Shown here piece after piece: positions 1 to 64,000 of a stretch of 64,000 nt of DNA. Each line of letters starts with the position of its first letter. Positions within the stretch are counted from its first letter, which is position 1. This DNA comes from Pirellula sp. (GTDB lineage Bacteria; Planctomycetota; Planctomycetia; Pirellulales; PNKZ01), in assembly GCA_013822735.1 (NCBI GenBank), contig PNKZ01000001.1, positions 186,001 to 250,000 of the forward strand, written 5' to 3'. Under the pieces are notes generated by a model. That model was not told where the DNA came from. It was given only the letters and a program-made list of their open reading frames with translations, and did no database searches. A program made the position numbers and the translations under genes.

Positions 1-2
1 CG

Positions 3-129
3 GAACAAGTCGCCCCGGTGCTCGAGCACTATGCGCGCGTGCTCGCCGGCCTGGAACCGGGCCGCGCGGCGTGGCGCGGCTTGCAGATTTTGAATCAACT
101 CGGCGTGACGCGAGGGACGTTGGAGTAGG
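3..129 (+). CDS. C-terminal end of an unknown protein (cut by window edge)
   Basis: Reading frame 3 is open from the window edge to a TAG at 127-129 and gives about 41 residues ending in LGVTRGTLE. It is Leu/Ala/Arg-rich and probably helical. The N-terminal part lies outside the window, so no family can be named. The stop codon sits inside the first bases of a large inverted repeat (126-209), which probably acts as the transcript end. Confidence 0.45.
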
Positions 130-209
130 GTGGGTCGAGCGCAGCGAGGCCCACGCGGACATGAACGTTTCCATCTGCGTGGGCCTCGCGATGCTCGACC
201 CACCCTACG
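126..209. repeat. Large two-part hairpin between convergent genes
   Basis: A perfect 16-bp outer stem (126-141 with 194-209) encloses a perfect 13-bp inner stem (145-157 with 178-190), separated by a small 3+3 nt internal loop. It lies between the partial gene ending at 129 and glnB ending at 212 on the other strand. No U-tract follows, so it is not a textbook terminator, but its place between two convergent genes suggests a bidirectional transcription stop. Elements beginning with a GGGTGGGTCGAGC core are, to my recollection, dispersed in planctomycete genomes. Confidence 0.7.
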
Positions 210-211
210 CT

Positions 212-775
<564 letters not shown>

Positions 776-2206
776 CTAGAGGAACAGGTATCCCTCTTCG
801 CCGTGTTGCGTGTAGTCGAGGCCTTGCACTTCGACGTCGCGGCTGACCCGCAAGCCCATCGTGAGGTCGAGAACCTTGAGGATGACGAAGGTGAGCACCG
901 CGGCATACACGATGCTGATGCCCGTGGCCACGGCTTGAGCCGTGAGCAGGCTGCCCCCTTCGAGCAGGCCGACCGGATGCGGCGAGCCGATCACGGCTTG
1001 TGTGGCGAACACGCCGGTGAGCAACGCCCCAAGCGTACCGCCGACACCGTGGACGCCGAAGGCGTCGAGCGAGTCGTCGTATTTGAAGGCGTGCTTGAGC
1101 TTGCTGCAGGAGAAGTAGCAAACGACTCCCGAAATCATGCCCATGAGGATGGCCGACATCGGCTGCACGAAGCCCGCGGCCGGCGTGATGCAAACGAGCC
1201 CGGCGACGGCGCCCGACGCACAACCGAGCACGGTGGGCTTGCCGCTCTTGAGCCATTCGAGCACCGGCCAAGAGAGAGCACCGCCGGCCGCGGCGAAGTG
1301 CGTGGCCGCGAACGCGCCCGAAGCGCCGGCACCGGCCGAGAGCGCGCTACCGGCGTTGAAGCCGAACCACCCGACCCACAGCATGGCGGCGCCCAAGGTC
1401 GTGTACGTAAGGTTATGTGGCGGCATCGGTTCTTGGCCGTAGCCCAAGCGCTTGCCGATGACCAAAGAACAGATTAAAGCCGAAATGCCCGAGCTGATAT
1501 GCACGACGGTTCCGCCGGCGAAATCGAGCGCGCCGACCCAGGCGTTCGGGGTCTTCTCGAACGTGAGGAAGTCGTAGGCGAGGAGTCCGCCGTCCCACAC
1601 CCAATGGCAGAGCGGGCAATAGACCACGGTCCCCCAGATGATCGAGAACACGACCATGGTACTGAACTTCATGCGCTCGGCGAACGCTCCGCAGATGAGC
1701 GCCGGCGTAATGATGAAGAACATCCCTTGGAAGAGCATGTGCGTGAATCGCGGCATCGCGAACAGGCCCGGCACGGTTTCGATCGGGTAAGTGACGACGC
1801 CGTCGATCAGTTCCGGCTGCACGTTTTTCATGAAGAGGTACTCGCCGTCGCCGATATAGGCGCCGCCGCCGCCGAAGGCGAGCGAGTAACCGTAAGTCGC
1901 CCAGATCACGGTCATCAAGCCCATGAGAAACATGCACTGCATGATGACGCTGAGCACATTCTTCTTACGCACCAAACCGCCGTAGAACATGGCGAGGCCG
2001 GGAGCCGTCATGAAGAGCACCAGCGCGCAAGAGACCAACATCCAAGCGTTGTCTCCCTTGTCGAACGTCGGAGCCGCAGGCGCGGCGGCGGCCGGTTCCG
2101 CAGTTGCCGATTCCACAGCGGCGGGCGCTTGAGCCGTGGCGAGTACTGCGCTCAATGCAGTGCATACGGTAAGAGCAATGAGCAATGGTCGAACAAGGCG
2201 TGTCAT
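776..2206 (-). CDS. amtB: Ammonium transporter (Amt/MEP/Rh family)
   Basis: A 476-residue inner-membrane ammonium channel. A cleavable signal-like segment (about 1-26) and an Ala/Pro-rich linker precede the usual 11 membrane spans, as in several bacterial Amt precursors. The twin-His pore motif is present: LDFAGGTVVH with His236 and DAFGVHGVGG with His386. FYGGLVRKKN near residue 75 is the conserved first-helix signature. An AGGA Shine-Dalgarno lies 7 nt before the ATG at 2206. glnB follows on the same strand, so the PII protein probably gates this channel. A TATAGT box about 60 nt upstream on the minus strand may be the -10 element, with low certainty. The family is clear. Confidence 0.95.
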   Translation of the reverse strand: MTRLVRPLLIALTVCTALSAVLATAQAPAAVESATAEPAAAAPAAPTFDKGDNAWMLVSCALVLFMTAPGLAMFYGGLVRKKNVLSVIMQCMFLMGLMTVIWATYGYSLAFGGGGAYIGDGEYLFMKNVQPELIDGVVTYPIETVPGLFAMPRFTHMLFQGMFFIITPALICGAFAERMKFSTMVVFSIIWGTVVYCPLCHWVWDGGLLAYDFLTFEKTPNAWVGALDFAGGTVVHISSGISALICSLVIGKRLGYGQEPMPPHNLTYTTLGAAMLWVGWFGFNAGSALSAGAGASGAFAATHFAAAGGALSWPVLEWLKSGKPTVLGCASGAVAGLVCITPAAGFVQPMSAILMGMISGVVCYFSCSKLKHAFKYDDSLDAFGVHGVGGTLGALLTGVFATQAVIGSPHPVGLLEGGSLLTAQAVATGISIVYAAVLTFVILKVLDLTMGLRVSRDVEVQGLDYTQHGEEGYLFL

Positions 2207-2550
2207 TAACTGTTCCTAAATGCAGGGCCCATCAAGAAGACGGAGATTGATATGAGCGAGACTATACGGGAAGCGCCCCCACTCATCTCACACGGGGCTC
2301 AAAGTTACTGCGCTACGCGACCCCCGTAAATATGCGCGTACGCCGGTATTTCAAGTGATTCGCACTGACGGGTCGCCGAAGTGGGAAACATTGGCAGTCG
2401 CAGGGATCGGGCTGAATACGCGACGCTTTGAGCGCGTCGGATAAGGTATGCATTGCATTGCCGTGGAGTTTCAAAGACTTTTGGTTGTGCGCGGTCGGCA
2501 GGGCTCCTATTTTGGAGTTGCCGAAGTCGGCCCGGGTGAAGGATATCGGT
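2207..2550. other. Divergent intergenic region, amtB / PSD1 gene
   Basis: About 344 nt between the two divergent start codons. It must hold both promoters. I found no convincing sigma-54 type -24/-12 box for amtB and no strong inverted repeat; a TATAGT-like hexamer lies near 2267 on the minus strand. An in-frame extension of the PSD1 gene runs back to 2428 but has no ribosome-binding site or signal peptide to support it. Confidence 0.4.
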
Positions 2551-5500
2551 ATGAATCACGAAGGCGGTGACCGCGTGAAGAAGTCATTAAGAAACCCCGC
2601 GATCCGAGAACGCCGGTGTCGCCCCGGGCGCAGATTCTTAATCGTTTGCATCGGGATCTTGGTCCCCTTTGGAAACGGCGTTACAGCATCGGCCGCGGCG
2701 GCGCCCGACTTCGAGCGCGAAGTGCGGCCGATTTTTTCGGCGCATTGCGTGAAGTGCCACGGCGCGGAGAAGAGCCAAGGAGGATTGCGACTGGATAGCG
2801 CCGCCGGAGCGTTCCTGCCGACCGATTCCGGCACTCCGGCCATCGTGCCGCACAAAGCCGACGAAAGTGAACTGCTGAGCCGCGTCTCGGCCGAAGACGC
2901 CGATCTGCGCATGCCGCCGGAAGGCGACCCGCTCTCGGTTGCCGAGGTCGACGTCTTGCGACGCTGGATCGCCGCGGGCGCCGCCTGGCCTGCTGAAAAG
3001 GCCGCACCGAAGCATTGGGCATGGGTCGCGCCGACCGCGCCCAAGCTTCCGCGGGTGCAAAGCGAAGCTTGGGTTCGCAACCCGATCGACCGTTTTATCT
3101 TGGCGCGCCTGGAACAGGAAAAGCTCGCGCCTTCTCCGGAAGCGGATGCGGCCGCGCTCTGTCGCCGGTTGCACTTCGACCTCATCGGGCTACCGCCGTC
3201 GCCTGGCGACATTGCGGAGTTTGTCGCCGCGTGCGACACGCCTGATCGCGACAAACGCGAGCAAGCGTACGCGGCGCTGGTCGATAAGCTGCTCGCCTCC
3301 CCGCAATTCGGCGAACGCTGGGCTCGGCACTGGCTCGACTTGGCCCGTTACGCCGACTCCAACGGTTTTCAACGCGACGGCTTTCGCACGATGTGGGCTT
3401 ATCGCGATTGGGTCGTCGAGGCGTTCAATCAGAACCTGCCGTTCGATCGATTCGTCGTCGAGCAAATGGCCGGCGACTTGCTGCCGAACGCGACGGACGC
3501 TTCACGCATCGCGACCGGCTTTCATCGCTGCACGACCGTCAACGTCGAGGCCGGTACCGATCCCGAGGAGAATCGCGTCCTGGCGGTCGTCGATCGGGTA
3601 AACACCACGGGCACCGTCTTCCTTGGTGCGACGATCGCCTGTGCCCAATGCCACAACCATAAGTACGATCCGTTCACGCAAGTCGACTACTATCGCTTGC
3701 TCGCCTACTTCAACAACACCGAAGCCGAAATCACGCCGAGCGGTTCCTCGCGCCAATTTACCGGCCCGAAGCTGGCGCTACCGATGTCGGCCGAGCAGGA
3801 GGCTCGACGCCGAGAACTTGCCGCCCAACTCAAGGAGCTGGAAGAACAGCAAGCCGCTCGTCAGATCGAGGCCCTTGCGTTGGAGAAGTCGCTCGTTCAG
3901 CAACTAGGCGACGCCGACGCAGGACCGATCCAGCGGCATGTGCTGCCGATCGCGTCGTTCGACTCCGCCGGCGGTGCGACGCCGGTCACGCTGCCCGACA
4001 ATTCGGTGCTGCTTACCGAAGATAGTCCGGAGAAGGACGTTTATACGGTCACCGTCTACACGGACTTGAAGAACATCACCGGCTTTCGCTTGGAGGCGCT
4101 CACCGACGACGCGCTCCCCGGCAAAGGCCCGGGCCGCGGCGATGCTAAGCGACCGAACTTCGTGCTGAACGAACTCATCGTTCGGGCCGCTCCGAAAAGC
4201 GACGACTCCGCAGCGAAAGCGGTCGTACTGACCGGTGCGGAAGCCGACTTCACGCAAGCGAGCTTTGCAGCTGCGGAAGCGATCGACGGCGAAACGAAGC
4301 AGGGGGGCTGGGCGATCAATCCGCAGTTTCACAAGCCGCACCATTTGGAAGTGCGAACGCGCGAGCCGATCGGTTTCGACGGCGGCACGGTGCTGACATT
4401 TGAGCTGCATCAAAACTACGGCGGCTCGCGCACCATCGGGCGGCTGCGATTGTCGGCAGTCACCGGCAACTCCGGTGCGTCGAAGTTGCCCGAAGCGGTG
4501 GTGACCGCACTGAAGAAGCCGGCAGCGAAACGCAACAAGGCGGAACGGAAGGCAGTGGAGGAATACTGCCTGTCGATCGACCCCAAGATGCAAGAACTTC
4601 GCTCGGCGATGGCGAAGACGCGCGAGCAACTCGAAGGCGTGCAGCCCCCCTCGACGCTGGTGATGGTCGAAATGCCCGCGGCCCGAACCACGGCGGTGAT
4701 GAAGCGAGGCAACTTCCTCGATCTCGGGCCGACGGTGCAGCCCGGCACTCCCGCCTCGTTTCACACTTTGGAAAAGGACGCACCGCCGAATCGGCTCGGC
4801 CTTGCGCAATGGCTCGTCGACGAGAAGAATCCGCTCTTAGCGCGGGTCACGGTGAATCGCTTCTGGGCCGAGCTATTCGGCCGGGGCATCGTGGCAACGC
4901 AAGAAGACTTTGGCGCCCAGTGCGAACCGCCGACCCATCCGGAGTTGCTCGACTGGCTGGCGGTGGAGTTTGAAAAGGGGTTAGGGGAGAGGGGTGAGGG
5001 GTCAGTAAAGACATTAACCACCTCCCACGCTTCTAGCTCACCCCTGACCCCTGACCCCTCACCCCTTTCCCCATGGAACGTGAAAGCGCTGCTCCGGCAG
5101 ATCGTGCTCTCCAGCACTTATCGCCAAACGTCGCGCGTCACACCGGAACTGCTCCGGCGCGATCCATACAACTTGCTGATCGCTCGCGGGCCGCGATTTC
5201 GTTTACCCGCTGAAACAATTCGTGACAACGCACTCGCCGTGGCGGGACTCTTGAACTTGAAGCAAGGCGGGCCGCCTGTTTACCCGCCGCAGCCGGAAGG
5301 CATTTGGCGCGTGACGGGCGAAGTCGACAACAAGTACTACACGTCGAGCGGCGAAGATCGCTATCGCCGCGGGCTCTACACGATCTGGCGACGCAGTGCG
5401 CCATACCCGAGCTTTGTGAACTTCGACGCGCCGGAGCGTTCCAGTTGCGTCGTGCAGCGCCCGCGCACTAATACGCCGTTGCAAGCTCTGACGTTGCTGA

Positions 5501-5835
5501 ACGATCCGGTGTACGTCGAAGCGGCCGGTGCACTGGCTCGGCGGATCACAAGCGAAGCGCCCTCGGCAGATGAGGTCGGTCGCGTCGAGTACGGGTTCCG
5601 CTTGGCCGCCGGTCGGAAGCCGAGCAATGAGGAGAAAGACGTGCTCCTCCAAGTGTTGCGCCAAGAGCGGCCGCGTTACCAAGGCGACTTGGCCGTCACG
5701 AAGAAGCTTTTGGCCGCGGCGCATCTCGATCAAGCGAAGCCTGCGATGAACGCAGAAGCCGCCGCCGAATGGGCCGCTTGGTACCACGTGGCCGAGATTC
5801 TGCTGAATTTGGATGAGACGATTACAAAGCAATAA
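2551..5835 (+). CDS. PSD1 and planctomycete cytochrome C domain protein (PSCyt1-DUF1549-DUF1553)
   Basis: An exported protein of about 1094 residues of the planctomycete PSCyt1/PSCyt2/PSD1 architecture. A hydrophobic export segment at about residues 29-50 is followed by a c-type heme motif CVKCH (66-70) in the PSCyt1 domain. A second CxxCH, CAQCH, lies in the DUF1549 domain within the signature followed by NHKYDPF. A mid-region of possible coiled coil and carbohydrate-binding-like character leads into the C-terminal DUF1553 domain with NRFWAELFGRG and RPRTNTPLQAL. The ATG at 2551 has AAGGA about 7 nt upstream. About 33 residues near 809-842 come from an in-frame G/C-rich repeat (see 4977-5075). 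DUF1501 follows 15 nt later, the standard pairing; the biochemical role of the pair is unproven. Confidence 0.9.
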   Translation: MNHEGGDRVKKSLRNPAIRERRCRPGRRFLIVCIGILVPFGNGVTASAAAAPDFEREVRPIFSAHCVKCHGAEKSQGGLRLDSAAGAFLPTDSGTPAIVPHKADESELLSRVSAEDADLRMPPEGDPLSVAEVDVLRRWIAAGAAWPAEKAAPKHWAWVAPTAPKLPRVQSEAWVRNPIDRFILARLEQEKLAPSPEADAAALCRRLHFDLIGLPPSPGDIAEFVAACDTPDRDKREQAYAALVDKLLASPQFGERWARHWLDLARYADSNGFQRDGFRTMWAYRDWVVEAFNQNLPFDRFVVEQMAGDLLPNATDASRIATGFHRCTTVNVEAGTDPEENRVLAVVDRVNTTGTVFLGATIACAQCHNHKYDPFTQVDYYRLLAYFNNTEAEITPSGSSRQFTGPKLALPMSAEQEARRRELAAQLKELEEQQAARQIEALALEKSLVQQLGDADAGPIQRHVLPIASFDSAGGATPVTLPDNSVLLTEDSPEKDVYTVTVYTDLKNITGFRLEALTDDALPGKGPGRGDAKRPNFVLNELIVRAAPKSDDSAAKAVVLTGAEADFTQASFAAAEAIDGETKQGGWAINPQFHKPHHLEVRTREPIGFDGGTVLTFELHQNYGGSRTIGRLRLSAVTGNSGASKLPEAVVTALKKPAAKRNKAERKAVEEYCLSIDPKMQELRSAMAKTREQLEGVQPPSTLVMVEMPAARTTAVMKRGNFLDLGPTVQPGTPASFHTLEKDAPPNRLGLAQWLVDEKNPLLARVTVNRFWAELFGRGIVATQEDFGAQCEPPTHPELLDWLAVEFEKGLGERGEGSVKTLTTSHASSSPLTPDPSPLSPWNVKALLRQIVLSSTYRQTSRVTPELLRRDPYNLLIARGPRFRLPAETIRDNALAVAGLLNLKQGGPPVYPPQPEGIWRVTGEVDNKYYTSSGEDRYRRGLYTIWRRSAPYPSFVNFDAPERSSCVVQRPRTNTPLQALTLLNDPVYVEAAGALARRITSEAPSADEVGRVEYGFRLAAGRKPSNEEKDVLLQVLRQERPRYQGDLAVTKKLLAAAHLDQAKPAMNAEAAAEWAAWYHVAEILLNLDETITKQ
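4977..5075. repeat. In-frame palindromic repeat inserted in the PSD1 coding sequence
   Basis: A G-rich arm (about 4977-5005) and a C-rich arm (about 5040-5071) include a perfect 16-bp inverted repeat, 4990-5005 with 5051-5066. The segment keeps the reading frame and translates into low-complexity sequence, GLGERGEGS at one end and LTPDPSPLSP at the other, where relatives normally have a short loop before the VKALLRQIV helix. The motif family matches the repeat in the amtB-glnB gap. Confidence 0.8.
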
Positions 5836-5850
5836 CTGACTGATTTGACT

Positions 5851-7296
5851 ATGAATGCTCACGAACGATTCACCGCCATTACACGTCGCGAACTTTTTCA
5901 GCGGGCCGGGTCGGGCATTGGCGGCCTGGCGCTGGCAAGCTTATTCGCGCGCGACGGATTATCCGCCGCGCCGGCGGCAAAGGCGGGCGATGTGCTTGCG
6001 CCGCATTCACCGCACTTCGCTGCGCGAGCGAAAAACGTGATCTCGTTGCACATGGTCGGTGCGCCGTCGCAATTGGAGTTGTTCGACTACAAGCCGGAAC
6101 TGATTGCCCGCGATGGAGAGAAGATTCCGCAAAGCTTCATCGAAGGAAAGCGATTCGCGTTCATTCAAGGAACGCCGTCGTTGATGGGAACCAAGGCGAA
6201 GTTTCAGAAGTGCGGCGAGTCGGGCCTGATGATTTCCGACTTCCTGCCGCACTTGCAGAAACAGGCCGACGAACTCTGCATCGTGAAGTCGATGCATACC
6301 GAGGAATTCAATCACGGGCCGGCGCAGCTCTTCATGCAGACCGGCTCGGGCCGTTTCGGCAGGCCCAGCTTCGGCGCGTGGACGACCTATGGGCTCGGCA
6401 GCGAGAACGAAAACCTGCCGGGCTTCGTCGTGATGCTCACCGGCAAAATGGCCGGTGCCGGCAGCAGCTTGTGGGGCTCGGGATTCCTGCCGACCGTGTA
6501 TCAAGGGATCGAGTTTCGCACGAGCGGCGATCCGGTGCTCTTCCTCTCAAACCCGGCCGGCATTACGAACGACGACCGCGGTCGCACGATCGACGCGCTG
6601 GCAAAGCTTAATCGCGCGCAGCTCGCCGAGATGGGAGATCCGGAAATTGCGACACGCATCGCCCAGTACGAATTGGCCTACCGGATGCAGACCTCGGTGC
6701 CGGAACTGATGGATATCTCCGACGAGCCGGCCCATATCCACGAGCTCTACGGCACGACGCCCGGCAAGCCTTCGTTCGCGAACAACTGCCTGCTCGCGCG
6801 CCGCTTGATTGAGCGCGGCGTGCGGTTCGTGCAGCTTTACGACGCCGACTGGGATCATCACGGCAGCGTCTTCACGGCGCTGCCGCGCAAGTGCAAAGAC
6901 GTCGACCAAGCGATGGCCGCGCTCGTCGTCGACTTGCGGCAGCGAGGCTTGCTCGACGAAACGCTCGTTACCTGGGGAGGGGAGTTCGGCCGGACGCCGA
7001 TGTCGCAGCAGAAGTCGAACGACGACAAGCCGAACGCTCAGCCGGGCCGCGACCATCACAAGGATGCGTTTTGCGTGTGGATGGCCGGCGGCGGCGTGAA
7101 GGGCGGCACGATGTACGGCGAGACCGACGACTTCGGCTTCAACATCGTCCGCGATCCGATGCATGTGAACGACTACCACGCAACGTTGCTGCATTTGCTT
7201 GGGCTCGATCATGAGCAGCTCACTTTCAAGTTCCAAGGGCGCAACTTTCGCCTGACCGATGTGGCGGGCAAAGTGGCGAAACCGATCCTGGCGTAG
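5851..7296 (+). CDS. DUF1501 domain protein, Tat-exported
   Basis: A 481-residue protein of the DUF1501 family, which is related to the alkaline phosphatase/sulfatase superfamily. The N-terminus has a twin-arginine signal, [15 protein letters not shown], followed by an Ala-rich hydrophobic stretch. Typical features are [39 protein letters not shown] near the C-terminus, and [13 protein letters not shown] 6 nt upstream could also start translation, but the ATG is preferred. It lies 15 nt after the PSD1 gene; the two are paired throughout Planctomycetota, with no defined substrate. Confidence 0.9.
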
Positions 7297-7305
7297 GAAC
7301 ACCGC

Positions 7306-8670
7306 ATGCCGGCAAACTACTCACGACGCGAATGTTTGCGAATGACCGCGGTCGGCGCAGCGGCGGTCCTGATGCCGGCTTCGTTATTCGCGGAGACGCC
7401 CCCTCAGCGCAAACCGCGCGTGGCGGCGCTCTTCACGGAGCTCCGATTCCGGTCGCACGCCTTCAATATTTTGGAGAACTTCTTCGAGCCGTACCTGTTC
7501 CGCGGCAAGCTGGTCGAGCCGGGCGTCGAAGTCGTGTCGCTGTACGCCGATCAGTTTCCCAAGGACGATTTGACGCGCGACGTCTCGAAGCGGTTCGGCG
7601 TGCCGCTGTTTGATTCCATCGATGGAGCGATGTGCGTGGGCGGTGCTCGGCTCGACGTAGATGCGGTGCTTCTCATCGGCGAGCATGGCGAATACCCGAC
7701 GAACGCGCTCGGGCAGCGCGAGTATCCTCGGAAGCGCTTCTTCGACGAGGCTGTGGCGACGATGAAGCGGAGCGATCGCTTCGTGCCGCTCTTCAACGAC
7801 AAGCATCTCTCGTATCGCTGGGATTGGGCGAAGGAGATGTACGACACGGCCCGACGGTTTCAGTTTCCGCTGTTGGCCGGCAGCAGCGTACCGCTGGCGG
7901 AGCGGCGGCCGAAGTTCGAGCTGCCCGCGGATGCGGAGATCGAAGAAGGGCTGGCCGTGCACGGCGGCGGCCTCGAATCGTATGATTTTCACGGGCTGGA
8001 AGTGCTGCAGTCGATCGTCGAGGCTCGCCGCGGCGGCGAGACGGGCGTAGTGCAGGTCGAGCTTCTGCCGGAAGCGGAAGCGCTGCGCGCGGCAGACGAG
8101 GGGCGCTGGTCGAAGGCGCTTTACGACGCGGCCATGGATGCCGAAGAGTCGCTACTGGTTTCGCGCGCCGAGCGACCGCCGCTCGGTGTGCGTCCGAACC
8201 AAATCCGCACGGCAGACGCTAACGCTCGACGGATCCATCATGTGATCCTCGTGAAGTATGCCGACGGCACGCGCGGAACCGTCGTCGCGTCGGGGGGAGA
8301 TTCCAATCGTTGGAACTTCGCCTGCCGATTGAAAGGGGAAACGCAACTCCGAGCGACCGCCTACTTCAACGGTCCTTGGGGCAACCGCTGCTTGTTCAAG
8401 GCGCTGTCGCACGCGATTCAGCGACTATTCACGACCGGGCGGGAGCCGTATCCGGCGGAGCGCACGTTGTTGACCACGGGCATCCTCGACGCGGCGATGC
8501 ACTCGCACCAAGCAAAAGGGAAACCGATCGCGACGCCGGAACTCGCCATCAAGTATCAAACGCCCGATTGGAGCGCGCTTCGCGAAGACGGCGCCAGCTG
8601 GCGGAAGATCACCGTCGACACGCCGCAGCCGACGACGTTTGAGCCCGGCGATGCGAAGTTGTTGCAGTAG
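7306..8670 (+). CDS. Unknown Tat-exported planctomycete protein
   Basis: A 454-residue protein with a twin-arginine leader, SRRECLRMTAVGAAAVL, and a good ribosome-binding site (AGGA, 7 nt before the ATG) embedded at the end of the DUF1501 gene, 9 nt upstream. It is therefore the third gene of the operon. I recognise no catalytic signature. Visible features are GEHGEYPTN near residue 125, GLESYDFHGLEVLQ near 225, and a C-terminal stretch LTTGILDAAMHSH resembling the end of Gfo/Idh-type proteins, which is only a weak hint. The mature part is mixed alpha/beta without membrane segments. The operon position suggests a shared role with the PSD1/DUF1501 pair. Confidence 0.7.
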   Translation: MPANYSRRECLRMTAVGAAAVLMPASLFAETPPQRKPRVAALFTELRFRSHAFNILENFFEPYLFRGKLVEPGVEVVSLYADQFPKDDLTRDVSKRFGVPLFDSIDGAMCVGGARLDVDAVLLIGEHGEYPTNALGQREYPRKRFFDEAVATMKRSDRFVPLFNDKHLSYRWDWAKEMYDTARRFQFPLLAGSSVPLAERRPKFELPADAEIEEGLAVHGGGLESYDFHGLEVLQSIVEARRGGETGVVQVELLPEAEALRAADEGRWSKALYDAAMDAEESLLVSRAERPPLGVRPNQIRTADANARRIHHVILVKYADGTRGTVVASGGDSNRWNFACRLKGETQLRATAYFNGPWGNRCLFKALSHAIQRLFTTGREPYPAERTLLTTGILDAAMHSHQAKGKPIATPELAIKYQTPDWSALREDGASWRKITVDTPQPTTFEPGDAKLLQ

Positions 8671-8687
8671 TACTTAAGTGCAGTCCG

Positions 8688-9389
8688 CTACGGCTTAATT
8701 CCCTGCCAGGTCCAATGGCGGTCGCTCGTCGCGCGCACCCCGGCGGGATCGAAGCCGAGTTCGGCGATCATCGCGCGAACCTCGGCGACGGTCAGCGCCG
8801 CGTGCAGCGATTGCCGGAACAACTGTCGTTGGTTCTCCGTCGAGCCGACCGTATACAACGTGACAAGTCGTTCGACTTCGGCAACGTCGGCCGGACGGAG
8901 CAGATCGCGAAAGAAGAGCAAGCCGCCCGGCTGCGTCACGCGCACCGCTTCGGCCAGCGCTTCTGCCGGTTCCGGAATATGGTGCACGATGCTGTTCGAC
9001 AGCACTGCCTGAAAGCGATCGTCCGGGTACGGGAGCGTCTTCGCGTCGAGGCGCTCGAGGCGAATGACGTCGCTCATCGCCGCGGCGGCGACGTTTCGCT
9101 TCGCCACGACGAGCATCTCCGCCGCGAGGTCGACGGCCGTGATCACAAGGCCTTGGGCCGTACCGTCGGCGCGCGCTTGTCGGACGAGCTCGATGGGAAT
9201 CTGCGCCGTGCCGGTGCCGAGATCAATCGCATGACACGGCTTTCCCGCGCCCAGCAATGGCGCCGAGGTGAGTGCCGTCAGAGCATCGGCGGCGAAGAGG
9301 CGATTCACTTCGCGATGGTCGATGCGATCGTAGTCGATCGCCTCGTCGATGGTATCCATCGCCTCAGGTTCGAGAACGCGGGGAAGCAT
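8688..9389 (-). CDS. Class I SAM-dependent methyltransferase
   Basis: A protein of about 233 residues with a methyltransferase type 11 core: the SAM-binding motif I is IDLGTGTAQIPIELV, followed by ITAVDLAAEML, RLERLDAKTLPYPDDRFQ (motif II/III region), then SNSIVHHIPEPAEAL and VTQPGGLLFFRDL. The C-terminal LGFDPAGVRATSDRHWTW is of the kind seen in ubiquinone/menaquinone-type and small-molecule methyltransferases. The ATG at 9389 (MLPRVLEPEAMDT) was chosen; upstream in-frame sequence is Arg/Pro-rich and non-conserved in character. The substrate is not evident. The region in front of it carries a three-hairpin block at 9499-9624 that could lie in its leader RNA. Confidence 0.85.
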   Translation of the reverse strand: MLPRVLEPEAMDTIDEAIDYDRIDHREVNRLFAADALTALTSAPLLGAGKPCHAIDLGTGTAQIPIELVRQARADGTAQGLVITAVDLAAEMLVVAKRNVAAAAMSDVIRLERLDAKTLPYPDDRFQAVLSNSIVHHIPEPAEALAEAVRVTQPGGLLFFRDLLRPADVAEVERLVTLYTVGSTENQRQLFRQSLHAALTVAEVRAMIAELGFDPAGVRATSDRHWTWQGIKP

Positions 9390-10045
9390 ATTGTGCGGGG
9401 AGGTTGGTCGGGGTGTCGGAAAGGGAACCGGAAATCGGAGTAAAAACGACCGGCGGTCCGGGGAGCGAGCATTCTCGCGCGGTCGCGGGGAAGTGCAATG
9501 GCGGCTCCTTGACGTCGAATCGAGAGCCGCCAAACCGGCAGCCGCGCCGACTGCCACGCTGCCGGTTTCGTCCCAATTTGCGAAACGGCGCAGTCGAAGT
9601 GATTGCGCAGCTCACATTGGGACGGAACGGCTCTGGTGTTCGAGCGATCGACCACGCGTCGGTTTGCAACCGCTTAAGTCAACGCAAGTTACCTATGTAA
9701 CCATCGGTAAGAATTTCATTGGCAAAATTGGCCGATCGTAGCGGCACGTGCCACAGATACGAAGTGTCTCGAATGACCGTAAGACATTACTGTTTATATC
9801 CTTGTGTCTAATTGACCGTGTGCTAGTGAACATAATTCCACATGTGAATCCCACTTTGGGCACGGCAGTTGCAAATGTAGGGATCGAACTGCTTAGTCGG
9901 TTGGCGTGGTATCCGGTCTGCTCGACGACTCGACGGGACGGATGACAACCGGCTGCAGCGACTACGAACAAGGAATTGGAGGCGGAGGCGGTTCGAACGA
10001 CGCGGCTGAGTGCGACGGCGAACCCTTTCTCCACGTGGTGCGTAT
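9390..10045. other. Long divergent intergenic region, methyltransferase / sigma factor
   Basis: About 656 nt without a convincing gene. The left part holds three adjoining perfect hairpins (separate entry, 9499-9624). From about 9660 to 9880 the GC content falls well below the surroundings, which suits promoter DNA for the sigma-factor operon, but I could not fix a spaced -35/-10 pair. Open frames here are short, overlap on both strands and show no protein-like composition. Confidence 0.5.
9499..9624. other. Three adjoining perfect hairpins, candidate structured RNA element
   Basis: Three inverted repeats lie end to end with no spacing: GGCGGCTC (9500-9507) with 9524-9531; AAACCGGCAG (9532-9541) with 9559-9568; CGTCCCAAT (9569-9577) with 9616-9624. 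The third encloses a smaller stem, GCGCA (9588-9592) with TGCGC (9604-9608). Read on the minus strand, the block would be a leader about 110 nt upstream of the methyltransferase start. No U-tract follows on either side, so it is not a simple terminator. It could be a cis-regulatory RNA, a repeat element or a small RNA; the sequence alone does not decide. Confidence 0.5.
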
Positions 10046-10693
10046 ATGATGACGGCTACCGTATCGATGCGTCGGCCCTTTGAACGTGTGACTCGATCTT
10101 GGGCGGACCGGACGGACGAAGAGTTGATGCTCGCCTATCGGAACGACGGGGCGCGCGGAGCCTTCGACCAACTGGTGGTCCGCTACGAGCGCGAGTTGTA
10201 CAGCTACTTGCGCCGCTTCCTGAGTGATCAGGCGGCCGCGGAAGATGCGTTTCAGGCGACTTTCCTGCAAGTCCACCTGAAGTGCGAGCAGTTCGAGGCC
10301 GATCGTAAGTTTCGTCCTTGGCTCTATACCATCGCGACCAATCAGGCCATCGACTTGCAGCGCCGCACGAAGCGCCACAAGCTGATCAGCCTCGACCGTC
10401 GCGAACGGGAAGGAAGCGAAGACGAAGTCGGCACGTTGTCCAACCTGTTGGAAAGCCGTGAAGATGCGCCGCAAGCGTCGCTCGAAACGGCCGAACGCAA
10501 GCGTTGGGTCGAAGGTGCCGTGGCAGAGTTGCCTGAACAACTTCGCGCGGCCGTCAACTTGATTTACTACCAAGGTTTGAAGTATCGGGAAGCCGCCGAT
10601 CAGTTGAAGGTGCCCGTCGGAACGGTGAAGAGCCGATTGCACACGGCCGTGCTGAAGCTCAACGAAGCCTTTCAGGAGGCTCACCTGTCGTAA
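10046..10693 (+). CDS. ECF-type RNA polymerase sigma factor
   Basis: A sigma-70 family protein of about 215 residues with regions 2 and 4 only. Region 2 is visible as the segment from FDQLVVRYERELYSYLRRF to EDAFQATFLQVH, then FRPWLYTIATNQAID. Region 4 contains LPEQLRAAVNLIYYQGLKYREAA followed by the helix-turn-helix LKVPVGTVKSRLHTAVLKL. An acidic linker joins them. The start is either ATG 10046 or the adjacent ATG 10049; there is no clear Shine-Dalgarno. The next gene, 18 nt downstream, looks like its membrane-bound anti-sigma partner, so the pair probably forms an extracytoplasmic signalling switch. Confidence 0.92.
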   Translation: MMTATVSMRRPFERVTRSWADRTDEELMLAYRNDGARGAFDQLVVRYERELYSYLRRFLSDQAAAEDAFQATFLQVHLKCEQFEADRKFRPWLYTIATNQAIDLQRRTKRHKLISLDRREREGSEDEVGTLSNLLESREDAPQASLETAERKRWVEGAVAELPEQLRAAVNLIYYQGLKYREAADQLKVPVGTVKSRLHTAVLKLNEAFQEAHLS

Positions 10694-10711
10694 ACTTTCG
10701 CGAGACGTTCG

Positions 10712-11770
10712 ATGCGCGAGGATCTGCTGGGCTACTTGCTGGGAGCAATGCAGCCTGATGAACGGCGCGAGATCGAAGTTCGGCTTGCCGCCGACGCCGA
10801 TCTTCGCGCCGAATTGTCATTACTACAAACGTTGCTCGCCGAAAGCGGCGATCCGACGCATTTGCTCGACCCGCCGTCGGGATTGGCACGGCGCACCTGC
10901 GAGTTCATCGCGCGCTTGAGATCGGAAGACGCGGCGCAATTGGCTTTCGACCGCGCGTTCTCGCTTCCTTCGCCGGGCGTTCCCTCCTCCACCGCCGCCG
11001 CTTCGACGACGGTCGGTTTTACGGCGCATGCTCCGTGGGACGAACCTGCCGCGGCGCCCGTCGGCGGACGGTGGCGCATCAGCGACATGGTAACGCTCGG
11101 CGGCATCGCCTTGGCGGCGTCGCTGCTCCTCTTCCCGGCGCTGGCATCTTGGCGCTACGGCCAGCAATCGACGGTGTGCCGCGACAAGATGCATCGGCTC
11201 GGCCTGGCGCTGGTCGACTATAGCAGGCTGCACGGCGGGCTCATGCCCGAGGTCCCGGAAGAAGGGCCGCTGGGGCACGCCGGCGTGTATGCGCCTCGTT
11301 TGGTGGAAGCGGGCCTCGTGGAAGATGCGTCGCTCTTCCTCTGCCCGGGCTGCTCAAACAACGCCGAGACGTTTGCCGTGCCGCGGCTCGCCGATTTGCG
11401 ACGTGCAACTCCCGACCAAGAAATTGAGCTCGCTCGAACGATGGGAGGAGGCTACGGATACGCGCTCGGCTACGTCGAGAACGGCAAGTATGAACCGCTT
11501 CGAAATCTGAATCGCGCCACGTTCGCCGTACTCGCCGACAAGCCCGGCACCGGCTCGCGAGGAAGTTTGAACCACGGCTGCGGCGGCCAGAACGTGCTGT
11601 TTGAAGACGGGCACGCGGAATTCTTGAGCAACTGCCGCTTGAGCCGTCGCGGCGACGAACTGTTTCGCAACGAAGCAGGTTTCGTCGGTGCCGGGATCGG
11701 TCGCGACGACGTGGTGGTGGCGCCAAGCGAGGCTCGGCCGCTCCGACAACCGCTGACGGTGGCACGTTAG
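10712..11770 (+). CDS. Membrane anti-sigma-like protein with DUF1559/pilin-like C-terminus
   Basis: A 352-residue protein. The N-terminal ~65 residues (LLGYLLGAMQPDERREIEVRL, then LRAELSLLQ) match the cytoplasmic helical domain of planctomycete anti-sigma factors. A Ser/Ala/Pro linker leads to one membrane segment near residues 132-150 (GGIALAASLLLFPALA). The exterior part begins with CRDKMHRLGLALVDYSRLHGG, resembling the first helix of DUF1559/type II pseudopilin-like proteins, and ends with VLFEDGHAEFL, close to the H-X9-DG signature of that family. It follows the sigma factor by 18 nt. No zinc-binding HxxxCxxC of classical ZAS anti-sigmas is visible. The role as anti-sigma is inferred from context and domain plan. 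Confidence 0.75.
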   Translation: MREDLLGYLLGAMQPDERREIEVRLAADADLRAELSLLQTLLAESGDPTHLLDPPSGLARRTCEFIARLRSEDAAQLAFDRAFSLPSPGVPSSTAAASTTVGFTAHAPWDEPAAAPVGGRWRISDMVTLGGIALAASLLLFPALASWRYGQQSTVCRDKMHRLGLALVDYSRLHGGLMPEVPEEGPLGHAGVYAPRLVEAGLVEDASLFLCPGCSNNAETFAVPRLADLRRATPDQEIELARTMGGGYGYALGYVENGKYEPLRNLNRATFAVLADKPGTGSRGSLNHGCGGQNVLFEDGHAEFLSNCRLSRRGDELFRNEAGFVGAGIGRDDVVVAPSEARPLRQPLTVAR

Positions 11771-11872
11771 TTCAACCGCGCGCTAGTTCGGCTGCCGCGA
11801 GTTCTCTTGTGGCGCAATGCGCCGCACCATGGCAAAGCGCATGGAAGGCGCGGCGCGTGAGAACCACTGCGC

Positions 11873-11934
11873 AAAAAAAAAACTCCCGGAAAGACGGGTC
11901 CCAGGGGGGCGAAGGACGCCGTTCCTTCCGGGAG
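11873..11934 (-). terminator. Rho-independent terminator
   Basis: On the minus strand CTCCCGGAA (11934-11926) pairs perfectly with TTCCGGGAG (11891-11883), with an internal small stem GGCG/CGCC in the loop, followed directly by ten T residues (11882-11873). It ends the candidate small RNA and would also stop read-through from crcB. Confidence 0.88.
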
Positions 11935-12133
11935 CGATTGGACGCCCCACGACACGAGCCACGGTTGCGAAGCGTTTCGCCCGGCCTCCTTGCCGAACGA
12001 CTCGTTCCGTGGTCCGCGATTCGAACGACTTGCGTCGCCCGTTTCGTATGCAGACCCTACCGTGCGGATATCCGTTTCGTGTCGCCCGATTCTCGCAGCG
12101 AGCGACTTGCGTCGTTCGTCGTTTGAATCGTGA
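11873..12133 (-). ncRNA. Candidate free-standing small RNA (~260 nt)
   Basis: On the minus strand a sigma-70-like promoter (12140-12168) and an intrinsic terminator with ten U residues (11873-11934) bracket about 260 nt with no plausible ORF. The RNA contains two copies of the stem-loop CGAC-GCAA-GTCG (12103-12114 and 12026-12037), each with a GNRA tetraloop. The 5' segment 12118-12130 can pair over 12 of 13 positions with 12017-12029, or locally over 6 bp with 12088-12093. A 6-bp stem, 12007-12012 with 11959-11964, closes the next domain. The distal pairing overlaps one GNRA stem, so alternative folds are possible. I cannot match it to tmRNA, RNase P, SRP or 6S RNA. Confidence 0.6.
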
Positions 12134-12139
12134 GGCGGG

Positions 12140-12168
12140 AGAATAGGGAAACGTTTTCCGAGGGTCAA
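12140..12168 (-). promoter_or_regulatory. Sigma-70-type promoter for the candidate small RNA
   Basis: On the minus strand, TTGACC (12168-12163) and TATTCT (12145-12140) are separated by exactly 17 nt. Transcription would start near 12133. It lies downstream of the crcB stop codon at 12266, so it does not serve crcB. Confidence 0.65.
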
Positions 12169-12265
12169 GGCCGCTTTCCGGCGGCTCGCAAAAAAACATT
12201 TCGCGGCTGCCGGCAATGCGCTCGGCGCGTCTCGCGCGCGGGGGAATTCGCGGAGTTTCGCGGCA

Positions 12266-12646
12266 TTAAAAGAGCCGCCCGAGCGCGAGGCCGCCGACGA
12301 GTGCGACCAGACCCAACACGAGATGCAGTGCGCATGCGAGCGCCGCTTGTGCGAGGCCGCTTCCCGTGTGCAATTCGTAGAGATCAAACGTAAACGTGCT
12401 GAACGTCGTGAACGCGCCGCAAAATCCGGTGAGCCAGAGGAGCCGCGTTTCCGGATGCTCGACGAAATGATGACGCGTCATTTCGTAGGCCGTGCCGAAC
12501 ACCAAGCAGCCCAGCACGTTGACGATAAGCGTACCGAAGGGCCATGACTTGCCGAGCAAGTTTTGCACGAGGATCGACGTTCCCCAACGGGCCAGCGCGC
12601 CGACGGCGCCGGCCCCCGCAACGATGGCAATATGTACGGCCTGCAT
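12266..12646 (-). CDS. crcB: Fluoride ion channel CrcB/Fluc
   Basis: A 126-residue, four-span membrane protein of the CrcB/Fluc family that exports fluoride as a dual-topology dimer. Signatures are GTLIVNVLGCLVFG in helix 2 and the conserved GFCGAFTTFSTFTFD in helix 3, containing the phenylalanine box and the central sodium-site segment. The ATG at 12646 gives the usual family length and lies 2 nt after the stop of the Gfo/Idh gene, so translation is probably coupled. I see no fluoride riboswitch directly in front of it, consistent with expression from an upstream operon promoter. Its functional link to the sulfatase and oxidoreductase genes is unclear. Confidence 0.93.
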   Translation of the reverse strand: MQAVHIAIVAGAGAVGALARWGTSILVQNLLGKSWPFGTLIVNVLGCLVFGTAYEMTRHHFVEHPETRLLWLTGFCGAFTTFSTFTFDLYELHTGSGLAQAALACALHLVLGLVALVGGLALGRLF

Positions 12647-12648
12647 CG

Positions 12649-14025
12649 TTAGAGCGTCCAGCCTTGTCGATAAGCGCGGCGAATCAGCGGATCGGCCTCG
12701 GGGCAATCGACGCACTTCATCGCCGCCGCGTCCCAAGTGATCTTCTTGCCGATGCGATAGGCGACATTGCCGAGATGGTTCGCCTCGGTAAGCAGGCCGG
12801 AGTATTCGAAGTCGGCCGAACAACGTCCGCCGCTCTTGCATGCGGCGAGCCATTCCTGGTGGTGGCTCATCACGCGCGGAATCGTCGGCGCCGGTGTTTG
12901 GAAATCTGTGAACTTCTCCGCCGGCAGGAGCGTGTGCTTCTGATAATCGGCCAGCAGCATTCCCTTATCGCCGATGAAGAGCACGCCGTTCGGCTGCTGC
13001 GGAATGCCTCCTTGCTTCCAGATCTCCGGCTTGTTCTCCCCTTGATGCCACGAGAGTTTCACCGCCGGCATATCGCCGCGAGCTTCGTATTCATACACGG
13101 CCGACATCGACGCCGGAGCGATCTCCGCGTGCGCCGGCGGTCCGAAGGCTTCGATGGTCTTCGGCGCGCCAAGTTTCAAGGCCCAGAACGGGAGATCGTT
13201 CCAATGGCTGCCGAGGTCGCTCATCGTGCCGCTGCCGAAATCCCACCAGCGGTACCATTTCGGGCCGGGGAAGTAGACGTTGCTGAACGGCCGCGCCGGG
13301 GCGGGACCGACCCATAGGTCCCAATCCAATCCTTCGGGCACCGCATCGGCGGCCGTCGGGCGATTCGCCACGTAGACGATGTCTTTGTACTTCGCCGCGG
13401 CTTCTTCGCTTTGCAGGCCCCAGGCGCGTGAGACCCAAACATGGGCTTCGCGCACCGGTCCGACGGCGCCGGACTGCACGAGCTCGACCACGCGTCGATA
13501 GTTTTCGGTTGCGTGCATCTGGATGCCCATCTGCGTGGCGACCTTCGCCTTGGCGGCGGCTTCGCGCACGCGGCGGGCTTCGTAGATGCCGTGCGTCAGC
13601 GGCTTCTCGCAGTAGACGTGCTTGCCGAGTTCGAGCGCCGGCAACGTCGCGAAGGCATGGGTATGTTCGCATGTGCTTACCACGACGGCGTCGAATTCCT
13701 TATGTGCTTCGTCGAACACTTTGCGGAAGTCGACGAACTGCTTCGCCTGCGGATGCTTGGCGGCCGCGGCGGCGAGGTTTTTGCCGTTGACGTCGCAGAC
13801 GACGGCGATGTGCTCTTCGGAGACCGCCGTGAGATTGCTACCGCCCCGACCGCCGACGCCGATGCAGGCGATGCTCAACTTCTCGTTGAGATTGCGTCCG
13901 CGCACGAAGGCCGGCGCCGCGAAGAGCCCGGTGCTTGCTGCGGCAGCCGTCGCACCGGCGGCCAAAAAGCGGCGGCGTGTGACCGACCCGACGGCTGAGG
14001 TTGTATGACGCTGGCGGCTCGACAT
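12649..14025 (-). CDS. Tat-exported Gfo/Idh/MocA family oxidoreductase
   Basis: A 458-residue secreted NAD(P)-dependent oxidoreductase of the Gfo/Idh/MocA family. The N-terminus carries a twin-arginine signal, [16 protein letters not shown]. The mature part opens with the Rossmann motif [13 protein letters not shown] and has the family EKP motif in [11 protein letters not shown]-terminal region includes [19 protein letters not shown], typical of the planctomycete secreted subgroup, and ends with an [14 protein letters not shown] stretch. Such proteins are thought to act on sugars or sugar derivatives outside the cytoplasm, perhaps with tightly bound cofactor. It lies 45 nt after the sulfatase and 2 nt before crcB, forming a three-gene operon. 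Confidence 0.92.
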
Positions 14026-14070
14026 GGCGATGGCTCCGGAACGGGTGGGATGAGGCGGGAAGGGGATGGA

Positions 14071-15603
14071 TTAAGGAAGTTTTCCGGCTGCGCGAACGTT
14101 GGCGCCCTTGCGACCGGTGAGCGTGTCGCCGAGATCGGCCCGTGCACCTTCGGCGAGCTGCGCGAGGCGAGCAACAACGTCCGGGTGCTCGGCAGCGACG
14201 TCGCGAGTTTCGCCGACGTCGTCCTTAAGGTTGAACAAGGCTTGCGGCTGATGGCGCACGACGTAGCCGTGGCGACTCGCGATGCCTGCGAGACCGGAGA
14301 CCGACATCGCCATCGGCTTCATATTCGCGAAGTTGGCCGGGCGACCGTTGCGACCCTGCGGTGAGTCGCTGGTGAGATAGTCGTGTGCGAAGTGAAGCTT
14401 CCAATCGCCGCTACGCACCGCTTGAAGCTCTTCGCCCGCATAGTAGAAGTACGCCTCGTGCGGCGATCGGGCCTCGGGGTCGCCGCGAATAATCGGCCAA
14501 ATATCGAGGCCGTCGATCTTCTGGTCGGGGAGCGCCGCGCCGACGATGCCGGCCAGGGTCCGCCAGAGATCGATGGTTGCCGTGAGTTCGTCGCAAGTGC
14601 GGCCGGCCGGCACGGTGCCCGGCATGCGCATGATGCAGGGGGAGCGAACGCCGCCTTCCCAAGTTGTGAGCTTTCCCTCGCGGAGCGGCTTCGCGCTACC
14701 GGCGTGATTGCCGTAGGAAAGAAACGGCCCGTTGTCGCTGGTGAAGATCACGAGCGTGTTCCGATCGAGGTCGTACCTTTTCAGCGCGGCCAGCACTTCG
14801 CCGACGCCCCAATCAAGCTCTTCGACCACGTCGCCATAGAGCCCGCGACTGCTGCGCCCTTTGAACTTTTCGGAGGCGAAAATCGGCACGTGCGGCATGA
14901 CGTGCGGCAGGTAGAGAAAAAACGGCCGCTCACGGTTCTTCTCGATGAACGCACAGGCGCGCTCCGTGAAGAGGCGCGTAAATTGCGATTGGTCGGGATC
15001 GTACGCGACGGCTTTCTCGCCGTCGATGAGCGGCAGCGGCGGCAGGCCCTTCTGCGAACCGTGGAGCGGGCCGTTGTCGTTGGAGTAAGGAATGCCGAAG
15101 AATTCGTCGAAGCCGTGCCGCGTCGGCAGAAGTTCCGGTTGCAGGCCGAGGTGCCATTTGCCGAAGGCGGCGGTCGCGTAACCTTTCGACTTGAGCATCT
15201 CCGGTAACAAGAATTCGGAAGCGGCAATGCCGATCCGGCTCTCGTGATTCAATGCTCCGAACAGGCCGACGCGGTTGGAGTAGCAGCCGGTCATCAGCGC
15301 GGCTCGGGATGCCGTACAGACCGGCTGGGCAACGTAGAAGTTGGTGAACCGGGTCCCCTCGGCCGCGAGCTTGTCGATGTTCGGCGTCTTGATATCGGCC
15401 GCGCCGAACGAGCCGACGTCGCCGTAGCCCAGATCATCGGCAAATATCAGAACGACGTTCGGCGGCCGCGGCGTTTGCGCGGAATCAGCGGCAAATGTCG
15501 GGCAGAGTGGGACGGCGATGGCGATGATTGACGCGAAGTCGCGCAGAAACCGACCTATACGAGGCGACCGGCGTCCGTGGGGAACGCGAGCAGATGATGA
15601 CAT
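14071..15603 (-). CDS. Secreted sulfatase (first of four)
   Basis: A 510-residue sulfatase of the alkaline phosphatase superfamily (family S1). A long N-terminal leader contains a hydrophobic export stretch (about 24-40). Metal-binding DD lies in LIFADDLGYGDVG, and the formylglycine site is Cys96 in CTASRAALMTG, matching C-x-A-x-R. Other signatures are KWHLG, VIFTSDNGP and the TTWEGGVRSP arginine region. It would hydrolyse sulfate esters on polysaccharides in the periplasm after maturation by a formylglycine-generating enzyme not present here. It heads an operon with a Gfo/Idh enzyme, a pairing that suggests successive steps on one sulfated sugar. Confidence 0.93.
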   Translation of the reverse strand: MSSSARVPHGRRSPRIGRFLRDFASIIAIAVPLCPTFAADSAQTPRPPNVVLIFADDLGYGDVGSFGAADIKTPNIDKLAAEGTRFTNFYVAQPVCTASRAALMTGCYSNRVGLFGALNHESRIGIAASEFLLPEMLKSKGYATAAFGKWHLGLQPELLPTRHGFDEFFGIPYSNDNGPLHGSQKGLPPLPLIDGEKAVAYDPDQSQFTRLFTERACAFIEKNRERPFFLYLPHVMPHVPIFASEKFKGRSSRGLYGDVVEELDWGVGEVLAALKRYDLDRNTLVIFTSDNGPFLSYGNHAGSAKPLREGKLTTWEGGVRSPCIMRMPGTVPAGRTCDELTATIDLWRTLAGIVGAALPDQKIDGLDIWPIIRGDPEARSPHEAYFYYAGEELQAVRSGDWKLHFAHDYLTSDSPQGRNGRPANFANMKPMAMSVSGLAGIASRHGYVVRHQPQALFNLKDDVGETRDVAAEHPDVVARLAQLAEGARADLGDTLTGRKGANVRAAGKLP

Positions 15604-15723
15604 GTTCTCTCGGGCTCAGGTTTAATCGAGTTCGACCGAATGAGGACGGCCTCGGGGACCTTAATATCGGTTCCGACTACGCGACGGTCAACAATTTGCA
15701 GGGTCGGCGGCGACGCGCGAAGG

Positions 15724-17874
15724 CTAGGCGAGGGCTCGACCGTCCGGCACATTTGCGGTGGAAGCCGCGTCCGTTGTGAAAAGCATGACCATCGAGTGAT
15801 CCGTCAATCGATACGTCGAGGTGATAACCGGCACCGCTTCGTCCCATGAACAGATGTCCTGAGGGGCAGGAAGCGAAGTATCGATCCAGCGTCTCCAACC
15901 GCCGGCCGGTTGCGGCGGGAGTTCGAATTCGAGCGACTCGTGGTACGCGTTCATGGCGATATAAAATCGCATCGACATCGCCGCGAACACTCCCTCCAAG
16001 GCAATGCTTCGCGAGTTGTCGCCCCAATCCGGTTGGTTCAACTTCACGCCGTGCCAAGCTTTGGTCGCATCGCGTAGCATCGTCCGGACGCTGGTGCGCT
16101 TCGATTCGTGCACCGTCGTGCGTACGCTCCGACGCGCACACAGCTGCGATACGAGACGAAGCACGTCGGCATGTTTGTCGAGCAGCGACCAGTCGAACCA
16201 GCTCAGTTCGTTGTCTTGGCAGTAGGCGTTGTTATTGCCCAACTGTGAGCGTCGCACTTCGTCTCCCATGGTGAACATGGGAGTACCGAGCGACAGCAGC
16301 GTCGCCACGAGAAAGTTCTTGACCTGGCGGTTGCGCAAGGCTTCCACTTGCAGATCGTCGGTCGGGCCTTCGACTCCGCAATTCCAACTCCGATTATCGT
16401 CCGAGCCGTCGCGATTGTCCTCGCCGTTTGCATCATTGTGCTTCTGGTTGTACGAGACGAGATCATTGAGCGTGAAGCCGTCGTGGCAGGTGACGAAATT
16501 GACGCTCTGTTCCGCTTCGCGCTCTTTATGGCCGTAAATCTCCGGACTGCCGACCATGCGATCGGCCATGCGCCGCACGGCGCCGCCGTCGCCGCGGAAG
16601 AAGTCGCGAACATCGTCACGAAAGCGGCCGTTCCATTCCTTCCATGCATCGCCGACGAAGCTGCCTACCTGATAGAGTCCGGCGGCGTCCCAGGCCTCGG
16701 CCAGCAGCTTTGTGCCGGCGAGCACCGGATCGGTTTCGATGTCCCAAAGGACCGGAGGATTGGCCAGCGGCCGGCCTGCGGAGTCGCGACACAAAATCGA
16801 GGCCAGATCGAAGCGAAAGCCGTCGATGTGCATTTCCTGCACCCAATACCGCAAACTATCGACGATCATTCGCCGCACGATGGGGTGATTACCGTTGAGC
16901 GTGTTGCCGCAGCCGGTGTAGTTGGCATACCGTGCGCCGCCGTCTTCAAGAATGTAGTAAGTCGGATTGTCGATTCCGCGAAACGAAAGCGACGGTCCTC
17001 GTTCGTCTCCCTCGGCCGTGTGATTGAACACGACGTCGAGAATGACTTCGATGCCTGCACGGTGAAGGGCCTTGACCATGTCGCGGAATTCAGCGATGGG
17101 CCCGAGCGGAGACTGGTCGGAACTGTAAGCCGGGTGCGGCGCGAAGAACGAGATCGGGGCGTAACCCCAGTAGTTTGTCTTTCCCGGCGGACAATCGAGC
17201 GCGTCGAAGTGAAACACCGGCAGCAACTCGACGGCCGTAATTCCGAGACGTTGCAAATAGGGGATCTTCTCGATCACCCCGGCGTAGGTGCCTTGCAGGG
17301 GGCCGGGCAGTCGCGAACTCGCGTGGCGCGTGAATCCGCGCACGTGCATTTCGTAGATGATCGTTTGAGCGGCGGAGCGTCGCAGCGGCAGATCCCCTTC
17401 CCAATCGTAGTCGCTCGAATCCACGACGACGCTCTTCATCGCGTTTGCCAAACTGCTTAGCGAGGCGTCGTCGCGCGAGTAGTTTTTCGGAACGACGACG
17501 GCGCGGCCGTAGGGATCAAGTAGCAGTCTCGACGGATTGAAGCGGAGCCCGCGCTCGGGATCAGAGGGCCCATCGACGCGATAACCGTAAAGTTGTCCTG
17601 GTCGCGCGCCGGAAACAAAGGCGTGCCAATAGTGGTAGGTTCGGTTGCTCGCGGGGTCGAGCGGAATGATCCGCGCAGGAACAACGTCGTCTTCCCGATC
17701 GAAGAAGAGAATTTCGACCGACGTGGCGCACCGCGAATACAAGCTGAAGTTCACTCCCTGCTTCGTGACCTCGGCGCCCAACGGCGCAGGATCGCCCGAT
17801 GTCGCCGGGAGATCTTCGGCGCGAGCGGTCGGCGTATGCGTGCTGAGCATGCGTGGACGTGGAGTCGGATTCAT
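15724..17874 (-). CDS. glgX: Glycogen debranching enzyme (isoamylase type)
   Basis: A 716-residue GH13 enzyme that cleaves alpha-1,6 branches in glycogen. An N-terminal CBM48-like domain (QGVNFSLYSRCATSVEILFF) precedes the TIM barrel. The four GH13 regions are visible: region I DVVFNHTAEG, region II DGFRFDLASIL with the nucleophile Asp, region III LLAEAWD with the acid Glu, and region IV FVTCHDGFTLNDL. NPPVLWDIETDP and SWNCGVEGPT are typical of GlgX/TreX. Length suits the family. ATG 17874 was used; ATG 17850 (MLSTHTPTAR) is also possible, with no clear Shine-Dalgarno at either. It is cytoplasmic and stands alone, 120 nt after the sulfatase start. Confidence 0.92.
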   Translation of the reverse strand: MNPTPRPRMLSTHTPTARAEDLPATSGDPAPLGAEVTKQGVNFSLYSRCATSVEILFFDREDDVVPARIIPLDPASNRTYHYWHAFVSGARPGQLYGYRVDGPSDPERGLRFNPSRLLLDPYGRAVVVPKNYSRDDASLSSLANAMKSVVVDSSDYDWEGDLPLRRSAAQTIIYEMHVRGFTRHASSRLPGPLQGTYAGVIEKIPYLQRLGITAVELLPVFHFDALDCPPGKTNYWGYAPISFFAPHPAYSSDQSPLGPIAEFRDMVKALHRAGIEVILDVVFNHTAEGDERGPSLSFRGIDNPTYYILEDGGARYANYTGCGNTLNGNHPIVRRMIVDSLRYWVQEMHIDGFRFDLASILCRDSAGRPLANPPVLWDIETDPVLAGTKLLAEAWDAAGLYQVGSFVGDAWKEWNGRFRDDVRDFFRGDGGAVRRMADRMVGSPEIYGHKEREAEQSVNFVTCHDGFTLNDLVSYNQKHNDANGEDNRDGSDDNRSWNCGVEGPTDDLQVEALRNRQVKNFLVATLLSLGTPMFTMGDEVRRSQLGNNNAYCQDNELSWFDWSLLDKHADVLRLVSQLCARRSVRTTVHESKRTSVRTMLRDATKAWHGVKLNQPDWGDNSRSIALEGVFAAMSMRFYIAMNAYHESLEFELPPQPAGGWRRWIDTSLPAPQDICSWDEAVPVITSTYRLTDHSMVMLFTTDAASTANVPDGRALA

Positions 17875-18138
17875 GGGAAATGCGGGCCTTCGGTTGCCAA
17901 GTTAATGCGGTTGCACTTTATACCCTGGACCTAAAGCATGTAAGAAAATATCCGACGATGAGGGAGATAGGTACGCCGCTAACCGGATGTGTCGGGGCCG
18001 GGCACCATGGTTGGCGCCGAGGCAAATTCTCGTCGCAAACCACGCGACCGAAGGGCCCGACCGCGTCTGACTTCGGCGTCATGATAGAATCGACTGCCTA
18101 CGGAAGTTTCGGGCTGCCCGTCGGGAGGAACAAATAAC

Positions 18139-19191
18139 ATGCTGAAACCGACGCAGATTTCGATTCCCACGTTGGTCCGCGTGAAGGGAGGCGCGCTGGA
18201 TCGGCTCGGCGTCTACCTTCGTCGAAACGAACACGCGAAGGTCGCGGTGCTGATCAGCGCAGGATTAAACGCGTCTCTGTCGCAGCGCGTCGTGCGGAGT
18301 CTGCAGGAGCAGTCGATCGAAACGGCCGCTTGGACCGAAGTGGCAGCGAACGATCTGGAATCGGCTGCCGGATTGTTCGCCGATCTTCCCTCGGACGTTA
18401 CGGCCATCGTCGGCGTCGGCGGCGGCAAAGCGCTCGACGTGGCCAAGTACGTCGGCTTCCTGGCGCGACGACCGTACTTTGCCGTTCCCACGTCGCTCTC
18501 GAACGACGGCTTTTGCAGCCCGCAATCAAGCTTGACGGTTCGCGGCAAGCGGCGGTCGCTGCCGTCGGCGCTCCCCTTCGCGGTCGTCATCGATACGGCC
18601 GTTTGCCTTGCGGCGCCGAAGATTCTCACGCTCTCCGGGGTCGGCGACCTCGTGGCGAAGTTCACGGCGATCGCCGATTGGAAGTTGTCGTTCCACGTCA
18701 CCGGGGAACTTGTGAACGACTTCGCAGCGCTGCTTTCCGACGGCTCGGTTCACGCGTTCCTGAGCCACCCTGCGCTGGATGTCGAGGGAACGCGTTTGCT
18801 GGCGACCTCCTTGATGCTGAACGGGGTCGCCATGGAGTTATGCGGTTCGTCGCGGCCGGCGAGCGGTAGCGAACACTTGATCTCGCACGCGCTCGATATG
18901 ACTTCCGATCGACCGAGACTGCACGGCTTGCAGGTCGGCGTCGCGAGCTATCTTGTGAGCCGACTCCAGCGGGAGAACTCGGACCGCATCGCTCGGTTGT
19001 TCGATGCCGTCGGGTTTTGGGACGCGGTCGCCGCCGATCCGTTCTCGCGCAAGGAGTGGCTCGAAGCGGTTCGCATCGCGCCCTCGATGAAGAGCGACTT
19101 CTACACCGTATTGTCGAGTCGCGACGTGCTGCCGGAAGTCGAGCAGATGTTATCCCAAGATGCCGAGTTGGCGCGCTGCTTTCGCGACTGA
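18139..19191 (+). CDS. sn-glycerol-1-phosphate dehydrogenase (AraM/EgsA family)
   Basis: A 350-residue metal-dependent NAD(P)H enzyme of the iron-alcohol-dehydrogenase-like family with G1PDH. The nucleotide-binding loop is GVGGGKALDVAKY (92-104), followed by FAVPTSLSNDGFCSP, the signature that separates G1PDH from glycerol dehydrogenase. Metal ligands are expected in LSGVGDLVAKF and in GSEHLISHALD and RLHGLQVGVAS, all present. The reaction reduces dihydroxyacetone phosphate to sn-glycerol 1-phosphate. GGGAGGAAC lies about 8 nt before the ATG. In Archaea this makes the lipid backbone; in Bacillus AraM it feeds heptaprenylglycerol phosphate. No prenyltransferase partner is next to it. The family assignment is firm, the lipid role is inference. 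Confidence 0.85.
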   Translation: MLKPTQISIPTLVRVKGGALDRLGVYLRRNEHAKVAVLISAGLNASLSQRVVRSLQEQSIETAAWTEVAANDLESAAGLFADLPSDVTAIVGVGGGKALDVAKYVGFLARRPYFAVPTSLSNDGFCSPQSSLTVRGKRRSLPSALPFAVVIDTAVCLAAPKILTLSGVGDLVAKFTAIADWKLSFHVTGELVNDFAALLSDGSVHAFLSHPALDVEGTRLLATSLMLNGVAMELCGSSRPASGSEHLISHALDMTSDRPRLHGLQVGVASYLVSRLQRENSDRIARLFDAVGFWDAVAADPFSRKEWLEAVRIAPSMKSDFYTVLSSRDVLPEVEQMLSQDAELARCFRD

Positions 19192-19220
19192 CGTATCCGT
19201 GGTTCCGAGTCGGTGTGGAA

Positions 19221-20012
19221 TTACGGCGAGTTGCGCTGCATCATCTCCCGTACGTCGGCGATCGGTTGCTGGCTCACGCGGATTTGCCCTTCGCCGATGC
19301 GGTCGATGTCGGCAATCAACAGAATCACGAGCGAAAACGCCGCCGCCAAGACCGGTGCACCCATGAGTCGCCGTACGCCCGCCATGCCCCCTTGATAGCC
19401 CACGGCGAGCATCGATAAGGACGACAATGCGTAGAGGGCCAGCCACACGACGCCGGGTACGCGATACTGCAGTCCCACCGTCATGCGGCTCTGATGCAGA
19501 TCGATCATTTCGTTTAGCGATACGATAAAGATGCTGCGCAGCTCACTATCCATCTGTTCTTGCGCAAGCAATTTCGTTTGCGACCAGAGGCGATCGTGCA
19601 AGCCGTTGGATTTTGCCAAGACTTCGCCCGTGTTGTCCACATTGATGTTCAGGCGAACGTCGACGTACTCGCGAAGCAATCGCCGGATCTCCGCCCCTTC
19701 TTTCGGCGGCAATAAATCGGCACGCAAATAGGTCGTTCCGATCGCATTGGCCTCATCCAGCACCAGTTGTCGGCGCGCATCAAACCGCGACGTGGCGATT
19801 CCAAAGGTGAACGCCAGGATGAAGGCGAGCAAACCCAACATCGCGCCGACCAACGAACCTAGCGGAGCGTCCGGGTCTTTGGCGCCGTTGCGCCGAAGTA
19901 CCAGTCTCGCGAGCGCGGCTCCCACTTCCGTCTCGGCGATACAGAGCGCCAGAGTGAGTAAGAACACGGCCCCGAGGGGGAGCAGCCCGAAGTAATGGTT
20001 GAACCAATTCAT
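19221..20012 (-). CDS. DUF4239 (bestrophin-like domain) membrane protein
   Basis: A 263-residue membrane protein with two N-terminal hydrophobic segments (about 8-28 and 48-68) and two C-terminal ones (about 188-205 and 220-240). The central ~110 residues are soluble and helical, with RFDARRQLVLDEANAIGTTYLRADLLP, a feature typical of DUF4239 bestrophin-like proteins. The function is unknown; an ion-channel role has been guessed from remote similarity. It is convergent with the G1PDH gene, with 29 nt between the stops, and lies downstream of the HAD gene on the same strand. Confidence 0.75.
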   Translation of the reverse strand: MNWFNHYFGLLPLGAVFLLTLALCIAETEVGAALARLVLRRNGAKDPDAPLGSLVGAMLGLLAFILAFTFGIATSRFDARRQLVLDEANAIGTTYLRADLLPPKEGAEIRRLLREYVDVRLNINVDNTGEVLAKSNGLHDRLWSQTKLLAQEQMDSELRSIFIVSLNEMIDLHQSRMTVGLQYRVPGVVWLALYALSSLSMLAVGYQGGMAGVRRLMGAPVLAAAFSLVILLIADIDRIGEGQIRVSQQPIADVREMMQRNSP

Positions 20013-20123
20013 TCGCGGAAACCCTGCCGAGACGTTGGAGCCCGCTCATCGGCAGTTGACTCTATCGCGATGTCGCCTCCATTACCACTTCCAAGCTACG
20101 CAATTTGCAATGGTCGCTGACGA

Positions 20124-21131
20124 TTACTTCGCCGGACCGGCAACGAAGATCGTCTTCCAATCGTTCTTCATGCTGACGACGGTCCAGCCGCTCTGCTTGG
20201 CTTCCGACATCAAGCCGTCGGAGAACGTGCCGATCTTCGACTCTGGGCCGTAGGCGAATTCGCGCTCGGCGTCGTCGTGGTGGACGAGCAAGCCGAAGCG
20301 AGCGCCGGTGCCGGCCGTTGTGTATTCCAGCATCTGCCGATCACCGTCGGAGTTGCCGAAGGCCGCGATAGGTCGCCGGCCGATGTGTGAGTTGATGCCC
20401 ACCGGCTTGCCTGTCTTGTCGTCGATAAAGTTGATCTCCGGTAGTCGCATCAGCGCGGGCTTGCCGTCGACCATCTCAAACTTCGTTTTGATGCTGCTGC
20501 CGACGACCTGCTCGGGCGGAATGCCGTAGGTCTGCTCCGTCCAGGGGCGCATAAACTCGATGCCGCCGCCGGAGACGATAAACGTCTTAAAGTTGTTGGC
20601 CCGCAGGTAAGCGAGCAGTTCGACCATCGGTTGATAAACCATTTCGAGAATCGGCCGCTTCGTGATGGGATGCTTGGCCGTCGTGATCCAGTCCTTCACA
20701 ATTTTCTCAAACTCGTCGGTCGTCATACCCGCATGCGTCACCATGATGATTTCGGCGATTGCCGGTTCGCCGCCGGCCAGTGCGCCCTTTACGTCTCCTT
20801 TGAGCAGCGAGGCGAACGGTTCCAACTCCTTCCACTCCGGATGCTCGGGCGCAAGAACGCCGACCCGGTGCATCGCGAACAATAATTGGAAGTACATCGG
20901 CTGCTCGGCCCAGAGAGTGCCGTCGTTGTCGAATGTGGCGATCCGCTCGGCCGGCGGGACGAAGTCGGGAGAACCTTCCTTCGTCACTTTTGCGACAAAA
21001 TCGACGATGCTTTGCTTCGTCGCTCCGTCGTTCCACGAAGGGAGCGGATCTTGAGCCGCGGCGGCGTCGACCCCATGGAAGATGAGCACCAGCGCGGCGG
21101 CAAGCAGCTTGGTCAGGCGTTGTGAAATCAT
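20124..21131 (-). CDS. Exported HAD-family phosphatase
   Basis: A protein of about 335 residues with a signal peptide (LLAAALVLIFHGVDAAAA) and a haloacid dehalogenase fold. Motif I is FDNDGT with the nucleophile Asp68 and acid/base Asp70. Motif II is the Ser of FIVSGGGIEFM, and motif III/IV are near FGNSDGDRQML. The best match is to phosphoserine-phosphatase-like secreted acid phosphatases. The ATG at 21131 has AAGGGA 6 nt upstream and directly precedes the signal peptide; an upstream in-frame ATG at 21167 lacks these. It follows the arylsulfatase on the same strand, but a terminator lies between them. The ribosome-binding sequence AAGGGAAC is identical to that of the sulfatase, hinting at shared origin or expression. 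Substrate unknown. Confidence 0.85.
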   Translation of the reverse strand: MISQRLTKLLAAALVLIFHGVDAAAAQDPLPSWNDGATKQSIVDFVAKVTKEGSPDFVPPAERIATFDNDGTLWAEQPMYFQLLFAMHRVGVLAPEHPEWKELEPFASLLKGDVKGALAGGEPAIAEIIMVTHAGMTTDEFEKIVKDWITTAKHPITKRPILEMVYQPMVELLAYLRANNFKTFIVSGGGIEFMRPWTEQTYGIPPEQVVGSSIKTKFEMVDGKPALMRLPEINFIDDKTGKPVGINSHIGRRPIAAFGNSDGDRQMLEYTTAGTGARFGLLVHHDDAEREFAYGPESKIGTFSDGLMSEAKQSGWTVVSMKNDWKTIFVAGPAK

Positions 21132-21178
21132 GGCGGTTCCCTTGGTCAACGAGATGCAGGACGGCATTCGCGGTCAAT

Positions 21179-21210
21179 AAAAAAGCGGGCGACTCTTGCG
21201 AGCCGCCCGC
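21179..21210 (-). terminator. Rho-independent terminator after the arylsulfatase
   Basis: On the minus strand a 7-bp perfect stem, GCGGGCG (21210-21204) with CGCCCGC (21191-21185), with a further CTC/GAG pairing inside, is followed by six T residues (21184-21179). It lies 17 nt after the sulfatase stop and would end or attenuate transcription before the HAD gene. Confidence 0.8.
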
Positions 21211-21226
21211 CGTTATTCCGTTACAA

Positions 21227-22918
21227 CTAGTTCCCCGGCTTGTTCCTGATCGCCGCTTCTACCTTTTCCTTCACGGCGCTCAGGTTGAACGAGGCGGGGT
21301 CCTGCATCGGCGGGTAGTCGATCGCCGTGGCGGCGAGTTGCCCGACGAACTTCTGGACCTGAACGAAGCGCCAAAACTCTCGCGCGTAGAAGTCGTTCAT
21401 GTAGCCGCCTCCCATGTCGTTCAAGCTTTGACCGCCGGTCGACGGCGTTCGCTCGAACGGGTCTTGGCGAATGTTGACCATCAGCGGCATGTCGGTCGTG
21501 ACCTTCGGGCCCGGCCAGCCGCCCGGTTGCGTAAAGAACTGGAACTTGAAGTCGCCGACGCGAAGTGCGCCGAGCTGCGGCCCTTCAAAGTAAAAGAACT
21601 CCTGCCGAGCCGACGGACCCTTGCCCGTAAGCAGGTCGAGCTGGTTGTAGCCGTCGAGGTGGTTCTTGAAGGTGTTGCCGTTGATCTCGGCCCCCTTCAG
21701 AAGCTCCTCGGTGATGTTCGGGTTGCCGGCCGCGGCCAGCAACGTCGGGAACCAATCGAGCGCGGCCATCATGCCGTTTTCCACGACGCCCGGTTTGATC
21801 TTGCCCGGCCAGCGGGCGATGCAAGGAGCTCGGAAGCCCCCTTCCATCACGGTGCCCTTCGTGCCCTTAAACGGCGTCATGCCGCCGTCGGGCCAGGTGA
21901 ACACTTCGGCGCCGTTGTCCGTGGTGAAAACCAGGATCGTGTTCTCGGCCTCGCCGATGTCGTCGAGGTGCTTCATGATCGCGCCGATGGCGTCGTCCAT
22001 TTGCGCCATGCCTGCCTCGTACAAGCCGTAGTTTGTCTTGCTGTTCATCATCTCCTTGTACTTCGGAGCGAGAAACGTCCAAACGTGCATGCGCGTGGTG
22101 TTATGCCACACGAAGAACGGCTTGCCGTCGGCCTTGGCTTTGTCCATGAAGTCGCACGAACTCTTGACCAGCACTTCGTCAAACGTGGTCATGTCGAACT
22201 TGGCTTTCGGCGTGATGTCGTGCATGTTGGGCACGTTCGACATATCCGGAAACGGCGCCAGCGGTCCTTCGTCTTCGATCCGCTGCTTGCCGATCTTGCC
22301 CCAGCGCGGCATCTCGGTCGCGTCGTCCTCTTCCGTCGCCCAGCTGTGCACGATATTACGCGGGCCGTATTCATCGCGGTACGACTGTTCGTTCGGGAAC
22401 GAATACCAGTACGGATCCGACATCGCGTCGAGGTGATAGAGATAGCCGCGGAACTCGTCGAAGCCGTGCAGCGTAGGCAAGTACTTGTTCAAGTCGCCCA
22501 AGTGATTCTTACCGAATTGCCCGGTGGCGTAGCCTTGCTTCTTGAGCGCGGCGGCGATCGTGCAAGCCTTGGCGGGCATGCCGACGTCGGCGCCGGCTTG
22601 GCCGACCGTCGTCAGGCCGGTGCGGAGCGGAATCTCGCCCGTGATGAAGCTGGCGCGACCGGCGGTGCAGCTCGCTTCGGCGTAGTAATCGGTGAAGCGC
22701 ATTCCTTGCGACGCGAGCTTGTCGAGGTTCGGCGTCTTGCCCGACATGATTCCTTGGTGGTAGGCGCTGATGTTAAACCAGCCGACGTCGTCTCCCATGA
22801 TGACGACGATATTCGGCGGCTTGTCCTGCGCCGAGGCGGCGGGAGCGAGATATGCAACGAACGCGGCGCTCAATACCGCGGCGATCATCATTCCTTTGAA
22901 CTCTCGAAAACAATTCAT
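21227..22918 (-). CDS. Secreted arylsulfatase (second of four)
   Basis: A 563-residue arylsulfatase with a signal peptide ending near PAASAQ (about 30). Metal-binding DD is in IVVIMGDDVGWFN; the formylglycine Cys84 lies in CTAGRASFITG. FGKNHLG and VFTTDNGAE follow. The C-terminal part has SFNLSAVKEKVEAA. It resembles the large PAS-type arylsulfatases, with the tail in relatives that act on small aryl or glycan sulfates. AAGGGAAC lies about 7 nt before the ATG. A terminator follows at 21179-21210 and a HAD phosphatase gene comes next. Upstream, 22919-23287 is non-coding. Confidence 0.93.
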   Translation of the reverse strand: MNCFREFKGMMIAAVLSAAFVAYLAPAASAQDKPPNIVVIMGDDVGWFNISAYHQGIMSGKTPNLDKLASQGMRFTDYYAEASCTAGRASFITGEIPLRTGLTTVGQAGADVGMPAKACTIAAALKKQGYATGQFGKNHLGDLNKYLPTLHGFDEFRGYLYHLDAMSDPYWYSFPNEQSYRDEYGPRNIVHSWATEEDDATEMPRWGKIGKQRIEDEGPLAPFPDMSNVPNMHDITPKAKFDMTTFDEVLVKSSCDFMDKAKADGKPFFVWHNTTRMHVWTFLAPKYKEMMNSKTNYGLYEAGMAQMDDAIGAIMKHLDDIGEAENTILVFTTDNGAEVFTWPDGGMTPFKGTKGTVMEGGFRAPCIARWPGKIKPGVVENGMMAALDWFPTLLAAAGNPNITEELLKGAEINGNTFKNHLDGYNQLDLLTGKGPSARQEFFYFEGPQLGALRVGDFKFQFFTQPGGWPGPKVTTDMPLMVNIRQDPFERTPSTGGQSLNDMGGGYMNDFYAREFWRFVQVQKFVGQLAATAIDYPPMQDPASFNLSAVKEKVEAAIRNKPGN

Positions 22919-23287
22919 TTTGTGTTCCCTTCAGTAGAGGTGTACCGAACGAGGGCTTGGTTCTCCCTGCGCCGGTTAGTGTAGTCTTCCCGTCACGGGA
23001 TGTATCGCTTCGCAGTTATGTTTCCCGCAAGAAACTTGAGTTTCGTCATCCGACGGATCGCCCTGCGGCGGCAAAGATGAGCACGACGTGAGAAAGCGTC
23101 ATGGGATCGACATCGGGGAGCGGCTAAAGCCGCGATACGGCAAAAAATGCATCGAAGATCGAGTATGGGTGGCGTCCGTGCCGCGACCATTCTCGGAGCC
23201 GCATGGCGATGATTTCACGCGCAGTATTCGTTATATTCTAATGATCTGCCTCCGGTTTCTGCCTCCCGCCTTCACGAGTATCCCGCC
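22919..23287. other. Divergent intergenic region, sulfatase / PQQ-propeller
   Basis: About 370 nt between divergent starts. A small inverted repeat GCGGC-TAAA-GCCGC lies near 23118-23131. I see no ORF with protein-like composition and no paired promoter boxes I would defend. Confidence 0.35.
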
Positions 23288-24574
23288 ATGTTTTCGACGT
23301 TGTTCGTCGCCGCCGCCTTGTTGCTGCCCAACTCTCCGACCTCGAATCTTGCCGCTGCGAAATCGTGGCCGACGTTTCGCGGCGTCGATCGTTCGGGCGT
23401 TTCGCAGGAAACCGGCTTGCTGCAGAAGTGGCCCGAAGGAGGCCCGAAGCTGGCGCTGGAAATCGTCGGAGCGGGGCGCGGCTATTCCAGTTTGGCCATT
23501 GCCGACGGCCGGATCATCACGCTCGGCGACGGGCTCTCGACGGCCGCCGAAGGGGACCTCGACGAATATCTCGTGGCGTTCGACCAGAAGACCGGCAAGA
23601 CTTTGTGGAAGTTGAAAACCGGCGCACCTTGGGATTCGGGCAATCCCACTTGGCAAAGCTCGCGCTCCACGCCGACCATCGACGGCAACCGCGTTTACGC
23701 GCTCACGGCGTTCGGCGACTTGTATTGCGCCGACGTCGTCACCGGTAAGCAAATCTGGAAGAAGAACCTTAAGGACGACTTCAGCGGCAAGAAGGCCGAC
23801 GGGTGGGGCTACAGCGAATCGCCGACGATCGACGGCGACCGCTTGATCGTCACTCCCGGCGGCGATAAGTCGACGATGGTGGCGCTCGACAAGAAGACCG
23901 GCAAGTTGATTTGGACCGCCGTGCGGCCCGAAGATCGCGGGGCAGGGCACGCGTCGATTGTTGTTTCCGAAATCGGCGGCGTGCGCGTCTACGTGCAAAC
24001 CACCGGCAGCGGCGCCTTGGGCGTGCGTGCGAGCGACGGCAAGCTGATGTGGTCGTATGAAATCGAGAAGACCACGGCCGTGATTCCGACGCCGATCGTC
24101 CGCGGCGACTTGGTCTTCTTCGCCGCCGGCTACAAGCGCGGCGCGGCGCTCTTGAAGCAAGTCCCCGCGGGCAAGGGCGAAGTAAAGGTCGACGAGATCT
24201 ATCCGATCAACAAGGAACTCGCCAACAAGCATGGCGGCATCGTCCTGGTCGGCGATTATCTCTACGGTGATTCCGACGATCAGGGCATTCCGTTCTGCGC
24301 CGACTTGATGACCGGCGAAATCAAATGGAAAGGTCGCATCTCGGGCAAGAAGTCGGTCGCCGTTTGCGCCGCCGACGGCTGCCTCTATCTCCACTCCGAC
24401 GACGGCACCGTGTCGCTCGTGAAAGCCGATCCGAAAGAGCTGCAAGAAGTCGGCACGTTTAAAACCCCCGGCGAATCCGACCGCCCAGGCTGGATGCACC
24501 CCGTGGTCTTCGACGGCAAACTCTGGGTTCGCGAGCAAGACAAGATCTTCTGCTACGACGTGAAGGCGAAGTAG
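23288..24574 (+). CDS. Exported PQQ-like beta-propeller protein
   Basis: A 428-residue protein with a signal peptide (about 1-24) and repeated PQQ/quinoprotein-type blades: VAFDQKTGKTLWKLKTGAP, ADVVTGKQIWKKNL, VALDKKTGKLIWTAV, and CADLMTGEIKWKGRI. Such W-motif blades occur in BamB and in many planctomycete secreted proteins. There are no PQQ-dehydrogenase active-site features, so enzymatic activity is not implied; a binding or scaffold role is more likely. It starts shortly after a divergent sulfatase promoter region and is followed 62 nt later by a sialidase-fold gene on the same strand. Confidence 0.85.
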   Translation: MFSTLFVAAALLLPNSPTSNLAAAKSWPTFRGVDRSGVSQETGLLQKWPEGGPKLALEIVGAGRGYSSLAIADGRIITLGDGLSTAAEGDLDEYLVAFDQKTGKTLWKLKTGAPWDSGNPTWQSSRSTPTIDGNRVYALTAFGDLYCADVVTGKQIWKKNLKDDFSGKKADGWGYSESPTIDGDRLIVTPGGDKSTMVALDKKTGKLIWTAVRPEDRGAGHASIVVSEIGGVRVYVQTTGSGALGVRASDGKLMWSYEIEKTTAVIPTPIVRGDLVFFAAGYKRGAALLKQVPAGKGEVKVDEIYPINKELANKHGGIVLVGDYLYGDSDDQGIPFCADLMTGEIKWKGRISGKKSVAVCAADGCLYLHSDDGTVSLVKADPKELQEVGTFKTPGESDRPGWMHPVVFDGKLWVREQDKIFCYDVKAK

Positions 24575-24636
24575 ATTCCGGCGACCTGAGAGAGTCAGCT
24601 TCCCTCCTTCGATCATCGCAAGCTGAGAAGTCGGTC

Positions 24637-25794
24637 ATGCTCATGTGGATGCGAGCTCTTAAGCCGGCGCTCTTGGCGCTCGCGTTCTCTCTCCACACCG
24701 GCGCCTCCCTCCGTGCCGACTCGTTCGTATTGTCGACGCGGCTGGTGCGCGAAGGAGCTCCGGAAGGCGTCCGGTGGACGATTCCGCGCGTCGCAGCTTT
24801 CGGCGGCGAAGCGAATCGGCCGGAGCTGCTCATGACGTTGTCTAAGGTGAGTAAGACCGGGACGGACGTCTATCGGGGCCTCGCATTCACGACGAGCACC
24901 GACGGCGGCGAGACTTGGACCGAACTCACCGACTTGCCGTACGAGGCGCGCGAACTTCGCGACGGCATCATGGGCATGTTCGGCGCCACGGTGCCGGTGT
25001 TCCATCCGCAGTCCGGGAAAGTTCTGCTGCTCGGAAACTGCGTCGGTTATACGAACTACGACACATCGGCCGTGAAGCTTACGGGCGTCCGCTATCCGGC
25101 GTATGCCGTCTACGATCCTGCGACGCGTGCTTGGTCGGCCGACTATACGGTGCTCACCGGCGAGGAGAACGCGAACACGACGAGTGGTTTCCCCTGGATC
25201 CAACCGGACGGCACCTTGCTCTGGCCTTGCAACGGCGGCCAAATTCTCCAAGCGTCGTTCGACGGCTCCGCGCTCACCGTGCTCGGCCGGAGTCCGCAAA
25301 TCGAAGGACTGGGGAAACAGCCGAAGAACACCGGCGAGTATCACCTGACCAAGCTCGGCGACAAGTACTTCCTTGCGATGCGTTGCCCCGATCAAAACCG
25401 CGTTGCCGTCAGCGACGACGGGCTCCACTTTGCACCGGCGGTCGAACTTCGCTGGGACGACGGTACGCCGGTACCTTCCTTGGCCACGCAAATGCGCTGG
25501 ATCCGCCGGCAAGGGAAGTTGTACCTCGTTTACACGCGCGTCGACGCGAGCAGCCAGGGGATCTTTCGCAATCGGGCGCCGCTTTGGATGGCGGAGTTCG
25601 ACGTGACGACGCTGCGACTTCGGAAAGCGACGGAAGTGATCGCCATGCCCATTTCGCCGGGGCGCGACGATCTCGGCAACTTCGGCACGACGTTCGTCAA
25701 CGACCGCCTTTCGTTCGTCACCACCTCGGAATTTGGCCGTACCCGTGCCTCCAATAGCCGGGTGTATCTCACACGCATCGAATCCAAGAATTAG
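24637..25794 (+). CDS. Exported sialidase/BNR-fold protein
   Basis: A 385-residue secreted protein with a signal peptide (about 1-27) and a predicted six-bladed sialidase propeller. One clear Asp-box is FTTSTDGGETWTEL, and VAVSDDGLHFAPA is a degenerate one. No full catalytic arginine triad can be assigned by eye, so hydrolase activity on sialic acid is not certain; the family also contains glycoside hydrolases with other sugars and binding-only members. Start choice is among three close Met codons (24637, 24643, 24649). It follows the PQQ-propeller gene by 62 nt. Confidence 0.75.
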   Translation: MLMWMRALKPALLALAFSLHTGASLRADSFVLSTRLVREGAPEGVRWTIPRVAAFGGEANRPELLMTLSKVSKTGTDVYRGLAFTTSTDGGETWTELTDLPYEARELRDGIMGMFGATVPVFHPQSGKVLLLGNCVGYTNYDTSAVKLTGVRYPAYAVYDPATRAWSADYTVLTGEENANTTSGFPWIQPDGTLLWPCNGGQILQASFDGSALTVLGRSPQIEGLGKQPKNTGEYHLTKLGDKYFLAMRCPDQNRVAVSDDGLHFAPAVELRWDDGTPVPSLATQMRWIRRQGKLYLVYTRVDASSQGIFRNRAPLWMAEFDVTTLRLRKATEVIAMPISPGRDDLGNFGTTFVNDRLSFVTTSEFGRTRASNSRVYLTRIESKN

Positions 25795-25874
25795 CCCGTC
25801 TCCTAAAGGGAGCGGTCACAATTCACTCTCCGTGCGTGGCGTCGGCTAGTTGCTTTCGCTCGATACTCGCGTGC

Positions 25875-26291
25875 TTATTCCTTGGCTGTTCCGTCAGGAT
25901 TGCGCATCGGGTAGAGAGTGACCGCGATCGAGCAGCCCGCGTCCGCAACGGCACGAACGACTTCCGTAGGGAGCGCATGGACGTACGACCAAGTATCCCA
26001 ACAGTTCAAACCGATGTTGAACTCACGTAGGGAACAGGCGTCGAACTCTGCGCGTGCGATCGGCGACAGCCTTTGAACGGCATTGAGCATCGCCACAATG
26101 TCTTTCGTCGCATGGCGATCTTGTTCTTCGGCGCTTTCCGACGATTCTACGATGGAGTGCCAACAGCCATCGTCGCCTCGAGTATAATGAACCACGCTGC
26201 ACGACTGCTGCAGTTCGCGATTTAGCGCATCAAACGCCGTCGCTGACTTCAGATCGAGATCCGTATTGGCATACTCGGTTTCGACGGTCAT
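25875..26291 (-). CDS. Small unknown cytoplasmic protein
   Basis: A 138-residue acidic protein without signal or membrane segments. The C-terminal half (LREFNIGLNCWDTWSYVHAL, then GCSIAVTLYP) vaguely resembles DUF4279/immunity-type proteins, which I cannot confirm. It starts 24 nt after the sulfatase stop on the same strand, with GAGGAAAG upstream, so it may be co-transcribed with the sulfatase. No function can be given. Confidence 0.6.
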   Translation of the reverse strand: MTVETEYANTDLDLKSATAFDALNRELQQSCSVVHYTRGDDGCWHSIVESSESAEEQDRHATKDIVAMLNAVQRLSPIARAEFDACSLREFNIGLNCWDTWSYVHALPTEVVRAVADAGCSIAVTLYPMRNPDGTAKE

Positions 26292-26315
26292 TTCGCTTGC
26301 GCTTTCCTCGCGACG

Positions 26316-27890
26316 TCAATTAATCGCCGCGGCCGGCTTCTGCTTCTTGCGCGGCCCGGCCGGTTCTGCTTTCGGCGGCTTCATGTCGGGCGCCGTCTTG
26401 AGCTTCTCCGCGAGCCACGTTTCGTAGCCCTTCTTGCGACTGCCGACGTATTTATACGTGTCGAATATCGCTGCATTGCCCAAGGCCCTAGGGTCTTCAT
26501 CCGCTACGAGCAAGGCCATCATCTGCTCCCGGAGTTCGACGACTTTCGCATGATGCGTCAGATCGTTGGCCAGGTTGTAGACGCACTCCGGATCGGTTCG
26601 CAGGTCATAAAGTTCATCGGCCTGGCGTTTGCCGAAGGAGAGATCATAGTAGTAGCCGCCGAGATACTTAAGCAGTTCTTTGCAAGGGCTTGGGTCGCAA
26701 TTGCCGAAATCGGTTTCGGGGTTGCCGACCGGCCAACGCTCGGGGTGGAAGTTGTGCACGTAGAGATAGTCTTTCGTGCGCAGCGCGCGCACCGGATAAC
26801 CCCAGTCGTGCGGTCGGCCCAGATCGTGCCGTTCCTTGCCGACGAGCATCGTGGCGCGGTTCTCGATCCAGCCCGACTTTTCGGAACCGAGGATGCCCGT
26901 GAGGCTCGAGCCGGTCATTTGTTTGTGCTTCTCAATCCCTGCCAGCTCCAAATACGTCGGGGCGAGGTCGCGCACGTTAATAAAATCGTTCACCACGCGG
27001 CCGGGCTTGATTCCCTTCGGCCAACGCATGGCCAGCGGCAAGTGGAAACCGTCTTCGTGAATCTGCCCCTTCACAAAGGGAAACGGCATCCCGTGGTCGG
27101 AGGTTACGACGACAAGCGTGTTGTCCGCGACGCCGGCCTTCTCCAGTGCGTCGAGTGCGCGGCCGATCTGCGTATCGCCCCATTCGACTTCCACGGCGTA
27201 ATCGGCCATGTCGTTGCGCACGATGTCGCAATCGGGCAGGAACGAAGGGACATCGATGTCGGCGAGTTTCTTCCCCATCCGCACGCCGGAGCCCGGCTCG
27301 TAGGCGCGGTGCGGCTCGACGAAACCCATCCAGAAACAAAACGGCTTAGCCTTATCGTGCTGCTCGAGGAACGCTTCAAAATTGCGCGGGTAGTCGAGCT
27401 TGCCGATGCCCGAGGCCGGCGGCTCTTGCTGAAACTTGTCGAAGCTCGGGCCTGCCGGGTTGCGCGACCGTCCGCCGATCTTGTAGTCGCCGGGGCCCCA
27501 GCCTTTACCGGTCAGGCCTACTTCGTAGCCCGACCCTTCCAGCAGGTCGGGATACACGGCGAACTTCGACGGAAAAATCCCGCCGTGGCAAACCGCTTCT
27601 TCAAGCTGCCACGAGTTGCGGCCCGTCAGAATGCTCGCGCGACACGGGCTGCACTTCGGGTTCGACGTGAAGGCATTGCGAAACAGCACTCCTTCTTTCG
27701 CGACGCGATCGAAGTTCGGCGTGTTGACCCACTTGCAACCGTAGGCGCCGGCATGGTTGCCGCTCCAATCGTCGAAGATGATGAAGAGAATGTTGGGGCG
27801 CGGGGCATCGGCGGCATTCGCCGCTTGCGCGTGGGAGCACAAGCCGACGACGGCGGATAGCAAGAACGAGGCGAGTAGATAGGGCTTCAT
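26316..27890 (-). CDS. Secreted sulfatase (third of four)
   Basis: A protein of about 524 residues with a signal peptide (about 1-26). Metal-binding DD lies in ILFIIFDDWSGNH. The formylglycine site is Cys80 in CSPCRASILTG, with a second Cys in the variable position of C-x-P-x-R. Also present are FWMGFVEPHRAYEPG and VVVTSDHGMPFPF, typical of heparan/N-sulfoglucosamine sulfohydrolase-like enzymes. The tail is rich in Lys and Pro. The ATG at 27890 precedes the signal peptide; in-frame sequence back to 28301 has no such support. Substrate is probably a sulfated polysaccharide; the subfamily is an inference from local motifs. Confidence 0.9.
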   Translation of the reverse strand: MKPYLLASFLLSAVVGLCSHAQAANAADAPRPNILFIIFDDWSGNHAGAYGCKWVNTPNFDRVAKEGVLFRNAFTSNPKCSPCRASILTGRNSWQLEEAVCHGGIFPSKFAVYPDLLEGSGYEVGLTGKGWGPGDYKIGGRSRNPAGPSFDKFQQEPPASGIGKLDYPRNFEAFLEQHDKAKPFCFWMGFVEPHRAYEPGSGVRMGKKLADIDVPSFLPDCDIVRNDMADYAVEVEWGDTQIGRALDALEKAGVADNTLVVVTSDHGMPFPFVKGQIHEDGFHLPLAMRWPKGIKPGRVVNDFINVRDLAPTYLELAGIEKHKQMTGSSLTGILGSEKSGWIENRATMLVGKERHDLGRPHDWGYPVRALRTKDYLYVHNFHPERWPVGNPETDFGNCDPSPCKELLKYLGGYYYDLSFGKRQADELYDLRTDPECVYNLANDLTHHAKVVELREQMMALLVADEDPRALGNAAIFDTYKYVGSRKKGYETWLAEKLKTAPDMKPPKAEPAGPRKKQKPAAAIN

Positions 27891-28272
27891 AATGGGCTTC
27901 TCGGCAGGAGCAAGAAAACGGCGATGAGGTCGAGTCGGCGAAAGAACAAAACGAGCGACAAGCTTCGGTCTCGCCGGGCAGCATTCTACCAAACGGCGCC
28001 GGCCCTTTTTGGCCGGCTGCAGATCTGCCACCCGTTCGTATAAGCGGCGGCTGGTTTGTCGCAAGTCCTCGGAGAATATAGACGCCGACCTCGGCCGCAT
28101 TATCGGGAGTTTTTTCCTCCCACGGCGTTTCATCTCAAGCGCACCCGTTTCTTGTTCGTACGGGCCGTGCTCAAGCTCGCGAAGTTCGCACCGTCGACGA
28201 ATCCGCACTAGACTGACCGCTCGACCGCCCGATGCTCGGCTCGTCGAGGGCCGTAGGGTGTCGAACGCCCGG
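27891..28272. other. Intergenic region, PhyH gene to sulfatase
   Basis: About 382 nt between two minus-strand genes. It should contain the sulfatase promoter. I see no strong hairpin, no gene and no repeat of the families found elsewhere. Confidence 0.35.
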
Positions 28273-28941
28273 TCAGACCGCGTGCCGCCACCGCAACCCA
28301 TAGTTCAGCAAGCGCGGACCGTAAACAAAGTGCAGGACGCGCCGTCGGCTCGAGCCTTGCGACTTCGACGACGCATGCAGCAACAGCGGACGCATGGCGA
28401 GAACCGCGCCTCGCTCCGCAAGGCAACTGACCTCGGAGCGTTGCCTCGCCGCAACGGCGGCCTCGGGCGCCATGCGACCGAGCCGATGCGAACCCGGAAC
28501 CACGCGGAGCGGACCGTCTTCGGCCGAACACACGTCGAGATGTAGACGAACCGCGATCAACTGTTCCAGCGTCTCCACGGGCGGTTGTACAAACAGCGAA
28601 CCTTCCTTCTCCGACCATCCTCCCAGCGCCGGATGTTCGACCCGCTGGGCGACGGGAATGCTCAGGTCTTGGTGAACGGGAACCAACCAATTTCGTTCCG
28701 CGGATTTTTCAAAGTACGTGCACTGCACGGCCGCATAATCGGCAGGCACCAGCTCCGACAGCAACGGAGAACTTTGAACCCGCTTCGCCAAACGGGCGCA
28801 CCATGCATGGGGCAACAGACAGCGCGAGCCGACGGAATCTGCGCCGGGCGCCGCGAGCGCAGCAATCGCCTCGCACTCGCCGGCGGCAATCACGCCGGGC
28901 ACGATGGCGAACCCTTCCGTCGCGAAAGTTTCTCGGCTCAT
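28273..28941 (-). CDS. Phytanoyl-CoA dioxygenase (PhyH) family protein
   Basis: A protein of about 222 residues with an Fe(II)/2-oxoglutarate oxygenase fold. The iron-binding HxD is VPVHQDLSIPV, the distal part is LRVVPGSHRLGR, and the second His lies in RPLLLHASSKSQG, followed by an Arg-rich segment that would bind 2-oxoglutarate. PhyH enzymes hydroxylate small molecules; the substrate here is unknown. The ATG at 28941 lies 22 nt after the stop of a small upstream gene and gives a normal N-terminus (MSRETFATEGFAIVPG). Confidence 0.85.
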   Translation of the reverse strand: MSRETFATEGFAIVPGVIAAGECEAIAALAAPGADSVGSRCLLPHAWCARLAKRVQSSPLLSELVPADYAAVQCTYFEKSAERNWLVPVHQDLSIPVAQRVEHPALGGWSEKEGSLFVQPPVETLEQLIAVRLHLDVCSAEDGPLRVVPGSHRLGRMAPEAAVAARQRSEVSCLAERGAVLAMRPLLLHASSKSQGSSRRRVLHFVYGPRLLNYGLRWRHAV

Positions 28942-28963
28942 TCCCTTTGCCGTCCCACGAAGT

Positions 28964-29257
28964 TCAAGTTTTCCAGCGAACCGTGGTTCCGATTCCCGGG
29001 GCTTGTTCTGCGGCAGCCTTGGCTTCTGCGAGCGACGGATAGGCTCCGCCGCCGGCATTAAATCGTCCCCGCTCGATGGTCGAGCCGTACCAAACGTAGT
29101 AGGTGTCGCAAGCTACTTCGTCTCCAATTTCCGGCGGGACTTCATCGTCTCCCGTGCCCAAGCGGATCGGTCCGTAAACAATGCGAATGTCGCACTCGAC
29201 CGTTCCGTCGTAGCGAAACGTCCCTTCGGCCACGATACGTTGGTTCGGTTGCAGCAC
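28964..29257 (-). CDS. Small unknown protein upstream of PhyH gene
   Basis: A 97-residue acidic protein, MLQPNQRIVAEGTF at the N-terminus, with GDEVACDTYYVWYGSTIERG centrally and SLAEAKAAAEQAPG near the end. It looks beta-rich, has no signal peptide, and no family is recognised. It is 22 nt upstream of the PhyH gene and likely co-transcribed. Confidence 0.65.
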   Translation of the reverse strand: MLQPNQRIVAEGTFRYDGTVECDIRIVYGPIRLGTGDDEVPPEIGDEVACDTYYVWYGSTIERGRFNAGGGAYPSLAEAKAAAEQAPGIGTTVRWKT

Positions 29258-29353
29258 GTCTTTTCACGCCGCACTCTCGTGCGACGGCTTCACGAATTCG
29301 CCCCGCTCGTTTTCGAGCACGGCCATGCGACCGCCGCGGTGATTCGCCGAGGC

Positions 29354-29381
29354 TTGCGGTCCTTTGATATATGCATATAAT
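29354..29381 (+). promoter_or_regulatory. Promoter with overlapping palindromic operator for arsR
   Basis: TTGCGG (29354-29359), a 16-nt spacer and a perfect TATAAT (29376-29381) form a promoter about 30 nt before the arsR start. A perfect 12-bp palindrome TATATGCATATA (29368-29379) overlaps the -10 box. This is where an ArsR-type repressor would sit to block its own operon; the A/T-rich dyad fits the family. Confidence 0.7.
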
Positions 29382-29413
29382 CGGTTTTGCGAATATATTA
29401 CAGGTGCCTTCGC

Positions 29414-29782
29414 ATGGCCGGCAAGCCTCGTCTCGACCTCATCGATCAAATGTTTTGCGCGTTCGCCGAGCCCACGCGGCTGCGGATTCTGCATCTGATT
29501 AAGCATCAGGAAACATGCGTAAACGATCTGGTGACCGTGTTGAAAAGCACGCAATCGCACGTGTCGCGCCACTTGCTCGCGTTGAAGAGCGCCGGGCTCG
29601 TGACTTGCCGCAAGAATGGTCGCTGGTGCTACTACGCGCTCGCCAAGCCGACGCACGGCTACCACGCGAAGCTGCTGGAGTGCCTGGAGGGTTCTTTTTC
29701 ACGAGTGCCCGAGATTGCCGCCGATGCGAAGCACGCGGAGAAGCTGCGCCGCGACGGCGGTTGTTGTCCCAAGGAATGCTGA
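29414..29782 (+). CDS. arsR: ArsR-family metalloregulator
   Basis: A protein of about 122 residues with a winged helix-turn-helix. LIDQMFCAFAEPTRLRILHLI leads the domain, with the recognition helix in TQSHVSRHLLALKSAGLVT and the wing in CRKNGRWCYYAL. The ETCVNDL segment has one Cys where classical ArsR has a CxC pair, and the C-terminus ends in CCPKEC, giving alternative thiol ligands for arsenite. The ATG at 29414 starts MAGKPRLDLID; nine upstream in-frame codons overlap the promoter and are unlikely to be translated. It heads an operon with a DUF6428 gene and arsC, and a palindrome overlaps its promoter, so autoregulation is likely. Confidence 0.9.
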   Translation: MAGKPRLDLIDQMFCAFAEPTRLRILHLIKHQETCVNDLVTVLKSTQSHVSRHLLALKSAGLVTCRKNGRWCYYALAKPTHGYHAKLLECLEGSFSRVPEIAADAKHAEKLRRDGGCCPKEC

Positions 29783-29875
29783 AATAGCCGGCGTTCCGAG
29801 CCGGTGCGAGTGATTTCACCCGCCCCCGAATTCACGCAGCGATCGCGAAGCCCTACGTTCTATGGAACCAATACG

Positions 29876-30331
29876 ATGACTCTCGACGAATTCTCCGCCG
29901 CATTGTCGGCAAATCCGGGCATGGCGCTCCAACTGGTGCTGCCGGATCGTTCGTTGGTTCCTGCTCACTTTCATGTGACGGAAGTGGGGCGCGTACAAAA
30001 AGATTTCGTGGACTGCGGTGGAACCGTTCGTCGTTCGACCAGCTGCGTGCTGCAAGTGTGGGTCGCGAACGACGTAGCGCATCGCTTAGACAGCACCAAA
30101 CTTGCCCAGATCATCCACAAGGGACGAGACTTATTTGAGACGACGGCGCTGCCGCTCGAGGTCGAGTACGACAACGGCCTGATTTCTCAATATCCGGTGC
30201 GCGAGGCGACGGTGTCGCCCGAGGGCATGGTTCTTCAACTCGGAACCAAGCACGCCGAGTGCCTTGCTCCCGACCGTTGCGGCGTACCACTTAACCTCTT
30301 GTCGTCCTGCTCCACGCCGGGCTGCTGCTAA
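29876..30331 (+). CDS. DUF6428 family protein in arsenic operon
   Basis: A 151-residue protein starting MTLDEFSAALSANPG. It includes LVPAHFHVTEVGRVQKDFVDCGG, a feature I associate with DUF6428 proteins often found between arsR and arsC. The C-terminus is Cys-rich (LAPDRCGVPLNLL, then CSTPGCC), which could bind arsenite or another soft metal. It lies 93 nt after arsR and 29 nt before arsC. The molecular role is unknown. Confidence 0.65.
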   Translation: MTLDEFSAALSANPGMALQLVLPDRSLVPAHFHVTEVGRVQKDFVDCGGTVRRSTSCVLQVWVANDVAHRLDSTKLAQIIHKGRDLFETTALPLEVEYDNGLISQYPVREATVSPEGMVLQLGTKHAECLAPDRCGVPLNLLSSCSTPGCC

Positions 30332-30360
30332 CGGGTCGAATCATCAGCGAGGAACGGAAA

Positions 30361-30756
30361 ATGAGCACGACGAAACGAGTCCTGTTTGTCTGCGTCGAAA
30401 ATTCGAATCGCAGCCAGATGGCCGAGGCCTTCGCCCGCATGCACGCGCCGGAGAACGTCGAAGCCCATAGCGCCGGTTCACGACCGTCGGGACGCGTAAA
30501 TCCTAAGGCGATCGAGGCCATGCGGGAACTCGGTTACGACCTCGCCGCGCACACGTCCAAGGGCTTGTCCGATTTCAACGGGAAGGAAGTCGATGTCGCC
30601 GTCACGATGGGCTGCGGCGACGAATGCCCGCTGGTCGTGGCCAAGCAACGCGTGGATTGGCAGATCCCCGACCCTCGGGACATGACGCCGGAAGAATTCC
30701 GCGGCGTGCGCAACTTGATCGAAGCCAAGGTCAAAGAGTTACTGCAAACGCTGTGA
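30361..30756 (+). CDS. arsC: Arsenate reductase, low-molecular-weight phosphatase type
   Basis: A 131-residue arsenate reductase of the LMW-phosphatase/thioredoxin-coupled type. The P-loop CVENSNR begins at Cys11, matching CX5R. The additional redox cysteines are Cys85 and Cys89 in MGCGDECP, as in the S. aureus ArsC relay. DWQIPDPRDM holds the conserved Asp-Pro. It reduces arsenate to arsenite. A GAGGAACGGAAA stretch precedes the ATG. The operon lacks an adjacent arsenite exporter (ACR3/ArsB), which must be encoded elsewhere if resistance is complete. Confidence 0.92.
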   Translation: MSTTKRVLFVCVENSNRSQMAEAFARMHAPENVEAHSAGSRPSGRVNPKAIEAMRELGYDLAAHTSKGLSDFNGKEVDVAVTMGCGDECPLVVAKQRVDWQIPDPRDMTPEEFRGVRNLIEAKVKELLQTL

Positions 30757-30931
30757 GCCCGGCGGCGGAAGCAGATCGTGAAACGCGCCGGTCCGACGTC
30801 GCCGACCTGCGACGAACCCCGCCCCCGCAGCGATCCGGAGGCACACGTTCGCGATCGGCCCCCCAGACCTGCGGCCTGGGCTAAGGAAAACTCAGCCGTT
30901 GGCCGAACGGACGAGAGACACAAAACTGATA

Positions 30932-30949
30932 AAAGTTCCAGGCACCTTT
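30932..30949. repeat. Short element at left edge of accessory cluster
   Basis: An 18-nt sequence, AAAGTTCCAGGCACCTTT, closely related in inverted orientation to 34531-34550. The pair frames the lower-GC DUF4365/VOC/GNAT cluster. TTCC-GGCACC elements are, to my recollection, common REP-like units in planctomycete genomes. Confidence 0.45.
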
Positions 30950-30994
30950 ATCATTTCTTGCAAAGAAAAAAATGCTGCGGGCTTCTCCCCGAAT

Positions 30995-32575
30995 TCACCC
31001 CTTTGTGATTGAGTGCGTTATCTCTGGCATCTCTCTGCGTACTACCATTTTTGTACCTTCAACGGCTTCCCAAGCAACATCAATCGTGCCGTCACTTCTT
31101 TCTGAGGTATTGATCAGCTTAAGATGGAAGAATGCCCTATCAATTCTGCCCGGCGTGATTCTCTTGCCGAAAAGATCATACGTTGGAGATTCCCGGAAGA
31201 GGATGCTACGTTCTTCAAACGCTGCCTCCATTTTCTTCTTGTCGGACTCAGCAAAGTACGTGTCAACAGTACCTCTCACGTCGTTGTCTTGGTATTGCTT
31301 TTTCTGGACAAAAGCACCGAACAACTCCCGCACGGCTCGATTTAGTTCATGCGTTACTTCTGCAATCCTAAAGATGGGATTGACGCCATACATCCTACAG
31401 ACCTCACGTGCTTGATGGAGCCAATTCATGACCTCCAGCACTCGATCCATCCACTTGCCATGGACTTGCACAATCGCGGCATAGGAATAGCCGGGAGCGG
31501 AAGTGATTTTGAGGTAAAGTGTTGCGGCCAAAGTTGTTGATTTAAGAAACTGCTCCCACCGTTCAAAGAACGGCAAATTGAGAAGTTCAAAACCATCCCA
31601 GTCGCTGAACTTTGAATTGATGTTCAAAGTCGGGCCCATGTCATTTCCGATTGGCCCAAATGATATTTCGAATGGCGTGCTAGGAATTCGTCCGGTAAAC
31701 CGTAACTCCGCAATTCCTCCTTCGAGCAGTCCCGATATTTCTTCGATGCATTGGAGGGGTTGCCCGGCTTGGTCCAGAGTCGTAATGCTGAGGCTACTCG
31801 GGTTCTTATACGACACCTGCAAGGTCCCGCCATTACGCTGTAAGTCTTCATAGGCACGGCTACCCGTAACGAGAACTTCGCCAGGACCGAGGGTGGCAGC
31901 CTGACCTCGGTCAATTAGTTGCCTCAACTCGTCACTTCTCGGGCCAATAAAGTTGAACTTGATGTCGGTGACTTTTGCGGGCCTGAGTTTGACTACTGCG
32001 CTGCCATCAAGAGGGTTTACGACAAGTTCCGCACGCGGGTCCAGGCTTCTGTAGTAATCTCGTTTCGCGGCGATGGCGTCTTGAATTGAACTTGGGTGCG
32101 ACTTGCGCATCCAGCGCTTCGCTTCTTCAACTACCTTCGCGAACGCCTGCAAGTCAGTAATCTTGTTCGCTATTGGAATCCGAATACTGAATGTCTTGCC
32201 TAATCGCCACGCTTGATCACGTTGAAGGGCTTGCTGAAGAAAGAGATACCATGACACATTATTTGTGACGTCAGCCACTACAAGAAATACTGGAAGATCG
32301 CGAACTCTGTCTGACCAGTAAGTTGCATGATGATATTCGATCGGAAACGAGATGAACGCACCCTTGTTGACCACCGACGGTTTTTGCGTTCCTTTCAATT
32401 GCACATAGAACGCATTTCCAGTAACCGTCGTCGCATCCACGATCTCAACCAAATAGTCTTTGGCGTAATCCTCTGCTTGACTATTCAAAATCCAGGGACG
32501 AATAGCACTCGCAAAGGCAAGTTGCGCCTTTTCGTCAATTTGGTGACTCAAAGGCTTGCTAAGCTTTTTGCCCAT
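30995..32575 (-). CDS. DUF4365 domain protein, possible nuclease-type accessory gene
   Basis: A protein of about 526 residues with no signal peptide. The N-terminal ~160 residues match DUF4365: DYLVEI (Asp40, Glu44) and FYVQLKGTQ (Gln59, Lys61) resemble a PD-(D/E)xK-like core, where D/E and Q-x-K residues are catalytic. The remaining ~360 residues are not recognised; they are mixed alpha/beta, with an Arg/Glu-rich C-terminal stretch. Base composition is clearly lower in GC (around 45-50% in places) than the neighbours, suggesting recent transfer. It is convergent with arsC. DUF4365 proteins occur in defence islands, but no other recognised defence gene lies beside it. Start ATG 32575 is preferred over 32623. 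Confidence 0.7.
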   Translation of the reverse strand: MGKKLSKPLSHQIDEKAQLAFASAIRPWILNSQAEDYAKDYLVEIVDATTVTGNAFYVQLKGTQKPSVVNKGAFISFPIEYHHATYWSDRVRDLPVFLVVADVTNNVSWYLFLQQALQRDQAWRLGKTFSIRIPIANKITDLQAFAKVVEEAKRWMRKSHPSSIQDAIAAKRDYYRSLDPRAELVVNPLDGSAVVKLRPAKVTDIKFNFIGPRSDELRQLIDRGQAATLGPGEVLVTGSRAYEDLQRNGGTLQVSYKNPSSLSITTLDQAGQPLQCIEEISGLLEGGIAELRFTGRIPSTPFEISFGPIGNDMGPTLNINSKFSDWDGFELLNLPFFERWEQFLKSTTLAATLYLKITSAPGYSYAAIVQVHGKWMDRVLEVMNWLHQAREVCRMYGVNPIFRIAEVTHELNRAVRELFGAFVQKKQYQDNDVRGTVDTYFAESDKKKMEAAFEERSILFRESPTYDLFGKRITPGRIDRAFFHLKLINTSERSDGTIDVAWEAVEGTKMVVRREMPEITHSITKG

Positions 32576-32651
32576 AATCGTATTCTTGCTCGTCGCTCGA
32601 CAAATGCCGGGGTCAGAGGCCATGGCACGGTTCGGCGAGGTGTGACGGCGT

Positions 32652-33140
32652 TTATTTTTCGGCGTCGCTGCAGCCCTTCGGTCCTGCGGCCATCATCGCA
32701 TCCCAGCGGTTTTGCATTTCTTCCGGCGAGACTTTTTCGATCTCGTGCTGGAGCATCCATTTGTGGCCGAAGGGGTCGCTGAGGGCGGCGCTGCGGAAGC
32801 CGTAGAACATATTAGCCGGCGGCATGTCGACCGTCGCGCCGGCGGCCCGCGCGCGTTCGACGGCCTCGTCGGTGTCCTTCACCATGAGGCAGAACGTTAC
32901 GGCGCTACCGCCGAGAGTCAGCGGCGATTTCTTCCCCCAGGCCGGGTTTTCGTCGGAGAGCATGACGAGGCTGCCGTTGACCATGATTTCGGCGTGGACG
33001 ACGGCTCCGCTGCTCGCATCGGTGAGCCGGTAGAGCTCCGTCGCGCCGAATGCGGCTTGGTAAAACTCGATGGCCTTGCTCGTGTCCTTCACGGTGAGGT
33101 AAGGACTCACGGGAGGATAGCTGTTGGGGGATGTGTTCAT
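32652..33140 (-). CDS. VOC (glyoxalase/PhnB-like) family protein
   Basis: A 162-residue vicinal-oxygen-chelate protein: VSPYLTVKDTSKAIEFYQAAFGA at the start, VVHAEIMVNGSLVMLSDE in the middle, then CLMVKDTDEAVERARAAGATV and SDPFGHKWMLQHE. It resembles PhnB/DUF1428-like bleomycin-resistance-type folds. A conserved His and Glu (HAEI, H in FGHKW) may bind metal. Substrate unknown. It stands alone, divergent from a GNAT gene. Confidence 0.88.
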   Translation of the reverse strand: MNTSPNSYPPVSPYLTVKDTSKAIEFYQAAFGATELYRLTDASSGAVVHAEIMVNGSLVMLSDENPAWGKKSPLTLGGSAVTFCLMVKDTDEAVERARAAGATVDMPPANMFYGFRSAALSDPFGHKWMLQHEIEKVSPEEMQNRWDAMMAAGPKGCSDAEK

Positions 33141-33445
33141 GGCTTTGCCTGTTTTGAGGTTGGATTTCGGTGTGAGTTGGGCACGTCGCCTAGTAAGGAG
33201 CAGTGTACGGAATCATCGATCCTGACCACGCCGCGCCGCTTCCTGCCGGATTCTATCCTTGCCCGGAGAAGTTCTCCACAGACGGCGGCAATGAAAGGTG
33301 CCGGTCGGTAAACGACATGGTTGTATTATTTCCGTTCACGCTCCCCGACCGCAGAACACGGCCGCCGCCGTGCACTTTGCTTGCGAGCGCAACTGCGCAA
33401 CGGGATAATTCTCAGTGCCGCGCGGATACGGCTGCCGTCGGTCGC
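33141..33445. other. Divergent intergenic region, VOC / GNAT
   Basis: About 305 nt. An in-frame extension of the GNAT gene reaches back to 33203, but the translated segment is Pro/Arg/Cys-rich and unlike a GNAT N-terminus. No repeats or clear promoter boxes seen. Confidence 0.35.
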
Positions 33446-33940
33446 ATGTCCATCAGCACTTCCAGGAACGCACTCGTGCGCTTGCTCCCCATTGATCCAC
33501 GGCCTTCCCCCGCGGTTGGTGAGGCTTGTGAACAGCTTGACGTCGCGGCCCAAACGGTGCAGGCCGCGCTCGATCTCTACGCGCGGAGGGGTTTTATCCC
33601 GCCGTGGATTTGCTATTTGGCGGAGCAGGAGGGGCGCATCGTCGGGAGTTGCGGGTTCGCCGCTCCGCCCTCGCATGGCGAGGCCGAGATCGCCTACTTC
33701 ACGTTCCCCGGCAATGAAGGGCAGGGGATCGCCCGCGCGATGGCCGTCGCCCTGATGCGCGAGGCGCGACAAACCGGCGCCGCCGAAACGTTCATCGCGC
33801 ACACCTTGCCGGAGGAAGGACCTTCGACGTCGATCCTCAAGCGACTCGGCTTCGAATGCTTAGGCGTGATCGAGCATCCCGAAGATGGCGCGATTTGGAA
33901 GTGGCGCGAACGCCGCATTGAACCGACGGAAGGTTCCTGA
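33446..33940 (+). CDS. GNAT-family N-acetyltransferase
   Basis: A protein of about 164 residues. The acetyl-CoA pyrophosphate loop is GNEGQGIARAMAVALM (Q-x-x-G-x-A pattern), preceded by EAEIAYFTFP and followed by AAETFIAHTLPEEGPSTSIL and LKRLGFECLGVIEHP, a typical RimJ/RimL-like end. Substrate unknown. The ATG at 33446 (MSISTSRNALVRLLPID) gives family length. The next gene starts 31 nt later. Confidence 0.85.
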   Translation: MSISTSRNALVRLLPIDPRPSPAVGEACEQLDVAAQTVQAALDLYARRGFIPPWICYLAEQEGRIVGSCGFAAPPSHGEAEIAYFTFPGNEGQGIARAMAVALMREARQTGAAETFIAHTLPEEGPSTSILKRLGFECLGVIEHPEDGAIWKWRERRIEPTEGS

Positions 33941-33971
33941 AACCTTTTCTGCACCACAATATGGAAATTCG

Positions 33972-34475
33972 ATGGAACCCGATCCCGTTATCTTCGAGAA
34001 GTTCCGTGCCGTCGCATGGTTTAGTCGGTGTGGCAACGAACTGTCGAACGCATTGCCGTTCGCTGTTAGTCGTGTATTTTGCGCGAAAGCGGCGATTGCG
34101 TCGGCACGCTCTCAGCTTTGGATGGATGTAGGCACTCATACGCAGGGTGATCTTACGGAATACTTGGCAAAAACGGACTACGACGTTTACGGCACGACCT
34201 GGAATTCGCTAGGTGACGTAATCGAAAAACGTATTCAGAACGATGTCATGCCGCAGGTGAACGACGGGCTTCGTCGAATCACTGCGGACACGTTATCGAA
34301 AAGGGTTCAACTTGATCTAAGCCGAATCGCATTGCAGTCGGCCTACGCCAAGCGGTTCCGACGAGTGCCTGATTTTTTCCAACAACTGTTCGCCATTTTT
34401 GAACGTGGTCATCTTCCTTGTGGATGGAGCGATAATCTTCAAGCGTGGCCGGAAGGGCAATTCATTGTTTACTGA
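33972..34475 (+). CDS. Unknown protein of accessory cluster
   Basis: A 167-residue soluble protein starting MEPDPVIFEKFRAVAWFS. The C-terminal LFAIFERGHLPCGW and WPEGQFIVY resemble cytoplasmic hypothetical proteins often found as variable cargo genes, but I cannot name a family. GC is lower than average. It lies 31 nt after the GNAT gene. An immunity-protein-like role is only a guess. Confidence 0.6.
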   Translation: MEPDPVIFEKFRAVAWFSRCGNELSNALPFAVSRVFCAKAAIASARSQLWMDVGTHTQGDLTEYLAKTDYDVYGTTWNSLGDVIEKRIQNDVMPQVNDGLRRITADTLSKRVQLDLSRIALQSAYAKRFRRVPDFFQQLFAIFERGHLPCGWSDNLQAWPEGQFIVY

Positions 34476-34530
34476 AGAATATGAGGCAGCAGGGAAATAA
34501 CGGTAGAGAGTAGAAGGTGGCATAGATAGT

Positions 34531-34550
34531 AAATGGTGGCAGGAACCTTT
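34531..34550. repeat. Short element at right edge of accessory cluster
   Basis: The 20-nt sequence AAATGGTGGCAGGAACCTTT is, read on the minus strand, close to the element at 30932-30949. The two face each other across the lower-GC cluster. Confidence 0.45.
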
Positions 34551-34581
34551 GTTGGGTCTTTACCCAATCGAGTTCGTCGAA

Positions 34582-34609
34582 GACGGCGGGGATGAACCCC
34601 GCCGCTCGC
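34582..34609. repeat. 28-nt hairpin repeat, copy 1
   Basis: A 28-nt unit with an 8-bp stem (CGGCGGGG with CCCCGCCG, loop ATGAA) flanked by GA and CTCGC. Other copies are at 47211-47238, 51940-51967 (reverse) and 52008-52035. It lies between the convergent accessory cluster and the AraC-type regulator. Confidence 0.8.
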
Positions 34610-34641
34610 TGAGCATTCGCCGAACTGTTTGGAAGTCGCGT

Positions 34642-35418
34642 CTAAGGGGAGCCTACGAACTGCAGGCGGAAGTTGCCGGGGGTTTGGTTGAAGCGGCGGC
34701 GGAAGTGGATGGTGAAGCGCGAGGGGTCGTCGTAGCCGACGCGCTTGGCGATTTGGCCGACGGCGAGTTGCGAGCGTTGCAACAGGTCGGCCGCTTTTTG
34801 GAGCCGTAGCTCGATGAGGTAGTCGCGAAACGAGAGGCCGGTTTCGTCGCGAAAGAGTCGTGCTAAATGGCCGGGGCTGCAACCGGCGACCTCGCGCGCG
34901 AGCCGCGGCAGGCGCATGCTTTCGTGAAAGTGGAACGCCAGATACGCGCAGGCCCGCGCGCACGGATCGCGGGGGAGCGAGGCGTCGTCGGTGGCGGCGG
35001 CGAGGCGAAACCAAACGGCGTCGAGATGGGCGACGGCCGCATGTTCGGCCGCTTCGGCGTCGCCCGCCGCGACGGCGTCGACCAACGGGCGATGCGATTC
35101 AAAGAGCACGCCTAGATCGGGCCAGCAATGCCGGAGCGTTTGCAGGCGGAATTCGCTCTGCGCGGCGAACGCGGCTTGCCACGAGGGGGCGAGGCCGGGG
35201 ACGTCGGCAAGCTCGATGATCGAGCGATGCAGCGCGCCGTCGGCGGCTGCGAACTTTCGGTAGTCGCCGGCCTCGGCCGCGGCGCGCAGCCGACGGAAGC
35301 ATTCGAGCGGTTTGCGCGGTGCGACGCCGCTCTGCACGCGCGCGGCTGCGTGGCGCGCGGCGAAGCCTTCGAGCACGGCCCGAAGGTTCGTGACCGCTTT
35401 CATCGGGGTGATGGTCAT
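34642..35418 (-). CDS. FCD-domain / AraC-type transcriptional regulator
   Basis: A 258-residue regulator with an unusual order. Residues about 15-150 look like the FCD ligand-binding domain normally found at the C-terminus of GntR-type regulators: DGALHRSIIELADVPGL, then ESHRPLVDAVAAGDAEAAEHAAVAHL, with the His/Asp metal-site pattern. Residues about 158-258 are a double helix-turn-helix AraC DNA-binding domain: HESMRLPRLAREVAGCSPGHLARLFRDETG, and IAKRVGYDDPSRFTIHFRRRFNQTPGNFR. No GntR-type winged helix is present. It is divergent from an aldolase/sialidase-like operon and probably controls it in response to an acidic sugar or metabolite. Confidence 0.85.
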   Translation of the reverse strand: MTITPMKAVTNLRAVLEGFAARHAAARVQSGVAPRKPLECFRRLRAAAEAGDYRKFAAADGALHRSIIELADVPGLAPSWQAAFAAQSEFRLQTLRHCWPDLGVLFESHRPLVDAVAAGDAEAAEHAAVAHLDAVWFRLAAATDDASLPRDPCARACAYLAFHFHESMRLPRLAREVAGCSPGHLARLFRDETGLSFRDYLIELRLQKAADLLQRSQLAVGQIAKRVGYDDPSRFTIHFRRRFNQTPGNFRLQFVGSP

Positions 35419-35603
35419 GCGGGGGGAAGTGGTGAGTGGTGAGTGGTGCGCGGCGGGGGAAGGGGTGGTCGGTTGTCGGTTCTATGTGAATTCGCGCGCT
35501 GCCTTAAGTCAATGCGCGGCTATCGATTTCGTCGCTTTGCGGCGAGAATTGCAGATGTCGTTCGTACCGCTCGCAGGCAGCCGTAATAGGAGAGTTTCCA
35601 GTC

Positions 35604-36497
35604 ATGCACGAAAACATCTACGGGATCGTCGCGCCGATGGTGACGCCGTTTCGCACCGACGGGTCGCTCGATGAGGACGCGCTCCGCGAAGAGACTCGCT
35701 ATCTGATCGAAGGGGCGAAGGTGCACGGCCTCGCGGTGTGCGGCAGCACGGGCGAAGGGCATACGCTCTCGACCGACGAAACGAAGCGAATTACGGCGAT
35801 TGTGAGCGAGGTGTCGGCGGGGCGCGTGCCGGTGATCACGGGCATCATCGCCGACAGCACGGCGGCCGTGATCGAGCGCGGGCGCGCGGTGCGATCGTTC
35901 GGCGTGGCGGCGCTGCAGGTCACGCCCGTGCATTATGTATTTCGGCCGGATGACGATGCGATGGTGCGGCACTTCGCCGACATCGCCGCGGCGACCGAAT
36001 TGCCGATCATCATTTACAACGTCGTGCCGTGGACGTATCTCTCGCCTGCGCTGTTGACGCGCATCATCGACGAAGTGCCGGGCGTGATTGGTGTGAAACA
36101 GAGCGCCGGCGACATGAAGCTGCTGGCCGACTTGCTGCTGATGGCGGGGAAGCGCTCGCGCATTATGTCGGCCGTGGACGCGCTCTTGTATCCCTCGTTC
36201 ACGCTCGGATCGGTCGGCGCGATTGCGGCGATACTCACGGCGGCGCCGACATTGTGTGTAGACCTGTGGAACGCGTCGCAAGCCGGCGACCACCAGCGAG
36301 GGCTCGCATTGCACGAGAAGCTGCTGCCGATTTGGAACGCGATCTTCGATCAGAACCTGCCGGCGAACGTGCGCTACTGCATGGAGCTGCAAGGACGTCG
36401 CGGGGGAGTGCCCCGCCCTCCGATGTCGCCGAGCTCGCCGGCGCAGAAGAAGAACATCCGCGCGGCGATCGAGGCCGCCGGGTTGTTGAAGGCCTGA
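35604..36497 (+). CDS. Dihydrodipicolinate synthase/N-acetylneuraminate lyase family aldolase
   Basis: A 297-residue class I aldolase of the DapA/NanA family. The pyruvate-binding GSTGEG is at 47-52, the proton-relay Tyr138 lies in IIIYNVVPW, and the Schiff-base Lys165 in VIGVKQSAGD. The C-terminal GGVPRPPMSP is also typical. Family members cleave or form bonds to pyruvate in lysine synthesis, sialic acid, or keto-sugar catabolism. An AGGAGA sequence lies upstream of the ATG. Because it stands divergent from an FCD-type regulator and beside a LamG/sialidase gene, a catabolic role (sialic-acid-like or keto-deoxy-sugar) is more likely than lysine synthesis. Confidence 0.88.
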   Translation: MHENIYGIVAPMVTPFRTDGSLDEDALREETRYLIEGAKVHGLAVCGSTGEGHTLSTDETKRITAIVSEVSAGRVPVITGIIADSTAAVIERGRAVRSFGVAALQVTPVHYVFRPDDDAMVRHFADIAAATELPIIIYNVVPWTYLSPALLTRIIDEVPGVIGVKQSAGDMKLLADLLLMAGKRSRIMSAVDALLYPSFTLGSVGAIAAILTAAPTLCVDLWNASQAGDHQRGLALHEKLLPIWNAIFDQNLPANVRYCMELQGRRGGVPRPPMSPSSPAQKKNIRAAIEAAGLLKA

Positions 36498-36572
36498 TCG
36501 CGTGGCGCCGCGCGTGTTGACCCTCGTGACCGACGTGAATCAAGACGTAGAAACCCTAGGAAGGCCTTGCCG

Positions 36573-38378
36573 ATGACTCGCGAGCTGACGCATATCAAGT
36601 TAGCCGGCGTTCTGCTGGTTTTGTGGGCTTTTGGCGGCGTGATCAGTACCGAGGCCGGCGAGCCGGCAGCTGCCGCCGTCGAGTGGCATCTCGATGGCCC
36701 GGAGCCGGGCGTGAAGGTGCATGGCACGGTGGCGCGCGCCGCGGGCGCTGTCGGAGAGTGCTTGGTGGTCGACGGCGAATCGCTCGTGGAGCTACAAGAG
36801 AGCGGCAGGCTCAACGGCGGTGAGCAGGGCTTTACGTTCTCTGTTTGGTTCAATCCGTACGATCTCGACGGCGGACAGCAAGTGATCGCCGCGAAGAATC
36901 GCTACGCGCTCGGCGAGCGGCAATGGAGCATTGTGATGGAGCCCGGCGGTACGCTGAGCGCGTACCTGTCGCAAGGGAAGTGGCAGGTGATTGCGACTCG
37001 CGTGAAGCCGGAGCCGGGGCGGTGGCATCAGGCGACGCTCACCGTGGGGCCTGCGAAGGCCGTGCTGTATGTCGACGGTAAGCCTGTGGGCGAGGCGACG
37101 CTTGCCCAACCGCTCGCGCCGACGGCCGCTCCGATCACGCTGGGAGGGGTCAACGACGATGGCCGGCTACGGCAGCAATTGCTGGGGGCCGTGGATGAAG
37201 CGCACTACCAGGAGCGGGTGCTCACCGCGGAACAGGTGGCCGCGGCGTATCGATCGATTGACGCGAGGCACGAGATACCGAAGCCGGAAGTGTCCGACGT
37301 TCCGCTGTGGTTAGCGGAGGGACCGGTGCCGAAGGCCGCCGCGTTGAGCGACGCGCAAGGCGTTCGCTTCCATGTGATCAAGGCTCACGAGCCGGAGCGC
37401 GACGGCTACATCTGGCTACACGGCGTGGGACTCGCTTGGCACAAGGGAAAGCTGTACGCCTCGTTTGGTCATAACAAGGGGAGCGAGAACACGGCCGGCG
37501 AGCTGGCCTGCGGTCGGGTGAGCGGCGACGGCGGAAAGACCTGGAGCGACACGTTCACGATCGGCGTCGGTCGCGAGCGCGACAGCGCGGTGAGCCACGG
37601 CGTGTTCTTGTCACACGGCGGAGAGCTGTGGGCGTTTCACGGCGCCTTCACCGGACGGATGAAGGACGTGCATACCCGAGCTTACCGGCTGGATGAATCG
37701 TCCGGTGTGTGGAAAGAGCAGGGGAGCGTCGTCGACGGCGGCTTCTGGCCGATGCAAGAGCCGCTGAAAATGGCCGACGGCAATTGGATCATGTCGGGCG
37801 TGCATGTGGGGGATGGTAATCCGGCCGCCGTGGCCGTGAGCCGCGGCGCCGACCTGACGAAGTGGGAGCAAGTGCGGATTCCCAAGCCGGATCGCCAGAA
37901 TATGTGGGGAGAGTCGACCGTGATCGTCGACGGCGCTCGGGTCATGAACATCGCGCGCTTCGGCGGCAAGCCGACGGCCGTGGTAGCGGTCAGCGAAGAC
38001 TATGGGAGCAACTGGACGAAGTCGCTGCCGAGCAACCTGCCGATGGCGACCTCGAAGCCGTACGCCGGTACGTTGAGCACCGGCCAAAGATATCTCGTTT
38101 GCACGACGACGGCCGACACCGGCGGGCGCCGCGCGCCGCTCACGATTGCCGTGGGCCGTGCGGGAGAGAACGGCTTTCGCAAGATCTTCCGGATCCGCAA
38201 TGCCGAGAGTTCCGCGGGCCCCGGCGAGTCCGACGCTCGGGCTTCGCTTTCTTACCCTTATGCGGTCGAGCACGACGGCCATCTCTACGTCGGCTACTCC
38301 AACTCGGGCGGCCGACGGGGGAATCACAATAGCGCCGAGTTGGCGATCGTCCCCGTGGCGTCGCTCACGGTCGACTAG
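36573..38378 (+). CDS. Secreted LamG and sialidase-fold protein
   Basis: A protein of about 601 residues. A signal peptide (about 7-28) is followed by a LamG/concanavalin-like domain (about 40-225: FTFSVWFNPYDLDGGQ, LYVDGKPVGEATL, GAVDEAHYQERVLTAEQV), then a sialidase-type propeller with Asp-boxes VSGDGGKTWSD and VSEDYGSNWTKS. It ends with NHNSAELAIVPVASL. AGGAAGG lies 8 nt before the ATG at 36573. It follows the aldolase by 75 nt. The pairing suggests extracellular release of an acid sugar and cleavage of it inside the cell. Catalytic residues cannot be proven by eye. Confidence 0.82.
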   Translation: MTRELTHIKLAGVLLVLWAFGGVISTEAGEPAAAAVEWHLDGPEPGVKVHGTVARAAGAVGECLVVDGESLVELQESGRLNGGEQGFTFSVWFNPYDLDGGQQVIAAKNRYALGERQWSIVMEPGGTLSAYLSQGKWQVIATRVKPEPGRWHQATLTVGPAKAVLYVDGKPVGEATLAQPLAPTAAPITLGGVNDDGRLRQQLLGAVDEAHYQERVLTAEQVAAAYRSIDARHEIPKPEVSDVPLWLAEGPVPKAAALSDAQGVRFHVIKAHEPERDGYIWLHGVGLAWHKGKLYASFGHNKGSENTAGELACGRVSGDGGKTWSDTFTIGVGRERDSAVSHGVFLSHGGELWAFHGAFTGRMKDVHTRAYRLDESSGVWKEQGSVVDGGFWPMQEPLKMADGNWIMSGVHVGDGNPAAVAVSRGADLTKWEQVRIPKPDRQNMWGESTVIVDGARVMNIARFGGKPTAVVAVSEDYGSNWTKSLPSNLPMATSKPYAGTLSTGQRYLVCTTTADTGGRRAPLTIAVGRAGENGFRKIFRIRNAESSAGPGESDARASLSYPYAVEHDGHLYVGYSNSGGRRGNHNSAELAIVPVASLTVD

Positions 38379-38410
38379 CGAGCACGTTTTCACGAGTAGC
38401 GCAACAGAAA

Positions 38411-38454
38411 CGCCCCCTTCATCCCAGGCTCGGGTGAAGGGGGCGTTCTATTTT
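38411..38454. terminator. Bidirectional intrinsic terminator
   Basis: A perfect 11-bp stem CGCCCCCTTCA (38411-38421) with TGAAGGGGGCG (38435-38445), followed by TTCTATTTT on the plus strand; on the minus strand the stem is followed by TTTCTGTT. It ends the aldolase/LamG operon and also serves cspA, convergent from the right. Confidence 0.88.
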
Positions 38455-38529
38455 GGTCGTCTGACTTCGCCGTCTCATCAGCTTAGGACAAGCCGCGAGG
38501 TTGCGAAGCGTTCGCACGCGTGCGAGCGA

Positions 38530-38727
38530 CTAGGCGAGTTCGACGTTTTCGGCGCAAGGCCCCTTCGGACCGCGGCCTTCGGTGTACGTGACCTTCTGGC
38601 CTTCTTGCAGGCTATCGAATTGAACGCCCTTGAGCGCCTTCGAATGGAAGAAGATGTCCTTATCCGTCGTCGTCTTGATGAACCCAAAACCCTTGTCCGT
38701 CAACTTCTTGATTGTGCCTTCGGGCAT
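38530..38727 (-). CDS. cspA: Cold-shock protein
   Basis: A 65-residue CspA-family protein with one cold-shock OB-fold. RNA-binding motifs RNP1 (KGFGFI) and RNP2 (DIFFHSKAL) are present, and GPKGPCAENVELA ends it. It binds single-stranded nucleic acid and acts as an RNA chaperone. The ATG at 38727 has AGAAGG upstream; the in-frame extension to 38895 is unlikely. The 509-nt region upstream may include a long 5' leader of the kind that controls csp genes. Confidence 0.93.
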   Translation of the reverse strand: MPEGTIKKLTDKGFGFIKTTTDKDIFFHSKALKGVQFDSLQEGQKVTYTEGRGPKGPCAENVELA

Positions 38728-39236
38728 GTCCGTACCTTCTCGAAATAAATGTCTCTTAGTGACGCCGTCAGGCAATGTTGCCGGATTCATGTCGCCGCTA
38801 CCTGTCAGCAGTGTACTCCTTCTGCCGACGATTTCGCAGGACCCTTGGGCAAGAAAATGGAGGAATCTAGGGAAACAAAATGCCCAGATTGTCACCGTTT
38901 TGAGAATCCGTCCCCGCCAATGGCAGATTCGCTGGTGGAATTGAGCATCGCTCGGAGGCCCAGCACCGCCGGCACGCGAGAATGTGTATACGGCTTTCGT
39001 GGGATTTCCGGTGCGATTTCGTCCAACTCGCGAGTTCGCCCGCGATTCGACCGTGCCTGCAAGGCGCGCCCGCTATAATTCAGCTTCGCGGCCTACTTCT
39101 TGAATTGGTCCCGCTCTTTTGGAGCGACTCTTTTGACCGAGCGAGCCGCGGTTTCATTTTTGCGGCTCAGGCGGATGCCGCGTTTCGAAGGACCGTGCCC
39201 GCGTAGGGGTGGTCCTCTTTCTGATTGCGAGAAGCC
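38728..39236. other. Long divergent region, cspA / transglutaminase homologue
   Basis: About 509 nt. For cspA, a long leader RNA is plausible. A TATAAT hexamer near 39073 on the plus strand could serve the downstream gene, but no well-spaced -35 is evident. I see no gene here. Confidence 0.4.
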
Positions 39237-40064
39237 ATGTTGATTCGAGTCGGGTTTGAGATCGATTTTCAGTTTCCTGAGCCGACGGCGCTGATCGTGA
39301 TGCTCAGCCTGCATCCGCTGCGGTCTCCCACGGTTAGGGAATACGAGAACCTGCAAGTCGAGCCGATGGTTCCGATTTCGCATTATTACGACCTCAACGG
39401 CAATCGCTGCGGTCGGGCGGTCGTGCCCGCCGGGCGTGTGCGGTTTCACAACAATGCAGTTGTCGAAGATTGCGGTCTGCCCGACCTGCAAGTACCCAAC
39501 GCGGCGCAGATCAATGTGCAGGACCTGCCGCAAGACGTGCTGCAGTTCCTGATTGCCAGCCGCTATTGCGAAGTCGATAGCGAACTGAAGGACATCGCCT
39601 GGAACCTCTTCTCCAATACACAGCCCGGCTGGCCGCGCGTGCAAGCCGTCTGCGACTTTGTGCATCGACACATTCGCTTCGACTACCAGCAAGCGCGCTC
39701 CAACCGCACGGCGCTGGAAGTCTATCGCGAGCGCGCCGGCGTTTGCCGCGACTATATGCACTTGGCAATTACGTTCTGCCGCAGCTTGAATATTCCGGCC
39801 CGGTATTGCACCGGTTATCTGGGCGATATCGGCGTCCCTCCGGCGGCCAGTCCCATGGACTTCAGTGCTTGGTTCGAAGTGTTTTTGGGAGGCCAGTGGT
39901 ATACGTTCGACGCGCGCAACAATACGCCGCGCATCGGCCGGGTGCTGATGGCTCGAGGCCGCGACGCCGCCGACGTAGCGCTCACGACCACGTTCGGCGT
40001 GAATCAGTTGTTGTCATTCAAGGTCTGGACCGATGAGGTTCGAACGGCCGCATTCGCTCATTAA
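39237..40064 (+). CDS. Bacterial transglutaminase-like protein lacking the catalytic His
   Basis: A protein of about 275 residues with a Bact_transglu_N domain (FEIDFQFPEPTALIVMLSLHP) and transglutaminase core. The nucleophile Cys170 lies in AGVCRDYMHLAITFCR and the third triad residue Asp225 in WYTFDAR. Where relatives have MDFHAW, this protein has MDFSAW, giving Ser210 in place of the catalytic His, and FDARNN where I expect FDARHN. It may be an inactive pseudoenzyme or use another base. The ATG at 39237 was chosen over the TTG at 39225. A gamma-glutamylcyclotransferase gene follows after 18 nt. Confidence 0.82.
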   Translation: MLIRVGFEIDFQFPEPTALIVMLSLHPLRSPTVREYENLQVEPMVPISHYYDLNGNRCGRAVVPAGRVRFHNNAVVEDCGLPDLQVPNAAQINVQDLPQDVLQFLIASRYCEVDSELKDIAWNLFSNTQPGWPRVQAVCDFVHRHIRFDYQQARSNRTALEVYRERAGVCRDYMHLAITFCRSLNIPARYCTGYLGDIGVPPAASPMDFSAWFEVFLGGQWYTFDARNNTPRIGRVLMARGRDAADVALTTTFGVNQLLSFKVWTDEVRTAAFAH

Positions 40065-40082
40065 TCGACGAGGAATCGCTCG

Positions 40083-40535
40083 ATGGAGGCGTGGTATTTC
40101 GCCTACGGCAGCAATCTTTTGGGCTCACAGTTGGCGGCCCGCATCGGCTCGGCGGTCGGCGGCGGCGGGCAACCGCCGCGCCGTGCGCGTCTCGCCGACC
40201 ATCGCTTGGTCTTCCAACACCCGAAGCGGGAGCGTCCGGCGTTTGCCAACATCGTTCCCGGCGGCGAAGGCGTGCTCGGCGTCGTCTATTGCTTTACCCC
40301 GGCCGATTTTCAATTGCTCGACCGCTACGAAGCCGGCTACGAGCGGCGGACGATCCTCGTTCAATCTACCGACGGCGAGCAACTGCCGGCGGAGACGTAT
40401 ATCATGCGCGCGGAGGACACAGGAGCCTTCGGGCGGCCCGACGCCGATTACCTGCAGCGCATTCTCGACGGTGCGAAGCGGCACGGCCTGCCGGAGGAAT
40501 ATCTCGCGAGCATCGTGGCCGTCGCCGCCGGCTAG
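40083..40535 (+). CDS. Gamma-glutamylcyclotransferase family protein
   Basis: A 150-residue GGCT-fold protein. The signature YxxYGS appears as WYFAYGSNLL at the N-terminus, and the conserved Glu region as LLDRYEAGYERRTI. GGCT enzymes release 5-oxoproline from gamma-glutamyl peptides. It is co-directional with and 18 nt downstream of the transglutaminase homologue; both act on or near glutamyl groups, which makes a common pathway thinkable but unproven. Confidence 0.85.
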   Translation: MEAWYFAYGSNLLGSQLAARIGSAVGGGGQPPRRARLADHRLVFQHPKRERPAFANIVPGGEGVLGVVYCFTPADFQLLDRYEAGYERRTILVQSTDGEQLPAETYIMRAEDTGAFGRPDADYLQRILDGAKRHGLPEEYLASIVAVAAG

Positions 40536-40719
40536 CGCACCCCTTGGACGGCATGCGCAGTCGACCGGCTTGCGACGGTTATCCGACGGGGGCGTGGACT
40601 GCAATGAGCACAGTGCCGGATGTTCCCGCGCCGCGGCAAATCGTGATTTGCTCCTTCGTCGGGCGACGATAGCTTAAGCAAGGTCCGTGATCTCCGTTCT
40701 TGAGAGAGGTAGCAACAGC

Positions 40720-40944
40720 ATGGGAATCCTCGCACGCAAACAAGGCGATGAGTTCGTCATTACCTCCGATCGCACCTCGGGCGAAGTTCCTACCAACCGG
40801 CCGCCGAAGAAGCTGATTCTCGACGTCTATCAGATCTGGACCGGTCAAGCCTGGTCGACGACGATGTCGGAAGCGAAGACCTTTGCCTCGCTCGACACGG
40901 CCGACGACTACGTCCGCGCCAACCTCCGCTCGATGATGGCGTAA
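40720..40944 (+). CDS. Small conserved-looking unknown protein
   Basis: A 74-residue protein starting MGILARKQGDEFV and ending in ADDYVRANLRSMMA, with YQIWTGQAWS in the middle. It has no signal peptide. GAGAGG lies upstream at slightly long spacing. An in-frame ATG at 40687 would add 11 residues. No family recognised. Confidence 0.55.
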   Translation: MGILARKQGDEFVITSDRTSGEVPTNRPPKKLILDVYQIWTGQAWSTTMSEAKTFASLDTADDYVRANLRSMMA

Positions 40945-41135
40945 GGCGAATTTCTCAACGACGTTTCCTTGGCGCGCGTCACTGCGGCCAACCTCATGCA
41001 CGTCAGCCCGTTTCCGAGCGCTCGCGCCGGACGCCTGTTCTGGCGGGGCGCGAGTATTGCGGTTTTGTCATGTTGCGGTGACGGCCGGAGTCGATAAACT
41101 CCGCTAATTGCCCAATTTGCAGCTAGGAAACAGTA

Positions 41136-43082
41136 ATGACGATGCCCGCAAGTTCCCTCGTCGGCGAAATCCCCCGCGGCGATTGGAACGGCTTCCGCAA
41201 GTACTTCCGTTACGACTTCACTTCCGGCTTCCTCGTCTTTCTCATCGCGCTGCCGCTCTGCCTCGGCATCTCGCTCGCCTCGGGCTATCCGGCCGTCGCC
41301 GGCGTGTTCACGGCGATCGTCGGCTCCATTCTCACGAGCCTGCTGAGCAACTCCGAACTCACGATCAAAGGCCCCGCCGCGGGGCTCATCGTCATCGTCG
41401 TCGGCTGCGTCACGAGCTTCGGCTTCACCGGCGGCGTCGATCCCGCGGCCGACCTTCAGGCCTATCGCATGGCGCTGGCCGTCGGCGTCGTGGCCGGCGT
41501 CATTCAAGTGTTGTTCGGCCTCGCACGCTTCGGCGTCTTGGGCGACTTCTTCCCCACGGCCGTGGTCCACGGCATGCTCGCGGCCATCGGCGTGATCATC
41601 ATGCTCAAGCAGATTCCGGTCGCGCTGGGCGAATCCGCCAAAGGCACTCCCTTTGAAATCCTGCAAAACATGCCGCACACGCTCGCCAACGCCAATCCGC
41701 AGATTGCGCTGATCGGCATCGTGAGTCTCGTCATTCTCTTCGGTAAGCCGCTCATCAACGTCGCTTGGGTCAAACGCATACCCGGGCAACTCGTCGTGCT
41801 CCTCGTTGCGGTGCCGCTCGGCATGTATTTCGACCTGCCGCACACGCATCGCGTTTCGTTCTTCGGCAGCGAGTACGAGATCAACGAAAAGTTTCTCGTC
41901 AGCGTCCCGTCGAATCTGTTCAGCGCCATCACGTTTCCCGAATGGTCCGCGCTCCGGCAAGTCGTCGCTTGGAAGTGGGTCTTGATGTTCGCGCTCATCG
42001 GCTCGTTGGAGTCGCTGCTCAGCGGCAAAGCGATCGACATGGTCGACCCTTGGAAGCGGAAGACGGCCCTCAATCGCGACATCGTCGCCGTCGGCATCGC
42101 CAACACGGTCGCTTCGTTCATCGGCGGCCTACCGATGATCTCAGAAATCGTCCGCAGCAAGGCCAATATCGACGCCGGCGCCCGCACGCGCTTTGCCGAC
42201 CTTTGGCACGGCCTGTTCTTGCTCGGCTTCGTCGCGCTCGTGCCGTCGCTCATCCATCGCATCCCGCTCGCCGCGCTCGCGGCGATGCTCGTCTACACCG
42301 GCTTCCGGCTCGCCTCGCCGCGCGAGTTCGTCAACGTCTTCCACATCGGCCGCGAACAGCTCATCGTCTTCAGCTGCACCATCGTCGGCGTGCTCGCCAC
42401 CGACTTGCTCGTCGGCATCGTCATCGGCATTCTCGTGAAGCTCGTCATTCACACCTACAACGGGGTGCCGCTCCGCTCCCTCTTCAAAGCCTTCTTGGAA
42501 GTGGAAGATATCGACGAACAGACGACGCTCATCCGCGCTTCGCAATCGGCCGTGTTCAGCAATTGGATTCCATTCAAGCGGCAGATCGAAGAGCTCGGCC
42601 GCGTGCAACGCCGCAACGTCATCGTCGACCTCTCCGATACGAAGCTCGTCGACCATAGCACGATGGAACGCTTGGAAGAACTGCGCGAAGAGTTCGAGCA
42701 CGACGGGCTCCACCTTTCCATCATCGGCCTCGTGGGGCACTTACAACTCTCCGGCCACGCGATGGCCGCGCGCCGTCGCGCGATGGCGCGCCGCCGACGG
42801 ATCACCATCGTCGTCGATGCCGAACTCGAAGAAACGCTCGTCGCCAAAGTGCTGGAAGCGGGCGCCTCCGGTTACACGACGCTTCCTTGCCACGGCGTCG
42901 GCCGGCGCACCCGATCGGGCGAGCGCGCGCCCGGCGAGCAGCCGCAAGTGCGGGTCGAGACGATCGTGCCCGAGGTCGTTATGGAGCGCATCGTCGATTA
43001 CCTCCACCGCGATCTCCTGGTAAAACACAGAGCGACGATCGCGGTCGAGCACGTTGAAGTGCTGCGGGCCGAACAATTCTGA
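41136..43082 (+). CDS. SulP-family anion transporter fused to STAS and SbtB-like PII domains
   Basis: A 648-residue membrane protein. Residues about 20-430 form the SulP transport domain (AGVFTAIVGSILTSLLSNSEL, TIKGPAAGLIVIV, IGSLESLLSGKAID, FIGGLPMISEIVRSKANI). Residues about 448-548 are a STAS domain (NVIVDLSDTKLVDHSTMERL). Residues 552-648 look like an SbtB/CPII-type PII domain: GASGYTTLPCHGVGRRTRSG, then VRVETIVP and a C-terminal VEVLRAEQF. SulP members of the BicA class carry bicarbonate; others carry sulfate. An AGGA site precedes the ATG. The fused PII-like domain suggests nucleotide-controlled anion (likely bicarbonate) uptake. Confidence 0.85.
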   Translation: MTMPASSLVGEIPRGDWNGFRKYFRYDFTSGFLVFLIALPLCLGISLASGYPAVAGVFTAIVGSILTSLLSNSELTIKGPAAGLIVIVVGCVTSFGFTGGVDPAADLQAYRMALAVGVVAGVIQVLFGLARFGVLGDFFPTAVVHGMLAAIGVIIMLKQIPVALGESAKGTPFEILQNMPHTLANANPQIALIGIVSLVILFGKPLINVAWVKRIPGQLVVLLVAVPLGMYFDLPHTHRVSFFGSEYEINEKFLVSVPSNLFSAITFPEWSALRQVVAWKWVLMFALIGSLESLLSGKAIDMVDPWKRKTALNRDIVAVGIANTVASFIGGLPMISEIVRSKANIDAGARTRFADLWHGLFLLGFVALVPSLIHRIPLAALAAMLVYTGFRLASPREFVNVFHIGREQLIVFSCTIVGVLATDLLVGIVIGILVKLVIHTYNGVPLRSLFKAFLEVEDIDEQTTLIRASQSAVFSNWIPFKRQIEELGRVQRRNVIVDLSDTKLVDHSTMERLEELREEFEHDGLHLSIIGLVGHLQLSGHAMAARRRAMARRRRITIVVDAELEETLVAKVLEAGASGYTTLPCHGVGRRTRSGERAPGEQPQVRVETIVPEVVMERIVDYLHRDLLVKHRATIAVEHVEVLRAEQF

Positions 43083-43152
43083 CGACGCCGCACGAGCCGC
43101 CGGTCGACGAGACCTGCGCCGCGCGGCCTGGCACGGCGGGCGGGCTCGACCA

Positions 43153-43830
43153 ATGCGGCGGTTGTTAGCGGAACATCGATGCCCCGGTTGCGAGATTCGC
43201 AAGGATCTCTGCTTTTGCGCCGAGATTCCGCGCGTGGAGCTGCAAACGCAAGTCATGCTGCTCATGCACACGGCAGAAGAAGTGCTCACGTCGAACACGG
43301 CCCGGCTCACGGCCCAAGCGCTGACGAATTGCGAGCTCAGAATCCGCGGCCGCAAAGACGCCCCGATGTCGCCGGAAGGTTTGCAGCGCGACGATCGCAC
43401 ATCGCTGCTGCTCTACCCGAGCCCGCACGCCGCGGAATTAAACGCCGAATTCGTCGCCGGCCTCACGAAGCCGGCCGTGCTCATCGTGCCCGACGGTAGT
43501 TGGGTGCAAACCAAACGCTTCGTGCGCCGCGATCCGGCCTTCGTCGGGATGCAACACGTAAAGCTGCCGCCGGGTCCGCCGTCGATCTATCGCCTCCGCC
43601 GACAAGTCGACACGCTCGGCCTCTGCACGCTCGAAGCCGTGGCGAGAGCGCTGGGCATTCTGGAAAGCCCCACAGCGCAAGCCAAGCTCGAACGCTTATT
43701 GCTCATCATGGTCGAACGCACCCTCTGGTCCCGCGGCGCGCTGAAGACGGCAGACAGCCGAACCGGTATCCCCAGCGAAGCCCTGGCCCTAAGAGCCCCC
43801 GGCCCAAGACGCCGACCGAGTGCCGACTAG
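43153..43830 (+). CDS. DTW domain protein (tRNA-uridine aminocarboxypropyltransferase type)
   Basis: A protein of about 225 residues. The N-terminal zinc-type cluster RCPGCEIRKDLCFCAEIPRV is followed by VMLLMHTAEEVLTSNTARL, the motif VPDGSWVQTKR (D-G-S-W in place of D-T-W), and the SIYRLRRQVDTLGLCTLEAV stretch that binds the SAM-derived group. TapT/DTWD enzymes transfer the aminocarboxypropyl group of SAM to tRNA uridine 47. ATG 43153 was chosen; an ATG at 43054 would overlap the SulP gene by 29 nt. Confidence 0.85.
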   Translation: MRRLLAEHRCPGCEIRKDLCFCAEIPRVELQTQVMLLMHTAEEVLTSNTARLTAQALTNCELRIRGRKDAPMSPEGLQRDDRTSLLLYPSPHAAELNAEFVAGLTKPAVLIVPDGSWVQTKRFVRRDPAFVGMQHVKLPPGPPSIYRLRRQVDTLGLCTLEAVARALGILESPTAQAKLERLLLIMVERTLWSRGALKTADSRTGIPSEALALRAPGPRRRPSAD

Positions 43831-44007
43831 CGTTGTAGCGCCCAGGGACGCCCACGGGCACCGGCGAGAGAGATGGGCCTAGCTGAATTTCTCTGTAAGA
43901 CCCTCGCGTCGTCCCGGTATTTCCCGTAGCGGACGAAGCGGCGTGGTAACTCGGGCCAATGGGGCGCGGTGCCCGCGGCCGCCGCCCAATTGAGGAAAGG
44001 TATCACC

Positions 44008-44538
44008 ATGTCCATCGCCTTACGGGAAAGCACGCGCGGCGTGCAGCAGACGAATCGTTACCTCGCATCCGTCGCGGAAAATGCGGCCGAACGTATCGAA
44101 ACCGCCGGTCGCCATTTCGTTCGCTATGGTTTGGTCGTCGTGCTCGCGTGGATCGGCGGCATGAAGTTCACCGCCTACGAAGCCGAAGGCATTTCGACAT
44201 TCGTGGCCAACAGCCCTTTGATGTCGCGAGCTTATCAATTGTTAAGCCAACGACAATTTTCCGTGATGTTGGGGTGCGTGGAGCTGCTTACGGCCGCACT
44301 GATTGCCGCGCGACCCGTTTCGGCAAGGTTTTCGGCGGTCGGAAGTACGTTGGCCGTGGGGATGTTTCTTACGACGCTCACGTTCCTGCTTTCCACGCCG
44401 GGCGTCGTTGAGCCGTCGCTGGGTTTTCCGGCGCTATCGGCCATGCCGGGTCAATTCCTGATCAAGGACGTCGTCCTATTGGGTGCCGCTCTCTGGACCG
44501 CGGGCGAAGCGTTGCGGGCAACGGGCCGCACGACTTAG
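44008..44538 (+). CDS. DUF417 (YkgB-like) membrane protein
   Basis: A 176-residue inner-membrane protein with four hydrophobic segments. FVRYGLVVVLAWIGGMKFTAYEAEGI is cut short here to its key FTAYEAEGI, the DUF417 signature, with VANSPLMSRAY next and FLLSTPGVVEPSLGFPALS before the last span. YkgB-type proteins are linked to reactive chlorine stress in E. coli; the function here is not shown. GAGGAAAGG lies 7 nt before the ATG. A cupin gene and an SDR gene follow on the same strand. Confidence 0.82.
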   Translation: MSIALRESTRGVQQTNRYLASVAENAAERIETAGRHFVRYGLVVVLAWIGGMKFTAYEAEGISTFVANSPLMSRAYQLLSQRQFSVMLGCVELLTAALIAARPVSARFSAVGSTLAVGMFLTTLTFLLSTPGVVEPSLGFPALSAMPGQFLIKDVVLLGAALWTAGEALRATGRTT

Positions 44539-44582
44539 CACAGGCATTCCGTTTTTCCATTAGCTGAATACGAGACTTACCG

Positions 44583-45032
44583 ATGAGGATCGCTTTTTCC
44601 ATGCGCCGGACGCTGCTTACACTTTCCGTCGGCGCTGCTCTCGGCGCCGCCGTCGACCTCGGCGGCTTAGCTATCGCCCATCACAAAGAGAAGGGCCATG
44701 TGAAAGTGGCCCAGCTCTCGCAGCGCGACATCCGTGAAAAGTTGGATGGGAACGACGCCGGGGCTACGGTGGTCGAGGTGACTTTCGAACCCGGCCAAGA
44801 GGATTCGCCGCACCGCCACGCCGGCCCGGTATTCGGCTATGTGTTGGAGGGGGAATACGAGCACGCGATCGACAACGAGCCGGTGAGAATCGATAAGGCC
44901 GGCGAAACGTTCTACGAACCGTCAGGCTGCGTGCATCGGGTGGCCAGGAATGCGAGCGGCAAGCAGAGAACTCGCCTGCTGGCGGTAATCCTGCACGCCC
45001 GCGACGACAAGCAGGTGACCGTGCCGGAGTAG
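44583..45032 (+). CDS. Exported small cupin protein
   Basis: A 149-residue protein with a signal-like N-terminus (about 9-32) and a cupin fold. Motif 1 is PHRHAGPVFGYVLEGEYEH with two His and a Glu; motif 2 is AGETFYEPSGCVHRVARN. The family binds a divalent metal; the reaction is not predictable. It begins 44 nt after the DUF417 gene, so both may be expressed together, perhaps under oxidative or chlorine stress. Confidence 0.82.
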   Translation: MRIAFSMRRTLLTLSVGAALGAAVDLGGLAIAHHKEKGHVKVAQLSQRDIREKLDGNDAGATVVEVTFEPGQEDSPHRHAGPVFGYVLEGEYEHAIDNEPVRIDKAGETFYEPSGCVHRVARNASGKQRTRLLAVILHARDDKQVTVPE

Positions 45033-45163
45033 CGTCAGAAGTAGCGGGCGATCGGCAGCCGATCGATCGCCGCCAACTTACCCAGGGTATCTTCCAAAAG
45101 GCCGTCCGACTCAGTGCCCGATTCGTTAGTGTCGACTCAGTATCTAGATAAAGGGGATCTACA

Positions 45164-46102
45164 ATGAGAATTCTTGTTGCCGGCGGAACCGGGGCCATCG
45201 GTCGTCCGCTGATTGCCGAGTTGCTCGCCAAAGGACACACATTGATTGCTCTGACCCGTTCGCCGGAAAACGCTTCGGCGTTGAGGGCACAAGGGATTGA
45301 ACCGGCAATCGCCGACGTGTTCGATGCCGACGCGGTTTCGGTAGCCGTTCGCCGCGCTCGGCCGGAGATTGTGATCGAACAACTCACCGCACTCCCCAGA
45401 ACTTACACCGCCGAATCTATGCGTGCCGCCGCTCCGTTCAACCATCGCATCCGTTTAGAAGGGGGTGCGAATGTGTTGGCAGCCGCGCAAGCGGCGGGCG
45501 TGCGACGTTACCTGCGGCAGTCGATCGCATTCTGGGGAGTTCCCGGTCGCGGATTGGCAACGGAAGATACGCCACTCTCGCTCGATGCCTCGCCCGCAGT
45601 GGCGGCAGATGCCCGCGTAGTCTCCGAGCTTGAGCATCGCTTGCTGGGAAATCCCAACATCGAAGGGATTATCCTGCGTTACGGCTTTTTCTACGGGCCC
45701 GGCACCTGGTTCGCCCCCGACGGCGATGTCGGCCGGCAGGTGCGGCAGCAACAGTTCCCCATCGTCGGGAGCGGCGCCGGCGTCTGGTCGTGGCTCCACA
45801 TCGAAGACGCGGCATGCGCGACCGTTGCGGCGGTGGAACAAGGCAAACCGGGGATTTATCTGATCGCCGATGACGAACCGTTGGCGGTGAACCGTTGGCT
45901 CCCGGCGTTTGCGCAATGGTTGAAGGCTCCGGCCCCGCCGCAGATATCTTTGGCGGATGCTCGGGAAGCGGGCGGTGAGGACGCGATTTACTACGGCATG
46001 CAAATGCGAGGCGCATCGAATGCCAAGGCAAAACGTGAGTTGGGCTTTCGGCCGCGACCGTTGGAGTGGCTCGTCGAATCAGCCGTTGCTCAGGCCGGTT
46101 AA
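45164..46102 (+). CDS. NAD(P)-binding extended SDR / sugar-epimerase-like protein
   Basis: A 312-residue extended short-chain dehydrogenase. The cofactor loop is GGTGAIGRPL at 7-16, then TRSPENAS, RRYLRQSIAFWG, and GIILRYGFFYGPGTWF. The usual YxxxK is not obvious, so it may be an atypical SDR. The C-terminal SNAKAKRELGFRP is common in UDP-sugar epimerase relatives. GGGGA lies a few nt before the ATG. It stands 131 nt after the cupin gene on the same strand. Confidence 0.82.
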   Translation: MRILVAGGTGAIGRPLIAELLAKGHTLIALTRSPENASALRAQGIEPAIADVFDADAVSVAVRRARPEIVIEQLTALPRTYTAESMRAAAPFNHRIRLEGGANVLAAAQAAGVRRYLRQSIAFWGVPGRGLATEDTPLSLDASPAVAADARVVSELEHRLLGNPNIEGIILRYGFFYGPGTWFAPDGDVGRQVRQQQFPIVGSGAGVWSWLHIEDAACATVAAVEQGKPGIYLIADDEPLAVNRWLPAFAQWLKAPAPPQISLADAREAGGEDAIYYGMQMRGASNAKAKRELGFRPRPLEWLVESAVAQAG

Positions 46103-46516
46103 CGCGACGTGACGTCGGGGCGATCCCGGCAAGCATGTCGCTGAGACAAGAATGTGCCTGCGAGGAAAAGTTGCTTGGAACCTTAACCCGAAGTTTGCAT
46201 GGATCTGCGTCGACTCACCAGGCCGCGTTTCCTTAGCACGGAACGAAGCGGGGTGCTGCCGACGACTTGGTTGAGGGCGTCCGGGAATTCATATCGGCAA
46301 TCGTGGCAATCGAGTGTTCGCATTCGACGCAATAAAGCGGCGAGTAAGCGTGGAAAACGTACGCGCCGGAATTGACCGCGTTATCGAAAGAAAACGCGAT
46401 CGTCAATTCGCGGACGGTCTCTGTACAGCAACCTGGGCCACCCGCGAACTGCCAAGTTGCCATTGCCCCAGAGACGGCTGTCCTTGGGCTTTGCGCGGAG
46501 TGCCGTTGTCGGGCAG
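46103..46516. other. Region with decayed sequence and one repeat fragment
   Basis: About 414 nt. Bases 46431-46446 match one arm of the hairpin repeat seen at 46937-46952. A minus-strand open frame (46233-46520) crosses this repeat and has no good start, so I do not call it a gene. Nothing else recognisable. Confidence 0.4.
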
Positions 46517-46729
46517 TCAATTCGAGTCTTGGTTGCCGCCGATGGTGAGTTGGCCCGTCACGGTGCAGGCCACGATTCTGCCCGCGTCGTCTTTCACCTC
46601 TGTCGTTGCGACGTGGGAATACCCTTCGCGCGTCAGTAAATCAAAGGCGCTCTTCGTCCGGCCGGCGAAGTGCGAGCCGCGGAAGTCTTCCCCCGTGAAC
46701 TTGGGGACGACGATGGAACGTGCGGACAT
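46517..46729 (-). CDS. Small unknown protein
   Basis: A 70-residue soluble protein, MSARSIVVPKFTG at the N-terminus and VTGQLTIGGNQDSN at the end. An AGGA lies 7 nt before the ATG at 46729, and the sequence is not repeat-derived, so translation is plausible. No family recognised. Confidence 0.5.
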   Translation of the reverse strand: MSARSIVVPKFTGEDFRGSHFAGRTKSAFDLLTREGYSHVATTEVKDDAGRIVACTVTGQLTIGGNQDSN

Positions 46730-46841
46730 CGGGCTTCCTGACTGATCGAGTTCGACGACGGCTACCCGATCATTCTACCGCACCGGCAGCAGCAACAGGG
46801 ATGAATTCAATGCCGTCCGCACGCCGGCATTTACCGGCCGT

Positions 46842-47139
46842 GGGTGGCCCAGGTTGCTCGCAACCTGGGTCTACAAGAGGCCCAAAGCAGTGGAGAGAGT
46901 GAACAGTTGAAGCCTCTCCTAAACCCAGGTTGCAAAGCAACCTGGGCCACCCGCGAAGAAAACGCCGCAGGCGTTTCGCAACAAAGCCCAGGGTCGCTTG
47001 AGCGCACCCTGGGTTAAGGAATCCCCAACGCAGCATCTGTGGAACCCCCAGCGGGGTTCCATAATCAGGACCGAGTGGTCGCCCACCCGGAGTGCGCTGC
47101 GCGACTCCGGGCTCTAATGTGAAACCCCGGCAGGGTTTC
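46842..47139. repeat. Array of perfect hairpin repeats
   Basis: In about 300 nt, consecutive perfect inverted repeats occur: 46842-46857 with 46937-46952 (16 bp), which encloses local hairpins 46848-46869 and 46924-46946; CCCAGGGT 46987-46994 with 47006-47013; GGAACCCC 47041-47048 with 47053-47060; CCCGGAGT 47086-47093 with 47104-47111; GAAACCC 47121-47127 with 47133-47139. No gene is visible. A fragment recurs at 46431-46446. It looks like a landing site of several dispersed planctomycete repeat families. Confidence 0.75.
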
Positions 47140-47149
47140 GGCTCGGCGC

Positions 47150-47186
47150 AAAAAAGAAGGGACGCACTTCGTGGGAAGTGCGTCCC
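47150..47186 (-). terminator. Strong Rho-independent terminator for the chemoreceptor-like gene
   Basis: A perfect 12-bp stem, GGGACGCACTTC (47159-47170) with 47175-47186, has a 4-nt loop. On the minus strand it is followed by TTCTTTTTTG. It lies 80 nt after the stop of the minus-strand gene at 47266. Confidence 0.88.
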
Positions 47187-47210
47187 CTGGAATCGGACTT
47201 TTTTTTGGCA

Positions 47211-47238
47211 GACGGCGGGGGTGAACCCCGCCGCTCGC
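47211..47238. repeat. 28-nt hairpin repeat, copy 2
   Basis: Differs from copy 1 (34582-34609) at a single loop base. The 8-bp stem is identical. It lies between the terminator and the end of the chemoreceptor-like gene. Confidence 0.8.
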
Positions 47239-47265
47239 CGGAGACGATGTAACGCGTCGCGCGTC

Positions 47266-48510
47266 TTACACGCGGGCCAGTTTCTTGCGCTTTTTGCTGC
47301 GGGCCGAGGAGCTTTCGCTCTTGCCGCGGCGTTTGCCGCTTGTGCCGGACGACTTGCGCGACTTCTTCTTGCTTTGCTCCTGGATGAGCAGCGAGTGCCA
47401 GCCGGTCGCGTAGGTTTCGAAGCCCGGCGACGAGGCATGGGCGATGCAGCAGGGTTGGTCGCCGATGTGCGAGACGGTGTAGTCCTTCTTGCCGGCGAAG
47501 AGTCGGCCGCGATCGCCGAATTCGATGGTCTCGCCGAGGATCCGGTCCGACGAATCGGCCAGCACGCGGCCCGAGTCGTCGACGATGCAAACGCGCGTCA
47601 TTTGTTTTTCTTCTTCGGTGAGCGACACGCCCTTCACGATGGTCTGCGCCAAGGCTTCCCAGTTGAAGACGATACCGAGCACGCCGATCGGCCGGCCATG
47701 TTCGTCGCCGTTTTCACGCACGGCACACGAGTAGACTAGCGAGAAGCGATCGTTCACGAGGGAGCTACGGTGCACGCTTTGGAAGCCGAACTCGGCGCCG
47801 CTGCGGGTAGCAAGCGCCGTATCAAACCAAGCGGCGCCGCGGTGTTCGGTTCCTTGCGAGCGGTATTGTTCCGGTCGACCGTTGGCGATGATGCGTCCTT
47901 GCAGGTCGCAGAGCACCAGGTCGTAGTAAACGGTGTACGAGTTGAGGATGACCCCCATACGGCGGCTGGCGAATTGCTGCGCTTCGGGAGTCTTCTTCGT
48001 AAGAGCGTCGACCAAGCTCGCGTCGGTGGCCCACCAGCGAACGTCGCACGAACGTTCGTAGAGGTTGCGGTCGATCAGGTCGATGTTCATCAGCGCCAAG
48101 TCGGAGAGACGCGTGCCGTTGAAGGCGGTGCTCATCGCGCGGCTGGCCTTGCCGATGCGGGCCAACGTCCGGCCCGAACGCTTCTTCAAGTTGGCGACCA
48201 CCTTGGCCGAGGTGTTCGAGAGCCCGGCGATTTCCATGGCGACGATATTGAACGCCTTACCGGCTTCGCCTGCCCGAGCGGCTTCAATGCGCGCGTTCAA
48301 GGCGAGAACGCGGATCTGATCGTTGACCGTGTCGATCGCGGAGATCGTGCGGTTCATCACTTTATCAAGCGTACGCGTGAGGCCCGCGACGACTTCCGGA
48401 TTGAAATTGTCCTCGGCTTGCATTTCCTCGAACTCCCACAGAGGCAAAAAACTAGAAAAAGCGCTGACAGGGTCGACGTTTCGCCTCAAACGTCGGCCCG
48501 TGCTCGGCAT
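47266..48510 (-). CDS. Soluble methyl-accepting-type receptor with C-terminal Cache-like domain
   Basis: A protein of about 414 residues with no membrane segment. The N-terminal part holds an MCP signalling tip-like segment (IRVLALNARIEAARAGEAG, then FNIVAMEIAGLS) in a helical region. The C-terminal ~270 residues look like a Cache/PAS-like sensor (YYDLVLCDLQGRIIANG, RFSLVYSCAVRENG, GVLGIVFNWEAL, VCIVDDSGRVLADSS). The order is the reverse of classical receptors, where the sensor precedes the signalling domain. The tail is a Lys/Arg/Ser-rich low-complexity segment. It is divergent from cheA. Start ATG 48510 is used; a GTG at 48528 is also possible. Confidence 0.8.
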   Translation of the reverse strand: MPSTGRRLRRNVDPVSAFSSFLPLWEFEEMQAEDNFNPEVVAGLTRTLDKVMNRTISAIDTVNDQIRVLALNARIEAARAGEAGKAFNIVAMEIAGLSNTSAKVVANLKKRSGRTLARIGKASRAMSTAFNGTRLSDLALMNIDLIDRNLYERSCDVRWWATDASLVDALTKKTPEAQQFASRRMGVILNSYTVYYDLVLCDLQGRIIANGRPEQYRSQGTEHRGAAWFDTALATRSGAEFGFQSVHRSSLVNDRFSLVYSCAVRENGDEHGRPIGVLGIVFNWEALAQTIVKGVSLTEEEKQMTRVCIVDDSGRVLADSSDRILGETIEFGDRGRLFAGKKDYTVSHIGDQPCCIAHASSPGFETYATGWHSLLIQEQSKKKSRKSSGTSGKRRGKSESSSARSKKRKKLARV

Positions 48511-48726
48511 GCGGAAAGAGTAGGTCACAGTGAGGGAGTGGCAAATTGTCGCATGACCAAATTTGACACAATCCGTGACCTAGATTTGCCCGCACCACGA
48601 ATGTTCCCGCAAGACGTCCTCGCTTAGCGGGGGGCGTGCGAATCGAAGCTGTTGGCGGACGGCTCGATTCACGCCGCATGGGGGCATGTCATGGGATCTT
48701 TTCAGACATTGCAACGAGGCCGCGCG

Positions 48727-51372
48727 ATGATGTCCGCCGAACAAGCGTCTGCACCCGTCGATCCGCTCTTGCGCGACTTTGTCGTGGAGTCGATGGAGAA
48801 CCTGGCGGAAGTGCAAAGCCGACTGCTGGCCATCGAACAGGCCGGCGACGCCGCCGACAACGAACTGCTCAACGACGTCTTCCGCCGCGTGCATACGGTC
48901 AAGGGGATCGCCGGGTTCTTGGCGCTCGAGCGCATTTTGGAACTGGCGCATGCTTTGGAAAATGTGCTGAGCCTGATGCGCGATCGGAAACTTTCGCCGA
49001 GCGCCGAAACGATCGAGGCCTTGCTGCAAGGCTCCGACCTGCTGCAACGGATGGTGCAAGACGTGGAACGCTCGAATCAATACGATTGCTCCGCGCAAAT
49101 CGAGTCGCTGAGGCAGATCGCCGACGGTAAGAAGCAGGCGCCGGTGGAACAAAGCCTCGCGAAGGTAGAAATCGCCGTCGCGAAGCTGGCAGAAGAGACG
49201 GTGCCGGAGCCAGTGAAACAGGCGGCGGAAGCGCCGGTCGCCTTGCAAGCGGAGCCTGCCAAGGCTCCGGTAAAAGCGGCCGCCGCACCGAGCGCGCCTG
49301 CCGCGGGAGGGGAAGCCGGCGGTAACGCGACGATTCGCGTCGCCGTGAGCGTGCTCGAAAATCTGGTGAACCTGGCCGGCGAAATGGTGCTGGCTCGGAA
49401 TCAACTCTTACGCGCCATCCACGGCAAGCGGCAAAGCGGCCTGAACGCGGCCGGTGCGAAGCTCGACCAAGTCACGACGGCCATGCAAGACGCCATCATG
49501 GGCGCGCGCATGCAGCCGGTCGGCACGGTGTTCGGCCGGTTTCCGCGCATGCTCCGCGAACTGGCTCGCAAGCTGCAGAAACAATGCCGCCTCACGGTCG
49601 AGGGAGACGACGTCGAACTCGATCGCACGATTCTGGAAGCGATCGTCGACCCGCTCACGCACTTGATTCGCAATTCCGTGGACCACGGCCTCGAAACGCC
49701 GCGCGTGCGCGAAGAGAGCGGCAAGCCGGCGGAAGGGGAACTCCGGCTCTGCGCGTTTCGCCGTGCCGGAAAAGTACACATTACCTTGAGCGACGACGGC
49801 CGCGGCATCGATCGCAAGCGCGTGCTCGAGAAAGCGATTTCGCAAGGGCTGGTCCCCGCGCAGCAAGCCGGCGCGATGAGCGACCGCGACGTCTATCAAC
49901 TGATTTTCCGCCCCGGGTTTTCCACAGCCGAACAAGTTTCGGAAGTGAGCGGACGCGGAGTCGGCATGGATGTGGTGAAGAGCCACATCGAAAAGGTCGG
50001 CGGCACCGTCGGCGTCGAAAGCACGCCGGGCCAGGGGACCACCGTGCATATCAGCCTGCCGCTGACGTTGGCGATTTTGCCGGCGTGGATCGTTCATCAA
50101 GGAAGCTATCGAATCGCGGTGCCGGAATCGGCGATCGTCGAACTGATTCGCCTGAACACGGGCGAGGAAGGTTCGCGCATCGAACGGGTCGACAACGCGC
50201 CGGTGTTGCGTCGCCGCGGGCAATTGTTGCCGCTGATTCGGCTGGATGAGTTGCTGCCCTGTCCGGCGGGAGAAACTCCCGTGAAGCGGCCGGCCGACAA
50301 CGTGATTGTGCTGGAGACCGGCTTCTTGCGCTACGGCCTCGTGGTCGAGCACATGAACGACCCGGAACAGATCGTGGTGAAGCCGCTGGGAAAACATTTT
50401 TCCGGCTGCCCGTATATCGACGGCGCGGCGGTGCTCGGCGACGGCCGCGTGACGTACGTGCTCGACGTGGCGGGCGCGGCGACGCATGCCGGCCTAAGCG
50501 GCCGGAGCTTGGAGCCGCTCGTGAACGCCGAGGAAACCAGCACGGTGCGCGAGACGCAAACGGCGCTCTTGTTCCGCACGGCCGACGGCCGCATGGCGGC
50601 GATCTCCCGCATGATGATTCAACGGATCGAACGGATGGACGCCGCGCAGATTCGGCCGATGCACGGGACGTACGCCGTCGGTTATGAAAATCGAATGATG
50701 CCGCTGGTGAAGCTGCGCGACGACATGCCGGCCCCGTCGGGCTGCGGCTACGTGCTGGTGTTTCAAGCCATGGCGGATGAGATCGGCATTTGGGCTTCGG
50801 AGCTCGTCGACATTCGCGAAGTGCCGACCACGGTCGACGCGCGGCTACGCTCGACGCCGGGTTCGCTGGGCACCGTGGTCGTCGACGGCGAACCTGTCGA
50901 ACTGCTCGATGTGTTCGAACTGGCCGACGGCATGAACGACCCGCACGCGAAGACGCCGGCCAAGGGACACGACGACGGCGGCACGCCGATGACCATTCTG
51001 CTGGTGGAAGACGTGCAGTTCTTCCGTCAGCAAGTGAGCCGCTTCCTGCGCCGCGCGGGCTATCGCATCGTGATGGCCGAGAACGGCGCGAAGGCCTTGA
51101 GCATCCTGCAAGAAGGCAAGGAATCGGTGCAGGTCGTGCTCACCGACATCGAAATGCCGGTGATGAACGGCATCGAACTCTGTCGCAAGATCAAGGGAGA
51201 TGCAAACCTCGCGCACTTGCCGGTGATTGCGTTGACCGCGCTCAACGGCGAAGGGGACATGCGACGAGGTCGGGAGGCCGGCTTCAACGATTGGCAAGTG
51301 AAGCTCGATCGCGACCGGCTGCTCGCCGCGATTCGCGCGATCGTACGCGACGCGAACCTTTGCGAAGACTAA
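48727..51372 (+). CDS. cheA: Hybrid chemotaxis histidine kinase CheA with C-terminal receiver
   Basis: A protein of about 881 residues. HPt domain: His56 in RRVHTVKGIAGFL. A Pro/Ala/Glu-rich linker replaces the P2 domain. Dimerisation and kinase core: NLVNLAGEMVLARNQLL, LIRNSVDHGLETP (N box), DDGRGID and GRGVGMDVV (G boxes), PGQGTTVHISLPLTLAI. Two CheW-like domains follow (about 450-590 and 600-740). The last ~120 residues are a receiver with phospho-acceptor Asp in VVLTDIEMPVMNG. ATG 48727 has GAGG upstream; ATG 48691 is an alternative. cheW follows, and a receptor-like gene is divergent. No cheR or cheB lies nearby. Confidence 0.9.
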   Translation: MMSAEQASAPVDPLLRDFVVESMENLAEVQSRLLAIEQAGDAADNELLNDVFRRVHTVKGIAGFLALERILELAHALENVLSLMRDRKLSPSAETIEALLQGSDLLQRMVQDVERSNQYDCSAQIESLRQIADGKKQAPVEQSLAKVEIAVAKLAEETVPEPVKQAAEAPVALQAEPAKAPVKAAAAPSAPAAGGEAGGNATIRVAVSVLENLVNLAGEMVLARNQLLRAIHGKRQSGLNAAGAKLDQVTTAMQDAIMGARMQPVGTVFGRFPRMLRELARKLQKQCRLTVEGDDVELDRTILEAIVDPLTHLIRNSVDHGLETPRVREESGKPAEGELRLCAFRRAGKVHITLSDDGRGIDRKRVLEKAISQGLVPAQQAGAMSDRDVYQLIFRPGFSTAEQVSEVSGRGVGMDVVKSHIEKVGGTVGVESTPGQGTTVHISLPLTLAILPAWIVHQGSYRIAVPESAIVELIRLNTGEEGSRIERVDNAPVLRRRGQLLPLIRLDELLPCPAGETPVKRPADNVIVLETGFLRYGLVVEHMNDPEQIVVKPLGKHFSGCPYIDGAAVLGDGRVTYVLDVAGAATHAGLSGRSLEPLVNAEETSTVRETQTALLFRTADGRMAAISRMMIQRIERMDAAQIRPMHGTYAVGYENRMMPLVKLRDDMPAPSGCGYVLVFQAMADEIGIWASELVDIREVPTTVDARLRSTPGSLGTVVVDGEPVELLDVFELADGMNDPHAKTPAKGHDDGGTPMTILLVEDVQFFRQQVSRFLRRAGYRIVMAENGAKALSILQEGKESVQVVLTDIEMPVMNGIELCRKIKGDANLAHLPVIALTALNGEGDMRRGREAGFNDWQVKLDRDRLLAAIRAIVRDANLCED

Positions 51373-51425
51373 TCGGCGATACACGACTAAAACAAGCACT
51401 TCAGAGTGAGCGATCGGGAACGACC

Positions 51426-51929
51426 ATGAGCATGCAACTTGCCGCCGCGAAGGATTCCGTCGGAGAAACCGTGGAAGTGATTACGTTGCGCATCGGCAGG
51501 CATCGGCTCGGCGTGGATATCGGCCGAGTCACGGAAATCAGCACCCGATTGCGGCCGTTTCCCGCGCCGGTGGCCATCGAACATATTGCCGGCGTGTTGA
51601 ATTTGCGCGGCGAAGTGGTGACGGTGCTTAAGCTCGACGTGCTGCTGGGCGCCTCAAGGAATAACGCTTCGCACCGCCGTGTCGCAGACGCTGGGAAGAC
51701 GAAGTACGTGCTTCTGCGTTCCGGCGACGATCGGGCCGCCGTGGAAGTCGACGAAGTGGAAGACGTGCAGGAGATTTTCCGTTCCGACGTGTTGCCGCTG
51801 CCCGATAACGTCGGCCGCCGCATTGCCGCGCTTTGCGACGGCGTGCTCCCGCAAGCGACCGGAATGTTGCTGATGCTCGACGTTGCGCGACTCTTCGCGC
51901 TGGAAGATGGCGCGAAGGCTCGCAAGTAG
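51426..51929 (+). CDS. cheW: Chemotaxis coupling protein CheW
   Basis: A 167-residue single CheW domain. VEVITLRIGRHRLGVDIGRV starts the fold, then RLRPFPAPVAIEHIAGVLNLRG and EVVTVLKLDVLLG, the core of the family, and YVLLRSGDDRAAVEVDEVEDV. It links receptors to CheA. It lies 53 nt after cheA, on the same strand. A pair of inverted 28-nt repeats follows the stop codon. Confidence 0.92.
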   Translation: MSMQLAAAKDSVGETVEVITLRIGRHRLGVDIGRVTEISTRLRPFPAPVAIEHIAGVLNLRGEVVTVLKLDVLLGASRNNASHRRVADAGKTKYVLLRSGDDRAAVEVDEVEDVQEIFRSDVLPLPDNVGRRIAALCDGVLPQATGMLLMLDVARLFALEDGAKARK

Positions 51930-51939
51930 AGCGAGTCGT

Positions 51940-52035
51940 GCGAGCGGCAGGATTTACTCCCGCCGTCTGAATTCGACTCGACCGCAACGAAAGAGCGACC
52001 AAGAAAAGACGGCGGGGATAAATCCTGCCGCTCGC
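51940..52035. repeat. Inverted pair of 28-nt hairpin repeats (copies 3 and 4)
   Basis: Copy 3 (51940-51967) is in reverse and copy 4 (52008-52035) in forward orientation, so the two arms can pair with each other or each fold alone. They lie between cheW and a convergent gene ending at 52061. Copies 3 and 4 differ from copies 1 and 2 by stem changes that keep pairing (G-C to A-T or G-T at one pair, G-T wobble at another). Confidence 0.8.
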
Positions 52036-52060
52036 AATTTGTCGACTGTCGAACGCCGCC

Positions 52061-52462
52061 TTACTTCCCGGCCGCGACCAGTGAATCGGCCGGAGCCGGT
52101 TCGAAGCAGCCGGCTTCTTGGCGTTCGTAGTAGCGCGCTTGGGCCGCGCGAAGATCGTCGCGGCTCAGGCACTTTTGCTCGAGCAGCACTTCCGTCAGCG
52201 ACGGCTGCAACCGGGTTTGTTCGCTGAGCAGTTCGCTCAAGTCGTAAGGAGTGAGATACCCGAGCTCGATCGCCAGTTCGCCGAAGCGGCGTTGCTGGGT
52301 GCTTTGCAGGCCGACGATTTGGAAGGCCTGCTTCATCGTGATCTTGCCGGTCGTCACGGCCAGTCGCCCCAGCGGAGGGCGACGTCGCGATTGTCGCTCG
52401 AGCGCCGCAACCAATTGATCGGCCGAAATGATTCGTTCGCGCACGAGAAAAACTTCGAACAT
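52061..52462 (-). CDS. Small GspE-N/MshEN-like protein
   Basis: A 133-residue protein made of two or three repeats of the type LVAALERQ and FGELAIELGYLTPYDL, as in the N-terminal domain of type II secretion ATPases (MshEN/T2SSE_N), a module known to bind c-di-GMP in some members. The start ATG 52462 gives MFEVFLVRERIISADQL. It is convergent with cheW and close to the chemosensory genes, so it may be an output or accessory signalling protein. This is inference. Confidence 0.65.
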   Translation of the reverse strand: MFEVFLVRERIISADQLVAALERQSRRRPPLGRLAVTTGKITMKQAFQIVGLQSTQQRRFGELAIELGYLTPYDLSELLSEQTRLQPSLTEVLLEQKCLSRDDLRAAQARYYERQEAGCFEPAPADSLVAAGK

Positions 52463-52593
52463 GCGGCACCCGAGAATAGCTGCGTTCGTTTGCGTGAAGC
52501 AACGAGCGAAATCGCGCATCGCTACTGAAAGAGTAGGCTATCGTTACCGCCCGAGGGGGTTTTTCCGCGGTCTGCGGGTTTCCCCAAGCCCGG

Positions 52594-53706
52594 TTATGAC
52601 GACTTTGCCGCCGCTGGGTTTAGCTCGCTCAAGCGGACTCGCCGCTGCACGACCACGCCCCCCTGTTCGTCGCGAAGTTGCAGTCGCAATACGGGGTCGG
52701 CTTCCTTCCAATCGATGAATACCGAGCCGAAGTTGCAGTCGAAGAACGTTAGGCCGACGCGATACCGGTTCAACTCGTTGCCGAAGCGCACGCCCGCTTT
52801 GGTGAAATTGGAACTGGGCGCGTTGAGGCTGCTGCTCGTCAGATCATAGAGCGGGTAGCCGATGCCGTCGGCGTCGTCCGCCGGCAAGCACGCGAGCTCG
52901 GCCAAGTGCCGATCGCCGCTTAGCAGCACCGCGCCTCCGGCTTTCGTCTCGCGAAGCACTTGGAAGAGTCGCAGCCGTTCGTGCGGGAAATTGGCCCACA
53001 TTTCCCAGCGATGTTCGTCGGCGACCACTTGGAAGCTCGAGGCGATGAGCCGCACCTCGGCAGGCTTGCGGAGTTCGTCGGCGAGCCAGGCCCATTGCTC
53101 GTCGCCGAGAATCGTGGTTCCGGCGTCGTTGTTGGCGACGTACTTCCCGCGCACACCTTCGCCCGGCTCAGTCGTGTTCACATCTTGCTTGAGCGGGCTG
53201 CGGAAGTAACGCGTGTCGAGCAAGATGATCTGCACGCGCTTGCCGGGCGGACCGACAATCTGCGCGGAGTACACGCCTGGGCGCGTGCGACGGATGTCGT
53301 CGGCCGGGGCTTGGAAGAAATCGAGAAACACTTGCTGCGATTCGCGCCGCATCGGGAAAGCCGCACCGCCGTCGTTTTTCCCGTAATCATGGTCGTCCCA
53401 CGTCGCCAGCACGGGGCAGGTCTGCCGTAACTTCTGAAAGCCGGGCTGAGCGCCGAGCAACGCGTATTTCTCGCGCAGTACGTTCATGTCTTCGCTGTCG
53501 CCGTAGATGTTGTCGCCGATGAAGAGAAACCGCTCCGGCCGCAAGGCGACAATCGCGTCCCAAATCGGCTGCGGCTTGTCTTGCTTGGCGCACGATCCGA
53601 AAGCAATTCGTTCCAGCGGCTGCTCTTCCGCACGAGCCGCGCCGGTTAAGCAGGCGGCGATGAACAACAGGACCGTGGCGCGGCAAATGGGCGAGGTCGA
53701 CACCAT
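52594..53706 (-). CDS. PhoD-like metallophosphatase, exported
   Basis: A 370-residue protein with a signal peptide (about 1-26) and a PhoD-type fold. [35 protein letters not shown] and [14 protein letters not shown] carry the metal-binding Asp, Asn and His residues of the Fe3+/Ca2+ phosphodiesterase/alkaline phosphatase D family. The likely role is phosphate release from organic esters outside the cytoplasm. It is divergent from a sulfatase gene. Confidence 0.9.
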
Positions 53707-53902
53707 GGCAAGGCAACTCCGGCGAGAACGATGGAAGGGCGGAACATGGCAGAAGCTTCGAATGGTAACGGCCCGCCGGCCACGACGCGACCACGGAGTT
53801 CAAATTTCCTCGGGCCGGTCGAGTCGGCGTGAATTCGTCGCGCCTGGTAGTTATGATGACCGGGCATTGCACGTCCCCGTTCGTACTTTTGAGGATCGCG
53901 TC

Positions 53903-55456
53903 GTGAATACTGCGCCGTGCCGTGGCTCCATGTTGAGATTCTTATTTGCGCCACTTTGCGTCTTGCTTGCGTTTGCACCGGCGATGCACGCGGCGGAGAA
54001 AAAGCCGAACGTGCTGTTTCTGGTTTCCGACGACTTGAACAACTTCCTCGGCTGCTACGGCGACCCGCGCGCGAAGACGCCGAACCTCGACAAGCTCGCG
54101 GCCCGCGGTATGCGGTTCGATCGGGCCTACTGTTCGTTCCCGTTGTGCGGACCGAGTCGCAACTCGCTGCTGACGGGCCTATACCCTAATAGCACCGGCA
54201 TCCTGGGCAATCAGCAGATCTTCCGGCAAACGATTCCTTCGCAGCTCAGCATGCCGCAGGCGTTTCGCTTGGCCGGCTACTTTGCCGGCCGCATCGGCAA
54301 GCTCTATCACTACAACGTGCCGAACTCGATCGGCACCAACGGCCACGACGACCCCGGCTCGTGGGAACTGGAAATCAATCCGGCGGGAGTCGACCGTTTG
54401 GAAGAAGAGCCGAAGATCTTCTCGCTCACGCCGGGCCAGTACGGCGGCGCGCTGAGTTGGTATGCCTCGCCGAAGTCGGATGAGTTCCACACCGACGCCC
54501 TCATGGCCGACGACGCGGCGTGGATTCTCGAGCGCCGCGCGCAGAAGAACGACCGTCCGTTCTTTCTGGCCGTCGGCTTTTACCGACCGCACACGCCGTA
54601 TGTGGCGCCGAAAGATCCGTACTTCGGCTACTATCCGGAGGGGGAGATGCCGGTCGTCGCGGGGGTGAAAGAAGATCAAGCGGACCTGCCGAAGGCGGCA
54701 CTCGGCAGCCACAAGCCGGACCAAGACAAGCTGACCGACGATCTGCGCCGCCAGTGCGTGCAGGCCTACTACGCCAGCATCAGCTTCATGGATGCGCAAG
54801 TCGGCCGGGTGCTCGATGCGCTGGAGAAGAACGGGCTGGCCGACGACACGATCATCGTCTTCACAAGCGACCACGGCTACCACATGGGAGAGCACGGACT
54901 GTGGCAGAAGATGAGCTTGTTCGAGGAAAGCACGCGCGTGCCGCTGTTGATCGTGGCGCCGGGCGTGACGAAGCCGGGAAGCGTCGCCGCCGCGCCGATA
55001 TCGCAAGTCGATCTCTTTCCGACGCTGGCGGAACTCTGCGGCGTCGACGCTCCAAAGAACCTGCAGGGTGAGAGCCTGGTGCCGCTATTGAAAGATCCCG
55101 CGGCGAAGTCGCGCGGTTGGGCGCTGACGCAGGTCGTGCGCGGCGGCGGCGCGCTCGGCCGGCCGACCGTGACGCGCGACGTCGGTTCGGAAGGAAAACA
55201 GTTCTTCGGCTACACGCTTCGCACGCCGCGCTGGCGCTATACCGAATGGGACGAAGGGCGCGCCGGCCGCGAACTGTACGACCACGACAACGATCCGAAA
55301 GAGCTCAAGAACCTCGCCGAGGAGGATGCGCATTCGTCGACGGTCGCGGAACTTTCGCACCAGCTCCGTGCGGCGGCAAAACAAACGTTCCCGCCGTCGG
55401 GCGAAACGCCGAAGATCCAGCCCGGCCTGTGGGTCCCGAACCTCTTAGCGCCGTAA
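53903..55456 (+). CDS. Secreted sulfatase, iduronate-2-sulfatase-like (fourth of four)
   Basis: A protein of about 517 residues with a signal peptide (LRFLFAPLCVLLAFAPAMHA). Metal-binding DD is in VSDDLNNFLGCYGD; the formylglycine Cys82 is in CGPSRNSLLTG. Further motifs are FLAVGFYRPHTPY, VFTSDHGYHMGEHGLW, and WRYTEWDEGRAGRELYDH, all typical of iduronate-2-sulfatase relatives. A GTG at 53903 has GAGGA 7 nt upstream; an ATG at 53930 starting at the hydrophobic segment is the alternative. Probable substrate: a sulfated uronic acid in a polysaccharide. Confidence 0.9.
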   Translation: MNTAPCRGSMLRFLFAPLCVLLAFAPAMHAAEKKPNVLFLVSDDLNNFLGCYGDPRAKTPNLDKLAARGMRFDRAYCSFPLCGPSRNSLLTGLYPNSTGILGNQQIFRQTIPSQLSMPQAFRLAGYFAGRIGKLYHYNVPNSIGTNGHDDPGSWELEINPAGVDRLEEEPKIFSLTPGQYGGALSWYASPKSDEFHTDALMADDAAWILERRAQKNDRPFFLAVGFYRPHTPYVAPKDPYFGYYPEGEMPVVAGVKEDQADLPKAALGSHKPDQDKLTDDLRRQCVQAYYASISFMDAQVGRVLDALEKNGLADDTIIVFTSDHGYHMGEHGLWQKMSLFEESTRVPLLIVAPGVTKPGSVAAAPISQVDLFPTLAELCGVDAPKNLQGESLVPLLKDPAAKSRGWALTQVVRGGGALGRPTVTRDVGSEGKQFFGYTLRTPRWRYTEWDEGRAGRELYDHDNDPKELKNLAEEDAHSSTVAELSHQLRAAAKQTFPPSGETPKIQPGLWVPNLLAP

Positions 55457-55465
55457 AGAGAGCGG

Positions 55466-56635
55466 CTATCGCAGCTTCTCTTCGATCGACTTCCACGACA
55501 TCAGTTCGATCGGCGCATTCAGTCGACTGAGCGCGAGGGTTTTCCCGTCGGGCGAAAAGGCGATACCCGTCGTCGCCGTCTCTTGCGTACGCGGCAGAGA
55601 CAAAGCAAGCTCTCCCGTTTCGGCGCTGAGCACACGCAGCGGAATCTCCGACTGCTGGTGGCGATCTTCGGTCGAGTAGCCGCCGATCGTGAGAAACTTT
55701 TCGTCCGGCGAGAAGGCGACCCCCAAGACGTCGCCGGGCCCCAAATCGGCGATCCAGCGCGGCAGCAGCGTGTGCGCGTCCCACACGCCGAGTGCGCCGT
55801 GACCGTCGCCTGTTCGTACGGCCAAAGCGAAGGTCTTGCGCGTCGGGCTCATCGCAAATTGCGGCGAATCGCCGGCGAGAAAGATATCGCCGCAAGCGCG
55901 ACGTACGGGCGACGAAAACGGCTCACCGATGTGTCGCGTTTTGCCCGGGGTCGCCGCGGAGAGCGACTGAGTCGCCCCGGTGCTCAAATCGTGGGACGTC
56001 ACCATCAAGTTGGCTTGGTGAATACCCCAGCAAGCGATGAGGCGATTCGACGTCTCTGCGAAGGCGACCCAAATTCCGACGAGCTTCGTACTTGGCCCGG
56101 TGAGCCGATGCACGACGTTCCAGGTCTTGGTCTCGACGACGATGATCCGCCCATGATTGAGCCCGAACGCGAGGAGGGCGCCGTCATGCGAAAACGCCGC
56201 CGCCTCGACGATCGGCGGATCGTCTTCGGCCAACGTCAACTGCCGGAGCAGCTTGAGTTCCGGCGCCTCAAAAACCTTGCGCCCGCAGACGAGGTAGCGT
56301 CCGTCGGGCGAGCAGACGAGCGCTTCGATCCGCCCGCCGTAGGTATACGACGTTCGTTGCGAGGTTTGGCAATCCCAGACAAACAACGAATTGTAAGCGG
56401 AGCCCACGAGGCGATTGTCCGACAGAAACTGACATCGCCGCGCGCCGGTAGGTGCTTCCCGAACGCCGATCACGGCCGGCGTATTCTGTGCCGAGATGTT
56501 CTGTCCCGAAGCGCTCCGTTCCGAAGCGCTCCGTTCCGAAGCGCTCTGTGCCGAGGTAAGAGGGGGCGTTGTCGCCCCCCAGACGATCGCCGTCGCGAAT
56601 ACGACTACACGATATCTTGCCCCGGTTGCTTCCAT
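55466..56635 (-). CDS. Exported WD40-type beta-propeller with an N-terminal pentapeptide repeat
   Basis: A 389-residue protein with a signal peptide (about 8-30) and WD40-like blades (LVCSPDGRYLVCG, FSHDGALLAFG, GVAFSPDEKFLTIGG, GIAFSPDGKTLALS). The linker after the signal peptide contains a SASER-type pentapeptide repeat encoded by a 15-nt minisatellite (56486-56560). It starts 31 nt inside the 3' end of the giant gene, so its translation may be coupled. No enzyme function; probably a binding scaffold. Confidence 0.8.
   Translation of the reverse strand: MEATGARYRVVVFATAIVWGATTPPLTSAQSASERSASERSASGQNISAQNTPAVIGVREAPTGARRCQFLSDNRLVGSAYNSLFVWDCQTSQRTSYTYGGRIEALVCSPDGRYLVCGRKVFEAPELKLLRQLTLAEDDPPIVEAAAFSHDGALLAFGLNHGRIIVVETKTWNVVHRLTGPSTKLVGIWVAFAETSNRLIACWGIHQANLMVTSHDLSTGATQSLSAATPGKTRHIGEPFSSPVRRACGDIFLAGDSPQFAMSPTRKTFALAVRTGDGHGALGVWDAHTLLPRWIADLGPGDVLGVAFSPDEKFLTIGGYSTEDRHQQSEIPLRVLSAETGELALSLPRTQETATTGIAFSPDGKTLALSRLNAPIELMSWKSIEEKLR
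56486..56560. repeat. 15-nt minisatellite, five units
   Basis: Five 15-nt units occur at 56486, 56501, 56516, 56531 and 56546. Units 3 and 4 are identical (CCGTTCCGAAGCGCT) and unit 2 differs at two bases, while the outer units have diverged. The array is in frame in the WD40 gene and encodes a Ser/Ala-rich pentapeptide repeat, so unit number could vary without a frameshift. Confidence 0.85.
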
Positions 56636-59600
56636 TTGCGGATCATCTGCAAATCATCTGCGATGAAGTCAAAACTCGCTTCGCGAACCCCGAGCGTTTC
56701 CTCGCTCATGATTCCCGAAGTGTTTCCCAGCCAAAACTGGTGGCCCACTTCGTGAATGAATGTGCGCGCGAGCTGCGCCTCGGCCGTCTTGGCTTGGGCG
56801 TACCCCGGACCGTCCGCCGATAGGGCCCGGTGAGCCAGATAGTTATCCCAAATGCTTTCGGCGAAGACAACCGAGTTTTTGAACAGTTCGCCGTCGGTCG
56901 TGATGCCGGCAACGGATTTCCCGTAACCGAGCGAACCTTCGGAGCCCGACGCGCTTTCGTCGCCGTCGGCGCTCTTACCGCCGTTCACAATGACATCGGT
57001 GTCGAAATCGCGGTCGCTCGTGTACTGGTAGCCGATCCCCACATAGGAGGTCCAGAAAACGTCGCTCCCCAGTTGCTTGCTGCCGTTTTGATCGGCGACG
57101 GCGCCGTCGTAATTGACTCCGTCCTGGTTCGTCCAACTCTCTTCCCAATGGTTGCGCGCTTCGAGACTGCCGCTGTATTGGGCGAGTACGTCATACTCCG
57201 GCATGATGAAGGCGTCGGCAAATTTGTTCTGATCGGAACGGAAGCTCGACTGCATGTACCGTTTCGCTTCCGTCACGAGGTCCGCCGACATATCGACGCG
57301 CAGAGTCGGCGTTCCGTTCGGGTTTCCGTCCGGTCGTTTGAAATCGTCTTCGTACATCGTGAGCGACGAGCCGGCGTTGAACTGCGAAGCTGTGAGCTGC
57401 CGGCCTACGTCGCGCTTGACGATTACTTCGACCTTGCCGTCGACCGCGGCGCCGCTGCTGATGATCTCGAAGTTCTCGTCGCCGATCCGCAGGAGGCCTC
57501 CTTCCAGCGAGTTCTTATTGAACTGGTTCACGGCTTCGCCGGGGACGTTGAGGGAGAACAGCCAGCCGTGCGAGCCCATCATGCCGAGGTTCTCGGCGAT
57601 CGTTCCTGCGAAGGAATCTCCCAGGACGTTGCTCGGGGCCATCTGGTCGACTTCCATGTGGAGATAGCGCCACACGGTCAGCGTACCGGAGGCCGCCATG
57701 CCGTTTTCTTGCGGCTTGTCGCCGGTTTTGGCGTTTTCGAAGTGCAGGTCTGCAAAGGCTTCGGTGATTTCTTCCGGCAGTTCGCCGTCGTCGACGTCCC
57801 AGTTCGGGTCGCCTCCCTTCGGCTGCGGCATGGCGACCACGCGGAAGTTGTCGCCCGGTTGGAAGCTCGTGAGGAGTTCGGCTTCGGCGTAGTACTCGCC
57901 GGTGAGGAAGTCGCGGCGTACGATGCCGGAGACCAGCGGTAGGTTCCCCATCGGGTCGCCAGGGTAGCCGTGCCAAACGTGGGCCGTGCCGTCGGCGCCG
58001 ACGCCGCGCATCAGGCCGGCAAAGCCGTCGACGGAACCCGGGTCGCCCGGCGTGTGATGACCGTCGGTGATGCCTCCTTCGGCGTCGAGCGAAAGGTTCA
58101 GGCGACCGTAGTTGTCGTTGCCTTGCGGAGCGGTCTTGTCGCCGGCGTCGGCTCGCGAGGCGTCGTCGACGTCGTAGGCCATGAAATAAACGCGGTCTCC
58201 TTCTTGAAGCCCTTCGACCACGGCCCGCACGCGAACGACGTTGCGACCTTCGGTTTCGCCGAGTTGGGCGTCGGGGAAGAAGTTGTAGCTCCAGGCCTCG
58301 GACCTCATGAAGTCGTTGCCGTTGGCGATGAGTTTTCCGGTCGTGCCGGCGTCTTGTTCCGAGGTGAGGAACTTGACGCTCTTCACCAGGGGCTGCTTGA
58401 CCTGCGCGACGGCGAACAGCGCCGTGCCGAGCGATGCGCCGACGATCGACTTCACGTAGAGCATCAGGCTTTCGGCGGTTTCGGTCAGCGCGTCGGCCAA
58501 GATGTTGACGGCCACGTCGACGTAGCCGTTGCCGGTGATGGTGACGGAGTCGTCGTCGACGGCTTCAAAGTCGACGTCGGATTCGGCCGTGAGGCCGTGC
58601 GTGGCGTAGTTGACCGTGACGGCTTGGCCGCTTTCGGCGCCGCTCACGCGGATGCGGAAGTGGGCGACGCCCGTCTCATCCACCGGATTGGCATCGAGCG
58701 CTTCGACGGTCACGATCGGTTGCACGGTTTCCGGGGCCGACATCGGCGTCCAGCCGTAAAGCGGATCGAGGAAGCTTGTCCAGAAAAGTCCGCCGGACCA
58801 ATACTCGGGGACTTCGAACCAATAGTTGTCGCCGTTCAATCCGTACGAGTACGGATCGAGGCCGATGAGGTCGCCCGCCGAGTAATTGGCGCCGTCATAC
58901 CATTCTTGGTAGTAAGTGCGGTGGTCCGCTTCGACGACGTCCCACTGTTTCCAGTCGTCGTCGATGATCGTGCCCACGCCGTACGGCACGGCGACGGTGA
59001 CGCGCGGATCGGTCGACGACAACACGACCTTCAATTGTTCGGCGTCTTCGCCGCGACGGATCAATTCGTTGCTCGGATCCGCCGACGACGCGGAGTCGTC
59101 GACGATGCGCACGCGGATTTCCTTCGTCGTTTCGCCGGCCGCGAATGTGATCGAGCCGGAGGCGCTTTCGAAGTCGCCGGCGTCGGCCGTGATCCCGACG
59201 GTCGTGTAGTCGACCGTTATGTCATGTTCCGAGGCGTGGGAGAGAGTGACCCAGAAGAGGAGTTCTCGGGCATTGCCGAGATCGTCCGCGGGGCCCTCAA
59301 CGTCGATGGCGTCGGAAATGCTGACGCTGACGTCGTCTTCGACAATTGTGCCGAACGCCGCGGGAATCTCCGCCAGATCGGCGCCCTCGGCGGCGGTGAG
59401 TACGACTTGGAACGTTCGTTCCAGCTCACGCTCCACGCCGTCGTTGATGAGCGGCACTTGGATCGACTTCGAGGTCTCGCCCGCGGCGAAGGTTAGGACG
59501 CCGCCGACCGATTGGAAGTGGACGCCCGCGTAAGCCGTATCGGCGACCGTGTGCCACGTGACGGAGACTGCATGATCGACCGCTTCGGAGAGCGTCAGGG

Positions 59601-62454
59601 TGAAGCTCGCGTGGTCGTCGTCTTCGTTGACGACTTCGGACGATTGGCCGAAGCCGACGACGGCCGTCGGCGGGTCGACGGGGTCGGACGGGCCGCCTCC
59701 CTCCGCGGAACCGGCGTAGCACTGAATCGTCAGCGTGTATTCCGGCGAGGTGTCGACGCCGCCGTCGTCGGTGCCGCCGTCGTCATGCAGGCGAACCTTG
59801 ACGTGGGCCGTGCCGACCACGCCGGACGTGGTGAACCAGAGCGTGCCGTCCGGTTGGATCACGGGGAGTTCGGTGAAGAGGGCCTGCTCCGCCGGATCGT
59901 CGATGGAAAGCTCGAACGTCAGCGTTTGTTGCGCCTCGTCACCGGAGCCGGCGAGTAGGTTCGTCGCCCAGTCGGCGACGACGACGAAGCCGGCATCGGC
60001 AGCGACGGTGAGATCCGCATCGGGAGTAAACGACGGAGCGGTATTCGGTGTGCGCACGACGGTGATGTACACCATTGCCGAGCTGACATTGCCGAAGCTA
60101 TCGATAATCGAATAGCTGTAGCTCAACGTCTCGCCGGGACCCGTGTAAGCGGAGGCGGGGACCGAGTTGGAATAGACTTCGAATCCGTCGCCGTCGGGAT
60201 CGGAGTCGTTCGACAAGTCCGGAGAGAACGTCGAGAGATCGTAAGTGCCGTGGCCGGCGCTAAACGGAAGCGTGAGTACGTAATAGTCGTCGACGGCCGT
60301 GGGCGCCGAGTTTGGCGGAACGTACTGCTCCTCCGCGACTCGTACCGTTACGCTCGCCGTCGATTGGTTACCGTTGCCGTCGTCGACGGTGTAGGTGTAG
60401 CTTGCCGACTGCCCGGCGCCGATCCACTGCCAGCCGTTGGGATTGTTGTTGGCGACGACCGTCAACGTGTCGCCGTCGGGATCGGAATCGTTGCCGAGGT
60501 CGGGCGCGTAGTCGGCCCAATTGATCGTTACGCCGCCGCTGCTGTAGGGGGCGTAAGCCGTGTAGTCGTCGTCGACGGCCGTGGGAGCCGAGTTCGGCGG
60601 CGAGTACGCCTCCTCTTCGACTTGCACGACTACGCTCGCCGTCGATTGGTTACCGTTGCCGTCGTCAATGGTGTAGGTGTAGCTTGCCGACTCTCCGACG
60701 CCGATCCACTGCCAACCGTTGGGATTGTTATTAACGACGACCGATAACCCATCGCCGTCGGGATCGGAATCGTTGCCGAGGTCGGGCGCGTAGTCGGCCC
60801 AATTGATCGTAACGCCGCCGCTGCCATAGGGCGCGTAGACGGTGTAGTTATCATCGACGGCCGTGGGAGCCGAGTTCGGCGGCGAGTACGCCTCCTCTTC
60901 GACTTGCACGACTACGCTCGCCGTCGATTGGTTACCGTTGCCGTCGTCAATGGTGTAGGTGTAGCTCGCCGACTGCCCGGCACCGATCCACTGCCAACCG
61001 TTGGGATTGTTGTTGGCGACAACCGTCAACGTGTCCCCCTCAGGATCGGAATCGTTGCCGAGGTCGGGCACGTAGTCGGCCCAATTGATCGTAACGCCGC
61101 CGCTGCCGTACGGTGCGTAGACGGTGTAGACGTCGTCTGCCGCCGTGGGAGCGTTATTCGCAGGAGGCGCGGATTCGTTCACGACGTGGATCTGTACGTT
61201 GGCCCACGAGACGTTGCCGGCGCTATCAACGACGCCGTAGGCGTAGCTGATCGTATCGCCCGGGTTCGCATAGGCCGTGCCCGGATTGTAGTTTGCGTAG
61301 AGCACAAGCTCGTCGGCGTCGAGGTCGAGGTCGTTCGTCAAGCTCGGGTTAAGCTGGCTCACGTCGACGTAGCCGCCCGAGAAGTCCCATGGCGTGTAGA
61401 GCGTATACTCGTCGTCGCGCGGCGTCGGCGCTACGTTGTCGAGCAAGGTGATCGTGCCGTCCGACCAGGCTGTGAGGTCGGCGTTGCCGGCCGAAGTGAG
61501 ATGGACCGTAAATGATTCCGGCGGTTCCGTTTCGCCGTCGGCGACGATGCCGAACTCGAGCGTTCTTTCGATTTCGCCCGGTTGGAAAACGATGGTTCCG
61601 GAAGTAACGAAGGCCGCGGCGTGGTACTCGGTAGACCAGAAGCCGTCGACGTAGTGATATTCCCAGGAGCTGGTCGTCACGTAGACATCTTGGTATCCGC
61701 CGTAGTCGACCCAATTGTCCTGCGAATAGCCCTCTTGCACGAGTTGGCCGAATTCATCGTACTGGGCGTCGATCCAAATGGGTTCGTTCACCAAATTGGG
61801 AACCCATTGCGACTCGTAGTATCCGGATTCGACCCACTCTTGCGTAGCGTACGGTTCGTGCCAAACCTCCGTGGTGTAGGCCTCTTGGAAGACGCCGATA
61901 TAGTCGGAGCCTTCCTGCGCGGAGCCGGTTTGCAGCTCCCAGTTCACCGTGACGTACTCGCCCGGGTTCGCGTGCGAGAGCCGGACGTTGACGGAATACG
62001 TCGGCCCGCTTTCGCGCAGGCCCGAGTTCTCGACGTACACGAACGGCGTGGTCGACGTTCCTTCCGCGGTCAGCAGGACCTGTCCGGCGTCCAGCCCGCC
62101 GTGGTTGTCGCCGGTAAGATAGCGCCAGCTGTAGGTGTCGCCCCCGTTGAGCACGATCTGCGCGTTAGGGTTGCCGTCGAAGAACAGGCCGAGTTCGTCG
62201 CCGTCGTTATCCGTGTCGTTGGCAAGCGAAGGGGCGTAGTCGCCGGTTTGAATCGGGCTTGCGGCGCCGACGAGATACTCATCGTCCACGGCCACCGGAT
62301 CGGCGTTGAGCACGACGCGCTGTTCGAGCGCGTCCATGCGATGGCGGCGTCGCAGGTCGCGACGTCGCGCGCCCACGGCGTGACGTTGCCGCCGATTGCG
62401 TCGCAAGAAACCAAGCGCTCCCCAAAACGAATCCCAAGCGTGAAGCCTGCGCAT
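56605..62454 (-). CDS. Giant cadherin/Calx-beta surface protein with C-terminal metalloprotease-like motif
   Basis: A protein of about 1949 residues. The N-terminus is Arg-rich and contains MDALEQRVVLNADPV (40-54), the planctomycete LEPR-type export motif. An aromatic Trp/Tyr/Glu-rich insert (about 188-278) splits a Calx-beta-like region. Near residues 435-720 three near-identical 94-residue cadherin-like units follow, with VDDGNGNQSTASV motifs. Two Calx-beta domains lie near 938-1165. The C-terminal end has HEVGH (1901-1905) with GIM (1914-1916), a zinc-protease-like motif. AAAGGG lies upstream of ATG 62454. Probably secreted, Ca-binding and adhesive, perhaps with proteolytic activity. Confidence 0.85.
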   Translation of the reverse strand: MRRLHAWDSFWGALGFLRRNRRQRHAVGARRRDLRRRHRMDALEQRVVLNADPVAVDDEYLVGAASPIQTGDYAPSLANDTDNDGDELGLFFDGNPNAQIVLNGGDTYSWRYLTGDNHGGLDAGQVLLTAEGTSTTPFVYVENSGLRESGPTYSVNVRLSHANPGEYVTVNWELQTGSAQEGSDYIGVFQEAYTTEVWHEPYATQEWVESGYYESQWVPNLVNEPIWIDAQYDEFGQLVQEGYSQDNWVDYGGYQDVYVTTSSWEYHYVDGFWSTEYHAAAFVTSGTIVFQPGEIERTLEFGIVADGETEPPESFTVHLTSAGNADLTAWSDGTITLLDNVAPTPRDDEYTLYTPWDFSGGYVDVSQLNPSLTNDLDLDADELVLYANYNPGTAYANPGDTISYAYGVVDSAGNVSWANVQIHVVNESAPPANNAPTAADDVYTVYAPYGSGGVTINWADYVPDLGNDSDPEGDTLTVVANNNPNGWQWIGAGQSASYTYTIDDGNGNQSTASVVVQVEEEAYSPPNSAPTAVDDNYTVYAPYGSGGVTINWADYAPDLGNDSDPDGDGLSVVVNNNPNGWQWIGVGESASYTYTIDDGNGNQSTASVVVQVEEEAYSPPNSAPTAVDDDYTAYAPYSSGGVTINWADYAPDLGNDSDPDGDTLTVVANNNPNGWQWIGAGQSASYTYTVDDGNGNQSTASVTVRVAEEQYVPPNSAPTAVDDYYVLTLPFSAGHGTYDLSTFSPDLSNDSDPDGDGFEVYSNSVPASAYTGPGETLSYSYSIIDSFGNVSSAMVYITVVRTPNTAPSFTPDADLTVAADAGFVVVADWATNLLAGSGDEAQQTLTFELSIDDPAEQALFTELPVIQPDGTLWFTTSGVVGTAHVKVRLHDDGGTDDGGVDTSPEYTLTIQCYAGSAEGGGPSDPVDPPTAVVGFGQSSEVVNEDDDHASFTLTLSEAVDHAVSVTWHTVADTAYAGVHFQSVGGVLTFAAGETSKSIQVPLINDGVERELERTFQVVLTAAEGADLAEIPAAFGTIVEDDVSVSISDAIDVEGPADDLGNARELLFWVTLSHASEHDITVDYTTVGITADAGDFESASGSITFAAGETTKEIRVRIVDDSASSADPSNELIRRGEDAEQLKVVLSSTDPRVTVAVPYGVGTIIDDDWKQWDVVEADHRTYYQEWYDGANYSAGDLIGLDPYSYGLNGDNYWFEVPEYWSGGLFWTSFLDPLYGWTPMSAPETVQPIVTVEALDANPVDETGVAHFRIRVSGAESGQAVTVNYATHGLTAESDVDFEAVDDDSVTITGNGYVDVAVNILADALTETAESLMLYVKSIVGASLGTALFAVAQVKQPLVKSVKFLTSEQDAGTTGKLIANGNDFMRSEAWSYNFFPDAQLGETEGRNVVRVRAVVEGLQEGDRVYFMAYDVDDASRADAGDKTAPQGNDNYGRLNLSLDAEGGITDGHHTPGDPGSVDGFAGLMRGVGADGTAHVWHGYPGDPMGNLPLVSGIVRRDFLTGEYYAEAELLTSFQPGDNFRVVAMPQPKGGDPNWDVDDGELPEEITEAFADLHFENAKTGDKPQENGMAASGTLTVWRYLHMEVDQMAPSNVLGDSFAGTIAENLGMMGSHGWLFSLNVPGEAVNQFNKNSLEGGLLRIGDENFEIISSGAAVDGKVEVIVKRDVGRQLTASQFNAGSSLTMYEDDFKRPDGNPNGTPTLRVDMSADLVTEAKRYMQSSFRSDQNKFADAFIMPEYDVLAQYSGSLEARNHWEESWTNQDGVNYDGAVADQNGSKQLGSDVFWTSYVGIGYQYTSDRDFDTDVIVNGGKSADGDESASGSEGSLGYGKSVAGITTDGELFKNSVVFAESIWDNYLAHRALSADGPGYAQAKTAEAQLARTFIHEVGHQFWLGNTSGIMSEETLGVREASFDFIADDLQMIRKWKQPGQDIV
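60300..61146. repeat. Three tandem 282-bp units inside the giant gene
   Basis: The same sequence block (starting CGATTGGTTACCGTTGCC) begins at 60361, 60643 and 60925, a period of 282 bp or 94 codons. The units are nearly identical at the DNA level and encode cadherin-like domains. High DNA identity points to recent duplication or gene conversion, so copy number may differ between strains. Confidence 0.9.
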
Positions 62455-62821
62455 GATGACGACCCTTTCAAAATTCCGACGACGTTTTTTGGCCAGCGGC
62501 GCGAACGAGAAGGGCGCGTATCCGGCGCGAAGGCGCGAATCGGAAGCGTTGCCCGAAGATGTGGTGCACGCTTTTAAAGCAACGGGCGTGCCGCCGGTCG
62601 ATTGCCGCTCACCGCACACCCGATAAGATGCCTAGCATCGGCAGAAGCGAAATGCGCGAGCCGGTCGCCGCCGGAACAGCCGTCAGAACTGGTTGCCCGA
62701 TTTCGAGCAGATGGTGGAGGACCGCAACGGGCGAACGTCGGCGATCGAGAATGCGGCTCGCGGCAGACGTTGCCTTTACGCAACACGTGCGCCGACCATG
62801 GTGGCAACGCGGCGACAAACG
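62455..62821. other. Intergenic region between beta-helix and giant genes
   Basis: About 367 nt between two minus-strand genes. It probably holds the promoter for the giant gene. No strong terminator, repeat family or ORF with protein-like composition was seen. Confidence 0.35.
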
Positions 62822-64000
62822 CTATTGGCGCGTGATCCGCGCTTGCTCGAAGTGCGAGTGCGGGCTGACGGAGAAATCGCGCGGCTGACGCCAGATTGTC
62901 GTATCGGCAACGCGATGCGACTTGCCGGAGAAGTAGAAGGCCGCGCCGAGGTTGTCGTGCACCCGGCAATTGCGGTAGCTCGTGGTGCAGCGATCGACGT
63001 CGGCCACGCCTCCGGCGGCCGAGCCGTTCCAAGCGATCTCCGCGCCGTCGACTTCCATCTGAACGTCGTCGTGAGCGCTAATTCCTTCGTCGGCATTGGA
63101 TAAGGCGCGCACGTTCTCCAGGCGAATGCCGACGTAGGCGCCGTGAATGTTGAAGCCGTCGTTGGCGGCATACTTGCAAGTGATGTTGCGCACCGTGATG
63201 TGCGAACATTGGATCGAAACGCCGTTGGTGCCGGCGGCGGGAGGAGCGATGATCCGCGCTTCCGCCGGTTTCTTCCCTTCCGGCCAGCGGAAGTAGAACG
63301 CGCCGTCGTCGGCGTAGCCCATTTGGCCCGGCTGGAGCGCCTCGGGCGGGAAATAGCACTTGGTTTTCCGGTCGGGATGCTGGAGCTCCGTCGCCACGTC
63401 GCGCGGAATCGAGAGCGGAATGTCGTCGACGAACAGCCCGGCGATTTGTCCGGCGCCGATCGGTTCACGCCCCAACAGTTTGGCGTTGCTATACCAGACG
63501 TCGCCGTTGCGCCGCCAAGCATGGTCGGTTACGTCGATCCCCAGATCGATCACCATCCCGGCGCCGTCGAACACGGCCGGCTTTTCCGCAGTTCCTCCCT
63601 CGCGCAACACGAGCGGCTGCGTCACGACGCGTTTTCCTTCCTCCTCATCTTGCCGCGGAGCTCGCCTCCGCGCGCTCAGTACAACACGATCAATTACCTC
63701 TCCATCTAAGCTCCTCAATTCCGCACGAGCCGGCTCCTGCTTACGAAACGTCAGCAAGAGAAAACTGTCTTCGCTCTGGAGTACCGCTGATTTTGGATCG
63801 GGGTATTTATCTCCCTTGCCGGAGAGGGATGTGTTGAAGCACGGCACGCCCTCGTGCTCGCTCCGTTCGGCGAAGTAGCCGAAGCCGGTGACCACGGCGC
63901 TGCTCTGGAGCACGTGCGGCCACCAAGCTCCCTTGGCGAGGCTGCGCACCGTGGAATGCTTTTCGTTGTAGATCGTAATGACGTACGGCTGCGTGCTTTT
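62822..64000 (-). CDS. Right-handed beta-helix protein (N-terminus cut by window edge)
   Basis: The frame stays open to the window edge (through QPYVITIYNEKHSTVRSL), so the gene begins outside. At least 392 residues are seen. The C-terminal half has typical parallel beta-helix rungs: IQCSHITVRNITCKYAANDGF is cut here to its core VRNITCKYAANDGF, then GAYVGIRLENVRALSNADEG, EISAH-like turns, and CRVHDNLGAAFYFSG. Such proteins bind or cleave acidic polysaccharides. No catalytic residues can be assigned by eye, and no signal peptide is visible because the start is missing. It is upstream of the giant surface protein on the same strand. Confidence 0.75.
   Translation of the reverse strand, partial: KSTQPYVITIYNEKHSTVRSLAKGAWWPHVLQSSAVVTGFGYFAERSEHEGVPCFNTSLSGKGDKYPDPKSAVLQSEDSFLLLTFRKQEPARAELRSLDGEVIDRVVLSARRRAPRQDEEEGKRVVTQPLVLREGGTAEKPAVFDGAGMVIDLGIDVTDHAWRRNGDVWYSNAKLLGREPIGAGQIAGLFVDDIPLSIPRDVATELQHPDRKTKCYFPPEALQPGQMGYADDGAFYFRWPEGKKPAEARIIAPPAAGTNGVSIQCSHITVRNITCKYAANDGFNIHGAYVGIRLENVRALSNADEGISAHDDVQMEVDGAEIAWNGSAAGGVADVDRCTTSYRNCRVHDNLGAAFYFSGKSHRVADTTIWRQPRDFSVSPHSHFEQARITRQ

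Follow-up and report, generated by a model that had tools for sequence, protein, structure and literature searches.

A widespread, previously uncatalogued small RNA of a planctomycete class with a probable CsrA-binding hairpin

We describe a real, non-coding, structured and independent small RNA that is previously uncatalogued and widespread in a large group of Planctomycetes. Judged from its sequence and that of its homologues, it is probably a CsrA-binding regulatory RNA distributed across the class, which suggests a partnership between a small RNA and CsrA in gene regulation that is undescribed for this phylum. The copy studied here lies in a 64,000-nucleotide stretch of a Pirellula genome, hereafter the window, to which all positions refer.

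Results

A preliminary description of the locus had proposed an independent small RNA on the minus strand, and this is borne out by its promoter and terminator, by order-wide homologues and by helices that covary in 38 relatives. The proposed promoter, TTGACC-17-TATTCT, is located at 12168-12140(-) and is near-invariant in relatives, being exact or only 1-2 bases off in most of 88 distinct extracted transcripts. It appears to be a strong promoter of the sigma-70 type, with a predicted transcription start near 12133. The intrinsic terminator with ten U residues is likewise present (11934-11873(-)) and consists of the stem CUCCCGGAAGG/CUUUCCGGGAG followed by 10 U; both stem and U tract are conserved. 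The predicted RNA gene, with a promoter and a terminator of its own, thus spans 12133-11873(-). The predicted fold of the minus strand is more stable than those of dinucleotide-shuffled sequences (z = -3.9, 0/200). ORFs of 206 and 138 aa overlap the locus, but coding is not credible, as the preliminary description had held, because homologue lengths differ by non-multiples of 3 within the 3' domain.

A blastn search with the window sequence gave E values of 1e-56 to 1e-77 in congeners and found homologues, nearly always in single copy, in 7/7 genomes of the family and 160/196 Pirellulales genomes; the homologues are not independent samples. The covariance model R1, built on the 3' domain, matched 171/297 genomes of the class, as a rule once per genome, including nearly all listed members of the sister family f21 and part of f118. 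One f21 genome (G652) holds four matches. In a phylum-wide search, the matches beyond the class were weak and mostly short and were excluded from the homologue count; therefore the RNA is treated as limited to the class. In named genomes, a DNA pattern representing the 3' domain matched 115 stretches, and the matches listed come from Planctomycetes, including Blastopirellula marina DSM 3645, Bythopirellula, Botrimarina and Aeoliella, or from bacterial MAGs. The predicted RNA length across the extracted homologues ranges from 73 to 464 nt. A full-text search of the open-licence literature found no description of this RNA, and the genome-wide ncRNA surveys consulted do not mention planctomycetes.

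The preliminary description could match the RNA to no known housekeeping RNA and had proposed Rfam and covariance searches. At the gathering score, neither the window nor any of 12 homologous loci matched an Rfam family, and relaxed thresholds likewise gave none, with CsrB, CsrC and RsmX/Y/Z absent from the weak matches. Like 6S RNA, the RNA is widespread, single-copy and provided with its own promoter, and its order-wide occurrence could point to a replacement for 6S, or for some other housekeeping RNA, in an order without 6S, which gave no match (RF00013) in the window genome and is also not found in related species (PMC5673643). However, it lacks a long bubbled hairpin imitating an open promoter, varies in length as given above and shows no Rfam similarity, RF00013 included; such a role is highly improbable.

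Comparison across the order reveals a common arrangement. From the 5' start, a variable hairpin is followed by a self-complementary element (CCACGUGG and others), by the helix P2 (GGGUCUGCA/UGCGGACC) and by P3 (CGAAGCG/CGCUUCG), which surrounds a short hairpin with an ANGGAN loop; a variable linker then leads to an invariant 3' domain. In the window copy, P2 pairs GGUCUGCA (12056-12049) with CGCGGACC (12018-12011) within 12011-12056(-), and 7 of its 8 pairs are changed on both sides among 38 sequences. P3 (11968-12009(-)), also supported by covariation, has the outer stem CGGAACG/CGCUUCG. Altogether, 23 of the 29 proposed pairs are changed on both sides in the 38 aligned sequences. The proposed partners pair in 86.9% of cells, compared with 31-47% when the partner is slid by 1-3 columns, a control that somewhat favours the structure since the alignment was structure-blind and the structure was then drawn from it. 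The observed pairing values were reached by none of 500 shuffles. The two-hairpin internal domain is conserved with strong covariation.

The element just 5' of P2 is CGGAUAUCCG in the window (12065-12074(-)), and it is palindromic in many relatives that differ in sequence. A palindrome of 8-14 nt occurs here in 27 of 63 homologues, against 3.6% at random positions. The palindromes, noted in the window and at the equivalent positions of L007, L026, L027, L031, L034, L043 and L081, have at least 8 different cores (CCACGTGG, CACTAGTG, CATCGATG, CCAATTGG, CACGCGTG, CCCGCGGG, CACCGGTG and CGGATATCCG). Such varied palindromes suggest that the RNA may form homodimers.

Both CGAC-GCAA-GTCG stem-loops of the preliminary description are present, at 12114-12103 and 12037-12026. 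The first belongs to the local 5' hairpin P1 (12087-12130(-)) and the second, in the window copy, to the apical part of P2. These GNRA stem-loops are confined to close relatives and are not a trait of the wider family. The GGGCGACGCAAGTCGTTCGA stem-loop of the window RNA is also part of a congener's RNase P RNA (L009). The 12-mer CGACGCAAGTCG has 10 copies in the window genome (6.9 Mb) and its reversed control none; considered as a dispersed repeat, this number marks a minor recurrent stem-loop and no repeat family.

It had further been proposed that the 5' segment alternates between a distal and a local partner in two mutually exclusive folds. The 6-bp local match is present in the window copy, and so is the distal 12-of-13 match, although its coordinates were one base off and are really 12129-12117 with 12027-12015, so both pairings can be drawn there. 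In the window copy none of 200 shuffles equalled the distal pairing, whereas in the four nearest homologues (L002-L005) the corresponding fractions were 0.20-0.91. The local hairpin P1, in contrast, is kept with changed sequences in all five, and the distal partner strand sits within the region of P2, whose helices covary across the order. Because the distal pairing is unsupported in L002-L005 and the local hairpin is always retained, the apparent switch is most likely a coincidence of the window copy, favoured by the near identity of its two GCAA stem-loops. The comparison with relatives thus rejects the two-state fold, and we hold an alternating RNA to be extremely improbable.

The main feature of the RNA had escaped the preliminary description: the hairpin enclosed by P3, UCGUUCGGC-AAGGAG-GCCGGGCGA (11977-12000(-), loop 11991-11986), is of the CsrA type, as indicated by its invariant loop and by its enrichment. 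In 38/38 aligned sequences the loop A.GGA and the closing C-G pair are invariant, while the stem varies and covaries. A tally of every hexaloop hairpin lying upstream of the 3' domain showed ANGGAN to be the commonest class; the motif had been spotted before counting, and the tally itself was open to every motif. ANGGAN hairpins with stems of at least 3 pairs number 85, about 24-fold more than the 3.6 +/- 1.9 in shuffles (maximum 11 among 100), and only 3 lie on the antisense strand; with at least 5 pairs, there are 33 compared with 0.4 in shuffles. A set from named species, which shares species with the first homologue set, gave 2.1 hairpins per kb for the RNA, 0 for its antisense strand and 0.05-0.08 per kb for the flanks, which makes the RNA about 30-fold denser in them than the flanks. 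Of 86 ANGGAN hairpins, 82 are closed by C-G, and the base at loop position N varies freely (A 32, C 32, T 17, G 5).

SELEX has defined the CsrA site as RUACARGGAUGU, and NMR of RsmE has described an ANGGAN hexaloop (PMC7652899). The hairpin shares the free N and the C-G closing pair with the SELEX/RsmE site, which favours its reading as a CsrA site. A GGA loop could also act as a Shine-Dalgarno mimic; this candidate was rejected, as N may be A, C or T, and CsrA fits better.

Each RNA carries 0-3 CsrA-type sites, usually 1; a single perfect site is present in the window copy, and many members have one or more additional ANGGAN hairpins, either in their 5' part or within the linker. The homologue of Blastopirellula marina DSM 3645 (L166), predicted at roughly 310 nt, carries two ANGGA hairpins. 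A high-capacity sponge of the CsrB/RsmZ kind, acting by titration only, would be compatible with the recognition hairpin, with the strong conserved promoter and with the 2-3 sites reached in some members. Nevertheless, E. coli CsrB contains 22 GGA sequences (PMC7652899), and in the planctomycete RNA the 3' domain is better conserved than the CsrA sites. Since there is usually one site, the RNA does not resemble a CsrB-like sponge, and this explanation seems quite unlikely.

The prospective partner is encoded by the hosts. CsrA was found in 20/20 relatives searched, the copies read retain the conserved VHR motif, and csrA is multi-copy, with 3-14 Pfam matches per genome and 8 in the window genome (own genome and 19 relatives). 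Hfq was found in 0/20 genomes searched and FliW in 18/20, with no FliW found in the window genome.

The invariant 3' domain (11875-11944(-)), supported by alignment A3 and model R1, comprises the unpaired UCCAAUCG and a long hairpin with an inner GUCC/GGGAC stem, which displays the C-rich loop UUCGCCCCCCU (11913-11903(-)). Its order-wide form is CGUCCAAUCG-CUCCCGGAAA...GUCC-UNNGCCCCCCU-GGGAC...UUUCCGGGAG-U7. The domain is found class-wide and is the one part common to all members. The C-rich loop and UCCAAUCG are invariant or nearly so, as is characteristic of a conserved unpaired seed. In the shortest homologues (L120, L123, L124, L126 and L127 of the sister family; 73-115 nt), the 3' domain comes almost immediately after the promoter, and the GGA hairpins are missing, so CsrA binding cannot be the sole function. 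Because the C-rich terminator loop is invariant and the short members retain only this domain, the RNA seems to have a second activity besides CsrA binding, probably base pairing.

The same observations would also fit an RNA that acts in trans through its C-rich loop alone, with CsrA uninvolved and the GGA hairpin contacting another RNA or protein. However, this leaves unexplained the repeated appearance, at several positions, of A-N-GGA-N loops that are closed by C-G and leave N free. Moreover, the 14-nt complement of the C-rich loop was not enriched over the control in 20 genomes, in a simple scan with a single pattern. We therefore consider base pairing without CsrA rather doubtful, and retain a CsrA-binding RNA as the probable reading.

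In the window, a crcB-like gene with the same orientation lies upstream of the RNA. No universal neighbour gene was found across the homologous loci examined; the neighbours differ by lineage: the genus has crcB, other families have kdsD-kdsC-like or GGDEF genes, and several families have glgC. The glgC gene is a classical CsrA target that is repressed by CsrA in E. coli. It adjoins the RNA, usually convergently, at about 10 of the first loci in both orders (the sister order included), and in 15 of 115 named-genome loci, a minority arrangement. Loci adjoining glgC in several families are L013, L014, L016, L017, L019, L115, L120, L122, L130 and L131, and in L037 a glgC fragment is close to csrA. 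Since other lineages have other neighbours, the link to glgC is circumstantial and at most an ancestral linkage.

Discussion

In the following scheme, transcription, the binding of CsrA and the direction of control are inferred. The RNA would be transcribed from its own sigma-70-type promoter and end at its intrinsic terminator. Its middle domain would present a stem with the conserved ANGGAN hexaloop, the CsrA recognition element, and in members with a second such hairpin a CsrA dimer could bridge the two sites. The C-rich loop of the terminator hairpin (UCCUNNGCCCCCCU) could pair with G-rich or Shine-Dalgarno-like sites of mRNAs. In this putative dual-function RNA of the McaS/SR1 sort, CsrA docked on the GGA hairpin may either be drawn off its mRNAs or help the C-rich loop to act on targets; titration and CsrA-assisted pairing appear about equally likely.

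CsrA-antagonist RNAs are held to be gammaproteobacterial, and Planctomycetes are among the phyla that may use FliW (PMC4682653). According to one paper, it is an open question whether FliW and small RNAs act jointly in one species (PMC7652899). In Pirellulales, CsrA and usually FliW occur together with this small RNA, and Hfq is not detectable, so this question becomes directly testable. It is conceivable, if somewhat short of probable, that this is the first CsrA-dedicated small RNA outside Proteobacteria, in hosts that mostly possess FliW, and that it perhaps forms the centre of a system without Hfq, where one CsrA paralogue among several serves as RNA matchmaker. In addition, a covariance model now exists for a widespread, unannotated RNA of a poorly studied class.

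CsrB/CsrC and RsmX/Y/Z are the CsrA/RsmA-sequestering small RNAs of Gammaproteobacteria. The planctomycete RNA resembles them as an independent small RNA with an intrinsic terminator and with GGA in the ANGGAN hexaloops of short hairpins; ANGGA hairpin loops occur above chance, and the host encodes canonical CsrA. In contrast, it has 1-2 sites and not many, a covarying two-hairpin core and an invariant C-rich 3' domain, and it belongs to another phylum, whose hosts mostly also carry FliW. Membership of the CsrB/RsmZ family is not claimed, because neither many sites per RNA nor Rfam similarity was found when both were tested.

As in base-pairing small RNAs, the gene has its own promoter and intrinsic terminator. 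Few CsrA sites together with a probable pairing region recall McaS of E. coli, a base-pairing and CsrA-binding RNA. Pairing of the McaS type depends on Hfq, whereas Hfq was not found in the planctomycete hosts (20 genomes). To our knowledge, no sequence or structural homology links the planctomycete RNA to McaS, and we know of no homology to SR1. In Bacillus subtilis, CsrA promotes the pairing of SR1 with ahrC mRNA (PMC7652899, PMC9029176). The mode proposed here would be similar, with CsrA and not Hfq as the matchmaker. On the best reading of these comparisons, the RNA resembles McaS or SR1 more than a CsrB sponge.
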